Shown here one piece after another: positions 1 through 64,000 of a stretch of DNA of 64,000 nt; the stretch's first letter is position 1, and the number at the start of each line of letters is the position of its first letter. Below the pieces are notes generated by a model. The model made no database searches, had not been told where the DNA came from, and was given only the letters and a program-made list of their open reading frames with translations. Position numbers and translations under genes: made by a program. Origin of the DNA: Streptobacillus felis (GTDB lineage: Bacteria > Fusobacteriota > Fusobacteriia > Fusobacteriales > Leptotrichiaceae); the NCBI RefSeq assembly GCF_001559775.1, contig NZ_LOHX01000152.1, positions 1 through 64,000 on the forward strand, written 5' to 3'.

Positions 1-137
1 AAAACTAGTTCCTTAGCTAGCTTGTTAAGAAGAATTACAGGAGAATTTTCATCAAATTCAAAATGTTTGTAATTATTTACTTCAAAAAGTTGATTTTCTT
101 TTGTGTTTGTGATACTATTTAATTGTATTTTTAGCAT
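1..137 (-). CDS. Unidentified protein, N-terminal part only
   Basis: An open frame starts with ATG (complement of 135-137) and runs off the left edge, giving 45 codons that begin MLKIQLNSIT and continue with polar and acidic residues. I do not recognise the family. No strong ribosome site is visible just upstream on the minus strand. The neighbouring DNA to the right looks like a mobile-element remnant, so this could be the start of a transposase, but nothing in the visible residues proves it. The terminator at 194-225 separates it from the next sequence. Confidence 0.45.
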   Translation of the reverse strand, partial: MLKIQLNSITNTKENQLFEVNNYKHFEFDENSPVILLNKLAKELV

Positions 138-193
138 AACTAATTATACCATAAAACAGTGATTTTATCAATGTTTATGCGTGTTTTTAGTTC

Positions 194-225
194 AAAAAAA
201 GCCAGCTTTATTTCTGGCTTTTTTT
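194..225. terminator. Hairpin terminator, bidirectional
   Basis: A perfect 12-base stem (AAAAAAAGCCAG with CTGGCTTTTTTT) has an 8-base loop and U-tracts on both strands. It lies between the minus-strand partial gene and the anomalous segment to its right. Confidence 0.75.
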
Positions 226-239
226 GTTTATTTAGACTG

Positions 240-471
240 TTTATTTCGGAACAGCCCCTTTTTTATTGCCAAGATACCGGAGTGATTAGGATTGGTCGCC
301 TTAAAAATAAAACGTGGTAGCCATATATTATAGTATTATAAGATCCGTAAAAGCTCTATGTCAGTTCGTGATTTCCTTAAGCATACATTAACAGGGACAG
401 CTCCTTATCCAAGAAGTAAAGCCCAAAAATATAGTATCACTATTCCGAATACCCTCGCCCCATTATTATAA
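240..471 (+). pseudogene. Compositionally foreign remnant, possible mobile-element debris
   Basis: This stretch is visibly richer in G+C than its neighbours. On the plus strand a short frame (ATG at 358, stop at 469-471) encodes about 37 residues including FLKHTLTGTAPYPRSKAQ. The frame is open a little further upstream but is closed by a stop near 335, and no ribosome site precedes the ATG. The minus strand is also open in pieces with two internal stops. Two similar GGAACAGCCCC / GGGACAGCTCC motifs lie at about 249 and 394. I read this as a decayed insertion-sequence or plasmid-derived fragment. The family is not identified, and no intact gene is supported in the 342 bases between 138 and 479. 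Confidence 0.35.
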
Positions 472-479
472 CAATATTT

Positions 480-1013
480 TTATAATTTTTCAATTACTTT
501 ATTAATTTGTTCTTTTTGTTCATCACTTAGTATAAATTTACCAGTAGTGAATGCTTCACCTAATGCAAGACCAACTCTTTCTTCTAAAACATTTAATCCC
601 ATACGAGTTAATAATCCGTTTAATTCTTCTAAAACTAAAGCGGCTTGAGATCTCCCTGCAGCTCCTGAAATTACTGTAGTTTTTCCTTTAACAAATTCTG
701 GTGCACCAAATGTACCTTGAACTACTGGACGCGAAACCCAATCTAATAAGTTTTTGAATGCCCCTGGAACACTTCCGTTATATTCAGGAGTAGCTATCCA
801 AACTATATCAGAGTTTTCAAATTTAGCTCTTACTTTTTCTACTGAATTTGGTGTAGGGAATTCTATATCTTGAGAAAAGAAAGGAACTTCTGAATAATCA
901 ACTTGATCAACAGTATATCCTTTTTCTAAAGCTTTTTCACTAACATAATTTAAGATTTCTTGATTGAATGATTCTTTTCTTATTGAACCATTGATTAATA
1001 ATATTTTTTTCAT
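480..1013 (-). CDS. NAD(P)H-dependent FMN reductase (flavodoxin fold)
   Basis: A 177-residue cytosolic flavoprotein of the NADPH-dependent FMN reductase / azoreductase (YieF/ChrR-like) family, which transfers electrons from NAD(P)H through FMN to quinones, azo compounds or metals. The N-terminal phosphate-binding loop GSIRKESFN (residues 9-17) follows strand beta-1, and the isoalloxazine-contacting motif TPEYNGSVPGAFKNLLDW lies near residues 75-92. Length is normal for the family. The ribosome site GGTGGAGG lies about 9 bases before the ATG. It is monocistronic, with a consensus-like promoter and a palindrome over its start region, so repression by a redox or quinone sensor is plausible. The physiological substrate cannot be told from sequence. 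Confidence 0.88.
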   Translation of the reverse strand: MKKILLINGSIRKESFNQEILNYVSEKALEKGYTVDQVDYSEVPFFSQDIEFPTPNSVEKVRAKFENSDIVWIATPEYNGSVPGAFKNLLDWVSRPVVQGTFGAPEFVKGKTTVISGAAGRSQAALVLEELNGLLTRMGLNVLEERVGLALGEAFTTGKFILSDEQKEQINKVIEKL

Positions 1014-1031
1014 TTTTATTTACCTCCACCA

Positions 1032-1051
1032 ATATATCTAACTAGATATAT
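1032..1051. promoter_or_regulatory. Palindromic operator candidate at FMN reductase start site
   Basis: A perfect inverted repeat with 9-base arms and a 2-base centre (ATATATCTA-AC-TAGATATAT) begins at the -10 box and covers the expected transcription start of the FMN reductase. MarR/HxlR-type redox repressors commonly bind such sites; the binding protein here is unknown. Confidence 0.5.
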
Positions 1052-1078
1052 TTTATAACTTTTTTATATATTTGTCAA
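1050..1078 (-). promoter_or_regulatory. Promoter of the FMN reductase gene
   Basis: On the minus strand, TTGACA (complement of 1073-1078), a 17-base spacer and TAAAAT (complement of 1050-1055) form a near-consensus sigma-70 promoter upstream of the ATG at 1013. Confidence 0.6.
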
Positions 1079-1154
1079 GTATAAATTTTACTTTATTATT
1101 TTCTATATTTATGGTATTATTTACTAAAATAATGAATGTGAAAGAAGTGATGAT

Positions 1155-2942
1155 ATGGCTTTAATTAAAATTTTAGATGATAGTATTTCTAATATTATAG
1201 CAGCGGGTGAAGTCGTTGAAAATCCAGCAAGTATGATAAAAGAATTGCTTGAAAATTCATTGGATGCTGAATCTACATTAATACAAATAGAAGTATTAAA
1301 TGGTGGAAGTTATGTAAAAATATCTGATAATGGTAAAGGTATGAGTAAAGAAGACGTTCTATTAAGTATAGAAAGACATGCTACATCAAAAATATCGTCT
1401 AAAGAAGATATCTTTAATTTAAGGACTTATGGGTTTAGGGGAGAAGCACTTGCATCTATTGCTGCAGTATCAAAACTTTCAATGTCAAGTAAAACAAAAG
1501 ATGATAAATTAGGTACAATAATTAATGCATATGGTGGTGTTGTTAGAAAATATGAAAATTTTTCAAGAACTACAGGTACAGAAATTGAAATAAGGGATCT
1601 TTTCTATAATACACCAGCACGTAAGAAGTTTTTAAGAAAAGAAAGCACTGAATATGGCAAGATTAAGGATATAGTATTAAAAGAGGCTCTGGCAAATCCT
1701 AATGTAAGTATTAATTTATTTATAGATGGAAAACAAACTTTAAAAACTACAGGTAATGGTATAGAAAGTACAATATTTGAATTGTTTGGTAAAAATGTAC
1801 TAAAAAATTTAGAAAAATTTGAATATGGTTATCTAGGTAATGTAGAAATTTTAAGATCTTCTAAAGAGTATATATTTACATATGTAAACGGAAGATATGT
1901 TAAATCTAATTTACTTGATAGGGCAGTTATAGATGCTTATTATACTAAATTGATGAAAGGTAAATATCCTTTTGTAATATTGATGTATAATGTAAATCCT
2001 AAGGAAATAGATGTAAATGTACATCCAAGTAAAAAAATGATTAAATTTTCTGATGAAAAAATAGTATATAATGATGTTAAGAAAACTATAGAAGATTTCT
2101 TTTATGAATTTGATAGAAAATCATGGCAGCCAACTTTAAAACCTAAGGTTGAAAATAAAGTGGAAGAAGTTGAAAAAAGTGAATATATACCTATTAATAT
2201 ATTTAGTAAAGAAGAACTTGGAGTTAAACCACTTCAAGTAAAAGAAACAAAATTGTTATATGAAAACCCTTTTTATGAGGAAGAAATTGTAGAGAAAAAA
2301 ATTGTAGAAGATAAAAAGATAGAAAATAAAGTAGAATATATGAAACCTTTTTTTGAAAAAAAAGAAGGAGAAGAAAAACATTATGAAATACTAGGTCAAA
2401 TATTTAATACTTACATACTTGTAAATAGAGATGATAATTTAGAAATATATGATCAACATATAATACATGAAAGACTACTTTATGAAGAATTAATGTCTAG
2501 TTTTGAAAAAAAAGATATTAGTTCTCAAATTTTATTATTACCTGAGGTTGTTGATATTAGTCCAGTGGATAAGGATACTATATTTAATAATATAGAAATA
2601 TTTGAAAGATTAGGATTTGAAATAGATGAAATTTCAAATAATCAAATTGCATTAAGAGCAGTACCTAACTTTAATTTTAGAGAAAGTATTACTAATATTT
2701 TTGAAAATATACTTAATGATTTGAAGAATAATAATAAAGTAGGGGATATTAGAGAAAAAATAATAATATCTATGTCATGTAAGGGAGCAATTAAAGCTGG
2801 TCAAAGATTGAATATGCAAGAAATGCAAAATATGGTAAGAAGATTACATGAAGTAGGAAAGTATACTTGTCCTCATGGTAGACCAATTATTTCTAAAATT
2901 TCTAAATATGATTTAGACAAAATGTTTGGACGTGTAAAATAA
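1155..2942 (+). CDS. mutL: DNA mismatch repair protein MutL
   Basis: A 595-residue GHKL ATPase that couples MutS mismatch recognition to strand incision. The N-terminal ATPase domain shows the Glu/Asn box (E30, N34), DNGKGM at 58-63 and YGFRGEALASI near 92-102. A charged linker (about 330-395) leads to the C-terminal domain, where DQHIIHERLLYEE (from D433) matches the metal-binding endonuclease motif DQHAx2Ex4E and CPHGRP begins at C572. It is therefore the nicking type of MutL found in organisms without MutH, unlike E. coli MutL. No mutS is visible nearby. It begins after a divergent gap and precedes rlmH, which has its own promoter. Confidence 0.97.
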   Translation: MALIKILDDSISNIIAAGEVVENPASMIKELLENSLDAESTLIQIEVLNGGSYVKISDNGKGMSKEDVLLSIERHATSKISSKEDIFNLRTYGFRGEALASIAAVSKLSMSSKTKDDKLGTIINAYGGVVRKYENFSRTTGTEIEIRDLFYNTPARKKFLRKESTEYGKIKDIVLKEALANPNVSINLFIDGKQTLKTTGNGIESTIFELFGKNVLKNLEKFEYGYLGNVEILRSSKEYIFTYVNGRYVKSNLLDRAVIDAYYTKLMKGKYPFVILMYNVNPKEIDVNVHPSKKMIKFSDEKIVYNDVKKTIEDFFYEFDRKSWQPTLKPKVENKVEEVEKSEYIPINIFSKEELGVKPLQVKETKLLYENPFYEEEIVEKKIVEDKKIENKVEYMKPFFEKKEGEEKHYEILGQIFNTYILVNRDDNLEIYDQHIIHERLLYEELMSSFEKKDISSQILLLPEVVDISPVDKDTIFNNIEIFERLGFEIDEISNNQIALRAVPNFNFRESITNIFENILNDLKNNNKVGDIREKIIISMSCKGAIKAGQRLNMQEMQNMVRRLHEVGKYTCPHGRPIISKISKYDLDKMFGRVK

Positions 2943-2943
2943 C

Positions 2944-2972
2944 TTGACTTTTCTTAATATATATGATATATA
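2944..2972 (+). promoter_or_regulatory. Promoter of rlmH-lysS operon
   Basis: TTGACT (2944-2949), a 17-base spacer and TATATA (2967-2972) sit immediately after the mutL stop codon and upstream of rlmH. Confidence 0.6.
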
Positions 2973-2994
2973 AACTTGAGTGAGAGGGAAATTA

Positions 2995-3459
2995 ATGTTA
3001 AAAATTAATATAATTTGTGTAGGAAAAATTAAAGAAAAATATATATGTGATGGTATTGATGAATTTAAAAAAAGGCTATCAAAGTATATTAAATTAAATA
3101 TAATTGAACTTAAAGAAGAACCTGATAATAATATTGATATGGCAATTAATAAAGAATCTAAGTTAATTATTGATACCATAAATAAAAATATAGGGTATAA
3201 TATATTACTAGATATTAAAGGTGAAAACATTTCTAGTGAAAAATTATCAAAAAAGATAGTTGACTTAAAATTAGAATATAGTACTATAAACTTTATAATA
3301 GGTGGTTCTAATGGATTTAATGATGAGGTTAGAAATATTTCGGAATATAAGCTAAGCTTTTCAAAGATGACATTTCCACATCAATTAATGAGATTAATAT
3401 TAATAGAACAAGTTTATAGAGCAATATGTATAGAAAATAATATAAAATATCATAAATAG
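2995..3459 (+). CDS. rlmH: 23S rRNA (pseudouridine-1915-N3)-methyltransferase RlmH
   Basis: A 154-residue SPOUT methyltransferase that N3-methylates pseudouridine 1915 in helix 69 of 23S rRNA on assembled ribosomes, using S-adenosylmethionine. The SAM-binding trefoil knot appears as IIGGSNGF near residues 100-107, followed by MTFPHQLMR and the C-terminal YHK that contacts the target base. Length matches the family. A GTG 15 bases upstream is in frame, but GAGAGGG directly precedes ATG 2995, so I chose the ATG. It is first gene of a compact unit with two small hypotheticals and lysS. Confidence 0.95.
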   Translation: MLKINIICVGKIKEKYICDGIDEFKKRLSKYIKLNIIELKEEPDNNIDMAINKESKLIIDTINKNIGYNILLDIKGENISSEKLSKKIVDLKLEYSTINFIIGGSNGFNDEVRNISEYKLSFSKMTFPHQLMRLILIEQVYRAICIENNIKYHK

Positions 3460-3470
3460 GAGGAGTTGAA

Positions 3471-3890
3471 ATGTATACTATTGGAGATGAATTTGAATTT
3501 GATGTAAATGACAGTTTAGAATATTTTACGTGTATAGGTGAATTTCCATATTCAGGAATAGAGTATTTAATTTGTGAAAATGAATATGGAATAAAAAAAG
3601 TTTTTTATTATGAGGATGAAGATTTATTCTTAGTAGAAGATGAGGATGAAGAAGAAAGTATTTTAGATAATTTCCAGGAAGAATCATATAAAATGGATGA
3701 AAAAGGATTCGAATGGTATGAAGAAAATGAATATAATGATTATGAATCTAGCTTTAATGACGATAATGAACTAGAGGATAACTATATTGAAGATGATATG
3801 GAATTATTAAACGATTATTCTGATGAAGATGATGAAGAAATAGATACATTCCTAGATGATTTATTTGATGATGAGGAATTTGAAGATTAA
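3471..3890 (+). CDS. Highly acidic hypothetical protein
   Basis: A 139-residue protein whose first 50 or so residues resemble the small beta-strand DUF1292 (YrzB-like) fold, followed by about 85 residues made largely of Asp and Glu with Tyr and Phe (runs such as DEDEEES and FDDEEFED). There is no signal peptide or membrane segment. An AGGAGG site precedes the ATG. It sits 11 bases after rlmH, and its stop overlaps the next start in TAATG, so translational coupling is likely. The acidic tail suggests a disordered, possibly DNA- or RNA-mimicking or ribosome-associated segment, but function is unknown and the DUF assignment is only from pattern memory. Confidence 0.75.
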   Translation: MYTIGDEFEFDVNDSLEYFTCIGEFPYSGIEYLICENEYGIKKVFYYEDEDLFLVEDEDEEESILDNFQEESYKMDEKGFEWYEENEYNDYESSFNDDNELEDNYIEDDMELLNDYSDEDDEEIDTFLDDLFDDEEFED

Positions 3891-4246
3891 TGTATATAGA
3901 AATTAAAGATAATTTTACTAATGAAATTAGTAGAATAAGTAACATAAATTTTAAATATATAAATAATGAATTGAGTTATATATACAATTTAGAAGAATAT
4001 ATTTGGAAATTTGAAGATGATAAAATTACTTTAGAAAAAAAAGGTCAAATAAAATATGTACAAAAATATATACAAGGTAGACTAACTAATTCAATAATAA
4101 AAATGGATGGTCTAGAAATGAGGATATATATTTTAACAAAATTAATACATAGAGCAGATAATGAAATAAAAATAATATATAATATATATAGTGATAAAGA
4201 TGTAGAGAATTTAATTTCAAGTTTTGAGGTTAAAATAAACTTATAG
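3890..4246 (+). CDS. DUF1934-like small beta-barrel protein
   Basis: A 118-residue soluble protein with alternating beta-strand patterns. The order WKFEDDKITLEKKGQ, then a Tyr-rich strand, then RIYILTKLI and a final KIIYNIY strand resembles the DUF1934 (YwiB) calycin-like family. Function of that family is unknown. Its ATG overlaps the stop of the acidic gene by one base, and lysS begins 12 bases after it, so it belongs to the rlmH-lysS unit. No catalytic motif is apparent. Assignment rests on overall pattern only. Confidence 0.7.
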   Translation: MYIEIKDNFTNEISRISNINFKYINNELSYIYNLEEYIWKFEDDKITLEKKGQIKYVQKYIQGRLTNSIIKMDGLEMRIYILTKLIHRADNEIKIIYNIYSDKDVENLISSFEVKINL

Positions 4247-4258
4247 GAGGATGTCCAA

Positions 4259-5749
4259 ATGGAAAATAAAGAAAATGCAGTTAATGAAACCTTTGTAATG
4301 AAAGAAAAATATAGAAAAGTTGAAGAGTTAAAAGCTTTAGGTATAGAGCCTTATGGAAGACATTTTGATAAACAAGATGAAGTAGGAACTATTTTAACTT
4401 TTGATGAAAATTCAGAAAAGGAATTTAAAACTGCAGGAAGAATAGTATCATATAGAAGAATGGGTAAAAATGGATTTGCACATATACAAGATCCAACAGG
4501 GAAAATTCAAATATATGCTAAAAAAGATGAAATTGGTGAAGAGGAATATGAAACATTTAAAAGACTTGCAACAGGAGACTTTGTTGGAGTAGTAGGTAAA
4601 TTATTCCGTACTCAAACTGGAGAAATAACTATAAAAGCAAGTCATTTAGAAATTTTATCTAAAAACATTAGACCTTTACCTGATAAATTCTCTGGACTTC
4701 AAAATATTGAAATGCGTTATAGACAAAGATATGTAGATTTAGTTATGAATCCAGAAGTAATGGATACTATGAAAAAAAGATTTGAAATAATAAGATATTT
4801 TAGAACTTATTTAGAGAAAAAAGGATTTATAGAAGTTGAAACTCCTATGTTACACCCAATCTTAGGTGGAGCAAATGCAAGACCATTTGCAACTCATCAC
4901 AATGCATTAGATATGGATATGTACTTAAGAATAGCTCCAGAATTATACTTAAAGAGATTATTAGTTGGAGGATTTGAGAAAGTATTTGAAATTAATAGAA
5001 ACTTTAGAAATGAAGGTGTATCTATTAAACATAATCCAGAATTTACTATGATGGAATTATACCAAGCATATGGAGATTTCAATGATATGATGAATATAAC
5101 TGAGGATTTAATTTCATCACTTACTTATCATTTATATGGAACTTATGAAATACCTTATGAAGATAAAATGATTAATATGGTAAAACCTTGGAGAAGAGTA
5201 ACTATGAGAGAAATAGTTAAAGAACAGACAGGATTTGTTATGGATGAAAATACTACAGATGAATCAGCTGTACAATTTGCAAAAGGATTAGGAATACATT
5301 TAGATAAAGATAAAACATATACTAAATTTGGTATTTTAAACTTATTATTTGAAGAAAAAGTAGAACATACTATAATTAATCCAACATTTGTTACAGATTA
5401 TCCTAAAGAAATTTCACCACTTTCTAAAAATTCTAAAGGTGAAACTGAATGGGTGGATAGATTTGAATTATTCATTACAGGAAGAGAGTATGGAAATGCT
5501 TATTCAGAATTAAATGATCCTAAAGATCAAAAAGAAAGATTTGAAGACCAAGTTAGAGCAAAAGAAAATGGTGATGATGAAGCTACGGAAATGGATTTAG
5601 ATTACATCAGAGCATTAGAATATGGAATGCCACCTGCTGGAGGACTAGGTATTGGAATAGATAGATTAGTAATGTTACTTACTAATTCATCATCAATTAG
5701 AGATGTTATCATGTTCCCTACACTAAAAAAAGAAGCACATTTTGAATAA
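4259..5749 (+). CDS. lysS: Lysyl-tRNA synthetase, class II
   Basis: A 496-residue cytosolic class IIb aminoacyl-tRNA synthetase charging tRNA-Lys. An N-terminal OB-fold anticodon-binding domain (about 55-155, with GRIVSYRRMGKNGFAHI) precedes the catalytic core. Motif 1 contains ETPMLHPILGGANARPF, motif 2 is FRNEGVSIKHNPEFT from F249, and motif 3 is GLGIGIDRL from G462. Length is typical. AGGAGG precedes the ATG. It ends the rlmH unit and is followed by a strong terminator. A tRNA-Lys(UUU), its substrate, is encoded at 26455-26530. Confidence 0.98.
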   Translation: MENKENAVNETFVMKEKYRKVEELKALGIEPYGRHFDKQDEVGTILTFDENSEKEFKTAGRIVSYRRMGKNGFAHIQDPTGKIQIYAKKDEIGEEEYETFKRLATGDFVGVVGKLFRTQTGEITIKASHLEILSKNIRPLPDKFSGLQNIEMRYRQRYVDLVMNPEVMDTMKKRFEIIRYFRTYLEKKGFIEVETPMLHPILGGANARPFATHHNALDMDMYLRIAPELYLKRLLVGGFEKVFEINRNFRNEGVSIKHNPEFTMMELYQAYGDFNDMMNITEDLISSLTYHLYGTYEIPYEDKMINMVKPWRRVTMREIVKEQTGFVMDENTTDESAVQFAKGLGIHLDKDKTYTKFGILNLLFEEKVEHTIINPTFVTDYPKEISPLSKNSKGETEWVDRFELFITGREYGNAYSELNDPKDQKERFEDQVRAKENGDDEATEMDLDYIRALEYGMPPAGGLGIGIDRLVMLLTNSSSIRDVIMFPTLKKEAHFE

Positions 5750-5754
5750 TATAT

Positions 5755-5785
5755 AAAGTGTAAGACATGTTCTTACACTTTTTTT
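5755..5785 (+). terminator. Terminator after lysS
   Basis: An 11-base perfect stem (AAAGTGTAAGA with TCTTACACTTT), a 5-base loop CATGT, and a T-run directly after. Confidence 0.9.
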
Positions 5786-5796
5786 AGTTGATATAT

Positions 5797-6276
5797 ATGA
5801 AAAAATTACCAATATTTTGAGTTGGACCTTTTTATGTGATTTTTTGTTTTATAGTTACATCTATAATTATAATATTTAAATTTAAAGGCTATATTAATTA
5901 TGGTAATATGGGATATGAAAAAATATTTTTTAATATATTAGGCTTTTTTTTGATGATTGGTGGTATAATATTATCGATATATGCAGTAACAGTAAAAAAA
6001 ATAACTGAAAAGATATCTAATTATATTTTACATACAGATGGAGGATATTCTATAGTTAGAAATCCTATATATTCAGCATTCAATTTAATATTTACTGCAA
6101 TATTTATGTGGCTTAATAACTATATATTATTTATATTTCCTTTTGTTTTCTATATAATTTTAACTATACTTATGATAAATACAGAAGAAAAATGGTTATT
6201 AGATAAATATGGAGAGGAATAAATTAAATATATAAGTAAAGTAAATAGGGTAATATCTTGGTTCCCTAAAAAAATA
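5797..6276 (+). pseudogene. Isoprenylcysteine methyltransferase-like membrane protein, broken by two stops
   Basis: The frame from ATG 5797 reads MKKLPIF, then TGA at 5818, then VGPFYV and four hydrophobic segments, the conserved GYSIVRNPIY motif and TEEKWLLDKYGEE, then TAA at 6220. In the same frame beyond this stop the sequence continues YISKVNRVISWFPKK, which is the expected C-terminal end of the ICMT/PEMT-like family (YxxY...V.R.I.WFPK). Both stops differ by one base from sense codons, and no indel breaks the frame between them. The stretch 5836-6222 could still be translated from GTG 5836 but would lack both ends. There is no good ribosome site. The likely original product was a SAM-dependent membrane methyltransferase. 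The last codons run into a 7-A tract just before the next gene. Confidence 0.75.
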
Positions 6277-6286
6277 AGGAGGAATA

Positions 6287-7354
6287 ATGGCAAGAAATAG
6301 TGGTATTTTTGGTATAATAAGAGATGTCCAAAGAATAAGTAGAACCATTCAAAGAGAAAGTAAAAGAATGGAGAAAAAACAAAAAAGAGAAATGAAAGCT
6401 ATTCAAAAAGCTGAACAAAGAATGCAAATAAATAGTTATAAAGATATTGCAGAAGATGAAAAAAATGAAGCAATAGAATTAAGAGAAAAATTGATGAGAA
6501 TACACCAAGAGATAGAAATAGTTGGACAGGTTGATATATTAAAGGATACAAATGATATAGAATTTAATATAGAAAAACCAGTTGAACCTATTTTGGAAAA
6601 ACTTCCTTTAAAGCCTGAATATAAATCAAGTATTATGGGTAAACTTTTTTCATCATTTGAAGATAAGAATAAGGCACAATATGAAGATGATGTTAAGGTT
6701 TGGGAAAATTCAGTTGAGAAAATTAAAGAAAAAAATGATAATATCCTAGAGCAATATAAAAAAGAAATGTTAGAATGGGAAAGAAAAAAAATAGAATTTG
6801 AGAATGATAGAGAGAAATATAATAATAATCTAGGTAGTTTACATCAGAAATATTTAGATGGAGAAAAAGAGGGTGTAGAAAAGCATTTTGAATTGCTACT
6901 AGATAATATGGAATATCCAATAGATATGGGTTGGGATTTTAATGTAGCATATAATGAATCTGATAAGACTTTAACTATTAATTATGTATTACCAAATAAA
7001 GATGTAATACCTACATTAAAAAATGTTACTTATGTTACAACAAAAAAAGATTTTAATAGAACATATATTAGTGATAAAGCTTTAAAAGAAGCTTACACTG
7101 AATTAATATACGGTACAGTATTAGGAGTAGTTGATAAAGTATTTAGAAATGATAATAATTTAGTTAATACTATAATATTTGACGGAATACTTGATGATAT
7201 TAATCCAGCAACTGGTTTAAGTAATGAAATAACTTTTTTAAGTCTTACAGTTAATAAAGAACATATACTATCATTAAATTTAGATAAAGTAGATTATCTA
7301 AAATGTTTTAAATCTTTAAATGGTATAGTATCACTTAATATTATCAATAATTAA
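6287..7354 (+). CDS. Coiled-coil protein with conserved C-terminal domain, function unknown
   Basis: A 355-residue soluble protein. Residues 15-80 are basic and helical; residues 120-185 form a charged helix (EQYKKEMLEWERKKIEFEND) likely to be coiled coil. The C-terminal 140 residues carry a beta-rich pattern (NYVLPNKDVIPTLKNVTYV, IIFDGILDDINPATG, LSLTVNKEHIL, VDYLKCFKSLNG). From memory this resembles a domain found in some restriction-endonuclease-like or stress-associated proteins, but no nuclease motif is visible here. AAGGAGG precedes the ATG. It overlaps the readthrough frame of the upstream pseudogene and precedes the atp promoter. Role unknown. Confidence 0.8.
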   Translation: MARNSGIFGIIRDVQRISRTIQRESKRMEKKQKREMKAIQKAEQRMQINSYKDIAEDEKNEAIELREKLMRIHQEIEIVGQVDILKDTNDIEFNIEKPVEPILEKLPLKPEYKSSIMGKLFSSFEDKNKAQYEDDVKVWENSVEKIKEKNDNILEQYKKEMLEWERKKIEFENDREKYNNNLGSLHQKYLDGEKEGVEKHFELLLDNMEYPIDMGWDFNVAYNESDKTLTINYVLPNKDVIPTLKNVTYVTTKKDFNRTYISDKALKEAYTELIYGTVLGVVDKVFRNDNNLVNTIIFDGILDDINPATGLSNEITFLSLTVNKEHILSLNLDKVDYLKCFKSLNGIVSLNIINN

Positions 7355-7376
7355 TAAATGTAAAATAAAAAAAATA

Positions 7377-7405
7377 TTGACTTGTCTATTTCAAAGTGGT
7401 ATTAT
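7377..7405 (+). promoter_or_regulatory. Promoter of the atp operon
   Basis: TTGACT (7377-7382), a 17-base spacer and TATTAT (7400-7405) lie about 30 bases before the atpI start. The same -35/-10 pair occurs before the MATE gene at 33823. Confidence 0.7.
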
Positions 7406-7436
7406 GAATATATGTAATAATTTAAGGAGAGGAACA

Positions 7437-7820
7437 ATGTTTTTGAATATTAGTAATGATATAAAAAAAATAATAAAATTATTGTTAATAATATCAATAT
7501 TAGTTTTTTTCATTGGATTAATAAAGATAAATATAATTTTATTGTCTTTATCTTTTGGAATATTTATATCTATAATATCAAATTTAATGCTGCTTTATAC
7601 AGTGAATAAAATAGTATATTTAAAGGGGAATAGGGCCACAATGTTTATAGACTCTACGAAAAGGTATGGAATATATATATTGGCTCTTTATTTTGTATAT
7701 AGAATTTGTATTAAATTTTTTAATTTAGATCCTATTTACCCTATGCTTTCTTGTGGATTTGGATTTATTTCATTTAGATTAGTATTACAGGCTATAAATT
7801 ATTTTAAATTGAAATTATAA
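7437..7820 (+). CDS. atpI: ATP synthase protein I (AtpI-like)
   Basis: A 127-residue integral membrane protein with four predicted hydrophobic helices, at the first position of the atp operon. AtpI-type proteins are thought to help assemble or stabilise the c-ring or import Mg2+. The start is ATG 7437 preceded by AAGGAGAGG; the longer in-frame TTG at 7377 lies in the promoter -35 box and is not a real start. Sequence conservation in this family is low, so identification rests on size, topology and position immediately before atpB. Confidence 0.8.
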   Translation: MFLNISNDIKKIIKLLLIISILVFFIGLIKINIILLSLSFGIFISIISNLMLLYTVNKIVYLKGNRATMFIDSTKRYGIYILALYFVYRICIKFFNLDPIYPMLSCGFGFISFRLVLQAINYFKLKL

Positions 7821-7838
7821 AGAAAGGAGCTGGTACAT

Positions 7839-8753
7839 TTGTCAAAGAAGAATAGTTTATATAAATGGCTAGGATTAATGTTACTAATGCTTGTTGGAGT
7901 TAATTTATTACTTTCTCTAATTTCAACATTCTTTCCAGTAGCATTTGAAAAACCCCATGCTATTATTGAACCACCAGAAGTTTTTTTTAGTATACCTATA
8001 GGTAAATATCTATTAAATATTAATCAAACTGTAATGAATACATGGGCTATTATGTTAGTGATTATAATAATATTGATTTTAGGAACTAGAAATATTAGTG
8101 TAGAAAATCCTGGATTTTTCCAATTAGTACTTGAAGAATATTATAACTTTATTAATAATTCATTCTTAGAGGGATTAGGAAAATACAAATCAAAATTTGC
8201 AGCGTTTTTCTCAGCAATGTTTTCTATGATCTTATTATTAAATGTATCTATGTTCTTATTCCCTTTTGTAGTAATGTGGAAGAAAACAAAACATGGAATA
8301 CTTATTAAACCTTTCTTTAGGACTGCCACTGCTGATATGAATACAACAGTGGGTATAGCGATAGTAGTATTTGTAATATTTATTGGAGCTGCTATATATA
8401 GAATGGGTGTAATGGGATTTATTAAAGAATTATCACAACCATTTGTATTTATGTTACCAATAAATATTATTGGTGAATTTGCAAAACCTATAAATATATC
8501 TATGAGATTATTTGGTAATATGTTTGCAGGACTTGTTATTATGTCTCTAGTTTATGGACTAGCAGTAAAAGATATTTTTCCAAGTATTACTAATAATATT
8601 TTAAAGGGAAGTTTTAGTTTTGCGGTAGGATGGCCAAATATATTACAAGTATATTTAGATTTCTTTATAGGAATTTTACAAGCATTTGTATTTACAGTTT
8701 TATCATCTGTGTATGTAAAACAAATGTTAATTGGGGAAGAGGAAGAAGAATAA
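7839..8753 (+). CDS. atpB: F0F1 ATP synthase subunit a
   Basis: A 304-residue membrane stator subunit that forms the ion half-channels next to the c-ring. The conserved SMRLFGNMFAG segment contains the essential arginine (R223), preceded by EFAKPINI. It has several membrane helices and a long N-terminal extension. Start is TTG 7839, placed by AAAGGAGC about 9 bases upstream. Together with the Na+-type c subunit this suggests Na+ as coupling ion. Confidence 0.96.
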   Translation: MSKKNSLYKWLGLMLLMLVGVNLLLSLISTFFPVAFEKPHAIIEPPEVFFSIPIGKYLLNINQTVMNTWAIMLVIIIILILGTRNISVENPGFFQLVLEEYYNFINNSFLEGLGKYKSKFAAFFSAMFSMILLLNVSMFLFPFVVMWKKTKHGILIKPFFRTATADMNTTVGIAIVVFVIFIGAAIYRMGVMGFIKELSQPFVFMLPINIIGEFAKPINISMRLFGNMFAGLVIMSLVYGLAVKDIFPSITNNILKGSFSFAVGWPNILQVYLDFFIGILQAFVFTVLSSVYVKQMLIGEEEEE

Positions 8754-8773
8754 AATATTAGGAGGAAATTAGA

Positions 8774-9013
8774 ATGGATGCATCAATAATTAAAGCAGCA
8801 GCATTATTAGGAGCTGGTATAGCAGCTTGTGGAGGAATAGGAGCAGGATTAGGGCAAGGACTTGCAACTGCGGCAGCAGTAGAAGCTGTAGCAAGACAGC
8901 CAGAAGCAAAAAATGATGTAATGGCAACATTATTCATAGGGTGTGCGATTACAGAGTCTACAGGAATATTTGCATTAATCATAGCACTTATTTTAGCTTT
9001 AATAAAAGGATAA
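8774..9013 (+). CDS. atpE: F0F1 ATP synthase subunit c, Na+-binding type
   Basis: A 79-residue hairpin proteolipid forming the rotor ring. Helix 1 has the glycine motif GIGAGLGQG; the polar loop is RQP at 41-43. The ion site Q28, E61, S62 and T63 (GQG in helix 1, TESTG in helix 2) matches the Na+-binding signature described for Ilyobacter tartaricus (Q32, E65, S66, T67), so the ring probably carries Na+ rather than H+. AGGAGG precedes the ATG. Confidence 0.97.
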   Translation: MDASIIKAAALLGAGIAACGGIGAGLGQGLATAAAVEAVARQPEAKNDVMATLFIGCAITESTGIFALIIALILALIKG

Positions 9014-9028
9014 TAAAGGTGGAATGTT

Positions 9029-9532
9029 ATGGAACAAAATAATAATTTAATTACCATTGATATATTAATGATAGTTCAAATAATTAACTTTTTTATATTA
9101 GTTTATGTTTTTCATAAATATTTCTATAAAAAAATTGGTAAAGTAATAGAAGAAAGAAAAAAAATTGCTTTAAAAGAACTTGAAGTAGTAAAAGAAGAAA
9201 GAGAAAAATTAGAAGAACAAAAACAAAATTATGAAAAACTTAGAAAAGAAGCTAAAAGACGTGCTAATGATATTATTATAAAAGCCGAAAGACAAGCTGA
9301 TGAAAGAAAAGAGCAAATACTTGATAATGCAACGTTAACTCGTGATAGAATGATAATGCGTGCAGAATCAGAAGTATTAAAATTAAGAGAAAGTATTAAA
9401 GAACAATTACAAAAAGAAATGAGTCAAATGGCAACAGAACTTGCCGAAAAAATTATTAAAGAAAATATAGAAAAAAACCCAGAAATAATTGATAAGAGTA
9501 TTGATAAGTTTATCGATGAAGTAGGTGAATAG
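9029..9532 (+). CDS. atpF: F0F1 ATP synthase subunit b
   Basis: A 167-residue peripheral stalk subunit with one N-terminal membrane helix (about 10-27) followed by a long charged helix (30-150) rich in Lys and Glu that dimerises and contacts delta and F1. Length and topology are standard. It lies 15 bases after atpE, and the atpH start immediately follows its stop. A ribosome site for atpH lies in its last codons. Confidence 0.95.
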   Translation: MEQNNNLITIDILMIVQIINFFILVYVFHKYFYKKIGKVIEERKKIALKELEVVKEEREKLEEQKQNYEKLRKEAKRRANDIIIKAERQADERKEQILDNATLTRDRMIMRAESEVLKLRESIKEQLQKEMSQMATELAEKIIKENIEKNPEIIDKSIDKFIDEVGE

Positions 9533-9533
9533 T

Positions 9534-10055
9534 ATGGATAATATTTCTATATCTAGAAGATATGCAGAGGCAATATATAATGTTGCTGAAGAAAAAGATG
9601 AAGTTTTTGAAGTGTTTGAAATGCTTAATGTAATACTTGAGCATATAGAACATGATGATGACTTTAAAAAATTTCTTAGTTATCCAATAATAACTAAAGA
9701 AGAAAAAAAAGATTTAGTAAATAGAATATATAAGGATATAAAAAATGGTCCTTTAGAAATTCTAGATTATTTAATAGAAAAAGACAGATTATTACACATT
9801 AAAGAAATAAATGAACAATATAGTAAAATATATTATGAAGCTCATAAAAAACTAATAGTAACAGCAATATTTCCAAAAGAATTATCTTTTGATCAAAAGG
9901 AAAAATTAAGAAAAAAACTTGTAAAGATGAAACAAAAAGAAGTTGTTATACACTATAAAGTTGATAAAGACTTAATAGGTGGAGGAATAATAAAAATTAA
10001 CGATGATGTAATAGATGGTTCGATTAAGACTCAAATTAAAGAATTAAAACGTTAA
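9534..10055 (+). CDS. atpH: F0F1 ATP synthase subunit delta
   Basis: A 173-residue OSCP/delta subunit linking the peripheral stalk to the top of F1. The N-terminal helical domain starts SISRRYAEAIYNVA, and the C-terminal part has the family pattern VDKDLIGGGIIKINDDVIDGSI. ATG 9534 is chosen over an in-frame GTG 9 bases upstream because AGGTGAAT at the end of atpF positions the ribosome there. Confidence 0.95.
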   Translation: MDNISISRRYAEAIYNVAEEKDEVFEVFEMLNVILEHIEHDDDFKKFLSYPIITKEEKKDLVNRIYKDIKNGPLEILDYLIEKDRLLHIKEINEQYSKIYYEAHKKLIVTAIFPKELSFDQKEKLRKKLVKMKQKEVVIHYKVDKDLIGGGIIKINDDVIDGSIKTQIKELKR

Positions 10056-11579
<1,524 letters not shown>

Positions 11580-11594
11580 TGAAAGGAGAAACAT

Positions 11595-13887
<2,293 letters not shown>

Positions 13888-13889
13888 TT

Positions 13890-14282
13890 ATGGAAAAAAA
13901 AGATTTTTTTACATTGAAAGTAGTAACTCCAGAAAAGATAGAATATTTATCAAAAGAAACTAAATATATTAAAGTTAGAACTATAAGGGGAGATATTGGA
14001 ATTTTACCTAATCATACTAACTTTATGAGCTCTCTTGGTGAAGGATTAATGCTTTTAAGAACATCAGAAGAAGAAAAGACTTACTATATTAGTGGTGGTT
14101 TTTTAGAAGTTAATCATAATTATGTAACTGTTATGGCAGAAGAAGCTATGCTAGCAGAAAGTGAAGAAGAATATAAGAAAATTAAACAAGAAAAACTTGA
14201 AGAGGCAATAGCAGCTAAGAAAAAAGAAGATCAAGATATACTTGGAACTAAAAAGAGATTACAAGATAGTTTACTTAGATAA
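13890..14282 (+). CDS. atpC: F0F1 ATP synthase subunit epsilon
   Basis: A 130-residue subunit with an N-terminal beta sandwich (LKVVTPEKIEYL, GDIGILPNHTNFMSSL) and a C-terminal charged helical hairpin (105-130) that can inhibit ATP hydrolysis. It ends the atp operon, followed directly by a terminator. Confidence 0.96.
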   Translation: MEKKDFFTLKVVTPEKIEYLSKETKYIKVRTIRGDIGILPNHTNFMSSLGEGLMLLRTSEEEKTYYISGGFLEVNHNYVTVMAEEAMLAESEEEYKKIKQEKLEEAIAAKKKEDQDILGTKKRLQDSLLR

Positions 14283-14305
14283 AAAAGAGGTATTACCTCT
14301 TTTTT
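14281..14305. terminator. Bidirectional terminator between atpC and hydrolase gene
   Basis: An 11-base stem (AAAAAAGAGGT with ACCTCTTTTTT) and 3-base loop with T-runs on both strands serves the convergent atp operon and the minus-strand operon. Confidence 0.88.
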
Positions 14306-15320
14306 ATTTATTATGTTGAGATTTTAAAAATTCAGAAATATGCTTAACTTTATCCTTTTGGGCATTTTCATTATCTTTAATATTACCACCGGTTCTAAGT
14401 TTCATATTTCCTATATTAATAATACCATTACCTTCGAATATATGACCTGCATTTTTATATGTTTTTAAAATAACACTAGGTTTTTGTTTTTTTATTTTTA
14501 AAGACATATTGTAACTATCCCATAATTTATCATCTTCCCCAGTTATTATTAGAATATTAGTCTTAAGATCTTTAATTGGAATTAACTTTGTTGTTGCATT
14601 AGTATCAACTTCTATAGCTTTATTATATAGATTACTAAAAGATATAGGTAAAGATATAATTCTTGGTATTATTATATCTTTTAATATAACTGAAAAAGGA
14701 ACTTTTTGTGTATCTATATATGGAAGTTCTTCATCTTTAAAAGTCCATGATGAACCATTTTTTTCAAAATCTAGACCTGAAAAGTTATATGCAGAAGGTG
14801 CTAACAATATTAGATTAGATATATCTTCATATTTATTAGCTAAATTTAGAGCATATTCAGCACCTTTTGAGGCACCTAATACTGTAATTGGATTCTTATC
14901 TATATTATTTTCTTCTATATATTTTAGTACATCTTCAAATTGTTCAAGTGGAATATTGATTAAAGTTTTTTGTTGATTTTTTTGTCCAAACATGAAAACA
15001 GCTAATACTTCATAGCCCTCTTTTACAATTCTTTCGGCTTCCCAAAAATTGGGGCTTCCTTCTGAACCTCCGTATGTAATTACTATCCCTTTATATTTTT
15101 TTTCTGTAGGTTTTAGATGAAAACCTTGGAAAGTATTAAAGTCAACTTTTTTAACTGTTACATTTTCTATAGTTTTATTATACAAATCTTCTAGGTTTTT
15201 ATTAGATGAAGTTTCACTTTTATACTTATAGTTATTATATATTCTTAATAGTGTTATTATAGTAAATAATACTATGATGATTAAAAATATTTTTTTAAAA
15301 ATTGCTAAGATTAATTTCAT
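14304..15320 (-). CDS. Membrane-anchored alpha/beta hydrolase, BAAT/acyl-CoA thioester hydrolase-like
   Basis: A 338-residue protein with an N-terminal membrane anchor (about 7-25). The alpha/beta-hydrolase core shows the nucleophile elbow GASKGAE with S151, an acid in GEDDKLWD (D263 or D264) and a histidine in AGHIFE (H293). The arrangement GGSEGSP plus GASKGAE is typical of the BAAT C-terminal domain. Proteins of this type hydrolyse acyl thioesters or transfer acyl groups; in bacteria the substrate is usually unknown. It is the last gene of a LytTR-DUF3021-hydrolase operon, which suggests regulated export or envelope stress rather than housekeeping metabolism. Confidence 0.82.
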   Translation of the reverse strand: MKLILAIFKKIFLIIIVLFTIITLLRIYNNYKYKSETSSNKNLEDLYNKTIENVTVKKVDFNTFQGFHLKPTEKKYKGIVITYGGSEGSPNFWEAERIVKEGYEVLAVFMFGQKNQQKTLINIPLEQFEDVLKYIEENNIDKNPITVLGASKGAEYALNLANKYEDISNLILLAPSAYNFSGLDFEKNGSSWTFKDEELPYIDTQKVPFSVILKDIIIPRIISLPISFSNLYNKAIEVDTNATTKLIPIKDLKTNILIITGEDDKLWDSYNMSLKIKKQKPSVILKTYKNAGHIFEGNGIINIGNMKLRTGGNIKDNENAQKDKVKHISEFLKSQHNK

Positions 15321-15328
15321 ATTTCCCC

Positions 15329-15754
15329 CTACTTCAATTTTTTATTAATTCTTTCTATTTCTTTTATTTGGTATATGTAGCTAAATATCCATATAATTAA
15401 GTATATAATTATGAAAATTATTATGAAAAATATAAAATTTTCAGCTTTAAACCAACCAAAATAATATCCAATACTAGAAACAGTAAAAAAAGTTGAAATA
15501 AAGTGATAAATAGTTTTTTTATATAATGAAATGTTTTCTAATTTATATATTTCAGAAGAAAGACCTGACGTAATACCTATTATTGCAAATAATATTAGTG
15601 AAACTTTTGTTGCATACATTTCATTTGGAAACTTGCTAATAAATTCTGGATCTGCAAGTAACAATCTATCTTTAGAAAACATAAAAGCAATTGAAGTACC
15701 TATACCTATACCTATTAATCCGTTAAGAAATATATTTTTTATTATTTTATACAT
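15329..15754 (-). CDS. DUF3021 membrane protein, LytTR partner
   Basis: A 141-residue protein with four predicted membrane helices (around 7-27, 50-66, 83-102 and 108-128) and a short charged C-terminus. The pattern matches DUF3021 proteins, which are usually encoded next to a LytTR-domain transcription regulator and act as its membrane antagonist or sensor. It lies 9 bases after the LytTR gene and 8 before the hydrolase. CTCC complements give a good ribosome site. Confidence 0.8.
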   Translation of the reverse strand: MYKIIKNIFLNGLIGIGIGTSIAFMFSKDRLLLADPEFISKFPNEMYATKVSLILFAIIGITSGLSSEIYKLENISLYKKTIYHFISTFFTVSSIGYYFGWFKAENFIFFIIIFIIIYLIIWIFSYIYQIKEIERINKKLK

Positions 15755-15763
15755 TTTAACCTC

Positions 15764-16204
15764 CTATAATCCTATTGAGTTTTTGAAATTTTTTAAATAT
15801 GATCTTGAAACTGTTGTTGTTATACCTGTTTTAGTTTCAAGTTGTATACTACCAAAAAAATTTAAATTTAATTTTTTTATTTCATTTATTGCTATAATTT
15901 CTGAATTAGAAATTCTTATGAATTCTTTTGGATTTAACATCTCTTCTAATTCATATATTTTGTATTTTACTATATACTCATCTTTTTTTGTTGTTAAATA
16001 AACTTTTTTATCTTGTGCATAAAATCTAATTATATCTCTTTTTTCTATTAAATATTTTTTATCATTTTTTATACCTATAAATTTATTTTTATTTTCTGTT
16101 TCTAATAATTTAATTAAATTTTCAATTTCTTTATCTATTTTATTTGTATTTATAACTATGTTAGTTTCTTTTATACTTTCATCAATATTTATCTTTATTT
16201 TCAT
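15764..16204 (-). CDS. LytTR-domain DNA-binding regulator
   Basis: A 146-residue stand-alone LytTR regulator without a receiver domain. The N-terminal 45 residues are variable; the LytTR fold covers about 50-143 (DIIRFYAQDKKVYL, YELEEMLNPKEFIRISNSEIIAINEIKKL, TVSRSYLKNFK). This family binds pairs of 9-base direct repeats through beta-strands. I chose ATG 16204 because GGAGGT lies just before it and overlaps the upstream in-frame ATG at 16216. A matching direct repeat lies upstream of its own promoter, suggesting autoregulation. It is first in a three-gene operon with DUF3021 and a hydrolase. Confidence 0.88.
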   Translation of the reverse strand: MKIKINIDESIKETNIVINTNKIDKEIENLIKLLETENKNKFIGIKNDKKYLIEKRDIIRFYAQDKKVYLTTKKDEYIVKYKIYELEEMLNPKEFIRISNSEIIAINEIKKLNLNFFGSIQLETKTGITTTVSRSYLKNFKNSIGL

Positions 16205-16227
16205 AATTACCTCCATTTCTTACATAT

Positions 16228-16256
16228 ACTATATTATATTATTCTTATTAAATCAA
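16228..16256 (-). promoter_or_regulatory. Promoter of LytTR operon
   Basis: On the minus strand TTGATT (complement of 16251-16256), a 17-base spacer and TATAGT (complement of 16228-16233) precede the ATG at 16204. Confidence 0.55.
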
Positions 16257-16267
16257 TAAATATTGGA

Positions 16268-16297
16268 TAAGTTGTAATCTATTAAGTATAAGTTGTA
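16268..16297. promoter_or_regulatory. Direct-repeat operator, LytTR type
   Basis: Two identical 9-mers TAAGTTGTA at 16268-16276 and 16289-16297 are separated by exactly 12 bases, the geometry known for AgrA-like LytTR sites. The near copy lies 12 bases upstream of the -35 box of the LytTR operon, an activator position, and also between the divergent LytTR and TraX genes. Confidence 0.65.
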
Positions 16298-16353
16298 GTA
16301 AATCAATATATTTTATGTTAGAATATAGTTGAAATTTTACATATATAAAGGAA

Positions 16354-17112
16354 GTGAATAGATATGAAAAAAATTGTAAAATAAGTTTTTCGGCTACAGA
16401 ATTAAAGCTTATTGCAATTATTGCAATGACTATAGATCATATTACTTGGTTAATGTATCCGGGGTTATCTAAGGAATTAGTTCCTATAATTATGCATATC
16501 ATAGGTAGACTTACTGCTCCCATAATGTGGTATTTTATTGCTGAAGGATGTTATTATACTAAGGATATTAAAAAGTATTTTATTAGATTATTTTTTTTTG
16601 CATTAATAAGTCACTTTGCTTTTTGTTTTGGACTTGGAGTACCGTATAATGTCATGGATGGAAGTTTATTTAATAAAACTAGTGTTATGTTTCCTTTATC
16701 AATGGCAGTACTTTTAATTTGGATATTTAAGGAAGATAAATTTAAAAATATTACTAAATATATATGTATATTTATTCTTTGTTTAATAACTTTTGTTGCA
16801 GACTGGTCTTCAATTGCACTTATGATTCCTTTTTTACTATACATGCATAGAGATAATAAAAAGCAACAAATTAAGGATTATTTAATATGGATTAATGTTT
16901 ATTCTATGATATATATATTATTTATTGATAAATTCTATGGAATACTACAGTTTGCTACTCTATTTTCTCTATTTTTCTTGTTAAAATATGATGGAACTAG
17001 AGGTAAGGAAATAGGAAGTAAATGGTTGTTCTATTACTATTATCCAGTACATTTAGTAGTAATAGGTGTTTTTAGAATATATATGTATGGAAATATTTCT
17101 TTAGTTCTATAA
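16354..17112 (+). CDS. TraX-family membrane acyltransferase-like protein
   Basis: A 252-residue polytopic membrane protein of the TraX family (originally the F-pilin N-acetylation protein; chromosomal homologues are common and of unknown substrate). Typical motifs are LIAIIAMTIDHI near residue 20, RLTAPIMWYFIAEGCYYT, and the C-terminal YYYYPVHLVVIGVFR. About eight hydrophobic helices. Start choice is uncertain: GTG 16354 lies only 2-3 bases after AAAGGA, while a better-placed ATG at 16364 is out of frame by one base because of a 7-A run. No conjugation genes are nearby, so a plasmid role is unlikely. Confidence 0.85.
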   Translation: MNRYEKNCKISFSATELKLIAIIAMTIDHITWLMYPGLSKELVPIIMHIIGRLTAPIMWYFIAEGCYYTKDIKKYFIRLFFFALISHFAFCFGLGVPYNVMDGSLFNKTSVMFPLSMAVLLIWIFKEDKFKNITKYICIFILCLITFVADWSSIALMIPFLLYMHRDNKKQQIKDYLIWINVYSMIYILFIDKFYGILQFATLFSLFFLLKYDGTRGKEIGSKWLFYYYYPVHLVVIGVFRIYMYGNISLVL

Positions 17113-17186
17113 TCTGTTTAATAATTTCTAGAAATAATATACAATCTGTGCTAAAATAAAGATGAATAAAAAATAGGAGGTAGAAA

Positions 17187-18884
17187 ATGGTTTTTAAAGA
17201 TTTTGAATACAAAAGGGTTGATATTGAGGAATTAAAAAGCATATACAATAGAATTAAAGAAGATTTAGAAAAATCAGAAAGTTCTGAAAAAGCTGCAGAA
17301 TTGTACTTAGAATTAGATGAATTAAATAAAAAGTTTGGTACAAATTATTCATTAGCATATATCAGAAATAGTATAGATACTACTGATGAATTTTATGCAG
17401 CGGAAAAAGCATTTTATGATGAAAATTTACCTTTAGTTTCTGAATTTAGTAATGAATTAGGTATAGCATTTGCTAATTCTAAATTTAGACCAGAACTTGA
17501 AGAAAGATTTGGTAAATTAGCATTTCAAAAAATAGATTTAGATCTTAAAATATTCAAAAATGAAATAGTAGAAGATTTACAAGAAGAGAACAAGTTAACT
17601 ACAGAGTATGTTAAATTAACTTCTAGTGCTAAAATAATGTTTGATGGAGAAGAAAGAAATCTTTCTGAAATGGTTCCATACACTCAAAATATAGATAGAG
17701 AAGTTAGAAAAGAAGCTGTAATTGCAGTTGGTAAATTCTTTGAAGAAAATATGGAAGAATATGATAGAATATATGATTCTATGGTAAAAGTTAGAGATAG
17801 AATTGCTAAAAAACTTGGATATGAAAACTTTGTTGAAGTTGGATATTTAAGAATGGGTAGATTAGATTACAATGCAAAAGATGTTGCAAATTATAGAAAA
17901 CAAATAAAAGAAAGTGTTGTACCTCTATATGTTGAATTAAGAAAAAAACAAGAAAAAAGAATTAAAGTTGATAAATTAAAATATTATGATGAAGGTATGT
18001 CTTTCTTAACTGGAAACCCTACTCCTAAAGGAGATAGAGAATGGATGGTAGATAAAGCTAAAACTATGTATAAAGAATTATCACCTGAAACTCATGAATT
18101 CTTTTCTAAAATGGTAGAACAAGAATTGCTTGATTTAGATAGTAAAAAAGGTAAACAAGGTGGAGGATACTGTACATCACTTGATTCATACAATATGCCA
18201 TTTATTTTTGCTAACTTTAATGGAACTGCGCATGATGTTGAAGTATTAACACATGAAGCAGGTCATGCTTTCCAATCATATCAAACAATGAGAAATGTTG
18301 ATATATCAGCATATTATTGGCCAACTTCAGAATCTGCAGAAATTCATTCTATGAGTATGGAATTTTTAACTTGGCCATGGATGGAATCATTCTTCAAAGA
18401 AGATATAGATAAATTTAAATATCATCATTTAAGTGGAGCATTTTTATTCATACCTTATGGTGCATTAGTTGATGAATTCCAACACTATGTATATGAAAAT
18501 CCAAATGTAACACCTGAAGATAGAAGAATGAAATGGTTAGAACTTGAAAAAGAATACTTACCAACTAGAGATTATGATGGTATAGAATCTTATGAAAAAG
18601 GATTGTTCTGGTTCAAACAAGGACATATATTTGAAATGCCTTTCTATTACATTGACTATACTTTAGCTCAAGTTATAGCATTACAAATGTGGAAATTAAA
18701 TGGAGAAAATAAAGAACTTGCTTGGGAAAAATACATGAGACTATGTAATTTAGGTGGTTCTAAAACTTTCTTAGGATTATTAGAAGATGTAAAACTTGAT
18801 AATCCATTTGAAAGTGGAAGTATATCTAAAATTATACCTCCAGTAAAAGCTTTCTTAGAAACTATTAATGATGAAAATCTATAA
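17187..18884 (+). CDS. pepF: M3-family oligoendopeptidase (PepF-like)
   Basis: A 565-residue cytosolic zinc metallopeptidase that degrades short oligopeptides. The active-site HEAGH motif lies at 356-360 (THEAGHAFQSY), with a downstream Glu in SAEIHSMSMEF supplying the third zinc ligand. The length and the region GGGYCTSLDSYNMPFIF fit the shorter PepF-related M3 subfamily rather than the about 600-residue PepF. AGGAGGT precedes the ATG, and a terminator follows. It appears to be a single-gene unit. Confidence 0.93.
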   Translation: MVFKDFEYKRVDIEELKSIYNRIKEDLEKSESSEKAAELYLELDELNKKFGTNYSLAYIRNSIDTTDEFYAAEKAFYDENLPLVSEFSNELGIAFANSKFRPELEERFGKLAFQKIDLDLKIFKNEIVEDLQEENKLTTEYVKLTSSAKIMFDGEERNLSEMVPYTQNIDREVRKEAVIAVGKFFEENMEEYDRIYDSMVKVRDRIAKKLGYENFVEVGYLRMGRLDYNAKDVANYRKQIKESVVPLYVELRKKQEKRIKVDKLKYYDEGMSFLTGNPTPKGDREWMVDKAKTMYKELSPETHEFFSKMVEQELLDLDSKKGKQGGGYCTSLDSYNMPFIFANFNGTAHDVEVLTHEAGHAFQSYQTMRNVDISAYYWPTSESAEIHSMSMEFLTWPWMESFFKEDIDKFKYHHLSGAFLFIPYGALVDEFQHYVYENPNVTPEDRRMKWLELEKEYLPTRDYDGIESYEKGLFWFKQGHIFEMPFYYIDYTLAQVIALQMWKLNGENKELAWEKYMRLCNLGGSKTFLGLLEDVKLDNPFESGSISKIIPPVKAFLETINDENL

Positions 18885-18888
18885 TTAT

Positions 18889-18914
18889 AGGATGCCAATT
18901 TGGCATCCTTTTTT
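18889..18914 (+). terminator. Terminator after pepF
   Basis: A 9-base stem AGGATGCCA / TGGCATCCT with a 3-base loop followed by TTTTTT. Confidence 0.9.
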
Positions 18915-18981
18915 ATACTGTATTGCTTTTTTTAAAATTGTGAGGTTTAATATATTGTAATAATATTTTTTGGAGGTTGTT

Positions 18982-19770
18982 ATGAAAAAATTAGAAAACA
19001 AAGTAGTAGTTGTAACTGGTGCAGCAATGGGAAATGGATTTGGTATTGCAAAAGTAATGGGTAAATATGGAGCAAAACTTGTATTAACTGATATAGCCCC
19101 TTTAGATGATGCTGTTAATGAACTAAAAAAATTAGGGTATGAAGCTATGGGTATACATATGGATGTTAGTAATTCTTATGAGGTAAAAAATGGTATAGAA
19201 AAGGTTATTGAAAAATATGGAAGAATAGATACTTTAGTTAATAATGCAGGTATTATTAGATTAGGAAGTTTATTAGAAACTAGTGATGAAATTAGAGATT
19301 TTCATTTTAATGTAAATATTAATGGTGTATGGAATGTTACTAAAGCTGTAATGCCATATATGCAAAAAGAAGGTTATGGAAGAATAGTTAATTTATCATC
19401 TGTAACTGGATTTATGGTTGTTGATAAAGGAGAATGTGCTTATGCTACAACTAAGGCTGCAATTATGGGATTTACAAGAGCTGTTGCAAGAGAAGCTGCA
19501 GAATACAATATCACATGTAATGCTATACTTCCAGGATATATATTGACACCTATGGCAGAACAAATAGCAAATGAATCTAATCCTTCTAATCCAGATTCAG
19601 TTATAGATGGTATTGCAAGTGCTGTACCTTTAGGTCGTTTAGGAACTATAGAAGAAGTTGGAGAAGTTGCAGCTTTTTTAGGTTCTGATGAATCTTCATA
19701 TATTACAGGTACTCCTATAGTAATAGATGGAGGAAGTACATTACCTGAAACTGTGTCAGTAGGGGTATAG
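18982..19770 (+). CDS. ucpA: Short-chain dehydrogenase UcpA
   Basis: A 262-residue classical SDR oxidoreductase. It has the Rossmann motif TGAAMGNGFG, NNAG, catalytic Ser in NLSSVTG, and Y154-x3-K158. The stretches LVNNAGIIRLGSLLETSD and the C-terminal IDGGSTLPETVSVGV closely follow E. coli UcpA, whose exact substrate is not established. ATG 18982 is chosen because TGGAGG lies just before it; the in-frame TTG at 18970 overlaps that site. A weak promoter (TTGCTT-17-TTTAAT, 18923-18951) lies after the pepF terminator. Confidence 0.9.
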   Translation: MKKLENKVVVVTGAAMGNGFGIAKVMGKYGAKLVLTDIAPLDDAVNELKKLGYEAMGIHMDVSNSYEVKNGIEKVIEKYGRIDTLVNNAGIIRLGSLLETSDEIRDFHFNVNINGVWNVTKAVMPYMQKEGYGRIVNLSSVTGFMVVDKGECAYATTKAAIMGFTRAVAREAAEYNITCNAILPGYILTPMAEQIANESNPSNPDSVIDGIASAVPLGRLGTIEEVGEVAAFLGSDESSYITGTPIVIDGGSTLPETVSVGV

Positions 19771-19847
19771 GATTATAAGGTAAATCTAATTGTATTTTAT
19801 AATGATTTATGGTAGTATTTGTATAGTAAAATATGAGGAGTAAAAAA

Positions 19848-20540
19848 ATGACAGAATTAGAAAGATCAAAAGAGATAATAAGCTTTATAGCTAATTCAAC
19901 AAGAAAAACACCTGTTAAACTTTATACGGATGAAGATATAAAGGGTGAATATGATGTTAAAATAATAGGGAAAGAAATAAAAATAATAATAGGTAACTGG
20001 GATGAAGTTGAAAAACTTATTAAGGAAAATGATTTGAAAAATTATCATTTAGAAAGTGATAGAAGAAATTCCGCAGTACCAATGTTAGATATAAAAAATA
20101 TTGACGCTAGAATAGAACCAGGTGCAATTATTAGAGATAAAGTAATAATTGAAAGTAAGGCAGTAATTATGATGGGTGCTGTTATAAATATAGGTGCTAA
20201 AATTGGAGAAGGTACTATGATAGATATGAATGCAGTACTTGGAGGAAGAGCAACTGTAGGTAAAAATTGTCATATAGGAGCAGGAACAGTTTTAGCAGGA
20301 GTAATTGAACCACCTTCAGCAGACCCTGTAGTTATAGAAGATAACGTTGTTATTGGAGCTAATGCTGTAGTTTTAGAAGGAGTTAGAGTAGGTGCAAATT
20401 CTGTTGTTGCAGCAGGAGCGGTTGTAACTGAAAATGTTCCAAGTGGTGTAGTAGTTGCTGGTATGCCAGCTAAAGTAATAAAAGTTATAGATGATAAAAC
20501 TAAATCTAAGACAGAGATTGTAGAAGAATTAAGAAAATAA
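19848..20540 (+). CDS. dapH: 2,3,4,5-tetrahydropyridine-2,6-dicarboxylate N-acetyltransferase
   Basis: A 230-residue trimeric acetyltransferase of the acetyl branch of lysine/meso-DAP synthesis, converting tetrahydrodipicolinate and acetyl-CoA to N-acetyl-2-amino-6-oxopimelate. An N-terminal domain (1-85) precedes left-handed beta-helix hexapeptide repeats ([22 protein letters not shown]..., GARVGKN-like turns) and the typical [20 protein letters not shown] 19848 follows GAGGAG. A TTGTAT-17-TAGTAT promoter candidate is at 19790-19818. Remaining DAP genes of this window are at 36003 and 39167-43843. Confidence 0.95.
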
Positions 20541-20554
20541 GTAGGGTAAAATAT

Positions 20555-21733
20555 ATGAAAAAACTGTTAATATATTTATTTCTTTCTCTTTCAATCATAT
20601 TAAATGCAAGTATTAAATCAGATTTTGAAAAATCTTTAAAATTAATGACTGAAAATAGATATGAAGAGGCAAAGATTATGCTACATATTTTAGTTGAAAA
20701 AAAGATTGATAATATTGAAGATAAAAAATATATAGAATCTGCAAATTACTATCTTGCAAATATTTACCATAGAGAGAATAAAATAAAAGAAGCTAAACTA
20801 TATTATAGAAGATTATCAGATAATTTAGAGACTAAATCTTTTTCTGCTATTAAGTCTAATCAATATTTACTTTCTATAGCAATGGAAGAAGGAGATATGG
20901 ATGAGGCTATTAATCAAACTGAGATATTAATGAAAAGAACAGATTATAAAGAATTACCTTTTTTATCAAATTTAATTTATTTATATGAAATAAATAATAA
21001 GGAAACTAAATTACAAAAATTAAATAAGAATATAGTTTCAAAATTAAATGAAAAAGATAAAGGTAAGTTATTTAGCTTATTATCATTAACTTATTTAGAA
21101 AATAAGAGGTTTGATGATGCGAAAAGATATTTAGATTTATTATTAAATAGTAATGATAATGAAAACAAACAATTAGGGTATTTAGGTTATGCAAATTTTG
21201 AAATTGTACAAATAAATAAGGAAGGTGCTATGGAGTACTTGTCTAAAGCATTAAACTTACAAAAAAATACACCTAAATATATATTAGAAAATATAAATAA
21301 AATTTATATATCTCTTGAAGAACCAGAAAAGGCATATGATGTTTTAATGTCAATTGAAAAAGATAGCAATATGGATGCTAATTTAATTGTAGAATTAATT
21401 AAGTATGCTAAAGTTTTAGATAAAAAAGATGATTTAATAAAATACTTAAATAAATTAGAAAGTATGGGTATATCAAATTATGATTTAGGTATAAAAATGG
21501 CTTCAGAAAATTTATTAGAATATGCAGAAAAATATCTGATAAAATCTAGAGATTTTGATAAAAAGAATGTAAATTTTGCTTTAATTAACATATATTTTTC
21601 TAATCAGGATTTAAATAAATTACAAGTACTATTAGAAGATATGGTAAATAGTAATGAAATAAATATAGAAAAGAAAGACAGTATTTTGATAGAGTATGAA
21701 CACTTTCAAAAATATAAAAATAAAAGAAATTAA
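20555..21733 (+). CDS. Secreted TPR-repeat protein
   Basis: A 392-residue protein with an N-terminal signal peptide (1-18, ending LNA) followed by helix pairs with TPR-like spacing, for example ESANYYLANIYHRENKIKEAKLYY and SLTYLENKRFDDAKRYL. It probably is periplasmic or outer-membrane associated and acts as a protein-interaction scaffold. It lies 14 bases after dapH with a weak ribosome site and shares the unit. No enzymatic motif is visible. Confidence 0.85.
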   Translation: MKKLLIYLFLSLSIILNASIKSDFEKSLKLMTENRYEEAKIMLHILVEKKIDNIEDKKYIESANYYLANIYHRENKIKEAKLYYRRLSDNLETKSFSAIKSNQYLLSIAMEEGDMDEAINQTEILMKRTDYKELPFLSNLIYLYEINNKETKLQKLNKNIVSKLNEKDKGKLFSLLSLTYLENKRFDDAKRYLDLLLNSNDNENKQLGYLGYANFEIVQINKEGAMEYLSKALNLQKNTPKYILENINKIYISLEEPEKAYDVLMSIEKDSNMDANLIVELIKYAKVLDKKDDLIKYLNKLESMGISNYDLGIKMASENLLEYAEKYLIKSRDFDKKNVNFALINIYFSNQDLNKLQVLLEDMVNSNEINIEKKDSILIEYEHFQKYKNKRN

Positions 21734-21758
21734 ATAGGCGTAAGCCTATTTTTCTTTT
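21732..21758 (+). terminator. Terminator after TPR gene
   Basis: An 8-base stem AAATAGGC / GCCTATTT with loop GTAA and a T-rich tail overlaps the stop codon. Confidence 0.8.
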
Positions 21759-21819
21759 AAAATATAGATATTTATTGTATAATATATAAAGAAAATATGA
21801 GGAGATATATTTATTATAA

Positions 21820-22635
21820 ATGGAAAAAAATGAACTAAAAGAAATATATGAGAAGTTAAAAAAAGAAATGAAAGATAATCAGGGAAGAAACGATAAGGTT
21901 TTCAATTTAATTAAGAATAATAGTTTTGTTAAGGAAAATGAATTTGATAATGCTTTGTCTATTTTATCTTCTATGAATAAAAATCAAGTAATAAATTATC
22001 ATACAGTACTTGAAAAGATGATAAAAAATTGGAAAAATTCAGAAAAAAAACCTAGAATCTTGTTACATAGCTGTTGTGCACCATGTTCTACATATACTTT
22101 AGAATTTTTGTGCCAATATGCAGATGTTACAATATTATTTGCTAACTCTAATATACATCCTAAACAAGAATATATTAAAAGAAGTGAAGTACAACAAAAA
22201 TTTATTGAAGATTTTAATAATAAAACTGGGAATAAAGTTGGATATATTGAAGATGAATATAATCCTAAACACTTTTTAGAGTTAACTAAGGGACAAGAAA
22301 AAGAGCCTGAAGGTGGAAATAGATGTGTTACTTGTTTTCAAATGAGATTAGATATAGTAGCAAAATATGCTAAAGAATTAAATTATGATTATTTTGGTTC
22401 TGCAATAACATTATCTCCTAAAAAAAATTCGAAATTAATAAATGAATTGGGATTTGAAGTTCAAGAAATATATAATGTTAAATATTTACCTTCAGATTTT
22501 AAAAAAAATAATGGATATAAAAGAAGTATAGAAATGTGTAAAGAATATGATGTATACAGACAGTGTTATTGTGGATGTATATTTGCATTAAATGATCAAA
22601 TAAAACAGCAAAAAGAAAGAGAAAAAAATAAATGA
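21820..22635 (+). CDS. queH: Epoxyqueuosine reductase QueH
   Basis: A 271-residue enzyme of the QueH (formerly DUF208) family, which reduces epoxyqueuosine to queuosine in the wobble position of tRNAs with GUN anticodons, a non-orthologous replacement for QueG. Cysteine clusters LHSCCAPC (C85, C86, C89), RCVTCF and QCYCGC supply the iron-sulfur and metal ligands. Length is at the upper end because of a 75-residue N-terminal helical region. A TATAAT -10 box lies before it. Its stop overlaps the next start in ATGA, so the two are translationally coupled. Confidence 0.94.
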   Translation: MEKNELKEIYEKLKKEMKDNQGRNDKVFNLIKNNSFVKENEFDNALSILSSMNKNQVINYHTVLEKMIKNWKNSEKKPRILLHSCCAPCSTYTLEFLCQYADVTILFANSNIHPKQEYIKRSEVQQKFIEDFNNKTGNKVGYIEDEYNPKHFLELTKGQEKEPEGGNRCVTCFQMRLDIVAKYAKELNYDYFGSAITLSPKKNSKLINELGFEVQEIYNVKYLPSDFKKNNGYKRSIEMCKEYDVYRQCYCGCIFALNDQIKQQKEREKNK

Positions 22636-23846
22636 GAGTAGGAATAGTTGGAGCAGGGGCCTCTGGTGTATTATGTGCAATATATGCAGCATATAAGGGG
22701 CATGATGTAATATTATTTGAAAGAAAAGATAGAATGCTAAAAAAAGTTTTGATTACAGGTAATGGAACTTGTAATTTTACAAATATTAATGCAGGTTATG
22801 GGAACTATTTTTCTATAGAGGAAAAAATAGATGAAAGATTATTTAAAGAATATAGTTATCAGGATGTAATTTCTTTTTTTAAGACTTTAGGTATAGAGTA
22901 TAAGGTAGAAAAATTTGGTAAGGTATATCCTCTATCATATCAAGCTTCTTCTATAGTAGATGCTTTAAGATTTAAAGTTGAAAGTATGAGAAATATAGAA
23001 GTTAAATTAAATTTTGAAGTTAGTAAAATTAGAAAGAAAAATAATGTTTTTAATGTAACTAGTTTAGATAATGAGAATGTAGTTGTAGATAGATTAGTTA
23101 TGGCTACAGGAGGTATCTCCTATCCAGAACTTGGAAGTAATGGATCTGGGTATGAATTAGCAAATAAAATGGGTCATAGTAAAACAGAAATATATCCTGT
23201 TTTAGTACAACTTAAAGTAGATAAAAAATATGCAAAAGGACTTGAAGGTGTAAAACAAAAAGTTAAACTTAGTGTATATAAGGGTGATGAATTTTTAAGA
23301 AGTGATGAAAATGAATTACTATTTACTCCATATGGTGTTTCTGGTCCTTGTATATTTAATTTATCGTATTTAACTGCAATATATAATATGGATATTTTGT
23401 ATTGGCATGTTGATTTTTTAAGTATGTATAGTGAAGATGAATTAAGAGATATGCTATATTTTAGAAAAAAACAATTAGGTTATTTAGAAATAGAGTACTA
23501 CTTGAATGGATTGGTGAATAAAAAGTTTGCTGGTTATTTATTAAAGAGTGTAGGTATAGAAAAATTAAATTTTAAAGTTTCTGAACTAAGTGATGATATT
23601 ATAGAAAAATTAGTTGAAAAACTAAAAAAATTTGTGTTTAAAGTATATGATACAACAGGTTTTTCAAATGCTCAGGTTACAGCTGGGGGTATAAGGTTAA
23701 GTGAGGTAGATAATTATTCTTTAGAATCTAAAATTATACCAGGACTATATTTTACAGGAGAAGTATTAGATATATTTGGAGATTGTGGAGGATATAATTT
23801 AAATTGGTGTTTTATTTCAGGTATGCATGTAGGTAAAAATATATAG
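22632..23846 (+). CDS. BaiN/HI0933-family FAD-dependent oxidoreductase
   Basis: A 404-residue flavoprotein with an N-terminal FAD motif GAGASG (7-12) and the HI0933-type signature GNGTCNFTN. The C-terminal region contains VTAGGIRLSEV and LYFTGEVLDIFGDCGGYNLNW, also diagnostic. Family members include BaiN, a bile-acid dehydrogenase, but most have no known substrate. It overlaps queH by 4 bases and is followed 8 bases later by another FAD enzyme, which suggests a shared redox operon. Confidence 0.9.
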   Translation: MRVGIVGAGASGVLCAIYAAYKGHDVILFERKDRMLKKVLITGNGTCNFTNINAGYGNYFSIEEKIDERLFKEYSYQDVISFFKTLGIEYKVEKFGKVYPLSYQASSIVDALRFKVESMRNIEVKLNFEVSKIRKKNNVFNVTSLDNENVVVDRLVMATGGISYPELGSNGSGYELANKMGHSKTEIYPVLVQLKVDKKYAKGLEGVKQKVKLSVYKGDEFLRSDENELLFTPYGVSGPCIFNLSYLTAIYNMDILYWHVDFLSMYSEDELRDMLYFRKKQLGYLEIEYYLNGLVNKKFAGYLLKSVGIEKLNFKVSELSDDIIEKLVEKLKKFVFKVYDTTGFSNAQVTAGGIRLSEVDNYSLESKIIPGLYFTGEVLDIFGDCGGYNLNWCFISGMHVGKNI

Positions 23847-23854
23847 GAGAAAAA

Positions 23855-25444
23855 ATGTTAAGAATTACTAATATTAAAGTAGACATAGATCATAGTATAG
23901 ATGATATTAAAAAAGAAATGAAAAATATTTTAAAAGAACATGAAATAAAAAATTTTAAAATTACTGGTAAAGCTATAGATGCAAGAAATAAGAATAATAT
24001 TAAATATGTATATACCATTGATTTTGAAAGTGATGAAAAAGTATATAATAATATAGAAAAGTATAAGAATGTATCAATAATCGAGGAATACATTTATCCA
24101 CAACAAGTAATAAATGAATATGTAGGAAATAGACCTGTTGTTATAGGTACTGGTCCTGCAGGTATGTTAGCAGCATTAATTTTGGCACAAGCAAATCTTA
24201 GGCCAATAGTAATTGAAAGGGGAAAAGCTGTAGATGAAAGAGTAAATGACGTATATACTTTTTTTGAAACAGGTAAATTAGATGAGGAGTCTAATGTACA
24301 GTACGGAGAAGGAGGAGCAGGTACTTTTTCAGATGGTAAATTAACAACTAATACACATAATATTAGAATAAAAAAAGTTGTTGATGAACTTATAGAGGCA
24401 GGAGCAGATGAATCTATTTCATATATTTCAAAACCTCACTTAGGTACAGATGAACTAGTTAAAATAGTTGAAAATATAAGAAAAAAAGTAATTAATTTAG
24501 GTGGAGAATATAGATTTAAAAATAAGTTTGTTGGTTATAGAGAAGAAAATAAAAAGTTGAAAAAACTTAAAATTTTAAATTTAGAAAATAATGAAGAGTA
24601 TGAATTGGAAACTGATTATGCAATATTGGCAATAGGGCATAGTGCTAGAGATACGTTTGAGATGTTAAATGATAATAATATTGATTTATCTAAAAAAGTA
24701 TTTTCTATAGGTGTTAGAATTGAACACAAACAGGATATGATTAATAAAGCACAGTATGGTAAATTTTATGATAAATTACCCCCAGCAGAATATAAATTAA
24801 ATGTTAGAACTTCTAATGGTAGGGGGGCATATACTTTTTGTATGTGTCCAGGTGGAGTTGTTGTCCCTTCATCAAGTGAGAAGAATAGACTAGTAGTAAA
24901 TGGTATGAGTTATAGTAAAAGAGATTTAGAAAATGCAAATTCAGCTGTTTTAGTTAATGTAACTCCAGATGATTTAGGAGAAGGAAATTTATCTGGTATG
25001 TATTTTCAAAGAGAATTAGAGGAAAAGGCTTATATAATGGGTGGATCTAATTATAAAGCTCCTGTACAAATGGTTAAGGATTTTATAAATAATGTTGAAA
25101 GTGTTAAAATAGGTAATGTTAAACCAAGTTATTCAATAGGATATAAATTATGTAATTTAAATGAATTATTTCCTAGTTTTGTTTCAGAAACACTTAGAGA
25201 AGCATTCCCTAAATTAGATGATAAAATTAGAGGTTTTGCAGGAAATGACGCTATAATTACAGGTATTGAAAGTAGAACATCATCTCCTATTAGAATAAAT
25301 AGAGATGATAAATATAATTCAAGCATTAAAGGATTAATACCTTGTGGTGAAGGTGCAGGTTATGCAGGTGGTATTATGAGTGCAGCAGTTGATGGAATAA
25401 GATGTGCAGAAGCTGTTATAAATTTAATATTAGAGGAGGAATAG
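23855..25444 (+). CDS. FAD-dependent dehydrogenase, COG2509 type
   Basis: A 529-residue flavoprotein. A small N-terminal alpha/beta domain (1-88) precedes the FAD motif GTGPAG (about 99-104). QYGEGGAGTFSDGKL, SIGVRIEH and CPGGVVVPSS are characteristic of this uncharacterised oxidoreductase family, and GEGAGYAGGIMSAAVDG closes the FAD site. The natural substrate is unknown. It follows the HI0933 protein by 8 bases, and the TSUP transporter start abuts its stop. Confidence 0.9.
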   Translation: MLRITNIKVDIDHSIDDIKKEMKNILKEHEIKNFKITGKAIDARNKNNIKYVYTIDFESDEKVYNNIEKYKNVSIIEEYIYPQQVINEYVGNRPVVIGTGPAGMLAALILAQANLRPIVIERGKAVDERVNDVYTFFETGKLDEESNVQYGEGGAGTFSDGKLTTNTHNIRIKKVVDELIEAGADESISYISKPHLGTDELVKIVENIRKKVINLGGEYRFKNKFVGYREENKKLKKLKILNLENNEEYELETDYAILAIGHSARDTFEMLNDNNIDLSKKVFSIGVRIEHKQDMINKAQYGKFYDKLPPAEYKLNVRTSNGRGAYTFCMCPGGVVVPSSSEKNRLVVNGMSYSKRDLENANSAVLVNVTPDDLGEGNLSGMYFQRELEEKAYIMGGSNYKAPVQMVKDFINNVESVKIGNVKPSYSIGYKLCNLNELFPSFVSETLREAFPKLDDKIRGFAGNDAIITGIESRTSSPIRINRDDKYNSSIKGLIPCGEGAGYAGGIMSAAVDGIRCAEAVINLILEEE

Positions 25445-26239
25445 ATGCTTATTTACATAATATATTTCATAATAATAATGTTTGCAACAAGTGTTGGCTC
25501 ACTATCTGGTATGGGTGGTGGTGTAATAATAAAACCAAGTCTTGATGCATTATCATATTCTAATTTAGATAATATTAATTTTTATTCATCTTTAGCGGTA
25601 TTAACTATGTCTATAGTATCCATAATAAAAAAATCTAGACAAGGTGATAAAATAGCTGGGAAACAGTTATTTGCAATTGCAACAGGATCTATTTTGGGAG
25701 GTAAATTAGGGTTGCAAATTTTTAAAAATGCACTTTCATATTTTCCAAATGATAATATTGTAAAATTAATACAAATAGTAATAACAGTAATAATTCTTTC
25801 TTTATCTATATACTATACGAGTAAGTGTAAGTTTACATTTAATTTAAATAGTTATTTTATATATTTTGTTGTAAGTATGGGTTTAGGTATAGTATCAACA
25901 TTCTTAGGTATAGGTGGAGGGCCTATTAATGTTTCTTTATTTATATTAATATTTGGAGTAAGTATGAAAAGTGCTACTCTTTATTCTATATCTACAATAT
26001 TTTTCTCACAACTTTCTAAAAATTTTATAGATTTTTTTGTAACAGGAATTTCAGGATATAATCTATATCCTTTAATTGTTATTATTCCTGCAGCAATATT
26101 AGGTGGAAATTTAGGTACTAGAATTAATATTAAATCAAGTAATGAATTTGTAAGAAAAGCTTACAATATTATAACTATGTTTGTAATTTTACTTAATATT
26201 TTTAACGGTATTAGAATCATATTAAAAATTTTTTATTGA
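25445..26239 (+). CDS. TSUP/TauE-SafE family membrane transporter
   Basis: A 264-residue protein with about eight membrane helices in two halves, each beginning with a glycine motif (GSLSGMGGGVIIKP near 17-30 and STFLGIGGGPINVS near 150). The family exports or imports sulfite, sulfonates and other small anions. It is directly adjacent to the COG2509 dehydrogenase, with AGGAGG in that gene. Substrate is not predictable. Its stop codon overlaps the tRNA promoter. Confidence 0.88.
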   Translation: MLIYIIYFIIIMFATSVGSLSGMGGGVIIKPSLDALSYSNLDNINFYSSLAVLTMSIVSIIKKSRQGDKIAGKQLFAIATGSILGGKLGLQIFKNALSYFPNDNIVKLIQIVITVIILSLSIYYTSKCKFTFNLNSYFIYFVVSMGLGIVSTFLGIGGGPINVSLFILIFGVSMKSATLYSISTIFFSQLSKNFIDFFVTGISGYNLYPLIVIIPAAILGGNLGTRINIKSSNEFVRKAYNIITMFVILLNIFNGIRIILKIFY

Positions 26240-26264
26240 CAATATTATCAAAATAATGTATAAT
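26236..26264 (+). promoter_or_regulatory. Consensus promoter of tRNA cluster
   Basis: A perfect TTGACA (26236-26241), 17-base spacer and TATAAT (26259-26264), 21 bases before tRNA-Leu. Confidence 0.9.
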
Positions 26265-26284
26265 AATTTTTGTCAATAAGAAAT

Positions 26285-26370
26285 GCCTTGGTGGTGAAAT
26301 GGTAGACACACAGGACTTAAAATCCTGTGGGAGCAATCCCGTGCCGGTTCGAGTCCGGCCCGAGGCACCA
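26285..26370 (+). tRNA. tRNA-Leu (UAA)
   Basis: An 86-base class II tRNA. Acceptor stem GCCTTGG pairs with CCGAGGC; the anticodon loop CTTAAAA gives UAA; a variable arm GGGAGCAATCCC and T-loop GGTTCGAGTCC follow; CCA is encoded. Confidence 0.97.
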
Positions 26371-26375
26371 TGTAT

Positions 26376-26451
26376 GCGGGAGTAACTCAGTTGGTAGAGT
26401 GTCAGCCTTCCAAGCTGAATGTCGCGAGTTCGACCCTCGTCTCCCGCTCCA
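26376..26451 (+). tRNA. tRNA-Gly (UCC)
   Basis: 76 bases. Acceptor GCGGGAG pairs with CTCCCGC; anticodon loop CTTCCAA gives UCC; T-loop AGTTCGACCCT; CCA encoded. Confidence 0.97.
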
Positions 26452-26454
26452 TGT

Positions 26455-26530
26455 GAGTCATTAGCTCAGTCGGTAGAGCACTTGACTTTTAATCAAGGTG
26501 TCACTGGTTCGATTCCAGTATGACTCACCA
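26455..26530 (+). tRNA. tRNA-Lys (UUU)
   Basis: 76 bases. Acceptor GAGTCAT pairs with ATGACTC; anticodon loop CTTTTAA gives UUU; T-loop GGTTCGATTCC; CCA encoded. Confidence 0.97.
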
Positions 26531-26559
26531 TCTACATAAAAATAATCAATTTATACATT

Positions 26560-26587
26560 AAGGAAGAAAGACTCTTCCTTTTTTTTA
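26560..26587 (+). terminator. Terminator after tRNA cluster
   Basis: An 8-base stem AAGGAAGA / TCTTCCTT with loop AAGAC and a T-run. Confidence 0.88.
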
Positions 26588-26626
26588 TTTTTTATGTTAT
26601 AATAAAATGAGAGGAGTGTCTAGATT

Positions 26627-27079
26627 ATGAAAATGTTAATTCAAAGAGTGAATAATGCAAAAGTTTTATTTGAAGATGGAACATTTAATTCTATTGGTAA
26701 AGGACTTTTAGTTTATTTAGGAGTTCATAAAGAAGACGACCTTGATGATATACAAATCTGTATTAAAAAATTAATTAACCTTAGAATATTTGAAGATGAA
26801 GATGGAAAAATTAATTATTCATTGTTGGATAAAAATTTAGAAATTATGGTTATAAGTAATTTTTCACTTTATGGAAGTATGAAAAAAGGTAATAGACCTT
26901 CATTTAAAGAATCTGCACCAGCTTTAAAAGCAAATGAGATTTATGAAAATTTCTTAAAAGAATTAGATAAAACTAATGTATCTTATACTACAGGGAAATT
27001 TCAAACTTATATGGATGTGCAATCAAGTAATGATGGTCCAATGAATTTTATTTTTGATACAAGAGAAGGAGACAATTAA
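26627..27079 (+). CDS. dtd: D-aminoacyl-tRNA deacylase
   Basis: A 150-residue homodimeric proofreading enzyme that hydrolyses D-amino acids (and glycine from tRNA-Ala) off tRNA. It starts with MLIQRVNNAKV, has the variant active-site segment SNFSLYGSMKKGNRPSF near 82-98, and ends with NDGPMNFIFDTREG carrying the cross-subunit Gly-Pro motif (GP at about 138). Length is standard. A TATAAT at 26598 suggests a promoter just after the tRNA terminator. Its stop overlaps the next start in TAATG. Confidence 0.95.
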   Translation: MKMLIQRVNNAKVLFEDGTFNSIGKGLLVYLGVHKEDDLDDIQICIKKLINLRIFEDEDGKINYSLLDKNLEIMVISNFSLYGSMKKGNRPSFKESAPALKANEIYENFLKELDKTNVSYTTGKFQTYMDVQSSNDGPMNFIFDTREGDN

Positions 27080-27714
27080 TGTTGAGATACAAGAAAATGA
27101 TATTAGTATTATCTCTTGCACTTTTACCAGTAACAAGTTTCAGTGCAACTAAAATAAGCCTAAAGAAATCTTCTGCAAAATCTCAAAGAGAATTAGTAAT
27201 GCAAGATTCAAACTCAATATTGTTTGATTCAGAATATATTCATGATCAATCATATATTGATAAGAAAATAAATGAAATTGAAGAATCAGTAATGTCAATG
27301 TCTGGTGTATACAACAGCCTAGATAATATAATATTAAAAAATAAGTTATTCAGTGCATTTGATAAATGGGCTGGAACTAAATATAGGCTAGGTGGAACTG
27401 GACAAGGTGGAATTGATTGTTCAGCCTTAACAAGAGAAGTTTTTAGAGATGTATTTGGATATGAACTACCAAGAGTAAGTGTTGATCAAGTGCAAAAAGG
27501 AAGAAAAATTGCTAGAGCTGAAATGAAACCTGGTGATATTTTATTCTTTAGACCTGAAAATAGGGTAAATCACGTAGCAGTATACATTGGTAATTCATTG
27601 TTTATTAATGCTTCATCTTCGCAAGGTGTTGTACTATCAAGTTTAAATAACTCATACTGGGGTAAATATTTTAAATATGCAGTAAGAGTTGATGCGGCAA
27701 GAGAAGTGAGATAA
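27079..27714 (+). CDS. Secreted NlpC/P60 peptidoglycan endopeptidase
   Basis: A 211-residue exported cysteine peptidase. The signal peptide covers 1-22 (ending SFSA), then a 75-residue linker leads to the NlpC/P60 domain (95-205). The catalytic Cys is C114 (GIDCSALTREVF), His is H165 (NHVAVYIG), and the third polar position is N177 (FINASS). This family cleaves the D-Glu-DAP bond in peptidoglycan stem peptides. It is coupled to dtd by a 1-base overlap and ends at a strong terminator. Confidence 0.92.
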   Translation: MLRYKKMILVLSLALLPVTSFSATKISLKKSSAKSQRELVMQDSNSILFDSEYIHDQSYIDKKINEIEESVMSMSGVYNSLDNIILKNKLFSAFDKWAGTKYRLGGTGQGGIDCSALTREVFRDVFGYELPRVSVDQVQKGRKIARAEMKPGDILFFRPENRVNHVAVYIGNSLFINASSSQGVVLSSLNNSYWGKYFKYAVRVDAAREVR

Positions 27715-27724
27715 TTTAAATATT

Positions 27725-27757
27725 AAGTGCTTAAATTTTTTAAGCACTTTTTTTTTA
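27725..27757 (+). terminator. Terminator after NlpC/P60 gene
   Basis: An 11-base stem AAGTGCTTAAA / TTTAAGCACTT, 3-base loop and a long T-run. Confidence 0.9.
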
Positions 27758-27832
27758 TTGCTTCTTGTTTTTTTTAATTTTCAAGCTATAATGTTAATAT
27801 AGTAGTAATCAATATTTTTAGGAGGTACAGGT

Positions 27833-29812
27833 ATGAAAGTATATGCCAGTGATAATATTAGAAATGTGGGAATTTTAGGACATAGTGGTTCTGGAAAAAG
27901 TAATATGTTAGAATCATTAGAATTTACAGCAAATTTAATTTCTAGAATTTCATCTCCAACAGAACAATTTAAAATGTCAAATACAACAACATTGTCTGCT
28001 GTAGAATATCAAAATATGAAATATAATTTATTGGATATTCCTGGTTATTCAGATTTTTATGGTGAATTAGAATCAGGATTAGCTGCTATAGCAGGTGCTA
28101 TAGTAACTATAGATGCAACTACAGATTTAAGTGTTGGTACTGAAATAGCTTTAGAATTAACAGAAGAAAGAAAAATACCTAAATTTATTTTTATTAATAA
28201 AATAGATTCTGATAAGGCAGATTATGTAAAAATTTTAAATCAATTAAGAGAAAAATATGGTAAAAAAATAGCACCTTTCCATATACCATGGGGAAAAGGT
28301 GATGATTTTAAAGGACATATTAATGTTGTTGATTTATTCGCAAGAAAATATAATGGAAAAGAATGTGAAACTGTTAAAATGCCTGAAGAATTTGAAGGTG
28401 AAGTACAATCAGTGAGAGAAATGCTATTAGAATCTGTAGCAGAAACTGAAGAAGTATTAATGGATAAATATTTTGCTGGTGAAGAATTTACAACAGAAGA
28501 AATACATAGAGGTTTAAGAAAAGGAGTATTAGATGGTACTCTAATTCCTGTGGTTTGTGGATCAACATATAAAAATATTGGATTACATACTACTTTTGAT
28601 ATGATGAGAGAATATTTACCTACACCAAAAGATAATAAGAAAAATATTGATATAGCAGAATTTGTAGGACAAGTATTTAAAACTGTGATAGATCCATTTG
28701 TTGGAAAAATATCATATGTAAAAGTACTTTCAGGAGAAATTAAAGCTGATTCTGAAATATATAATGTTAACAAAAGAGAATACGAAAAAGTAAATAAAAT
28801 ATATACTTTAGTTCACGGGGAAATGGTAGAATTACAAAAAGCTACTATGGGAGATATAGTTCTTCTAACTAAACTTAATTTTGCACAAAATTCAGATACT
28901 CTAGCTAAAAATGAGAAAATAGAAGCAATAGAAGAAATAAAATTCCCTAAAGAACAAATGTTAGTTGCAATAGAAGCAAAAAATAAATCTGATGAAGATA
29001 AAATATCAACAGCATTACATAAAATTAGAGAAGAAGATTCTTCACTTTATTGGAGACGTGTTGTTGAAACTGGACAAACAGTACTTGGAGTACAAGGAGA
29101 AATACATGCAAGTTCTGTAATAGCTAAATTAAAAGAAAGATATGGTGTAGAAGTAGTTACTGAAGAATTACAAGTTCCATATAAAGAAACTATTATTGGT
29201 ACATCTGATGTTCAAGGTAAACATAAAAAACAATCTGGTGGACATGGACAATATGGAGATGTAAAAATTAGATTTAGTCATTCAGAAAAAGAATTTGAAT
29301 TTGAAGAAGAAATAGTAGGAGGAGTAGTTCCTAAAGGATATATACCTGCAGTAGAAAAAGGTTTATTAGAATCAATGAAAGAAGGAGTACTAGCTAAATA
29401 TCCTGTTACAAATATTAAAGCCGTATTATATGATGGATCTTATCATGATGTTGACTCTTCAGAAATGGCATTTAAACTAGCAGCAAATCTAGCATTTAAA
29501 AAAGGTATGTTAGAAGCTAAACCGGTTTTATTAGAACCAGTAATGGAATTAAAAATAGTTGTACCTGAAGAAAACGTTGGAGATATCATGGGAGATATTA
29601 CTAAAAAACGTGGTAGAGTATTAGGAATGCAAGCAGTTGGAAAAGATAAACAAGAAATATCAGCAGAAGCTCCAATGGCAGAAACATTTAAATATTCTAA
29701 TGATTTAAAATCTATGACTCAAGGTAGAGGATATTTTGAAATGAATCTTGTAAGATATGAACAAGTTCCACATGATATAGCTAAAAAAATAATAGAAAAA
29801 GCTGAAAAATAA
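27833..29812 (+). CDS. EF-G-like translational GTPase (FusA2 type)
   Basis: A 659-residue GTPase with the full EF-G domain order but a divergent G domain. P-loop GHSGSGKS is at 16-23, G3 is DIPGYSDF instead of DTPGHVDF, and G4 is NKID. Domain IV contains GGHGQYGDVKI, and domain V ends with MTQGRGYFEMNLVRYEQVP. These features mark the second, non-canonical EF-G lineage (EF-G2-like), whose role in translocation, recycling or ribosome rescue is unclear. AGGAGGT precedes the ATG, with TTGTTT-16-TATAAT at 27765-27792. It is a single-gene unit; the canonical fusA is not in this window. Confidence 0.9.
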   Translation: MKVYASDNIRNVGILGHSGSGKSNMLESLEFTANLISRISSPTEQFKMSNTTTLSAVEYQNMKYNLLDIPGYSDFYGELESGLAAIAGAIVTIDATTDLSVGTEIALELTEERKIPKFIFINKIDSDKADYVKILNQLREKYGKKIAPFHIPWGKGDDFKGHINVVDLFARKYNGKECETVKMPEEFEGEVQSVREMLLESVAETEEVLMDKYFAGEEFTTEEIHRGLRKGVLDGTLIPVVCGSTYKNIGLHTTFDMMREYLPTPKDNKKNIDIAEFVGQVFKTVIDPFVGKISYVKVLSGEIKADSEIYNVNKREYEKVNKIYTLVHGEMVELQKATMGDIVLLTKLNFAQNSDTLAKNEKIEAIEEIKFPKEQMLVAIEAKNKSDEDKISTALHKIREEDSSLYWRRVVETGQTVLGVQGEIHASSVIAKLKERYGVEVVTEELQVPYKETIIGTSDVQGKHKKQSGGHGQYGDVKIRFSHSEKEFEFEEEIVGGVVPKGYIPAVEKGLLESMKEGVLAKYPVTNIKAVLYDGSYHDVDSSEMAFKLAANLAFKKGMLEAKPVLLEPVMELKIVVPEENVGDIMGDITKKRGRVLGMQAVGKDKQEISAEAPMAETFKYSNDLKSMTQGRGYFEMNLVRYEQVPHDIAKKIIEKAEK

Positions 29813-29813
29813 A

Positions 29814-29846
29814 ATACTAGGCATCAAGTGATGCCTAGTATTTTTG
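29814..29846. terminator. Bidirectional terminator after EF-G2
   Basis: A 12-base stem ATACTAGGCATC / GATGCCTAGTAT, 4-base loop and T-run, shared with the convergent minus-strand gene. Confidence 0.9.
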
Positions 29847-32579
29847 TATAATATTATTTTCTTTATCATAAAAAATATTTTTATTATCTATAATATTATA
29901 TTCTAATTTATTTTTTTCAAAAATAAGTCCATATTTTTCTTTTATTATACTAATCAAGTCTTCAATCTTTAAAGAATTGTAATCTGTAATAATTCTTTCT
30001 ATAATTACGTCAATTATTTTAATAGTATTATCAGAGTTAAACATCATTAAAATATTTTTTGTAGAATGTCTTGAAATTATTTCATCTTTCATTTCTGTTA
30101 AAATTGAAGAATAAAAGTAGTCGGGTAAGTTATCAGCAATATCATAATGATATCCTTTATCTCTTAAATATTTGATAGAAAAAATTTCATCTTTATTTAA
30201 CTTTGATAAAATATGGGAAATATATTCTTTTATTTTTTCTTTTGTAACACCTCTTTTATTTAATTCATTAATATTAATATATTTTCTATATTCATATTCC
30301 ACAATTTCAAAATTTCTTTTTAATTTAGATATCTCAGCATATGTTGCTGTAGTATTAGTAAGTTTTATTTTTGATAAATCAATTAATGGATTATTTTTAA
30401 ATAAGCTTATAATATAATTATGTATATTATTATATTTATTACTAACTACATAACCAACATAGTTTTTAAAATTTAGTTCATTTAAAGTAAAAGGATTAAT
30501 CTTTCCATTTTCTTCATATCCAAAAGTTTCATAAAATATATTTTTTAAATCAGTAGTTGTATAAAAATCTTCTGTTAGTTTTTCTTTTAGAATTTTTAAC
30601 TCATAATTTGATAAAAAATTATAGTCTATTTTCAAGATGTCATTTTCCATAAACATATTTAATTCATGTAAATAGTTTGAAAAAAAAGTTGGTTTCTCAA
30701 TACCGTATATCTTTTCATATTCTAATGCTAAATCATCCTTATGAATGGGTGCAGTTTCAAAAAGTAAATCTAATACTTGTTTTTGTCTACTAGCTTGACC
30801 AAATTCTAATGTAGGCATACGACCATAATTTATGTATTTAGATGGATATATTTTTTTTAGTAGATTATGTAATTCATATTGATCTCTAATATCGTATTTT
30901 TTCATTAGTTCTGGGTAATCTCTAAGGAATTTTAATGTAGATATTTCTACATCTTTATATTGCTCTAAGTTTAAAATATCTAATAATTCAGTATAATCAT
31001 TATTGTCTATGTTATAATATCTGAATTTTCCCATATTCCAAAGTATAAATTTACTATCTGATAATTGATTTATTACTCCACGACCTAAATTTATTATTTT
31101 ACTGGTAATTTTATTTTGAGGTATATGATTTATTACGTCGTTATATAGTTCTGTTAGCGTTTCAAAATCAATTCCATCAGTCGCAAGATTTTTTAATATA
31201 TATACTATTATACTTGTTCTGTCTATTTTGATTTTATCATCACCTAAATTAAAATAATCTCTATAAAAATATATATTTAAATCTTCTTTAATATATTTTG
31301 GGATTTTATTATCACTAAAAGCAAATCTCATTTCTTTTTTTCCTTTAGAATATTTTAAATCTAAATAATTATATGTAATTATACCATTTGTACTTTTAAA
31401 AGTTTCAAATGCTTTACAAGGTATGTTATAGTTTTGGAATAAATATGAATAATTTTCTTCTATGAAATAATCATTATTATAAAATGTATTTATTATTTTG
31501 CTTAATATTTGTCTTACTCTTTCTCTTGTTAGATTTAGTGGTTCTGCAATTGTTTGTAATGTTTTACCATTAATTTTTTCTGTAAAAATTTCTTTTTCCT
31601 TATCATCCAATTCAATCACTTTTTCCAATATTGACTTGTAAGAGTAAAAGTAAGTAATTTCATTTTCTATTTCATTTTCAAAAATATCATTATTTTTTAT
31701 CAATGAGTTAATGATATTATTTAAATAACTAAATTGTAAATAAGAATATCTTTCTGATAGTTTATTTTTTGATAAATATCTATTGATTTTTATACATGTT
31801 TTTATAGACTTATAATACTCATCAAATAGTAAATCTAAAAGTTCAAAATTATTAAATCCATCTATTTCAATTTTATTTTTAATTAAGTTTAGTTTATTTT
31901 TACTGATTGTATAATAAATTTCTTTATATTTGTAGTATAAAGTTTCAGATAAAAAATCAGAGTGAATTATATTCCTATTTTCTATGATAGGTATATATTT
32001 TTCAATTTCTATTAATACATTTTTTTTCATAGTTGGTGATAAATTTGTATTAATAAAATCACTGTAGGTAAAAATTCCAATATTATTTAAATATCTTAAT
32101 TTTGAACTTTTTTTCAAAATATGTTTTAATGATATATCGTATATTTCAACTAGATTATGTTGGAATGTTGTTGCTAATTTAAGACTATTTTCTAAATTAT
32201 TTATTGCAACTTCTATTTCTTTTATTTCATTGTTGTCAAAATTATTGGAATTCTTAAGTTTAGAAAATTCCTCTAAAGTTAATGGATCTATTTTAAATAA
32301 TTTTTTTGAAATTTTTGGATTTAAATTTAATTCTGTTAAAAAAAAGTTTTTAGCATTTTTATAATCTAAAATTTTATTTTGAAGAATATTATTATAAACA
32401 ATTTTTGTTTTCCCATAATTATAGATACATATTTTATCAATATTTTTTAGTTCTTCTAATGCAATATTGATTGAATCTTTATTATATGATTTAAATTCTT
32501 CATAGATTTCCTCAATAAAAAAATGAAAATTATTTTTTTTAATAAAATTTTCTATATCATGTATTAACTGATTAATCAT
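29835..32579 (-). CDS. Large protein with RNAP alpha-CTD-like and sigma region 4-like segments
   Basis: A 914-residue soluble protein. Residues 155-195 (KLRYLNNIGIFTYSDFI) resemble the helix-hairpin-helix RNA polymerase alpha C-terminal domain. Residues 318-362 have the sigma-70 region 4 pattern, with DDKEKEIF, a first helix ending GKTLQTIAEPLNL and the recognition helix TRERVRQIL. The N-terminal 60 residues and stretches near 440-520 and 590-645 look like degenerate winged helices. The rest is helical and rich in Lys, Asn and Ile. No sigma region 2 or enzyme motif is seen. It may be a transcription-associated or DNA-binding regulator. It follows the radical SAM gene after 65 bases that contain an 11-base AT inverted repeat. 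AAGGAG precedes the ATG. Confidence 0.78.
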   Translation of the reverse strand: MINQLIHDIENFIKKNNFHFFIEEIYEEFKSYNKDSINIALEELKNIDKICIYNYGKTKIVYNNILQNKILDYKNAKNFFLTELNLNPKISKKLFKIDPLTLEEFSKLKNSNNFDNNEIKEIEVAINNLENSLKLATTFQHNLVEIYDISLKHILKKSSKLRYLNNIGIFTYSDFINTNLSPTMKKNVLIEIEKYIPIIENRNIIHSDFLSETLYYKYKEIYYTISKNKLNLIKNKIEIDGFNNFELLDLLFDEYYKSIKTCIKINRYLSKNKLSERYSYLQFSYLNNIINSLIKNNDIFENEIENEITYFYSYKSILEKVIELDDKEKEIFTEKINGKTLQTIAEPLNLTRERVRQILSKIINTFYNNDYFIEENYSYLFQNYNIPCKAFETFKSTNGIITYNYLDLKYSKGKKEMRFAFSDNKIPKYIKEDLNIYFYRDYFNLGDDKIKIDRTSIIVYILKNLATDGIDFETLTELYNDVINHIPQNKITSKIINLGRGVINQLSDSKFILWNMGKFRYYNIDNNDYTELLDILNLEQYKDVEISTLKFLRDYPELMKKYDIRDQYELHNLLKKIYPSKYINYGRMPTLEFGQASRQKQVLDLLFETAPIHKDDLALEYEKIYGIEKPTFFSNYLHELNMFMENDILKIDYNFLSNYELKILKEKLTEDFYTTTDLKNIFYETFGYEENGKINPFTLNELNFKNYVGYVVSNKYNNIHNYIISLFKNNPLIDLSKIKLTNTTATYAEISKLKRNFEIVEYEYRKYININELNKRGVTKEKIKEYISHILSKLNKDEIFSIKYLRDKGYHYDIADNLPDYFYSSILTEMKDEIISRHSTKNILMMFNSDNTIKIIDVIIERIITDYNSLKIEDLISIIKEKYGLIFEKNKLEYNIIDNKNIFYDKENNIIQKY

Positions 32580-32603
32580 AAAAAACTCCTTGTATAATAA
32601 AGT

Positions 32604-32637
32604 TATATTATATTTTACATAATCTTAATATAATATA
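32604..32637. repeat. AT-only inverted repeat before the 914-aa gene
   Basis: Perfect 11-base arms TATATTATATT (32604-32614) and AATATAATATA (32627-32637) flank a 12-base loop, between the radical SAM stop and the start of the sigma-4-like gene. It includes a TATAAT on the minus strand, so it may be a promoter with an operator, or a weak terminator. Confidence 0.45.
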
Positions 32638-32644
32638 CTAATTG

Positions 32645-33760
32645 TTATCTGATTATATATTTATTTCTAATTTCAACTAATTTATCTAGATTTCTTCCTA
32701 AAAAATATTTATAACTTTCACAAAACTTATTTATATTATTTTGATCTTTATGTCTTTTACAACCACTTCTACAAATTTTTAAATACTTACAATTTTTACA
32801 ATTTTCATCTAATTTAAATGATTCTTTTACAAAATTTAATGCTTTTTCTGAAAATATAATATCAGGGATACTATCTGTATTTATGTTACCTAATCTTCTT
32901 TCATCAATAACATAGAAATCACATGGATAAACAGAACCGTCAGCTTCAATTACAGTATTTACAGAACAGTGACCAACCATATCACAAGCTTCTGGATTTC
33001 TTCCTGTAAGAATTAATAGTAGATTTTCAAAATATCTAATACTAATAATATTTCCTTTTTCTAAGTCTTCGTTCCATAAATTGAAAATTTCATCTAAAAA
33101 TTTACCATAATTCTCAGCAGTAAGTGTGTAATCTTGTTCATCATAATTTTTTAGAGGGTCAAGAGCAGGTATAAATTGTATAAATTTAAAATTTTGTTCT
33201 TTAAAAAAATTATATATTCTCTTAGCATTTTTAGCAACTTCAAAATTAATTACACACAGTATATTAAAATCTATATTATTTTCTCTTAATTTGTTGATGT
33301 TATTCAATACCGAATCAAAAGTTCCCTTTTGCCTAATATCTATTCTAAAAATATCGTGTATATCTTTAGTACCATCTAGTGAAACACCAATTAAATAGTT
33401 GTATTTTTTGAATAAATCAAACCATCTTTTGTTAAGTAATGTTGCATTAGTTTGTAATGAAAATGTTGTATTTATATTATTTTTATTATATTTCTCAACT
33501 AGTTCGTGTAATTTGTAGAAATAGTTTATTCCTCTCATAGTAGGTTCTCCACCTTGGAATAAAAAGTTTACCTGATATTCTACACAATCATAGACATTTT
33601 TAACTAGATTTTCTAATGTTTCAAAAGTCATATTTCCATAAGTATATGTTTCTCTATTTTCTGCTACATCAAAATAGAAACAATAACTGCATCTTAAATT
33701 ACAGTTACAAGATGCAGGTTTTATTAATAAATTAATACTTCTCAGTTTATTTAATTTCAT
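32645..33760 (-). CDS. Anaerobic sulfatase-maturase-type radical SAM/SPASM enzyme
   Basis: A 371-residue radical SAM enzyme. CNLRCSYC (C20, C24, C27) binds the catalytic 4Fe-4S cluster; FQGGEPTMRG follows. The C-terminal SPASM region has the pattern EADGSVYPCDFY and CKNCKYLKICRSGCKRH for auxiliary clusters. This is the architecture of anSME, which oxidises an active-site Cys or Ser of sulfatases to formylglycine, but no sulfatase gene is nearby, so another peptide substrate is possible. ATG 33760 is chosen because GAGG lies just before it, overlapping an in-frame GTG at 33772. Confidence 0.88.
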   Translation of the reverse strand: MKLNKLRSINLLIKPASCNCNLRCSYCFYFDVAENRETYTYGNMTFETLENLVKNVYDCVEYQVNFLFQGGEPTMRGINYFYKLHELVEKYNKNNINTTFSLQTNATLLNKRWFDLFKKYNYLIGVSLDGTKDIHDIFRIDIRQKGTFDSVLNNINKLRENNIDFNILCVINFEVAKNAKRIYNFFKEQNFKFIQFIPALDPLKNYDEQDYTLTAENYGKFLDEIFNLWNEDLEKGNIISIRYFENLLLILTGRNPEACDMVGHCSVNTVIEADGSVYPCDFYVIDERRLGNINTDSIPDIIFSEKALNFVKESFKLDENCKNCKYLKICRSGCKRHKDQNNINKFCESYKYFLGRNLDKLVEIRNKYIIR

Positions 33761-33822
33761 ATTATACCTCACTAATATGATTATACATCATATAATAAAA
33801 TAAAACAATATGATAAAAAATC

Positions 33823-33851
33823 TTGACTTAAAATGAATGATAAAGTATTAT
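33823..33851 (+). promoter_or_regulatory. Promoter of MATE-SDR-dapB operon
   Basis: TTGACT (33823-33828), a 17-base spacer and TATTAT (33846-33851). Confidence 0.7.
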
Positions 33852-33881
33852 TAGATATAATGAAATAAAAAGAGGTTATGT

Positions 33882-35240
33882 ATGAATAATTTATTTAAAA
33901 TGAATTTAGATGAAAGACGTGAGATGATAATTCATGGTGATACTGTAAAAACTATTATGTTTTTAACTATACCCATATTTATGATGGCTATAGTTCAGGT
34001 ATTAATTCCTTTTTCAGATGGATTATTCCTAAATAAAATTTTAGGGACAGATGTTGGTGCTGGTGTTTCGTATATGCAACCAGTATACAATATGTTAATT
34101 GCTATATCACAAGGACTTAGTGTAGTTGCTATGTCCATGATAGGTCAACTTAATGGTAAAGGAGATTTTAAAGGAGTAAAAAACGTTGCTATGCAAGTAT
34201 TAGTATTTGGATTTTTATTAGGAATACTATTGATGCCTGTATGTTTTTATGGTGCAAAATATTTAGCACCAATAGATCCTGTAATAAGAGAATATGCAAT
34301 AACATATTTTGCATTAAGTGCGTTTATTATACCATTTCAGTTTATGGCTGCTATATTTAATTCAATTAAAAGTGCAACTGGAGAGCCAGAAGCTACATTT
34401 TATAGAATGATAGTATTATTAATATTGAAAATTATTTTTAACTTTATATATTTAGTAATAATTAAAATGGGATTAGAAGGAGCTATATTTGCTTCTTTAA
34501 CGGCATATATATTTACAACTATATGGATGTATTATGATTTATTTATAAAGAAATCTAAATTTAAGTTAGATATATATGAATATAAGTTTGATTATCCTAT
34601 AGTAAAGGAAATGATAAGGTTATCAATACCAACTATAATATCGTTTACTTCTATAAATTTTGGTTTTTATTTAATAAACGGAGAAGTAGAAATATATGGA
34701 GCAGATGTACTTGCAGGTCTTGCTATTGCCTCACAAATTAGTAATATATGTTTTACTGTCCCTACATCTATAGGAACTACAGTAACAACTATGATAAGTA
34801 TGAATATTGGACTTGGAAATGTTGAAAAATCTAAAGATATATATAGAAAAGGTTTAATTATTGGTGAAATTATAGCATTAGTGTTATTAGTTTTAGTACT
34901 TTCTACATCTAAATATGTAATATCTTTATATGACCCTAGTGTAAATGTTGCAATTAAAACACAAGAAGCTTTAAATATTTATACATATTCAGTATTTCCG
35001 TTTGCTTTATTTATTATTACACAATCTGTATTTAATGCATTAGGAAGAAATGTTTATCCATTAATAATGTCTTTTTTAAGAATATGGGTTTTCAGATATT
35101 TATTTATAAGAATGACTAGTTCTTATTTAGGTTATTATTCTGTATTTTATGGTAACCTATTTTCTAACTTTTTAGCTGCAGCAATATTTTATATGATAAT
35201 TAGAAAGAGTAGTTGGAGGAGTAATATTAAATATGAATAA
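33882..35240 (+). CDS. MATE-family multidrug/cation antiporter
   Basis: A 452-residue membrane protein with about 12 helices in two homologous halves, similar in layout to MepA-like MATE exporters that expel cationic drugs using Na+ or H+ gradients. Conserved elements include IPIFMMAIVQVLIPFSD, ATGEPEATF and the second-half RLSIPTIISF. A Na+-coupled version would fit the Na+-type ATP synthase, but this is inference. Its end overlaps the next gene by 8 bases. Confidence 0.88.
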   Translation: MNNLFKMNLDERREMIIHGDTVKTIMFLTIPIFMMAIVQVLIPFSDGLFLNKILGTDVGAGVSYMQPVYNMLIAISQGLSVVAMSMIGQLNGKGDFKGVKNVAMQVLVFGFLLGILLMPVCFYGAKYLAPIDPVIREYAITYFALSAFIIPFQFMAAIFNSIKSATGEPEATFYRMIVLLILKIIFNFIYLVIIKMGLEGAIFASLTAYIFTTIWMYYDLFIKKSKFKLDIYEYKFDYPIVKEMIRLSIPTIISFTSINFGFYLINGEVEIYGADVLAGLAIASQISNICFTVPTSIGTTVTTMISMNIGLGNVEKSKDIYRKGLIIGEIIALVLLVLVLSTSKYVISLYDPSVNVAIKTQEALNIYTYSVFPFALFIITQSVFNALGRNVYPLIMSFLRIWVFRYLFIRMTSSYLGYYSVFYGNLFSNFLAAAIFYMIIRKSSWRSNIKYE

Positions 35241-36006
35241 ATATGTATTGATTACTGGAGCAAGCTCTGGTATAGGACAAGAACTTGCAAAAAAATATGC
35301 GGAGAAGGGGAATAATTTAATTTTAGTAGCAAGAAGAATTAATATATTAGAACAATTTAAGAATAATTATCCTGATATAGATATACATATATTACAAAAA
35401 GATTTAAGTAATGTAGAAAGTAGTAATGAAATTTATAAATATACAGAGGAAAATAATCTTTTTGTAGTAACACTAATAAATAATGCTGGTGTAGGTTTAT
35501 TTGGAAATTTTATAGAAACAGATCTTGAAAGAGAAATATCTATGATTAATTTAAATATAGTATCACTAGTATCTTTAACTAAGTTGTATTTAAAAAATAT
35601 GAAAAATAAAAATGAAGGACAAATATTAAATGTATCTTCAGTTGCAAGTTTTATGCCTGGACCAAAGATGAGTGTATATTATGCTACTAAAGCCTTTGTT
35701 ACATCTTTTTCTAATGCACTTTATCATGAATTAAAAGATAGTAATATTAAGGTTTCAATTTTAGCTCCAGGAGCAACAAGTACAGGTTTTGTTAAAAGTT
35801 CAAATTTAGAAAATTCTAAATTATTTGATAATATGCGGGTACAAACACCTGAATTAGTTGCAGATTATACTATGATAAATATGGGTAAAAGATTAATTAT
35901 ACCTGGTATTTTAAATAGATTATCAGTATTTTCTACTAGATTTACACCCACAAAATTACTAATGTATTTTGTTGAAAAAATACAACAAAGAAAGGATGAA
36001 AAATGA
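35233..36006 (+). CDS. Short-chain dehydrogenase, DltE-like
   Basis: A 257-residue classical SDR. The cofactor motif is TGASSGIG (8-15), then NNAG, catalytic Ser in NVSSVASF and YATK. AVARR-like residues after beta-2 (LVARR) favour NADP(H). The C-terminal part is extended and basic. It is most like the DltE/YdfG-type SDRs of unknown substrate. It overlaps both the MATE gene and dapB, which are likely co-transcribed. Confidence 0.88.
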   Translation: MNKYVLITGASSGIGQELAKKYAEKGNNLILVARRINILEQFKNNYPDIDIHILQKDLSNVESSNEIYKYTEENNLFVVTLINNAGVGLFGNFIETDLEREISMINLNIVSLVSLTKLYLKNMKNKNEGQILNVSSVASFMPGPKMSVYYATKAFVTSFSNALYHELKDSNIKVSILAPGATSTGFVKSSNLENSKLFDNMRVQTPELVADYTMINMGKRLIIPGILNRLSVFSTRFTPTKLLMYFVEKIQQRKDEK

Positions 36007-36719
36007 AAGTTTTATTAATAGGGGCAGGAGTTATGTCTGAATACTTAATTACTTCAATTAAAGAAAAAGGATATGAATTTATTGGAAGAGTAGACCTTTT
36101 TGGTAATGGAGAATTTGATTCTTTTTCATCAGTGGATAAGGATTTTGATGTAATTATTGATTTTTCAAACCATTTATTAACGAAAGATGTTTTAAATTTT
36201 GCAATGAATAAGAAAAAAAATGTATTAATTGCAACTACTGGTCAAACTGATGAAGAAATGGAAATAATAAAAGAAGCTAGTGAAAAAATTGCAATATTAA
36301 AATCTACAAATACTTCTTTTGGAGTAAATGCATTAAATAAGATAGTTGAATATGCAACAAAAATCCTTAATGAATTTGACATTGAATTAGTAGAAGCACA
36401 CCATAATAGAAAAGTAGATGCTCCTAGTGGTACAGCTGAAACATTACTTGATATAATAGATGAAAGTTTAGGGGAAAAAAGGGATAGAGTATATGGTAGA
36501 AGAAATGAAAAAAGAGAAAAAAAAGAAATAGGAGTTCATTCAATAAGAGGAGGTAATATAGTTGGAGAACACAATGTTATTTACTCTAAAGGTGATGAAA
36601 TAATAGAAATAAAACATAGTGCTTTATCAAGAAAAATATTTTCAGATGGTGCAGTAAATATAGTTGAAAAATTAGTTAAATTAGAAAATGGATTATTTAA
36701 TATGAAAGATGTAATGTAA
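36003..36719 (+). CDS. dapB: 4-hydroxy-tetrahydrodipicolinate reductase
   Basis: A 238-residue NAD(P)H-dependent enzyme converting HTPA to tetrahydrodipicolinate in lysine/DAP synthesis. The Rossmann motif is GAGVMS rather than GxxGxMG, the catalytic region is EAHHNRKVDAPSGTA, and HSIRGGNIVGEH binds substrate. Its length is slightly short. It overlaps the SDR by 4 bases (ATGA) and is separate from the lysC-dapA-dapF-asd cluster 2.4 kb downstream. Confidence 0.96.
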   Translation: MKVLLIGAGVMSEYLITSIKEKGYEFIGRVDLFGNGEFDSFSSVDKDFDVIIDFSNHLLTKDVLNFAMNKKKNVLIATTGQTDEEMEIIKEASEKIAILKSTNTSFGVNALNKIVEYATKILNEFDIELVEAHHNRKVDAPSGTAETLLDIIDESLGEKRDRVYGRRNEKREKKEIGVHSIRGGNIVGEHNVIYSKGDEIIEIKHSALSRKIFSDGAVNIVEKLVKLENGLFNMKDVM

Positions 36720-36745
36720 AAAGGAGAGTTTTAAACTCTCCTTTT
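36719..36745. terminator. Terminator after dapB
   Basis: A near-continuous palindrome AAAAGGAGAGTTT / AAACTCTCCTTTT with T-runs on both strands, between dapB and the convergent tRNA-Thr. Confidence 0.85.
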
Positions 36746-36769
36746 ATCTATACTTTAATTTTATTCAAG

Positions 36770-36845
36770 TGGTGCCGCTTATCGGATTCGAACCAATCAC
36801 CTGCTGATTACAAGTCAGCTGCTCTACCTAATGAGCTAAAGCGGC
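36770..36845 (-). tRNA. tRNA-Thr (UGU)
   Basis: 76 bases on the minus strand. Acceptor GCCGCTT pairs with AAGCGGC; the anticodon loop CTTGTAA gives UGU; T-loop GGTTCGAATCC; CCA encoded. Confidence 0.97.
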
Positions 36846-36854
36846 ATATAACTT

Positions 36855-36883
36855 ATTATACAAAAAAAGTTTTTAATTGTCAA
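36855..36883 (-). promoter_or_regulatory. Consensus promoter of tRNA-Thr
   Basis: On the minus strand TTGACA (complement of 36878-36883), 17 bases, TATAAT (complement of 36855-36860), 9 bases before the tRNA. Confidence 0.9.
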
Positions 36884-36907
36884 TAAAAAAAGGAGAAAAA
36901 TCTCCTT
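36884..36907 (-). terminator. Terminator of the minus-strand reductase gene
   Basis: A 7-base stem AAGGAGA / TCTCCTT with an AAAA loop and an A-run that is a U-tract on the minus strand. Confidence 0.8.
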
Positions 36908-38192
36908 ATTTTATTACCTTTCTATATAGAACTAATAATGGGTTCCATACACTAGCATTAGTTGGTGAATATGCAAAGTCTATTGATATTAAATCATCTA
37001 TTTTAATTTTAAATCTAATAACTATTGATATTTGATCTATGAATTGAGCTACAGCTTCATAACCTATAATAGTTGCTCCTAGTACTAAATTTGTGTCTTT
37101 GTCATAAATAATTTCAGCTTTACCAGGTTTAGATGATTCAAATGCAGAATTTTTAGTTAATACTTCCATACTAACTTTACCAACATTATATCCTTTGTTT
37201 GTAGCTATTTCTTCAGTTAATCCAGTTCCTGCTATTTTTAAATCAAAGAATGATGTAGCATATGAGTTATTAACACCTATAAATTCAGATTTTTTTCCTG
37301 ATAATATTTTTGCAAGCATCATTCCATGTTTGTTTGCAACATCACCAAAAGGGGCATATGTATAATCATTAGTTATAATATTTTTATTTAATACAGCATC
37401 TCCGAGTGCATATACATCTTCAATATTAGTTTTGAAATTATTATCAACTATTATTTTTCCGTTTAATAAATCTAATTTATCTCCTAATATTTCAGTTTTA
37501 GTTGTAATACCTGTTGAAATAATAAGTAAATCAAAATCTATTTTATGATTATTTTCAAGTACTACATTATTTTCATTAAATTCTTTTACACCGTTTCCAA
37601 GTAATATATTTACATTTTTTTCTTCTATTTTTTCTTTTAATACATTTCTATATTCAAGCGGTAAAATATTAAACACTTCATTTGATTTTTCTACCACAGT
37701 TACATTTATATTGTTTAAAAGTAAGGCCTCTACCATTTCAAGACCTATAAATCCCAGACCTAGTATCAATGCATTTTTAGGTTTATTAGTTTCTATGAAC
37801 TTTTTAATATTAATTGCATCAGTTGCATGTGATAGAGTAAAATAGTTTTCTTTTTTTATGTTTAATGTTGATTTTGCACCTACAGCTATAACTAATTTAT
37901 CATAATTTAAAGTATCTATATTTGTTTTTATATATTTTTCATCATAGTTAATTTCTAATACTTCAGTATTAATTCTTACATCTAATCCTTTATCAATGAA
38001 AGTTTGAGCAGGAGAACCTATAACCTTCTTTAAAGGCAATTCATTAGCTATGTAATATGGAGAAGGACATCCAGCCCAAGATACATATGGACTTTTTTCT
38101 AAAATTATTACTTCATCTTGAGGGTTCATTTTTTTATATTGAGTAGAGAACATCATTCCAGCTGCTCCACCACCTATTACTACTATTTTCAT
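36906..38192 (-). CDS. CoA-disulfide reductase / NADH oxidase-like flavoenzyme
   Basis: A 428-residue pyridine nucleotide-disulfide oxidoreductase. It has the FAD motif GGGAAG (7-12), the single redox Cys in SWAGC (C42), the NAD(P) motif GLGFIGLEMVEAL, and the second FAD motif DVYALGDAV. A single active-site Cys places it with CoA-disulfide reductases and NADH oxidases/peroxidases. It may recycle CoA thiols or remove oxygen. The conserved Cys-Gly after the redox Cys is CPSPYYI here. ATG 38192 follows AAAGGA with good spacing. Confidence 0.87.
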   Translation of the reverse strand: MKIVVIGGGAAGMMFSTQYKKMNPQDEVIILEKSPYVSWAGCPSPYYIANELPLKKVIGSPAQTFIDKGLDVRINTEVLEINYDEKYIKTNIDTLNYDKLVIAVGAKSTLNIKKENYFTLSHATDAINIKKFIETNKPKNALILGLGFIGLEMVEALLLNNINVTVVEKSNEVFNILPLEYRNVLKEKIEEKNVNILLGNGVKEFNENNVVLENNHKIDFDLLIISTGITTKTEILGDKLDLLNGKIIVDNNFKTNIEDVYALGDAVLNKNIITNDYTYAPFGDVANKHGMMLAKILSGKKSEFIGVNNSYATSFFDLKIAGTGLTEEIATNKGYNVGKVSMEVLTKNSAFESSKPGKAEIIYDKDTNLVLGATIIGYEAVAQFIDQISIVIRFKIKIDDLISIDFAYSPTNASVWNPLLVLYRKVIK

Positions 38193-38222
38193 ATTTACCA
38201 TCCTTTGTAATTGCTTTCTATT

Positions 38223-38251
38223 ATTGTATCTTATTTAAAAAAATTTTTCAA
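38223..38251 (-). promoter_or_regulatory. Promoter of CoA-disulfide reductase-like gene
   Basis: On the minus strand TTGAAA (complement of 38246-38251), 17 bases, TACAAT (complement of 38223-38228). Confidence 0.6.
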
Positions 38252-38256
38252 TAGAA

Positions 38257-38278
38257 AAGGGAAAACGAGTTTTCCCTT
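38257..38278 (-). terminator. Hairpin after MORN-type gene
   Basis: A 9-base stem AAGGGAAAA / TTTTCCCTT with loop CGAG; the U-tail on the minus strand is weak. Confidence 0.55.
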
Positions 38279-38283
38279 AATAT

Positions 38284-39021
38284 TTATTCTATTCTTTCTC
38301 CTACTTTAAATCCAAATTCGTAATCAATTACTAATTTAGTACCGTCTTCTCTATGATAAATAGAAGGACCAAAAAGTTTTCCATCTCTATATGAAATATC
38401 TTTGTACATAGTACCATTTTCATTATAATATTTATGTCTTCCATCTTTTTTATTTCTTCTAAAGTTTCTTTCTGAAACTAAATTACCTTTTTCATCATAA
38501 TCAAACCAAGTTGATTTTTCAGGTAAAGCACCCATATGTTCTCTATAATATTCAATTAACATTATTTTTCCATCTTCATGAAAAAATACTTGTTCACCAA
38601 CATGGTGGTTGTCTACAAAATGTTCTATAGATAATAGACGAGGACTATCAAAATTAGGATTGTCATTAAATATCCATTTATTTTTTTCAAATAATCCATT
38701 TTTTAAAGTGAAAATTGATGTTTCATTATTTGCATAAAGAATATAGTTACCATTTCTTTTTGAAGTTTTAGTTTCATCGTTAGCAAGCTGCATATATTCA
38801 TTAGGATTTTCTATACTGTTTTCAGAAATTAATACACCATTTTCATAATTTTCTGATTTAATAACTATACCTGATGGATCTAAAGTTATTTTTTTCCCAT
38901 CTAATAATCCATCTTTAAAATTTGCAATTCCTACGATTTCTGTTAAGTAATCAATAGATCTAAGTAACTTATATTCTCCATTTAATATTGGATTTTTGTT
39001 TAAACCTGAATATACTTTCAT
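38284..39021 (-). CDS. MORN-type repeat protein (YwqK-like)
   Basis: A 245-residue soluble protein made of repeated beta-hairpin units of the MORN_2 kind, such as YYNENGTMYKDISYRDGKLFGP and FDYDEKGNLVSERNFRRNKKDG. Fusobacteria carry many such proteins, often annotated as toxin-antitoxin YwqK antitoxins without experimental support. There is no signal peptide. It stands alone between a divergent lysC and the CoA-disulfide reductase-like gene. Function unknown; protein or membrane binding is possible. Confidence 0.8.
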   Translation of the reverse strand: MKVYSGLNKNPILNGEYKLLRSIDYLTEIVGIANFKDGLLDGKKITLDPSGIVIKSENYENGVLISENSIENPNEYMQLANDETKTSKRNGNYILYANNETSIFTLKNGLFEKNKWIFNDNPNFDSPRLLSIEHFVDNHHVGEQVFFHEDGKIMLIEYYREHMGALPEKSTWFDYDEKGNLVSERNFRRNKKDGRHKYYNENGTMYKDISYRDGKLFGPSIYHREDGTKLVIDYEFGFKVGERIE

Positions 39022-39166
39022 AAAGAACCTCCATAAATATTTCTATATAATATATTATAACTTGAAAATCTTAAAATGGAAGAGATATTTTAAAAATATT
39101 TTTTACTATGCAACTTAATATAAAATGTGGTAAAATATATATAAAAGCATAATGTTAGGAGAAGTT

Positions 39167-40369
39167 ATGAGTAGAGAAATTGTTGTACATAAATATGGAG
39201 GTAGTTCTGTAGCAACCACTGAAAAAATAGTTAACATAGCTAAACATTTAATTGAAGTAAAAAAAAGTGGGAAAGATTTAGTTGTAGTTGTATCTGCTAT
39301 GGGTAAAACTACTGATGGATTAATTAAACTTGCAAAAGAAATATCACATGATCCTGATAAAAGGGAATTAGATAGATTAATGTCAACTGGGGAGCAACAA
39401 ACTATAGCATTACTTTCTATGGCCTTAATTGAGCTTGGACAAAATGCTATATCGCTTACAGGTGAACAGGCAGGAATTAAAACTCTTGGATTACATACGA
39501 AAAATACTATAGAAAGTATTAATAATGAAATAATATTAAAAAATCTTGATGAAGGTAAAATAGTAATAGTAGCAGGATTCCAAGGTGTAAATGAAAATGG
39601 AGATATAACTACTCTTGGTAGAGGAGGATCAGATACTTCAGCTGTTGCCTTAGCCTGTTCATTAAATGCAGAATGTAAGATATATACAGATGTTGATGGG
39701 ATATATACTATAGATCCTAGGGTTTATGAAAATTCAAAAAAAATACAATATATTTCATATGAAGAAATGATGGAACTTGCATATTTGGGTGCTGGTGTTA
39801 TGGAACCAAGAGCTGTTGAGCTTGGATTTAAATATGGGATAGAAATATATGTTGGAAAAACTTTAGGCGAAAATAACGGAACAATAATTACTTTTAAGGA
39901 GAAAATTATGGAGAAAAAAGAAATTAGAGGAATTTCTATTAATAAAAATATATTAATGGTAACTTTAGATGGTATACCAACTTATGCAAGAAATCTTTAT
40001 CCAATATTCAAAAAAGCCTCTGAATATGGAGTTATTATAGATATGATAAGTCAAAATGACGTAATAGCTGAAAAAGGAAGTATAGCTTTTACTTCTCCTA
40101 GAACGGATGAAGAATCTCTTAGAAAAATGTTTAAAGAATTAGAATGTAATTATGAAATATTAATTAATAGTAATGTAGTTAAAGTTTCACTTGTTGGAAT
40201 AGGTCTTGCAACATCTATTAATACTATTTCAAAAATTTTTGAAGTATTGTCAGAAAACAATATTAGTTTTCATCAAATATCTACGTCAGAAATTACTATT
40301 TCAATAGTTGTAGAAGAAACAATAGCTGAAAAAGTTGCTAGATTACTTGCTAAAAAATTTGAATTATAG
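39167..40369 (+). CDS. lysC: Aspartate kinase
   Basis: A 400-residue monofunctional aspartokinase, first step from aspartate to lysine/DAP, threonine and methionine. The kinase domain starts HKYGGSS (K9) and contains GRGGSDTSAVALA; two ACT domains (about 265-400) bind the feedback amino acid. ATG 39167 follows TTAGGAG; an in-frame ATG at 39152 is too close to that site. It begins an operon with a lipoprotein gene, dapA, dapF and asd. Confidence 0.96.
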   Translation: MSREIVVHKYGGSSVATTEKIVNIAKHLIEVKKSGKDLVVVVSAMGKTTDGLIKLAKEISHDPDKRELDRLMSTGEQQTIALLSMALIELGQNAISLTGEQAGIKTLGLHTKNTIESINNEIILKNLDEGKIVIVAGFQGVNENGDITTLGRGGSDTSAVALACSLNAECKIYTDVDGIYTIDPRVYENSKKIQYISYEEMMELAYLGAGVMEPRAVELGFKYGIEIYVGKTLGENNGTIITFKEKIMEKKEIRGISINKNILMVTLDGIPTYARNLYPIFKKASEYGVIIDMISQNDVIAEKGSIAFTSPRTDEESLRKMFKELECNYEILINSNVVKVSLVGIGLATSINTISKIFEVLSENNISFHQISTSEITISIVVEETIAEKVARLLAKKFEL

Positions 40370-40376
40370 GAGTAAT

Positions 40377-41204
40377 ATGAAAAAATATATATTATTATTA
40401 CTATTTGTTTTTTCTTGTTCATCTATATCTGATAAAGTTACTATAGATGCAAAAGATTACAGAAGAATTAATAAGGAAACAGAATATGATTATCTATATT
40501 CTAATTTAGAAAAATCTGATTTTTATTATGATAGAGAATTTTTTAAAATACTAAATGAAATGCAGGATGAGTTTGAATCTTATGTAAAGGTAAAAGAAAT
40601 ATATACATTACCTGGTTTAATACTTAAAAGACTTAATGTTTCAAAAGAAAATTTAAAAAAAATGTATAATTTAGAAAAAATAAATCCTTTAGTATATAAT
40701 TACTTATCTTTACTTGAATTAAAAAGAGAAGATTTTACTAATGCATATAATAATGCATGGATATCTAAAACTGCAAAACATAATTATCTTTCAGACGAGA
40801 TATTTATGTATATAAATATAGTTTTTGATGAAAAAGAAATGTTTGAAGAAGTTTTAGTAAATATGGAAAATATTTATAAGGATTATCCTCTTAATAAATA
40901 TAATAGATTATTATATGATTTATTATATAATTTTTCTAAAGTAAGTGAAGAAGATTTTAAAAATACTAGAAAAGAAATTAGAAAAATAAATAAGAATTTT
41001 TATCCTGAATTACAAGGATATGTTATAGAGTTGTTAATGATGTTAGATTTATTACAATCAGAATATTATTTTTCAAAGAAAGATGTTGCCTCATTAATAA
41101 AATTAAGAGATGAAATAAATAAAACTGAAATTAAAGATAAAATAGATTTAGGAAAAATAAATAATAATTTAGATTATTATATCAAAAAATTATTGGAGGA
41201 ATAG
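40377..41204 (+). CDS. Lipoprotein of unknown function
   Basis: A 275-residue protein with a lipoprotein signal peptide (MKKYILLLLFVFSC; lipidation Cys at about 14). The mature part is helical and Lys/Glu/Tyr-rich, with TPR-like spacing (YNYLSLLELKREDFTNAYNNAW). It lies 7 bases after lysC and 1 base before dapA, inside the lysine operon. The AGGAG site sits at the lysC stop. Its insertion there is unexplained. Confidence 0.82.
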   Translation: MKKYILLLLFVFSCSSISDKVTIDAKDYRRINKETEYDYLYSNLEKSDFYYDREFFKILNEMQDEFESYVKVKEIYTLPGLILKRLNVSKENLKKMYNLEKINPLVYNYLSLLELKREDFTNAYNNAWISKTAKHNYLSDEIFMYINIVFDEKEMFEEVLVNMENIYKDYPLNKYNRLLYDLLYNFSKVSEEDFKNTRKEIRKINKNFYPELQGYVIELLMMLDLLQSEYYFSKKDVASLIKLRDEINKTEIKDKIDLGKINNNLDYYIKKLLEE

Positions 41205-41205
41205 T

Positions 41206-42072
41206 ATGAAATATTCAAAAAGTTATGTTGCATTAATTACACCATTTGATAAAAATTTAAAGGTAGATGTGGAAAAAATAAAGGAGTTAGTAAACTTTCA
41301 TATAGAAAATATGACTTCAGGTATAGTAGTTTGTGGAACTACTGGAGAAGCAGCAACTTTAAGTGAAGAGGAATATATTTTAGCTATTAAAACAGTTGTA
41401 GATGAAGTTAAAGGAAGAATAAAAGTTGTTGCAGGAGCAGGCTCTAATTCAACAGAAAAAGCTGTATATTTAACGAAATTATGTAAAGATTTAGGAGTAC
41501 ATGCTGTATTATCTGTAACACCATATTACAATAAACCAACACAAAGAGCAATAATTAATCATTATATGAAAATTGCAGAAGTTGGTATAGATGTAATTTT
41601 ATATAATGTTCCATCGAGAACAGGGGTTAATATGGATGTGGAAACTACAGTTTTACTTTCAAAAGTTAAGAATATAGTTGGTATTAAAGAAGCTACAGGA
41701 AATATAGATCAGATGATAGAAATAGTTAATAGAGTAGATAAAGATTTTTCAGTAATATCTGGTGAAGATAATTTTATGCTACCTATGCAAGCTATAGGTT
41801 CATGTGGTGTAATATCTGTTACAGCAAATGCACTTCCAAAACAAGTTGCAATGCAATTTGAGTTAACAGGTGAAGAAAGATTTGATTTACATAAATTTAT
41901 GTACAATATACATAAATCTATGTTTATAGAAGGTAATCCAGTAACAATTAAAGCAGCTATGAATGTTTTAGGAATATTAGAAAATGATTTTGTAAGAGAA
42001 CCTTTACTTAGTTCAACTGAAGAAACTAAAAAAGAATTGATAAAACTATTTTCTAAAAAAGGATTGATATAA
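41206..42072 (+). CDS. dapA: 4-hydroxy-tetrahydrodipicolinate synthase
   Basis: A 288-residue class I aldolase condensing pyruvate with aspartate semialdehyde. The Schiff-base lysine K161 (GIKEATG) and Y133 (LYNVPSRTG) have the same numbers as in E. coli DapA, and CGTTGEAATL forms the substrate pocket. TTGGAGGAA precedes the ATG in the tail of the lipoprotein gene. Confidence 0.97.
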   Translation: MKYSKSYVALITPFDKNLKVDVEKIKELVNFHIENMTSGIVVCGTTGEAATLSEEEYILAIKTVVDEVKGRIKVVAGAGSNSTEKAVYLTKLCKDLGVHAVLSVTPYYNKPTQRAIINHYMKIAEVGIDVILYNVPSRTGVNMDVETTVLLSKVKNIVGIKEATGNIDQMIEIVNRVDKDFSVISGEDNFMLPMQAIGSCGVISVTANALPKQVAMQFELTGEERFDLHKFMYNIHKSMFIEGNPVTIKAAMNVLGILENDFVREPLLSSTEETKKELIKLFSKKGLI

Positions 42073-42074
42073 AT

Positions 42075-42857
42075 ATGGAATTTGAAAAATATAGTGGCTT
42101 AGGAAATGATTTTATTATAACAAAAGAAGAATTAAGTATTGAAGAAGTAGTTAAGTATTGTGAAAGAAGAAAATCTATAGGTGCAGATGGTATAATAATT
42201 TTAAAGAAAAAAGAAGAAAATTATTATATGCATTTCTATAATGCAGATGGAAGTTTAGCATCTATGTGTGGTAATGGTATAAGATGCTATGTACATTATT
42301 TATATAATCACAACTTAGTTTCAAAAGATGATGAGATACTAATAGATACATTATCAGGGATAAAAAAAATTAGAATAATTAATGATGATAAAAATGATTT
42401 TTGGGTATCTGTGGATATGAATAAAGCAATAAATACTACTGAAATAAAAGAAATAAAAGCTCTAGATAGAAAATTTGAATATATTTATACATTTACTGGT
42501 ACAGATCATGTAGTTATATATATTGATAAAGAAGATTTGAATGAAGAATTTGTAATAAAATATGGGAAAAATATTGAGCAAAATAAAGAAGTATTTCCAA
42601 AAGGAACTAATGTTAACTTTGTTTATGTAAAAAATATGGACGAAGTTGAAATAATGACTTTTGAAAGAGGTGCAGGACTTACTCTAGCTTGTGGAACTGG
42701 AGCTAGTGCAGTAGGATATATTTCTAATAAATTAGGCAAAACGAATGAAAAAATTAAAGCTAAATTATTAGGTGGAAATTTAGAAATAGAATTAAAAAAT
42801 GATACTATCTATATGAATGGACCAAGTGAATTGATATATAAAGGAAGTGTTGAGTAA
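42075..42857 (+). CDS. dapF: Diaminopimelate epimerase
   Basis: A 260-residue cofactor-free epimerase producing meso-DAP for peptidoglycan and lysine. The catalytic cysteines are C65 (SMCGNGIRC) and C206 (ACGTGA). The N-terminal KYSGLGNDF motif is present. It starts 2 bases after dapA and overlaps asd by 1 base (TAATG). Its presence shows that the wall contains or needs meso-DAP. Confidence 0.97.
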   Translation: MEFEKYSGLGNDFIITKEELSIEEVVKYCERRKSIGADGIIILKKKEENYYMHFYNADGSLASMCGNGIRCYVHYLYNHNLVSKDDEILIDTLSGIKKIRIINDDKNDFWVSVDMNKAINTTEIKEIKALDRKFEYIYTFTGTDHVVIYIDKEDLNEEFVIKYGKNIEQNKEVFPKGTNVNFVYVKNMDEVEIMTFERGAGLTLACGTGASAVGYISNKLGKTNEKIKAKLLGGNLEIELKNDTIYMNGPSELIYKGSVE

Positions 42858-43843
42858 TGAAAAATATTGCTATAGTTGGTGCAACAGGTCTTGTTGGAAC
42901 TACATTTTTAAAAGTTATAGAAAAAAGAAAAATAAAATTTAATAAACTATATCTATATGCTTCAAGTAGAAGTGCTGGGAAAATTATTAATTTTATGGGT
43001 AAAGATTATGAGATAATAGAACTAAAAGATGAAAATATTAAAGATGATATTGATTTTGCATTATTTTCTGCAGGAGGATCAACTTCTTTAGAATTTGCTC
43101 CTAAATTTGCTGAAAAAGGTGCTACTGTAATTGATAACTCAAGTGCATGGCGTATGGATGAAGATGTTCCTTTAATAGTTCCTGAGGCAAATATAGAAGA
43201 TGCTGAAAATGTAAAAAAAGGTATAATAGCAAACCCAAATTGTTCAACTATACAAGTTATACCTGTATTAAAAGTTTTAGCAGATAAATATGGTTTAAAA
43301 AGAGTAATATATTCAACTTATCAATCAGTTTCTGGTGCTGGAGTTAAAGGTTTAGATGATTTAGAAAAAAACTTGAAAGGTGAAGAATCTACTAACTTTC
43401 CAAGCCAAATTGCATTTAATTTAATACCTCAAATAGATGTATTTTTAGATAATGGATATACTAAAGAAGAAATGAAAATGGTAAATGAAACTAGAAAGAT
43501 ATTACATTTACCCGATTTAAGAGTAAGTGCAACTTGTGTAAGAGTTCCTGTTAGATATTCTCATTCAGTTTCTATGAATGTTGAAATGGAAAATGCATTT
43601 GATTTAGATGAAGTTAAAGAATTACTTTCAAAATCAAATGGAGTAGTTTTAGTAGATGATGTAAAAAATAATATATACCCTATGCCTATAATGACAGAAG
43701 GAAAAGATGAAGTATTTGTGGGTAGAATAAGACGTGATGAAACTGTGGATAATGGTTTAAATTTATGGGTTGTTGCAGATAATATTAGAAAAGGTGCAGC
43801 AACTAATGCAGTTCAAATATTGGAATTATTATTAGATAAATAA
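42857..43843 (+). CDS. asd: Aspartate-semialdehyde dehydrogenase
   Basis: A 328-residue enzyme reducing aspartyl phosphate with NADPH. GATGLVGTTFLK (8-19) binds the cofactor, the catalytic Cys is C129 (NPNCST), and STYQSVSGAG and RVPVRYSHS form the active site. Length and motifs match the Gram-positive-type Asd. It ends the lysine operon; no clear terminator hairpin follows before the efp promoter. Confidence 0.97.
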   Translation: MKNIAIVGATGLVGTTFLKVIEKRKIKFNKLYLYASSRSAGKIINFMGKDYEIIELKDENIKDDIDFALFSAGGSTSLEFAPKFAEKGATVIDNSSAWRMDEDVPLIVPEANIEDAENVKKGIIANPNCSTIQVIPVLKVLADKYGLKRVIYSTYQSVSGAGVKGLDDLEKNLKGEESTNFPSQIAFNLIPQIDVFLDNGYTKEEMKMVNETRKILHLPDLRVSATCVRVPVRYSHSVSMNVEMENAFDLDEVKELLSKSNGVVLVDDVKNNIYPMPIMTEGKDEVFVGRIRRDETVDNGLNLWVVADNIRKGAATNAVQILELLLDK

Positions 43844-43872
43844 TTTACATAATAATAAAAGTAGTGTATAAT
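43844..43872 (+). promoter_or_regulatory. Promoter of efp
   Basis: TTTACA (43844-43849), 17 bases, TATAAT (43867-43872), beginning at the asd stop. Confidence 0.75.
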
Positions 43873-43901
43873 ACTATAGAAGAATTTTAAGGAGGAATAT
43901 A

Positions 43902-44474
43902 ATGAAAGCAGCAATGGAATTAAGACAAGGTAATGTATATGTAAAAGAAAATGTACCTTATTTAATTTTAAAAGCAGACAGACATCAATCAACTTCAGGT
44001 AAAAAAGCTAGGGCAGCAGAAATGAAGTTTAAAATTAAAGATTTAATTAGTGGGAAAGTACAAGAAATTACAGTTTTATCTACTGAAATGATTAATGATA
44101 TCATTTTAGATAGAGCACAAATGCAATTTCTATATCAAATGGATGGGGAATTTTTCTTTATGAACCAAGAAACATTTGAACAAATGACTTTAACAGAAGA
44201 TGATTTAGGAGATGCAACAGATTTTTTAGTTGATGAAATGGTAATACAAGTATTATTATATGAAGAAAGAGCAGTAGGTGTAGAACTTCCTAATACAGTG
44301 GTAAGAGAAATTACATATACTGAACCTGGATTAAAAGGAGATACTATAGGTAGAGCTACTAAACCAGCTACTATAGAAACTGGATACCAATTACAAGTTC
44401 CTTTATTCTGTAATATAGGAGATAAGATTAGAATAGATACTCGTACTGGTGAATATATGGAAAGAGCAAATTAA
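43902..44474 (+). CDS. efp: Elongation factor P
   Basis: A 190-residue three-domain factor that rescues ribosomes stalled at polyproline. Domain I has the exposed loop HQSTSGKKARAAEMK with candidate modified lysines K34/K35; domain III ends YQLQVPLFCNIGDKIRIDTRTGEYMERAN. The loop is STSGKK rather than the PGKG of E. coli. No EpmA/EpmB gene is in the window, so the modification state is unknown. AAGGAGG precedes the ATG. Confidence 0.96.
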   Translation: MKAAMELRQGNVYVKENVPYLILKADRHQSTSGKKARAAEMKFKIKDLISGKVQEITVLSTEMINDIILDRAQMQFLYQMDGEFFFMNQETFEQMTLTEDDLGDATDFLVDEMVIQVLLYEERAVGVELPNTVVREITYTEPGLKGDTIGRATKPATIETGYQLQVPLFCNIGDKIRIDTRTGEYMERAN

Positions 44475-44500
44475 AGACTAGTTTATTCTAGTCTTTTTTT
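44473..44500 (+). terminator. Terminator after efp
   Basis: A 9-base stem AAAGACTAG / CTAGTCTTT, 6-base loop and T-run, overlapping the stop codon. Confidence 0.88.
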
Positions 44501-44502
44501 AA

Positions 44503-44531
44503 TTGAATAAAATTGTAAAATAATGTATAAT
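44503..44531 (+). promoter_or_regulatory. Promoter of the nuclease-metG operon
   Basis: TTGAAT (44503-44508), 17 bases, TATAAT (44526-44531). Confidence 0.65.
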
Positions 44532-44565
44532 TAAATATACGAGTAATAAGAAATGAGGGAGTGTT

Positions 44566-45396
44566 TTGAGAAGAATTTTTAAGATATTTTTATTCATAAT
44601 TTTCTCAATAAATATTTGGGCGGAACCTATATTGCTTGCAAGTTTTAATGCAATGAAATTAGGTGAGAATGAAAAAGACTGGATATCTATGGCAAAGATA
44701 GTATCAAAATTTGATATAGTTTCTATACAAGAAGTTATGAATGAAAAAGGTTTAAATAAATTAAGGGAAGAAGTAAAAAAATATACAAATGAAGAATGGG
44801 GATATTTAATATCAGATGTACCAGTAGGTTCAAGAGAGTATAAGGAATATTTTGGTATATTGTATAAGAAAAATAAAGTAAATAAAATAATTTCTTTAGG
44901 TACTTATCAAGATGGTAAATCTGGTTATTTCATAAGAGAACCATTCGGTGCATTAATAAAATCAAATAATTTTGATTTTGTTGTAGTTTCTGTACATTCA
45001 ATTTATGGTAAAGATAAGGTAGAAAGAGAAATTGAAGCTAGTAGATATCATAAAGTATATAAATATTTCTTAGATAAATCAAAAGAGGAAGATATAATAT
45101 TATTAGGAGATTTTAATCTACCAGCAAATTCTAAGGCTTTTAGATATTTTAAGGATACTTTTAAGGTTAAAGAAGCTTTAAATCCTAATAGTAATAAAAC
45201 TACTATGTCTGATAGAGGACTTGCTAATTCTTATGATAACGCTTTCTTTAATAGAAATAATTTAAAAGAATATACTGGTAGATTTGGAGTATATAATTAT
45301 ACTAAAAATAATTATGAACAAGTAAGAAAATATATTTCAGATCATTTAGTTATATTTATGGAGTTTGAAAACGAGGGAGACTTGGATGATAAATAA
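44566..45396 (+). CDS. Secreted endonuclease/exonuclease/phosphatase-family nuclease
   Basis: A 276-residue exported protein with a signal peptide (1-19, ending IWA). The DNase I-like metal-dependent fold shows SFNAMKLG, SIQEV (catalytic Glu), VVVSVHSIYG, LLGDFNLPA and the final ISDHLVIF (Asp-His). It is likely to degrade extracellular DNA or RNA. The start is TTG 44566 after GAGGGAG. It is first in an 11-gene unit and overlaps the MATE gene by 11 bases. Confidence 0.88.
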   Translation: MRRIFKIFLFIIFSINIWAEPILLASFNAMKLGENEKDWISMAKIVSKFDIVSIQEVMNEKGLNKLREEVKKYTNEEWGYLISDVPVGSREYKEYFGILYKKNKVNKIISLGTYQDGKSGYFIREPFGALIKSNNFDFVVVSVHSIYGKDKVEREIEASRYHKVYKYFLDKSKEEDIILLGDFNLPANSKAFRYFKDTFKVKEALNPNSNKTTMSDRGLANSYDNAFFNRNNLKEYTGRFGVYNYTKNNYEQVRKYISDHLVIFMEFENEGDLDDK

Positions 45397-46735
45397 AAAA
45401 GATATGAGTATTTACAAAAAAATACTTATAATTGGAATACCTGTTGCTTTGGAAAATTTGGTATATAATTTGATAAATTTTTTAGATAATTTTATGGTTG
45501 GAAAAGAAAATCCAGCTTTAGGGTTAGGTACTAATGCAGTTTCTGGACTTGGTATTTCTAATCAAATATTTTTTGTATATATAATTTCATTATTTGGATT
45601 ATTTAGTGGTGCTGGTGTACTTTCAGCCCAATATTATGGAAGTAAAAATTATTCTAAAATGAATAAAATTTTAGGATTTTTATCTGTAACTTCATTAATG
45701 ATATCTATTCCTTTTGTAATTATAGGATTAACAAATCCTGATATTTTATTACAATTTTATACTAAAGATCCTATGGTTTTAATACAAGCTAGAGAGTATT
45801 TCAAAATTGCTTGTTTTACATTTCCTTTAGCGGGATTAGGGTTTGTATTTAGTATGCAATTAAGAGTTATTAGTGAATCTAAGTATTCTTTTTATGCTTC
45901 TATAGTTGGATTAATTGTAAATTTATTTGGAAATCTGTTATTAATACCAAGAATAGGTGTTAAAGGAGCTGCTATAGCAACAGTAATAGCAAGATTATTT
46001 TCACTAATATATATGATATATCAAGTTAAGAAAAATAAATTCCCAATTTTATCAAGTATAAAGGAAACTCTTAGTTTTGAGTTTAAATTAGTGAAGGAAA
46101 TTATAAGTATCTCATTCCCTACATTTATACATGAATTTATATGGGTATCAGGATTAACTTTTAGAACTTCAATTTATAGTAATATGGGTGCAGTTGAGTA
46201 TTCATCTATAGTTATAGCATCAACAATTTCATCTATATTATTTAGTATGTTTAGTGGAGTTTCTAATGCTGCATCTGTATTAGTAGGAAATGAATTAGGA
46301 GCAAATAACTTAGATAAAGCAAAAAAAATAGCGAGCCTATGTTTTAGATTAATGATATTATTAGGAATATTTTCTGCTATAATGGTAAATATTATATCTC
46401 CTATAGTACTTAATTTAATGAAGCCTGAGGTAGAACTTGCAAGACTTACAAGACTTGTAGTATTAAGTGAAAGTTTATTATTACCATTTAAAGGATTAAA
46501 TTTATTAGTTATAGTTGGAATTTTAAGAGCAGGTGGAGATATTTTCTATGCTATGATGCTTGACTTAATAAGTATGGTAGGACTTTCAGTACCTCTTACT
46601 TTATTAGGTAGATATTTACAATTACCAATAAATATTATTTATCTATTAGGTGGTAGTTCGGAATTATTTGTATTCCTACCATCAATATTAAGATACAAAC
46701 AAAGAAAATGGTTAAAAAGAATAATAAGAGAATAG
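45386..46735 (+). CDS. MATE-family efflux transporter (second copy)
   Basis: A 449-residue protein with about 12 membrane helices in two halves. It differs from the MATE at 33882, and its N-terminal half has GIPVALENLVYNLINFLDNFMVG and GLFSGAGVLSAQYYG, closer to the NorM/DinF-like branch. ATG 45386 follows GAGGGAG inside the upstream gene; an in-frame TTG at 45365 is less well placed. The substrate is unknown. It is followed after 10 bases by dgt. Confidence 0.88.
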   Translation: MINKKDMSIYKKILIIGIPVALENLVYNLINFLDNFMVGKENPALGLGTNAVSGLGISNQIFFVYIISLFGLFSGAGVLSAQYYGSKNYSKMNKILGFLSVTSLMISIPFVIIGLTNPDILLQFYTKDPMVLIQAREYFKIACFTFPLAGLGFVFSMQLRVISESKYSFYASIVGLIVNLFGNLLLIPRIGVKGAAIATVIARLFSLIYMIYQVKKNKFPILSSIKETLSFEFKLVKEIISISFPTFIHEFIWVSGLTFRTSIYSNMGAVEYSSIVIASTISSILFSMFSGVSNAASVLVGNELGANNLDKAKKIASLCFRLMILLGIFSAIMVNIISPIVLNLMKPEVELARLTRLVVLSESLLLPFKGLNLLVIVGILRAGGDIFYAMMLDLISMVGLSVPLTLLGRYLQLPINIIYLLGGSSELFVFLPSILRYKQRKWLKRIIRE

Positions 46736-46745
46736 AGGTGATGTT

Positions 46746-48272
46746 ATGAATTGGAAAACATTATTATCAACAAATACAAGACGTGCTAGAAGTAGAATAA
46801 AATCAAGTGATATTAGAAATGATTTTGAGAAAGATTATCACAGAGTAATATCTTCACCATCTTTTAGAAGATTACAAGATAAGACACAAGCTTTTCCTCT
46901 AGAAGAAAATGATTTTGTTAGAACAAGACTTACTCATTCACTTGAAGTTTCATCTTTTGCAAAATCTATAGCACAATCAATAGGAAAAAGAATAATAGAT
47001 GATAAGTTAGATAAGGATTTTGGATATGAAGAATTAAATTCAATTTCAACTATTTTATCTTCAGCTGCTTTAATACACGATATAGGGAATCCACCTTTTG
47101 GACATTTTGGTGAAGATACTATTAGAATGTGGTTTTCAGACTTTATAGAAAAAAGAGAAGTAAAAGACTATAATGGTGAATTAAAAAAATTAAAAGATCT
47201 ACTTACTCCTCAAATGATAGGAGATTTTGAAAATTATGAGGGTAATGCTCAAGCTATAAGAGTTGTATCAAAGTTACATTTTTTAGTAGATGAGTATGGA
47301 ATGAATTTAACATATGCACTTTTAAATACTTTAATAAAATATCCTGTTTCTTCTGAGGATATAAATAAGGAAAGTGGAAATATTAAAGATAAAAAAATGG
47401 GATTTTTCCTTGCTGAAGAAGATGTATTTTTAGATGTAGTTAAGTCTACTGGAACATATGATGAGCAAGAAAATAAGATTTATAGACATCCATTAACTTT
47501 TTTACTTGAGGCTGCAGATGATATAGCATATATTACGGCGGATATAGAGGATGGACTTAAGAAAAAATATCTTGATTACTATAATTTAGAAAATACTTTA
47601 AAGGAATATGGTTTTGATTCAGGAGATGTATTTTATGATAGATTAATAAAATATAAAGAAGAAGGAAAGAAAAATGGATATAGAAATGTACATAGCTATG
47701 CATCTAGTAGATGGATAATTTCTATACAAGGTTTGATAATAAAAGATGTAGTTAATAATTTTATTAATAATTATACAGAAATAATGAATGGAACATATAC
47801 TAGAGAATTACTTGCTGATGGAAGATCAGCTAAAATAGTAAAAATGTTAAAAGATACTGCAAGAAAATATATTTTTGAATCTAAAAGAAATAATAAAATG
47901 GAATTAACTGCAAATATAATGATAAATTTCTTATTAGATAAATTTGTAGAATCAGTGATATATTATGATACAATTTTTGAAAAAGAAAATAGTGTTCACA
48001 GTAAGTATAGAATAATATTAAGTGATAATCAAAAATATATTTATCATGTATATGCAAATGAATATGAGAAAAAAGAACGTGCTAAATTAATTACAAAAAT
48101 TGAAGAAGGAAAGTTAGAAGGTAATAAAAAAGAAAGACTAGAACAAGAATATGAGAATAAAATATATAATTATAAACTATATCTAAGATTATTACTTGTT
48201 ACAGATTATATATCTGGTATGACGGATTCATATATTAAAACAACTTATCAAGAATTAATGGGGATAAAATAA
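46746..48272 (+). CDS. dgt: dGTPase / dNTP triphosphohydrolase
   Basis: A 508-residue HD-domain enzyme cleaving dNTPs to nucleosides and triphosphate. The metal ligands H64 (THSLEV), H111-D112 (LIHDIGNPPFGH) and a later Asp in LEAADDIAY are present. RRLQDKTQAFP near 41 is typical. Related enzymes can deplete dNTPs during phage infection, but this copy sits in a housekeeping operon and is probably for nucleotide balance. Its stop overlaps the next start by 1 base. Confidence 0.94.
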   Translation: MNWKTLLSTNTRRARSRIKSSDIRNDFEKDYHRVISSPSFRRLQDKTQAFPLEENDFVRTRLTHSLEVSSFAKSIAQSIGKRIIDDKLDKDFGYEELNSISTILSSAALIHDIGNPPFGHFGEDTIRMWFSDFIEKREVKDYNGELKKLKDLLTPQMIGDFENYEGNAQAIRVVSKLHFLVDEYGMNLTYALLNTLIKYPVSSEDINKESGNIKDKKMGFFLAEEDVFLDVVKSTGTYDEQENKIYRHPLTFLLEAADDIAYITADIEDGLKKKYLDYYNLENTLKEYGFDSGDVFYDRLIKYKEEGKKNGYRNVHSYASSRWIISIQGLIIKDVVNNFINNYTEIMNGTYTRELLADGRSAKIVKMLKDTARKYIFESKRNNKMELTANIMINFLLDKFVESVIYYDTIFEKENSVHSKYRIILSDNQKYIYHVYANEYEKKERAKLITKIEEGKLEGNKKERLEQEYENKIYNYKLYLRLLLVTDYISGMTDSYIKTTYQELMGIK

Positions 48273-48913
48273 TGGAAAAAGAACTATTATTAAAACAATT
48301 AGTTGATATAGGTATTACAGAAATTGAAGCAAAAATTTATTTGCATCTATTAAAAAAACCAGGAGAAAATCCAACTCAAGTTTCAAAAGAAGTAGATATT
48401 TCAAGAAGTATTTCATACAAATATATGCAAAAAATGGAAGAAAAAGGGATGCTTAAACTTATTCCAGCTCAGGATGATTCTAAAAATTACGTAGTAATTA
48501 ATCCTAATATATATTTTGCAGAATATGAAAAAAATTTTTTGAATAATATTAATAGTTTGAAATTTACCTTAGATAGCATGTATAATAAGTATAATAGAGA
48601 AGGTATGTATCTTTTTGATAGAATTGATAATTTAACATATAAGGTAATTGATTTAATTAATAGCGCAGAAAATATTATTGTAGTTATTGGTAATATATAT
48701 GATGAAGTTATAAGAGAAAAATTAAAAAAAATAGAAGAAAAATCAATATTAGTATATATTTTAGAAGATATAAGTAGAGATGAATTTATTATTATTAAAG
48801 ATAATGTTGAAATGGTACTTAAAGATAATCTTAATATGATATATACTAAAAACAGTTTACTAATAAATCAAATTAGTAAAAGAATTAAAATGGAAATGGA
48901 GAAAAAAAAATAA
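48272..48913 (+). CDS. TrmB-like winged-helix regulator
   Basis: A 213-residue protein. Residues 5-70 form a TrmB-type winged helix (DIGITEIEAKIYLHLLKKPGENPTQVSKEVDISRSISYKYM pattern split over two helices), and residues 105-210 resemble the PLD-like TrmB sensor domain but without a clear HKD motif. TrmB relatives sense sugars or other small ligands. It overlaps dgt and rseP by one base each. Its target is unknown; candidates are this operon. Confidence 0.78.
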   Translation: MEKELLLKQLVDIGITEIEAKIYLHLLKKPGENPTQVSKEVDISRSISYKYMQKMEEKGMLKLIPAQDDSKNYVVINPNIYFAEYEKNFLNNINSLKFTLDSMYNKYNREGMYLFDRIDNLTYKVIDLINSAENIIVVIGNIYDEVIREKLKKIEEKSILVYILEDISRDEFIIIKDNVEMVLKDNLNMIYTKNSLLINQISKRIKMEMEKKK

Positions 48914-49695
48914 TGTTTTTTATAGTAATAGTAACATTACTTGTTTTAAGTTTAATTATATTTTTACATGAATTTGGACATTTTTATACTGCAAAAAAAT
49001 TTAATATGCCAGTATCTGAATTTTCTATAGGTATGGGGCCTTTAATTTATAGTAAATTAAAAAATGGAACACAATATAGTTTAAGAGCTGTACCTATAGG
49101 TGGTTATGTCTTAATTGATGGTATGGTTGAAGCAAGTAAAGAAGATAAAGAATTTAAAGATTATACTGATGAAGAGATTATAGAATATAATTCAAAAGGC
49201 TTTATGTCACACTCAAAGTTGGAGAAAATTATAGTTTTACTTGCAGGAGTAATAATGAATTTTATTACAGCATTAATAGCTTTTGTAATATTAATGTTAA
49301 TAACAGGTCAGCCAATAATTAATGCTTTCTATATGTTTGCTAAAGTATTTGGTGCAACATTTATGGGACTAAAGATGTTATTAACTGGAGCAGCTAAAGC
49401 TAAGGAAATGGTTGGTCCAGTGGGATTACCACTAGTTTTTGCAGAACAAATTAAAACGCAAGGTTATTTAGTTCTAATTCCATTATTTTCTTTATTATCA
49501 ATAAATATTGGTATACTTAATTTATTACCTATACCAGCTTTAGATGGTGGACGTATAATATTTGTTCTATTAGAATTTTTTGGTATTAAATTAAATAAAA
49601 AATTAGAAGAAAGAATACACACTATAGGAATGATATTATTGTTATTACTTATGGTATTTGTTCTATTTAACGATGTAAAAAAATATATATTTTAG
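48913..49695 (+). CDS. rseP: Short RseP-type site-2 membrane metalloprotease, PDZ-less
   Basis: A 260-residue intramembrane zinc protease of the M50/RseP type. HEFGH (H19, E20, H23) in the first helix and LDGGR with D211 supply the zinc site; GMGPLIYS and MVGPVGLP are also typical. RseP proteins usually have 340-450 residues with one or two PDZ domains between the second helix and the GPVG region; here only about 25 residues separate NFITALIAF from the next helix, so no PDZ fits. It may process membrane anti-sigma factors or signal-peptide remnants. Confidence 0.88.
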   Translation: MFFIVIVTLLVLSLIIFLHEFGHFYTAKKFNMPVSEFSIGMGPLIYSKLKNGTQYSLRAVPIGGYVLIDGMVEASKEDKEFKDYTDEEIIEYNSKGFMSHSKLEKIIVLLAGVIMNFITALIAFVILMLITGQPIINAFYMFAKVFGATFMGLKMLLTGAAKAKEMVGPVGLPLVFAEQIKTQGYLVLIPLFSLLSINIGILNLLPIPALDGGRIIFVLLEFFGIKLNKKLEERIHTIGMILLLLLMVFVLFNDVKKYIF

Positions 49696-49704
49696 GGGAT
49701 TAAA

Positions 49705-50223
49705 ATGAATATAGTATTATTTCAACCAGAAATGCCATATAATACTGGTAATATAGGAAGAAGTTGTGTTATTACGAATACAACATTACATTTAATAAAA
49801 CCTTTGGGTTTTGAAATTGATGATAAACAAGTAAAAAGATCAGGACTTGATTATTGGAAATATGTAGATTTGAAAATTTGGGATTCATTTGAAGAGTTTT
49901 TAGCTAACAAAGGAGAAGGCAAAATATATTTTGCTACTACTAAAACTAATCAAAAATATACTGATGTTACTTTTGGTAAGAATGATTACATAATGTTTGG
50001 ACCTGAATCACGTGGTATACCCGAAGAAATTCTTAATAAATATAAAGACCAAAATATTACTATTCCTATGCTTAAAATAGGTAGATCATTAAACTTATCT
50101 AATTCGGCAGTAATAATACTTTATGAAGCATTAAGGCAGCAAAATTTTGAATTTGATATGGATGAAAATAGAGTTGATGAAATTAGAACAGAACTTACTA
50201 TTAAAGGAGCCACTCATAAGTGA
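49705..50223 (+). CDS. trmL: tRNA (cytidine/uridine-34-2'-O)-methyltransferase TrmL
   Basis: A 172-residue SPOUT enzyme methylating the wobble 2'-OH of tRNA-Leu isoacceptors; a tRNA-Leu(UAA) target is encoded at 26285. Motifs are MPYNTGNIGRSC (9-20), FGPESRGIPEEIL and IGRSLNLSNSAVIILYE. Length is standard. Its stop overlaps the folA GTG start by 4 bases. Confidence 0.94.
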   Translation: MNIVLFQPEMPYNTGNIGRSCVITNTTLHLIKPLGFEIDDKQVKRSGLDYWKYVDLKIWDSFEEFLANKGEGKIYFATTKTNQKYTDVTFGKNDYIMFGPESRGIPEEILNKYKDQNITIPMLKIGRSLNLSNSAVIILYEALRQQNFEFDMDENRVDEIRTELTIKGATHK

Positions 50224-50690
50224 TACATATAGTTGCAGCCGTAGGTAAGAATCAAGAAATAGGCAAAGAAAATAGAATGCTTTGGAATTGCCCTGAGGAT
50301 TTAAAATTTTTTAGAGAGTTAACTTTAAACAATAAAATATTTATGGGTAGGAATACTTTTGAATCTATAGGTAAACCTTTAGATTTTAGAGAAAATTATG
50401 TGATAAGTAAAACATTGAAAAATATACAAGGAATAAATATTATTGATAATATTGAATATATATTATTAAATTACTTAAATAGTGATGAAATAATTTATGT
50501 TATAGGTGGAGGAAGTATATATAGCCAATTGATAGACTATGCAGAAAAAATATATATATCAAAAATTGATGAAGAATATTTAGATGCTGATACTTACTTT
50601 CCAAAAATAGATGAAAAAAAATATAATAAACAAGAAATAATATATAATACATTTAAATTGTATATATATACAAGGAGGACTAATGAATAA
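50220..50690 (+). CDS. folA: Dihydrofolate reductase
   Basis: A 156-residue NADPH-dependent enzyme regenerating tetrahydrofolate. The usual LPWHLPEDLKFFK appears as MLWNCPEDLKFF, with the acidic residue in PED, and FMGRNTFESIGKPL and YVIGGGSIYSQL follow. The start is GTG 50220, overlapping trmL. It overlaps metG by 8 bases. Sequence is rather divergent. Confidence 0.92.
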   Translation: MIHIVAAVGKNQEIGKENRMLWNCPEDLKFFRELTLNNKIFMGRNTFESIGKPLDFRENYVISKTLKNIQGINIIDNIEYILLNYLNSDEIIYVIGGGSIYSQLIDYAEKIYISKIDEEYLDADTYFPKIDEKKYNKQEIIYNTFKLYIYTRRTNE

Positions 50691-52557
50691 TTTCTACATT
50701 ACAACGCCAATTTATTATCCTAATGCTAAACCACATATAGGTACAGCATATACAACAGTTATTTGTGATGTTGTTGCAAGATACAATAGATTAAAAGGTA
50801 AAAATGTTAGGTTTATAACAGGAACAGATGAACATGGACAAAAAATACAAGAATCAGCTGAAAAAAATAATGTAACTCCTCAAGAGTGGGTAGATAAAAT
50901 GAAAGAAGATTTTGTTAAGTTATGGGAAGTGCTTAATATTGATTATTCAGAATTCGTAAGAACTACTAGCTTAAAACATGAATTTACTGTAGGAGACATA
51001 ATAAAAAAAGTATATGAAAATGGAGATATTTATAGTGGGGAATATATAGGTAAATATTCTGTTAGTGAAGAAACTTTTGTTACTGAATCTCAATTAGTTG
51101 ATGGACTATATATGGGTAAACCAGTTATAGATATGAAAGAAAAATCATTCTTTTTTAAATTGTCTAAATATGAAGATAAATTATTAAAATTTTACGAAGA
51201 AAATCCAGAATTTATTAAGCCAACAAATAGAAAAAATGAAGTTATATCTTTTATAAAACAAGGATTACAAGATCTTTCTATATCAAGAACTACTTTCAAT
51301 TGGGGTATCCCTTTAGAATTAGAAAAAGGTCATATAGTTTATGTTTGGTTTGATGCATTAAATTCATACCTTACAGGTGCAGGATACAATAGTGAAAATT
51401 TTGATGTATATTGGAATAATTCTGAGGTAGTTCATATGGTAGGTAAGGATATACTGAGATTCCATGCAATTATTTGGCCTGCAATGCTTATGGCAGCAGG
51501 AATTAAATTGCCTACTACTTTAGCAGTGCATGGTTGGTGGACTAAAGATGGTCAAAAAATGTCTAAATCATTGGGGAATGTTGTAGATCCTATAGATGAA
51601 GTAAATAAATATGGATTAGACCAATTTAGATATTTCTTATTAAGAGAGGCAACTTTTGGTCAAGATGCAGATTACTCTAATTCTGCAGTTATACAAAGAA
51701 TAAATTCAGATTTAGCTAATGACTTAGGTAATTTATTAAATAGAGTTATTGGAATGCAAAATAAATATTTCGATTCCATAGTTTATGGTATTGATAAATT
51801 AAATGATTTAGATAATGAGATAATTAAATTATGGGAAGAGACTTTAATTAATGTTGATAATTACTATAATGAATATAATTTTTCTGAAATGTTAAAAACA
51901 ATATGGAAATTTATTTCAAGATTAAATAAATATATAGATGAATCTGAACCATGGACTTTATTTAAAAACAATGATACAGATAGACTTAAAACAGTCTTAT
52001 ATAACTTAATAGATGGAATATATAAAATAGCGGTATTAATTTCACCTATTATGCCGGATTCTGCTAATAAGATTTTAGAACAATTATCAATAGAAAATAA
52101 AGATATTTTATTAGATGATATAAAAGATTTGGCTATTTATCCTGTAAATAATAAGTTAAATAAGGCTGAAGTTTTATTTCCAAGAATAGAATTACCTAAG
52201 TCTGAATTTGAAGAAAATTTAGTAATTAATAACCCTATTAATATAGAAAAATTTAATGAAATTGATATAAGGGTTGTCGAAATAAAGAAAGTTGAAAGAG
52301 TGACTGAAAATACAGCATTACTTAGATTTATTGTAGATACTGGAACTGAATTGAGACAAATAGTATCTGGTATTGCAAGACATTATAAAGATGAACAAAG
52401 TTTAGTAGGTAAAAAAGTTATAGCTGTCTTGAATTTAGAACCAGTTGAGATTAAAGGAATACTTTCTCAAGGTATGTTACTAACTACTGCTGAGAAGAAA
52501 AAGGTCTCTTTAGTATTAATTGATGATGCAGTCAAAGTTTCAACTAGTATAAAATAG
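50683..52557 (+). CDS. metG: Methionyl-tRNA synthetase
   Basis: A 624-residue class I synthetase. PNAKPHIGTAY is the HIGH-type motif (14-24), KMSKSLGN is the KMSKS loop, and a C-terminal tRNA-binding domain (about 525-624, with EIDIRVVEIKKVE) is fused. The zinc knuckle cysteines are absent (KYSVSEETFVTESQL), as in the B. subtilis-type enzyme. AAGGAGG precedes the ATG in the folA tail. Confidence 0.96.
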   Translation: MNNFYITTPIYYPNAKPHIGTAYTTVICDVVARYNRLKGKNVRFITGTDEHGQKIQESAEKNNVTPQEWVDKMKEDFVKLWEVLNIDYSEFVRTTSLKHEFTVGDIIKKVYENGDIYSGEYIGKYSVSEETFVTESQLVDGLYMGKPVIDMKEKSFFFKLSKYEDKLLKFYEENPEFIKPTNRKNEVISFIKQGLQDLSISRTTFNWGIPLELEKGHIVYVWFDALNSYLTGAGYNSENFDVYWNNSEVVHMVGKDILRFHAIIWPAMLMAAGIKLPTTLAVHGWWTKDGQKMSKSLGNVVDPIDEVNKYGLDQFRYFLLREATFGQDADYSNSAVIQRINSDLANDLGNLLNRVIGMQNKYFDSIVYGIDKLNDLDNEIIKLWEETLINVDNYYNEYNFSEMLKTIWKFISRLNKYIDESEPWTLFKNNDTDRLKTVLYNLIDGIYKIAVLISPIMPDSANKILEQLSIENKDILLDDIKDLAIYPVNNKLNKAEVLFPRIELPKSEFEENLVINNPINIEKFNEIDIRVVEIKKVERVTENTALLRFIVDTGTELRQIVSGIARHYKDEQSLVGKKVIAVLNLEPVEIKGILSQGMLLTTAEKKKVSLVLIDDAVKVSTSIK

Positions 52558-52565
52558 GAGTATTG

Positions 52566-53924
52566 ATGAATAAAAATAAAATACTAAAAGAAATTTCTGT
52601 AATACTTATTTTTTCTTTGTTAATTGTATTGGTATTTCAATATAAAAAGTGGAGTTTTGATAGTAAAACTTTTGACTATATAGAAGATGGTATAGTAAGT
52701 ATATATAAGGAAGATAATGAATCTACTTTGAAAAATTTTGAAAAAGCTTTTATAGGAAATGATGAAAATATATTTGAAGTAATTAATTATTTAGGTGATG
52801 AAGAGATACTAGATAAATTTTATGAAAATAAAACAGGTAAATCTAATGGATATGCTGAGTATAGAGAAGCTACTTTATTAATTTTTAGTAATAAGCTTGA
52901 GCAAGCTATAGATAAATTAAAAGAGGCTGCATCATTTGGCAATGTAGGAGCGACTTCATTTTTAGCTACATATCTTTATTCTTTAAAGAGATATACTGAG
53001 GCATTTGAATATTTTGAAATGGCATATAATCAAAATAATTATACTGTTTATCCAAACTATAAAGATATGAGAGATCATTTAGAAGAATTTAAAAAAATGG
53101 AAGAGTTGTATATTAAATACAATCAGAATAAGATACAGGATTATGAAAGATATGCTTTAGGTAAATTTTTATTAGATAGAGATGATGTAGGAGAAGCGTA
53201 TAAGATTCTAAAACCATTTTTAGAAGAAAATAACAATGATGCTTTATTTGCTAAAGCGAGTTTTCTAGAAATGGAGGGAGAAGTAGAAAATGCAATAAAA
53301 ATTTATAGAGATCTATACATTAATCATAAATATGCTAGGGCAGCAATAAAATTAGTTGAAAATTCTGATTTAACAACAAAAAATAAAAGAGAAAAAGCTA
53401 TAGAAATTCTTGATGAGATTAAAGAAAGTAATAAAGATATTCAATTTATGAAAGCAAATTTATTATATGAAAATGATGATTGGAAAAAAGCTAAAGAAAT
53501 TTATGATGATTTAGTATTATCAGATTATGTTCCAGCATATAGTAAATTAGGGGAATATTATGAAAATAGTGATGAAATTAATAAAGCTTTAGAAATGTAT
53601 AAGAAAAGTTTTGAAAATGGTAATTTAAATGCTATACTTAGCTATCACTCTTTATTAAAAAATCTTGCCATTACAACTGGAAGAGATGTAGATATAAGAA
53701 ACTATAAAGATGAATTAAAAATTGCTTCAAAACTTGGACTTGGTGCTGCAAGTTATGAAATTGCTGTATTAACTAATGATAGTTATGAAAGAAAAAAATA
53801 TGCAATAATTGCTTTATCTCAAGAAGAGTTAAAATCTTTAGAATTATTAGTAGATTTAGCTAATAAAAATGGTGATAAAGAAAAAATTATGGTTTATACA
53901 AATATATTAATAAATAATAAATAA
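52566..53924 (+). CDS. Membrane-anchored TPR/Sel1-like repeat protein
   Basis: A 452-residue protein with one N-terminal membrane helix (about 9-25) and tandem helical repeats, for example AEYREATLLIFSNKLEQAIDKL, GATSFLATYLYSLKRYTEAFEYF and APAYSKLGEYYENSDEINKALEMY. The repeats face the periplasm or cytoplasm as an interaction scaffold. ATG 52566 follows AGGAG; a TTG lies 3 bases earlier. It sits 8 bases after metG and 13 before the thioredoxin-like gene. Confidence 0.82.
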   Translation: MNKNKILKEISVILIFSLLIVLVFQYKKWSFDSKTFDYIEDGIVSIYKEDNESTLKNFEKAFIGNDENIFEVINYLGDEEILDKFYENKTGKSNGYAEYREATLLIFSNKLEQAIDKLKEAASFGNVGATSFLATYLYSLKRYTEAFEYFEMAYNQNNYTVYPNYKDMRDHLEEFKKMEELYIKYNQNKIQDYERYALGKFLLDRDDVGEAYKILKPFLEENNNDALFAKASFLEMEGEVENAIKIYRDLYINHKYARAAIKLVENSDLTTKNKREKAIEILDEIKESNKDIQFMKANLLYENDDWKKAKEIYDDLVLSDYVPAYSKLGEYYENSDEINKALEMYKKSFENGNLNAILSYHSLLKNLAITTGRDVDIRNYKDELKIASKLGLGAASYEIAVLTNDSYERKKYAIIALSQEELKSLELLVDLANKNGDKEKIMVYTNILINNK

Positions 53925-53937
53925 AAAGGAGATAATT

Positions 53938-54402
53938 ATGAAAAAAATAATTTTAATATTAATGATGTTTTTAACTTTTTCTTGTTTTTCAGCAGAGAAA
54001 AATAAAGTAGGGGTAATAAATGCTACAAATTATGAAAGTACTGTTAAAAAGGAAAATCAAATAGTAGTCTATGCTGCTGCATGTTGTCCTCATTGTCAAG
54101 TTGAGTTAGAAAATTTAAGTAAATTACAAGATAAATTAAAAGATACAAAAATTACTGTAATTTTTTATCCTTTTATTTCATCTGATAATGGTTTAGTTGA
54201 CTATGAAAAAGAAACTTTAGAATTTATAAATGAAAAAAAATATAATTTTGAATACTATTTAGATAAAGATAGAGAAGTAATGCAAAAATTAAATATTAAA
54301 TCAATACCTGCTGTAGGTATAGTAAAAGATGGAGAATACTTAAAAGAGGTAAATGAAGAAGATGTTTCTATGGAAAAAATATTAGAAGTATTTGGAGGAT
54401 AA
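53938..54402 (+). CDS. Exported thioredoxin-fold protein
   Basis: A 154-residue protein with an N-terminal export signal (1-19, ending CFSA, also lipobox-like at C16). The thioredoxin fold carries CPHC (C50, C53; preceded by an extra C49) and the cis-Pro in IKSIPAVGIV. CPHC is the DsbA-type motif, so it may oxidise or isomerise disulfides in the envelope. No DsbB partner is nearby. AAGGAG precedes the ATG. Confidence 0.85.
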   Translation: MKKIILILMMFLTFSCFSAEKNKVGVINATNYESTVKKENQIVVYAAACCPHCQVELENLSKLQDKLKDTKITVIFYPFISSDNGLVDYEKETLEFINEKKYNFEYYLDKDREVMQKLNIKSIPAVGIVKDGEYLKEVNEEDVSMEKILEVFGG

Positions 54403-55320
54403 ATGTTAAGTAAGATACCATTAATAATTGATACAGATCCGGGAATAGATGATGCAGCAGCACTAATTTGTGCTATTAATAGTAATGATAAATTAGATAT
54501 TAAATTAATAACTACAGTATTTGGAAATGTATCATTAGAAAAAACTACTAATAATGCACTTAAGATATTAGAATTTATAGGTAAAGATATTCCTGTTGCA
54601 AAAGGATCTAAAAAAGGTATTCTTTTTGAAGGAATAGATGCATCAGAAGTACATGGTGATTCTGGTATGGATGGATATGTATTTAAAGAACCAAAAATTA
54701 AAGCTCTAGAAATACATGCTATAGAAGCTATGAGAAATGTTATTTTAAATACAGAGGATAAAATAACTATAGCTACTTTGGGTTCTTTGACTAATGTTGC
54801 CCTTTTATTATTAGTTTATCCTGAAGTTAAAAATAAAATTAGAGAAATAGTAATAATGGGTGGGAGTTTAACAGGTGGAAACACAACAACAGGAGCGGAG
54901 TTTAATATATATAATGACCCTCACGCTGCAAAGATAGTTTTTGATTCAGGTATAGAATTAACTGTACTAAGTTTAGATATTACTAGAAGATGTCTTATTT
55001 CAAATGAAAAATTAAATATATTAAAAAATGGTACTGAGGTATCTAAAATGTGTTATGCTTTATTTGAAAATTATAGAAGTGAAGGTATAGAAAAAGGATT
55101 AATGATGCATGATTCTACTGTTATAGCTTATTTAACTAATAAAGAAATGTTTACATACGAATATAAATATATAGATGTAATATTAGAAGGTAGTGCTGTT
55201 GGGACATTAGTTGCTGATTATTATACAAATATTTTTTCTAATAAGGTGAAAAATGTTAAATATGTTGTAGATGTTAATGAAAAAGTTTTTGAAGAATGGT
55301 TAATTGATAAACTAAAATAA
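54403..55320 (+). CDS. Ribonucleoside hydrolase (RihA/B/C-like)
   Basis: A 305-residue Ca2+-dependent nucleoside hydrolase that splits ribonucleosides into base and ribose. DTDPGIDDA (10-18) is the metal signature, with MGGSLTGGNTT, EFNIYNDPHAA and MMHDS completing the active site. Exact base preference cannot be told. It starts immediately after the preceding stop with GGAGG upstream, and ends the 11-gene operon. It would supply bases along with the uracil permease at 59104. Confidence 0.93.
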   Translation: MLSKIPLIIDTDPGIDDAAALICAINSNDKLDIKLITTVFGNVSLEKTTNNALKILEFIGKDIPVAKGSKKGILFEGIDASEVHGDSGMDGYVFKEPKIKALEIHAIEAMRNVILNTEDKITIATLGSLTNVALLLLVYPEVKNKIREIVIMGGSLTGGNTTTGAEFNIYNDPHAAKIVFDSGIELTVLSLDITRRCLISNEKLNILKNGTEVSKMCYALFENYRSEGIEKGLMMHDSTVIAYLTNKEMFTYEYKYIDVILEGSAVGTLVADYYTNIFSNKVKNVKYVVDVNEKVFEEWLIDKLK

Positions 55321-55346
55321 AAAAGTCTGTGTGAACAGACTTTTTA
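55318..55346. terminator. Bidirectional terminator between hydrolase and ldh
   Basis: A 10-base stem AAAAGTCTGT / ACAGACTTTT with loop GTGA and T-runs on both strands. Confidence 0.9.
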
Positions 55347-56273
55347 TAATTTTATAGTTTTTATTACATCTTTTAAAACTTTTTTTGTGTTTTCTAATTT
55401 TTCTTTTTCACTGTCTTCAAATTCTGGACATATTTTTAGATGTTGACCATTTCTACCAACAACATTTGGAACAGAATAATATACATCTTCTAATTGGTTG
55501 TATGTTGATATTGTTAAAATACAATTTTCATCTCTTAGGACTGCTTCAACTATTCTTCTTATTGCCATTCCTATAGCATAGTTTGTATATCCTTTTCTAG
55601 ATATAATTTCATATGCAGCATCTCTAACTTTATGATGTATTTTTTCTTTTAATTCAGCAGCATTTTTAGCCTCTCTTGCGCAAAAATCATCAAAGCTTAA
55701 TGGACCAATATTAGCAGAAGACCAAACAGGGAATTCTGAATCTCCATGTTCACCTATTATATATGCATGTATGTTTCTAGCATCAAGATCAAATTCTTCA
55801 GCAAGATAATATCTTAATCTTGAAGTATCAAGTACAGTTCCAGTTCCTATAACTTTATGTGAAGGTAATCCTGATAACTTATATGCAACCCATGTTAATA
55901 TATCTACTGGATTTGATGCTATTATTAAAACTGTATTAGGTGAGTAACGTGTTACTTGAGGTATAATAGTTTTAAAAATTTCTACATTTTTATGAACTAA
56001 GTCTAATCTAGTTTCGCCTGGCTTCTGATTAGCACCAGCAGTTACTATTACTATATCTGAATCCTGTGTATCTTTATAATCACCAGAAATAATATCACAA
56101 GTTTTAATGAATGCGGCACCATGTGCTATATCTAAAACTTCTCCTTTTGCTTTTTCTTTATTCACGTCTACTAAAACAACATGTGAAGCTAATCCAGATA
56201 AAACTATGGATAAAGTAGTAGCTGAACCAACAAATCCTGCACCTATAATAGATACTTTTGTAGTTTTTTTCAT
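55344..56273 (-). CDS. ldh: L-lactate dehydrogenase
   Basis: A 309-residue NAD-dependent enzyme reducing pyruvate to L-lactate. GAGFVG (11-16) binds NAD; ANQKPGETRLDL has the Gln specific for lactate (rather than Arg for malate) and the catalytic Arg; YIIGEHGDSEF has the catalytic His. It lies 11 bases after yebC and ends at a shared terminator. It supports lactate fermentation. Confidence 0.96.
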   Translation of the reverse strand: MKKTTKVSIIGAGFVGSATTLSIVLSGLASHVVLVDVNKEKAKGEVLDIAHGAAFIKTCDIISGDYKDTQDSDIVIVTAGANQKPGETRLDLVHKNVEIFKTIIPQVTRYSPNTVLIIASNPVDILTWVAYKLSGLPSHKVIGTGTVLDTSRLRYYLAEEFDLDARNIHAYIIGEHGDSEFPVWSSANIGPLSFDDFCAREAKNAAELKEKIHHKVRDAAYEIISRKGYTNYAIGMAIRRIVEAVLRDENCILTISTYNQLEDVYYSVPNVVGRNGQHLKICPEFEDSEKEKLENTKKVLKDVIKTIKL

Positions 56274-56284
56274 TGTATTTCCTC

Positions 56285-57031
56285 CTAATTTAATTTTTCT
56301 AAAATATTGTTTGGTATATTGAAGTTTGAATATATGTTTTGTACATCTTCATTATCTTCTAAAGCTTCATATAGATTCATGATAGATTTTGCAACATCAA
56401 TATCATTAATTTCTATTTCATTTTTTGGGTACATTCCTATTTCAGATTCTATAGGGATGAATCCTAAATCTTTTAATTTGTTTAATACATCTTCCATATC
56501 CTTATCTTTAGTAAGAACTATATATTCATTTTCTTTTTCAATAACATCTAAAGCACCAACTAATATAGAATTTTCTAATAATTTTTCAAAACTAATATCT
56601 TTATTAAAAATTAGTATTCCTCTTCTGTCAAACATAAATGATACAGAACCATCAGAACCTAGATTTCCTTCATTCCTTGAAAAATTCATTCTAACTGAAC
56701 CGGCACTTCTATTCTTATTATCTGTTACTACATCAACTATGAATGCAACACCAGATGCTCCGTAACCTTCATAACGTATTTCAATGTATTCTACACCTTC
56801 TAATTCACCAGTTCCTTTTTTTATAGCCTTATCTATTACATCTTTTGAAACGTTTGCAGCTTTAGCTTTATCAATTGCTAATCTTAATCTTGGATTAAAG
56901 TCTGGATTTCCACCACCTATTCTTGCTGCAACTGTAATTTCTTTTCCAAGTCTTGTGAATAATTTTCCGCGAATTTTGTCTTGTCTACCTTTTCTATGTT
57001 GAATATTTGCCCATTTACTATGTCCAGCCAT
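56285..57031 (-). CDS. yebC: YebC/TACO1 family protein
   Basis: A 248-residue cytosolic protein starting MAGHSKWANIQHRKGRQD, the family hallmark, with three domains and the central GYGASGVAFIVDVVTDNKNR and GSVSFMF. YebC proteins act in transcription regulation or, in more recent work, ease ribosome stalling at proline stretches. It is first in a two-gene operon with ldh, with TTGAAG-18-TATAAT at 57059-57088. Confidence 0.95.
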   Translation of the reverse strand: MAGHSKWANIQHRKGRQDKIRGKLFTRLGKEITVAARIGGGNPDFNPRLRLAIDKAKAANVSKDVIDKAIKKGTGELEGVEYIEIRYEGYGASGVAFIVDVVTDNKNRSAGSVRMNFSRNEGNLGSDGSVSFMFDRRGILIFNKDISFEKLLENSILVGALDVIEKENEYIVLTKDKDMEDVLNKLKDLGFIPIESEIGMYPKNEIEINDIDVAKSIMNLYEALEDNEDVQNIYSNFNIPNNILEKLN

Positions 57032-57058
57032 ATTAAAGTTCCCTTCATTTTTTATTAG

Positions 57059-57088
57059 ATTATACCATATTTTTATTTATTTCTTCAA
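57059..57088 (-). promoter_or_regulatory. Promoter of yebC-ldh
   Basis: On the minus strand TTGAAG (complement of 57083-57088), 18 bases, TATAAT (complement of 57059-57064). Confidence 0.6.
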
Positions 57089-57089
57089 G

Positions 57090-57119
57090 TTGTATAAATA
57101 TTAATAAATGTGATATAAT
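57090..57119 (+). promoter_or_regulatory. Promoter of ruvC operon
   Basis: TTGTAT (57090-57095), 18 bases, TATAAT (57114-57119), divergent from the yebC promoter. Confidence 0.6.
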
Positions 57120-57142
57120 CAAGTATAGAAAAGAGGTGTAAT

Positions 57143-57745
57143 ATGAGGGTAATAGGAATAGATCCTGGTACAGCAATAATAGGGTATTCAATAGTTGATT
57201 TCAACAAAGGCAAGACAGAATTAATAGATTATGGTTGTATATATACTGATAAAGACTTATCTATGCCAGTAAGACTTGAACAGATATTTTTTAAACTAGA
57301 AACATTATTTAATATGTATAAACCAGATCATATGGCTATAGAAGAGTTGTTTTTTTTCAAAAACCAAAAAACAATAATTACTGTAGCTCAAGCTAGAGGA
57401 GTAATAGTAGCTAAGGCACAAATATCTGGAATAGAAATTTTTAATTATACACCTTTACAGGTTAAAACAGGGATAACTGGTTATGGTAGAGCAGAAAAAA
57501 AACAAGTACAAGAAATGATAAAAATATTACTGAAATTAGATGAAATTCCAAAACCTGATGATGCAGCAGATGCTATAGCTATTGCAATTAATCATATTAA
57601 TACTATAAGGGGTGTTGGGGCTTTATTAAACAACCCTAGGGATAGGGTGAATAAAGTTACTGAGATTATGGAAAAGACTAAACTTAAGAATAAAAATGTA
57701 ATAAGTATAGAGGATTATAAAAATATATTGAAAAAAAAGAAATGA
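57143..57745 (+). CDS. ruvC: Holliday junction endonuclease RuvC
   Basis: A 200-residue homodimeric resolvase of the RNase H fold. The acidic site is D7 (GIDPG), E67/E68 (IEELFF), and D140/D143 (DDAADAIA). The C-terminal 40 residues after ALLNNPR are basic and longer than usual for the family. No ruvA or ruvB is visible. GAGGTG precedes the ATG. It lies 6 bases before the DHH gene. Confidence 0.95.
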   Translation: MRVIGIDPGTAIIGYSIVDFNKGKTELIDYGCIYTDKDLSMPVRLEQIFFKLETLFNMYKPDHMAIEELFFFKNQKTIITVAQARGVIVAKAQISGIEIFNYTPLQVKTGITGYGRAEKKQVQEMIKILLKLDEIPKPDDAADAIAIAINHINTIRGVGALLNNPRDRVNKVTEIMEKTKLKNKNVISIEDYKNILKKKK

Positions 57746-57751
57746 GGAAAA

Positions 57752-58702
57752 ATGAAAGAACTAATTAATATAAAAAATGAGATAGATAAATATAATAACA
57801 TAGTGCTTTCTGCACATGTAAACCCAGATGGTGATGCATTTGGTGCATTATTTGCATTTAAGTTTATGATAGAAAAATATAATTCTAATAAAAAAGTTGA
57901 TATAGTAATGCAATTTGAAATTCCTAAATTTATGAAAAAATTTGATGAAAGCAAGTTAATTAAAGATAATTATAGTGATGATGTTGAATTGGTTATTATG
58001 CTTGATACTGCAAATATAGATAGAGCAGCAATAGATAATAGAATTTTTGAGATTGCAAAACAAACAATAAATATAGATCATCATGTAAGCAACACTAAAT
58101 ATTTAAATATTAATTATGTAGAAGATATTTCATCGGCTAGTGAGTTATTATATAAGTTTTTAGATATATTTAATATAGAATTAGATGAACAAATAGCCAA
58201 GTTTATGTATTTAGGAATAATAAATGATACTGGTAATTTTAGACATTCTAATGTAAAAGAAAGCACTTTTAATGTTGCTGCAAATCTTGTAAAAGTTGGA
58301 GTAGATATAAGAAAAATAAATAATATACTATTTTCTAAATCTAGAGAAAAGGTTAAAGTATTTGGTAAAGCTTTAATTGAGTATAAATATTTAGAAGACA
58401 TAAATTTTGCTTACTTATATATCTCACAAAATGACATGAAAGAACTTGGAGTTACTGAAGAAGATACAGATGGTATTTCTGAATTATTATTAAGTATAGA
58501 AGATGTTGATGTATCACTTTTTGTAAGGGAAGATAGTGAAAAAATGTTAAAGGGTAGTTTTAGATCAAAAAATGTTAATGTAAATAAGATTGCTTCTAAT
58601 TTTAATGGTGGAGGTCATGTATTAGCTGCAGGATTTAAATTTAATGGTAGTTTTGATGAAATAATAGAAAAAGTGATATCAGAATTGAGAGGTTTAAAAT
58701 GA
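57752..58702 (+). CDS. nrnA: DHH phosphoesterase, NrnA-like oligoribonuclease/pAp phosphatase
   Basis: A 316-residue enzyme with AHVNPDGDA (metal site), MLDTA, NIDHHVSNT (DHH) and FNGGGHVLAAGF (DHHA1). The family degrades nano-RNA and hydrolyses pAp, and some members hydrolyse c-di-AMP products. It is coupled with ruvC and overlaps the lipoprotein gene by 4 bases. Confidence 0.9.
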   Translation: MKELINIKNEIDKYNNIVLSAHVNPDGDAFGALFAFKFMIEKYNSNKKVDIVMQFEIPKFMKKFDESKLIKDNYSDDVELVIMLDTANIDRAAIDNRIFEIAKQTINIDHHVSNTKYLNINYVEDISSASELLYKFLDIFNIELDEQIAKFMYLGIINDTGNFRHSNVKESTFNVAANLVKVGVDIRKINNILFSKSREKVKVFGKALIEYKYLEDINFAYLYISQNDMKELGVTEEDTDGISELLLSIEDVDVSLFVREDSEKMLKGSFRSKNVNVNKIASNFNGGGHVLAAGFKFNGSFDEIIEKVISELRGLK

Positions 58703-58980
58703 TAAAAAAATTTATTACTATTTCTATAGTTATTTTTTCTTTATCTTGCTCTGCGGTTACCCCTTTATCCAAATATCATATAAAAGAAATTGCAAGTATA
58801 GCCTCAAAAAGGATTTTTAGTGAATCCTTTGATAAGGTTCAATATAAAGATATGAGAATATATAAAAAGGGATACGGTACTTGGTATATAAGTGCATATG
58901 GGGACTATGGTATATATTTATTGGAAATTGATGAAGATGGAAATGTTATGAAATTTTTAAAAAATGAATATAGTGAATAA
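58699..58980 (+). CDS. Small lipoprotein, function unknown
   Basis: A 93-residue protein with a lipoprotein signal (IVIFSLSC, lipidation Cys at about 17). The short mature part (GYGTWYISAYGDYGIYLLEIDEDGNVMKF) is beta-rich with a PepSY-like hint at its end. It overlaps nrnA by 4 bases (ATGA) and is followed by a terminator. Confidence 0.8.
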   Translation: MIKKFITISIVIFSLSCSAVTPLSKYHIKEIASIASKRIFSESFDKVQYKDMRIYKKGYGTWYISAYGDYGIYLLEIDEDGNVMKFLKNEYSE

Positions 58981-59006
58981 TACTGAGATAGCTCAGTATT
59001 TTTTTC
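58979..59006 (+). terminator. Terminator after small lipoprotein
   Basis: A 9-base stem AATACTGAG / CTCAGTATT, loop ATAG and T-run, overlapping the stop codon. Confidence 0.88.
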
Positions 59007-59018
59007 TTTGGAAAACTA

Positions 59019-59048
59019 TTGACAAATATTTTTTGTTTTTGGTATAAT
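59019..59048 (+). promoter_or_regulatory. Promoter of uraA
   Basis: TTGACA (59019-59024), 18 bases, TATAAT (59043-59048). Confidence 0.75.
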
Positions 59049-59054
59049 TTTAAA

Positions 59055-59086
59055 AATTACGGTGAATTCTAAGTAGGACTGTAATT
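59055..59086 (+). promoter_or_regulatory. Leader hairpin upstream of uraA
   Basis: In the transcribed leader, AATTACGGT and ACTGTAATT can pair (8 Watson-Crick and one G-U) around a 14-base loop, ending about 17 bases before the uraA ATG. It does not match a PyrR binding loop or a known riboswitch that I recognise. Confidence 0.35.
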
Positions 59087-59103
59087 AATAAGGAGGAAAA
59101 ATT

Positions 59104-60390
59104 ATGTCAATTAGAAAAATTATTCAAGTTGATGAAAAAGTGCCAGCTAAATTATTAGTGCCACTAAGTTTACAACACACTTTTGCAATGTTTGGTGCCT
59201 CAGTGCTAGTACCTATTATTTTTGGAATTGATACAGGTATAGTATTGCTGATGAATGGTATTGGTACATTGCTTTTTATTTTAATTACAAAAGGGAAAGC
59301 ACCAGCTTATCTAGGTTCAAGTTTTGCTTTCTTGGCACCAGCAGGTATGGTTATAGCTAATATGAGTTATGAATATGCTTTAGGTGGTTTTGTTTTTGTA
59401 GGTCTTGTAGGATGTATACTTGCAGGAATAATATATAAATTCGGGACATCTTGGATTAATATAATATTACCACCTGCTGCTATGGGATCTGTGGTTGCAT
59501 TAATAGGTTTTGAACTTGCAAGAATAACAATAACTGGAGGTAAAATTGGAGCTAATATTATGACAGATACTTCTACTTTAAATGATAAAATAGTATTTGG
59601 GGTAACTTTAACATTTGCTATATTAGGTTCAGTATTATTTAGAAAGTTTTTTGCTACCATACCTATACTTATTGCAATAATAGTAGGATATGTAACTTCA
59701 ATATATTTAGGAATGGTTGACTTTTCAACAGTTACAAACACAGCTTTATTTACAATACCTAAATTTCAAGTTGCAAAATTTAATTTTACTGCAATATTAA
59801 CAATGCTTCCTGTAATATTTGTAATAGTTTCAGAACATATATCTCATCAAGTTGTTACAAGTAGAATTATAAATAGGGATTTAATTAAAGATCCAGGATT
59901 ACATAAAAGTTTATTTGCAGATAATTTTTCAACTATGTTATCAGGTTTTGTTGGAGGAGTACCAACAACAACTTATGGTGAAAATATAGGAGTTATGGCA
60001 ATAACAGGAGTATATAGTGTACAAGTAATAAAAGGTGCTGCTATTATTTCAATATTTATGGCCTTTGTAGGACCTTTTTCTGCATTAATACAATCTATAC
60101 CAGGAAATGTTATAGGAGGAGTTACTTTCTTACTATATGGTATGATAGGATCATCAGGGTTAAGATTATTAGTTGAAGAAAAAGTAAACTTTAATAAACC
60201 GCAAAATTTAATACTTACATCAGTTACTTTTATTGCTGGATTATCTGGTTTACAAATACAATTATTTGATATTACTTTCCAAGGTATGAATTTAGCAGCG
60301 ATAATAGGAATATTAATTAGTTTATTATTCTATGTATTTGATAAATTTAATATAATGAATGAAAAATGGAATGAAGAAGTAGAAATATAA
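59104..60390 (+). CDS. uraA: Uracil/xanthine-type NCS2 permease (UraA)
   Basis: A 428-residue membrane transporter with about 14 helices, importing uracil with H+ or another ion. Signatures are PLSLQHTFAMFGASVLVP, GSSFAFLAPAG, VSEHISHQVVT and GGVPTTTYGENIGVMAITGVYS, which match UraA/PyrP more closely than xanthine permeases. AAGGAGG precedes the ATG. It is a single-gene unit. Confidence 0.93.
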   Translation: MSIRKIIQVDEKVPAKLLVPLSLQHTFAMFGASVLVPIIFGIDTGIVLLMNGIGTLLFILITKGKAPAYLGSSFAFLAPAGMVIANMSYEYALGGFVFVGLVGCILAGIIYKFGTSWINIILPPAAMGSVVALIGFELARITITGGKIGANIMTDTSTLNDKIVFGVTLTFAILGSVLFRKFFATIPILIAIIVGYVTSIYLGMVDFSTVTNTALFTIPKFQVAKFNFTAILTMLPVIFVIVSEHISHQVVTSRIINRDLIKDPGLHKSLFADNFSTMLSGFVGGVPTTTYGENIGVMAITGVYSVQVIKGAAIISIFMAFVGPFSALIQSIPGNVIGGVTFLLYGMIGSSGLRLLVEEKVNFNKPQNLILTSVTFIAGLSGLQIQLFDITFQGMNLAAIIGILISLLFYVFDKFNIMNEKWNEEVEI

Positions 60391-60410
60391 CTAATAATAT
60401 ATATTATGAG

Positions 60411-60444
60411 AGAAAGATAAAGATATAAATTTATCTTTCTTTTT
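60411..60444 (+). terminator. Terminator after uraA
   Basis: An 11-base stem AGAAAGATAAA / TTTATCTTTCT, 8-base loop and T-run. Confidence 0.85.
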
Positions 60445-60445
60445 A

Positions 60446-60474
60446 TTTACATAAAAAAAAATATATGATATAAT
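60446..60474 (+). promoter_or_regulatory. Promoter of the iron-type ABC operon
   Basis: TTTACA (60446-60451), 17 bases, TATAAT (60469-60474). Confidence 0.7.
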
Positions 60475-60483
60475 ATTTTTGTA

Positions 60484-60499
60484 AGCAAATACTTTTGCT
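60484..60499. promoter_or_regulatory. Inverted repeat at the start of the ABC operon
   Basis: AGCAAA-TACT-TTTGCT lies at about +4 to +19 from the expected transcription start, where a repressor could bind. It does not look like a Fur box. Confidence 0.4.
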
Positions 60500-60525
60500 A
60501 TCAAAATATTTGGAGGTCAAAGTAA

Positions 60526-61536
60526 ATGAAAAGATTATTATTGTTAATTACAGTATTAGTAACAAACTTAATTTTTGGAAGTGGTGTAGTAAATGTATAT
60601 ACATCTAGACATTATGATTCTGATAAATCAATTTATTTAGAATTTGAAAGACAAACAGGGATAAAAGTGAATGTTGTTCAAAATAATGACGTTTCAGCAT
60701 TAATTAAAAGATTAGAATTAGAAGGTAAATCTACAGATGCTGATGTTTTTATTACTGTAGGTGTAGGAGATCTTTATACAGCTAAAATGAAAAATTTATT
60801 ACAACCTATTACTTCAAGAAAAGTATTAGATAATGTACCAGCTAATTTTAGAGATAAAAGTAATAATTGGGTTGGATTAACATATAGAGCTCGTATTTTA
60901 GTATATAATCCAGAAAAAGTAAATGTTAAAGAACTATCAACTTATGAAGCACTTACAGATAAAAAATGGGATAATAGAATACTTACAAGAAGTTCTTCAA
61001 GTTCATATAATAAACATTTAATTTCATTTATGATAGCAAAAAAAGGTGAAAAATCTGCAACTGAATGGGCTAAAGGCTTAGTAGAAAACTTTGCAAGAAG
61101 TCCTAAAGGTAATGATAGAGATCAAGCTAAATCTGTATTAGCAGGTGTTGGTGATATAGCTATTATGAATAGTTACTATATGGGTAAAATGACTGATTCT
61201 AAAGATCCTCTTGAAAGAGAAGTTGCTTCAAAATTAAAAATATTTTTCCCTAATCAAAAAGATGGTGGAACACACATTAATCTTTCTGGGGCAGGAATTA
61301 CAAAATATAGTAAAAATAAAGAAAATGCAGTTAAATTTGTAGAATTTTTAACTGATAAATATGCACAAATGGTTTATTCATATGAAAATTATGAATATCC
61401 TGTAAATCCAAAAACAGAAATAAGTCCAGTAGTTAAATCATGGGGAACATTTAAACCATCTAAAATAGATTTTGATAAAATTGGTCAAAATTTAGAAAAA
61501 GCAAAATTTGTTGCGGATAGTGCAAATTGGAAATAA
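60526..61536 (+). CDS. Ferric-iron-type ABC transporter substrate-binding protein
   Basis: A 336-residue exported binding protein (signal 1-18, no lipobox) of the FbpA/FutA type. VNVYTSRHYDSDK near 22-34 and later YRARILVYNP, INLSGAGITKYSKNKENAVKFVEFLTD are typical. It binds Fe3+ in the periplasm and passes it to the permease encoded next. Two tyrosines in YSYENYEYP are likely metal ligands. TGGAGGT precedes the ATG; its end overlaps the permease start. Confidence 0.92.
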   Translation: MKRLLLLITVLVTNLIFGSGVVNVYTSRHYDSDKSIYLEFERQTGIKVNVVQNNDVSALIKRLELEGKSTDADVFITVGVGDLYTAKMKNLLQPITSRKVLDNVPANFRDKSNNWVGLTYRARILVYNPEKVNVKELSTYEALTDKKWDNRILTRSSSSSYNKHLISFMIAKKGEKSATEWAKGLVENFARSPKGNDRDQAKSVLAGVGDIAIMNSYYMGKMTDSKDPLEREVASKLKIFFPNQKDGGTHINLSGAGITKYSKNKENAVKFVEFLTDKYAQMVYSYENYEYPVNPKTEISPVVKSWGTFKPSKIDFDKIGQNLEKAKFVADSANWK

Positions 61537-63104
61537 AAAAAATTGATGTTTGGAAAATACTATCATATATTTTAATAGGGCTAATAATTAGCCCTATAAT
61601 ATATATATTTATAAATAGTTTTAAACCTAATAGTGAGTTAACTAATCATATATTTGATTTTCTATTAAAAGAATATATTATTAATACCACATTAATACTA
61701 ATACCTACAGTAATATTTACTTTAATTATAGGTTTTGGTTTAGCATATTTTGAAACATTTTATGAATATAAATTTAGAAGTTTTTTTAGATATACGAATT
61801 TTCTATCATTTGCTATACCCAGTTATTTATTTGCATATATTTATGTTGATTTTTTAACAGGTCCCTTACATTTATTTCTTGGCAAATATGGATTTAATGT
61901 ATATATTGATATTGCTAATATTAAAGGAGTTATTTTTATACTAAGTATATCTTTTTACCCTTATGTATATATTACTACAAGAGCGTATATGAAAAGAATT
62001 TCTATGGATTTAATTTATTCATCTAAACTACTAGGACAAAGTAATTTTCAAACTTTATATAATATAATATTACCATTATCAAGACCTGCTATAATTACAG
62101 GGATTATGTTGGTTATTATGGAAACTCTTAATGCTTTTGGTGTGCCATATTTTTTTGGTATTAGAGTTTTTAGTACAGGAATTTATGACAGTTGGATTAA
62201 TAATTATGATTTAGATGGCGCCAATAAACTATCTTTAATTTTAATTATTGTAGTACTTCTGTTTCTATTTATAGAAAAATTAAGTAGGAGAAAAATAAAA
62301 TATGTATTTAATAAAAACACAAAAATAAAAAGAAAAAAATTGATAGGTATTAAACATATATTAGTTTTATTATTCTTTTTTTCAGTATTTTTATTTACTT
62401 TATTTTTCCCGATATTATATATATTTAGATGGATGTATTTATCTATAGGTTATGTATATTTTTCAGATATATTAATTAATACCAAAAATACATTGGGTAT
62501 ATTAATGTATTCATCTTTTTTTGTCTTATTTATAGCAATTTATTTAACAAATACAAATAGACTTGATAAGAAAAAATGGATAATTAATAAACTTAGTTCT
62601 ATTGGTTATTCTATACCGGGTTCAGTAATAGCGGTAGGTTTTTTATCTATATTTATTAGTATAGATTTATTGTTAATAAAATTAGGAATTACAGAGAGTA
62701 TGACTCTTATAAAAAGTCCTATTATAATAATATTTGCATATACTACTAGATTTTTATCACTATCATATAATCCTATTGAATCAAGTATAGAAAAAAATGG
62801 TAATAGTTTACATGAAAGTTCAAGATTATTAGGAATGAATAGATTGAATACATTTTTTAAAGTTGATATATTTATGCAAAAAACAGCTATTATTTCTTCT
62901 TTCTTATTATTATCAATAGAAATAATAAAAGAAATGCCACTAGCATCTATGCTTTTAAGTAACAATACACTTTCAATACAAATGAAAAATTATGCAAGTG
63001 ATGAAGAATTAGTGTTGGTTGGTTTTCCAGCTTTAGTTTTAATATCAATAACACTATTTTTAATTAGTGTATATAATTATATAGATATGAAGGGAGAGGA
63101 ATAG
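61527..63104 (+). CDS. Ferric-iron-type ABC transporter permease (fused two-domain)
   Basis: A 525-residue inner-membrane permease with two tandem binding-protein-dependent transport domains (about 55-245 and 310-515), as in FbpB. EAA-loop equivalents are SSKLLGQSNFQTLYNIILPL and SSRLLGMNRLNTFFKVDIFM. The start is TTG 61527, overlapping the upstream gene by 10 bases with only a weak ribosome site. Confidence 0.9.
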   Translation: MEIKKIDVWKILSYILIGLIISPIIYIFINSFKPNSELTNHIFDFLLKEYIINTTLILIPTVIFTLIIGFGLAYFETFYEYKFRSFFRYTNFLSFAIPSYLFAYIYVDFLTGPLHLFLGKYGFNVYIDIANIKGVIFILSISFYPYVYITTRAYMKRISMDLIYSSKLLGQSNFQTLYNIILPLSRPAIITGIMLVIMETLNAFGVPYFFGIRVFSTGIYDSWINNYDLDGANKLSLILIIVVLLFLFIEKLSRRKIKYVFNKNTKIKRKKLIGIKHILVLLFFFSVFLFTLFFPILYIFRWMYLSIGYVYFSDILINTKNTLGILMYSSFFVLFIAIYLTNTNRLDKKKWIINKLSSIGYSIPGSVIAVGFLSIFISIDLLLIKLGITESMTLIKSPIIIIFAYTTRFLSLSYNPIESSIEKNGNSLHESSRLLGMNRLNTFFKVDIFMQKTAIISSFLLLSIEIIKEMPLASMLLSNNTLSIQMKNYASDEELVLVGFPALVLISITLFLISVYNYIDMKGEE

Positions 63105-63105
63105 T

Positions 63106-63723
63106 TTGAAATTTTTAGAATTTAATAATGTAAGTTTCTCTTATGAAAAAGATCTTATAATCGATAATTATTCTTTTTCTATGGATAAATCAGAAATACT
63201 TATGATTAAAGGTAAGTCAGGTATAGGGAAATCTACACTTTTAAGGTTGATATCTGGTTTAGAAAAAATTAAAACTGGTACAATATTTTTAGATGGTGTG
63301 AATATAACTAATGAAAAAATAGAAAAAAGGAATATAGGGTATTTATTTCAAGAATTTGCCTTATTTCCACACTTAGATGTATTTCAAAATATTTCATTTG
63401 GATTAAATAAATTAAGTAAAAAAGAAAAAGAAGAAAAAGTTTTAGAAATGCTTGATTTAATTGAATTAAAAGGTTATGAAAAAAGATATCCCCATGAACT
63501 ATCTGGTGGGGAAAAACAAAGAGTTGCATTAGCAAGATCTCTTGCAGTTATGCCAAAGTTATTATTATTAGATGAACCATTTTCATCATTAAATATAGAG
63601 CTTAGAGAAAAGCTAAGACTGGAACTTAAAGAAATACTTAAAAAAGTAGGAATTACAACTATTATTGTAAGTCATGATTTAGATGATAGTACTATAGCAG
63701 ATAGAGTTATTAATATGAGGTAG
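63106..63723 (+). CDS. ABC transporter ATP-binding protein, short
   Basis: A 205-residue ATPase energising the permease. Walker A is GKSGIGKST (36-44), the Q-loop is FQEF, the signature is LSGGEKQ, Walker B is LLLLDEP and the H-loop is SHD. FbpC-type proteins usually have about 340 residues with a C-terminal regulatory domain; this one ends right after the nucleotide-binding domain. Start is TTG 63106 after GGGAGAGG. A terminator follows. Confidence 0.92.
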   Translation: MKFLEFNNVSFSYEKDLIIDNYSFSMDKSEILMIKGKSGIGKSTLLRLISGLEKIKTGTIFLDGVNITNEKIEKRNIGYLFQEFALFPHLDVFQNISFGLNKLSKKEKEEKVLEMLDLIELKGYEKRYPHELSGGEKQRVALARSLAVMPKLLLLDEPFSSLNIELREKLRLELKEILKKVGITTIIVSHDLDDSTIADRVINMR

Positions 63724-63750
63724 AAGCAATGCTTCTACCTTTGTTTTTTT
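63718..63750 (+). terminator. Terminator after ABC ATPase gene
   Basis: A 10-base stem AGGTAGAAGC / GCTTCTACCT, 3-base loop and T-rich tail; the stem overlaps the stop codon. Confidence 0.9.
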
Positions 63751-63756
63751 CAATAT

Positions 63757-63773
63757 TTGAAAATCACTTTCAA
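63757..63773. promoter_or_regulatory. Upstream operator candidate before murQ
   Basis: TTGAAA-ATCAC-TTTCAA, an inverted repeat with 6-base arms, just upstream of the murQ promoter. Confidence 0.45.
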
Positions 63774-63779
63774 TAAAAA

Positions 63780-63807
63780 TTGATTTTTTTGAAAATCAAG
63801 GTATAAT
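63780..63807 (+). promoter_or_regulatory. murQ promoter with embedded palindrome
   Basis: TTGATT (63780-63785), 16 bases, TATAAT (63802-63807). The palindrome TTGATTTT-TTTG-AAAATCAA (63780-63799) fills the -35 and spacer, so a repressor bound there would block RNA polymerase. An RpiR/MurR-type regulator is the obvious candidate. Confidence 0.55.
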
Positions 63808-63841
63808 ATATTATACAAAAATAGTAAAGGTGGTGAATGTG

Positions 63842-64000
63842 ATGGTAGACTTATCTAAATTATCAACAGAAAAGAATAACGAAAATAGTAAAGATATTGA
63901 GTTACAAGATAGTTATGAAATAGTAAGAAGGATAAATGAAGAAGATAAGAAAGTTGCTTATTGTGTTGAAAAAGCACTTCCTTCTATAGCTAAATTAGTT
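63842..64000 (+). CDS. murQ: N-acetylmuramic acid 6-phosphate etherase, 5' part
   Basis: The first 53 codons of an enzyme that cleaves the lactyl ether of MurNAc-6-phosphate during cell-wall recycling. LSKLSTEKNNENSKDIE, IVRRINEEDKKVAYCVEKALPSIAKLV matches the MurQ N-terminus. The sugar-binding SIS domain lies beyond the window edge. AGGTGG precedes the ATG. Confidence 0.85.
   Translation, partial: MVDLSKLSTEKNNENSKDIELQDSYEIVRRINEEDKKVAYCVEKALPSIAKLV

Follow-up and report, generated by a model that had tools for sequence, protein, structure and literature searches.

The window analysed here is a stretch of 64,000 nucleotides of Streptobacillus felis DNA (contig NZ_LOHX01000152.1), and its gene at 29835..32579 on the minus strand, recognised by ORF calling and family matches as whole and intact, encodes a 914-residue protein that, as judged from sequence, is probably the large DNA-binding subunit of a modular anti-invader system, here present as an orphan. 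It belongs to a widespread and so far uncharacterised family, here called family A; a literature search found neither a description of the family nor an experiment on any of its members, an absence that is no proof.

The gene and its family

The reading frame considered in the preliminary description is present: it lies on the minus strand, opens with an ATG, runs uninterrupted over 914 residues and has its own ribosome-binding site, AAGGAG (32586..32591, minus strand), visible in the sequence itself 6 nt upstream of the start codon. Its G+C content is 19.2%, with about 25% in the remainder of the window, and is low at the first and second codon positions; since so long an open frame at 19% G+C excludes chance, the ORF is considered genuine.

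Family A was defined by a sigma region 4 together with an ELHNLLKK/RMPxxxxG region, with homology across residues 312-910. The window protein matches the family profile, in which it is one of the rows, with E=5.8e-208, and it is joined to the family by plain BLAST-type matches too. One alignment-query scan of 84,980 genomes returned 75 loci, mostly in Bacillota (Clostridia and Bacilli) and also in Spirochaetota, Verrucomicrobiota and others; a single-protein scan of the same genome contigs found no relative, and it was the alignment query that succeeded. Among plasmid records, 48 from Enterococcus and 2 from Exiguobacterium matched, and the annotated plasmid members are mostly named 'sigma factor-like helix-turn-helix DNA-binding protein' by NCBI. 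Besides sigma region 4, the best-conserved signature in the family alignment is DIRDQYELHNLLKK (residues 563-576; 30852..30893, minus strand).

A characterised family over the whole length, named in the preliminary description as grounds for refutation, did not emerge from searches of Pfam, NCBIfam, PADLOC, PDB sequences and PHROGs. The PHROGs matches are chiefly sigma-factor models, neither the full sequence nor its sigma-4 stretch alone had a useful match among PDB sequences, and no PADLOC family matches the window protein, nor does any PADLOC model cover A or its partner B (see below). Scans with Pfam and NCBIfam showed no enzyme domain, no sigma region 2 and no RpoA N-terminal domain.

A phage origin of the family was also considered and is unsupported, because phage records contained no family A match, a scan of viral contigs returned only two relatives and the viral fold library searched with Foldseek gave nothing below E=0.001.

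Domain architecture

An AlphaFold2 model was computed from a 53-sequence alignment (mean pLDDT 80.6, pTM 0.51). In order, it contains a winged helix (residues 2-62), two helical units of low to medium confidence (ca. 85-135 and 150-200), a poorly predicted linker (200-283), sigma region 4 (317-367) and an array that extends to the C-terminus. Family A proteins are predicted to be chains of DNA-binding domains, made of alpha-CTD copies, a sigma region 4 and many winged helices.

Sigma region 4 (residues 317-367; 31479..31631, minus strand) is the sole confident domain of the window protein by sequence, with a Pfam Sigma70_r4 match over residues 324-363 that exceeds the curated cut-off (E=1.4e-6). 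It is modelled at pLDDT >90 and, in a Foldseek search of the PDB, superimposes on the sigmaA region 4 of chain 7kug_B with an rmsd of 1.5 and a probability of 1.00. Sequence, model confidence and fold match thus bear out the helix-turn-helix that had been proposed for residues 318-362, and its predicted fold is indeed that of a sigma region 4; the accompanying claim that sigma region 2 is lacking also holds, as the Pfam and NCBIfam scans found region 4 alone. Sigma70_r4 is found by Pfam in 53/53 family members, a count that is partly ascertained because one of the scan patterns was taken from sigma region 4; the recognition helix TRERxRQ and the alpha-CTDs lay outside the scan patterns. In the window protein this helix reads TRERVRQI (residues 351-358; 31506..31529, minus strand). 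Residues of this kind in sigma-70 region 4 contact -35 elements, and in window numbering they are kept in almost the entire family (R352 in 51/53, E353 in 51/53, R354 in 52/53, R356 in 51/53 and Q357 in 53/53), the window copy retaining the full set. Compared with a true sigma factor, the region 4 helix-turn-helix with its -35-contact recognition helix is there, and region 2, responsible for core binding and -10 recognition, is missing; compared with the RNA polymerase alpha subunit, the N-terminal assembly domain is not matched. Sequence comparison therefore describes a protein that keeps putative -35-reading residues yet has no recognisable core-polymerase part.

The alpha-CTD assigned to residues 155-195 in the preliminary description is a weaker case. 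Pfam RNA_pol_A_CTD does not match the window protein, although it matches outright the corresponding N-terminal part of 46/53 family members. These relatives carry one to three clear copies, usually two or three, spaced ca. 90-100 residues apart, and one such segment (from L034) aligns with solved RpoA CTDs in a PDB search. Against a profile of alpha-CTDs taken from the family, residues 145-205 of the window protein reach 10.7 bits, equalled by 1/1000 shuffles, and residues 80-140 reach 5.3 bits, equalled by 15/1000; AlphaFold2 confidence over both segments is only 60-80. Hence, the window protein has two degenerate alpha-CTD-like segments, both weak, one at residues 85-135 (32175..32327, minus strand) and one at residues 150-200 (31980..32132, minus strand), the latter being the segment originally pointed out, for which the weak family-profile signal stands and a Pfam match and a confident model do not. 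RpoA uses R265, N268, G296, K298, S299 and E302 for UP-element binding; at these positions the family profile has R in 94%, N in 86%, G in 86%, K in 58%, S or T in 85% and E in 90%, and the window copy has not kept this recognisable set. The segment pointed out earlier is then best taken as a real yet decayed module, its signal weak but better than chance. In the same way, the idea that two RNA polymerase-derived modules are joined in one protein describes a real trait of the family, of which the alpha-CTD half is decayed in the window copy.

The rest of the protein is built, according to the model, of winged helices. The N-terminal one (residues 2-62; 32394..32576, minus strand) also gives a weak Pfam match to a TBPIP/Hop2-type winged helix over residues 9-60. 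Residues 368-914 (29838..31478, minus strand) form a predicted tandem array of repeated H-H-H-E-E topology, with pLDDT mostly >85, for which Foldseek finds tandem-winged-helix proteins in the PDB, namely UFL1, RPC62 and SelB (WH2-WH4); most whole-length alignments have a high rmsd and reflect the repeated motif alone. The degenerate winged helices suspected earlier agree with these repeats and fold matches, and the 550 residues said to match nothing do lack a family by sequence but have the predicted fold of a winged-helix chain.

Operon partners and gene neighbourhoods

The most frequent layout, observed at 25 loci, is an operon A-B-C on one strand with A first and with genes that mostly overlap or lie a few bases apart. 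Gene B encodes ca. 405 aa with a predicted ParB/Noc/Spo0J fold (top matches are ParB bound to CDP, probability 1.00) and a conserved DGRIIDGNRRxTCLR motif. Gene C encodes 620 or ca. 857 aa and is an SNF2 helicase with the motifs GSGKT, DEVH and QSKDRIHR, the long form having in addition an N-terminal PLD nuclease domain that matches PbeA. In a second layout, at 14 loci, a B-like gene of ca. 575 aa lies upstream of A. The upstream protein that was scanned (L052) begins with a Swt1-type HEPN domain (HEPN_Swt1) containing an R-N-S-V-A-H (RxxxxH) motif; downstream of A, HIRAN proteins were identified at the two loci scanned, L052 and L049. Fusions of a HEPN to a ParB domain had been noted earlier (PMC3710099). 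A third layout, with 4 loci, places genes for a BrxP/SspD-like PAPS reductase and an SspC-like ATPase after A, joined in 3/4 by DUF4007; these phosphorothioation-type partners were profile-tested in L078. Finally, at 17-18 loci whose flanks extend for 2 kb or more on each side, A has neither B nor C. L015 was left out of this solo count, as its contig ends just downstream, where there is also a transposase-like ORF; L024 and L037 do not count as partnerless either, since their B gene lies masked by antisense ORFs.

Some individual loci show further features. At the solo locus L058 a neighbouring gene clusters with PbeA-like helicases. On the viral-classed contig L088 (7989-18733), the gene for a family A protein of 1449 aa precedes PAPS reductase-like and SspC-like genes, and two Flavonifractor-type genomes have a second, very divergent A-like gene of ca. 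660 aa between A and B (L017:10709-12691 and L018:10703-12694).

Restriction-modification genes of the Sau3AI type (MutH-fold restriction enzyme and C5 methylase) recur beside A-B-C at six loci. Of 100 neighbour proteins scanned, four were C5 methylases and another four MutH-type restriction enzymes, a plain tally rather than a measure of enrichment; sequence clustering maps them to L067, L068, L080 and L081, and L069 and L070 hold further copies.

These neighbourhoods are the ground on which we infer a defence role. The partners (ParB-fold, SNF2/PLD, HEPN, HIRAN and phosphorothioation proteins) and the restriction-modification neighbours favour A as a defence subunit; hence, among the roles suggested at the outset, i.e. 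transcription-coupled regulator, anti-phage factor or chromosome-organising protein, the anti-phage factor is the one that best resolves the data.

Relation to known systems

PglW of BREX type 2 is a kinase in which three wHTH modules come after an RNAP alpha-CTD-like domain (PMC12839542). Family A resembles it in having alpha-CTD-like domains before winged helices, and the family's alpha-CTDs match PglW models, but A has a sigma region 4 and lacks a kinase and, by Pfam, a nuclease domain; the match in relatives extends over only ca. 60 residues, and PglW models give no match to the protein of the window. MzaA of the MZA system is a sigma-factor-like protein (PMC9523054) and shares with A its large size, the association with defence and a sigma-4 recognition helix; however, the match covers ca. 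30 residues near the MzaA C-terminus, for the window protein with E=0.063 and 12.1 bits against a cut-off of 800, and no MZA-type partners were recognised in family A operons. Because the PglW and MzaA matches span only 30-60 residues, we file A under no known system.

Other likenesses concern the partners. PbeABCD is a phosphorothioation-based system, including PbeA, with antiviral activity shown experimentally (PMC6459918); the long C is a PLD-helicase whose N-terminal domain strongly matches PbeA, whereas neither A nor B is a Pbe protein and DndCDEA were not recognised in A-B-C loci. The PAPS reductase and SspC-like ATPase genes that follow A at four loci recall the SspBCD and BREX type 4 phosphorothioation genes (PMC12839542, PMC10853773), but most A loci are without such genes and A matches no Ssp model. 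The predicted ParB fold and the DGRIIDGNRRxTCLR motif are reminiscent of ParB/Noc CTPase clamps and of DndB, which are members of the ParB superfamily; this likeness belongs to partner B, a gene absent from the genome of the window. Sigma-type HTHs are also present in BrxL and in some DndH proteins (PMC12839542, PMC10853773).

An orphan gene in a variable slot

The window copy is an orphan: neither B, the ParB-fold gene, nor C, the SNF2 helicase gene, was found in its genome, and the same searches recovered both in the positive control G024. Gene A is the sole occupant of a slot that varies with respect to sister species (29815..32654), delimited by DNA similarity breakpoints that lie 2-7 bases past an EF-G-like gene and 10 bases inside a radical-SAM gene. 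In one sister genome (G001) the slot holds three tandem, similar, secreted-looking genes (L110:4186-5773), which encode 173, 173 and 180 aa with signal-peptide-like starts and a GPRYR motif. In another (G002), a type III-like modification methyltransferase directly follows the EF-G-like gene (L111:4148-6028; DPPYNTG read by eye), which speaks for the defence reading; the contig ends ca. 40 bases after this ORF.

The distribution in the neighbourhood of S. felis is patchy. Among 60 near genomes, only that of the window and four relatives carry family A, corresponding to 5/33 Leptotrichiaceae genomes. Among these relatives the module is complete in G024, gene A is interrupted in G008 and G009, and it is short in G016. 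In a tree the window copy groups within the A-B-C clade at support 86/56, which is too weak for a claim of descent from A-B-C modules.

It should be noted that part of these data counts against a functional protein. That the Streptobacillus copy is a decaying, functionless remnant left after loss of B and C is a serious possibility, if less than an even one: the partners are absent genome-wide by a search whose positive control was found, 3/5 Leptotrichiaceae copies are broken or short, which fits the decay of orphans, and the gene itself is at 19% G+C, with degenerate alpha-CTDs that have lost their contact residues. Against it stand the intact 914-codon frame with its good ribosome-binding site and the sigma-4 contact residues, wholly retained. 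Moreover, solo copies can be maintained, also by purifying selection, as indicated by one pair, L031/L055, with dN 0.17-0.20 and dS 0.44-1.6, and by another, L056/L075, with intact frames in the same place at 44% identity between flanking genes that are 54-81% identical; these selection figures come from other solos, the window copy having no close relative. We lean, with moderate confidence, towards an orphan that is a member of such systems and retains a DNA-binding role tied to defence or silencing. The retained-role and remnant readings overlap in time.

Proposed function

In the full systems, A would serve for targeting and as a scaffold. Through its sigma-4 and alpha-CTD modules it may recognise promoter-like DNA, i.e. 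-35 and UP elements, on incoming DNA, such a target being the most economical use for these residues in a protein that has no core-binding part. A could then load or position its ParB-fold partner B, after which an effector would act on the invader, be it the SNF2 translocase C with or without the PLD nuclease, a HEPN RNase or a phosphorothioation unit; the parts of B as clamp and of C or HEPN as effector are suggested by analogy with their families. This mechanism is not simply transferable to the window copy because its genome has no B or C. Alone, it might bind foreign DNA sequence-specifically and cover the promoters there, or it might be a recently orphaned remnant.

The family may even constitute a new class of anti-invader systems, in which tandem alpha-CTDs and a sigma region 4, borrowed from RNA polymerase and acting free of it, find promoters on incoming DNA, seed a ParB-fold clamp at them and recruit a helicase-nuclease, while stand-alone copies silence foreign promoters by occupancy; put in this full form, the proposal is speculative and rather doubtful.

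Two other functions were weighed. An ordinary transcription factor, or an atypical sigma or anti-sigma protein, for host genes would account for the sigma region 4 with its intact recognition helix and for the alpha-CTD copies of the relatives, but the lack of sigma regions 2 and 3 and of the RpoA N-terminal domain, the patchy distribution and the operon partners typical of defence modules make it improbable. Plasmid or chromosome partition or organisation, with A binding the centromere, B as the ParB clamp and C as remodeller, is the least credible reading, since to the ParB/Noc fold of B and the modules on Enterococcus plasmids are opposed full modules on megabase chromosomal contigs (L016, L028 and G024), recurrent neighbours in which an unsystematic look recognised no ParA-like partner, and partners that include genes for PLD nuclease, HEPN, HIRAN and phosphorothioation next to restriction-modification.

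The anti-invader subunit thus being the preferred reading, the window copy is by itself a modest find, as it is an orphan. If the reading is true, the analysis names a widespread, unlabelled family of defence-linked DNA-binding subunits together with a three-gene A-B-C module, and it would give a reason for the recurrence of RNA polymerase fragments in defence proteins, such as the alpha-CTD of PglW and the sigma-type HTH of BrxL, DndH and MzaA, namely that they may read promoter-like DNA.
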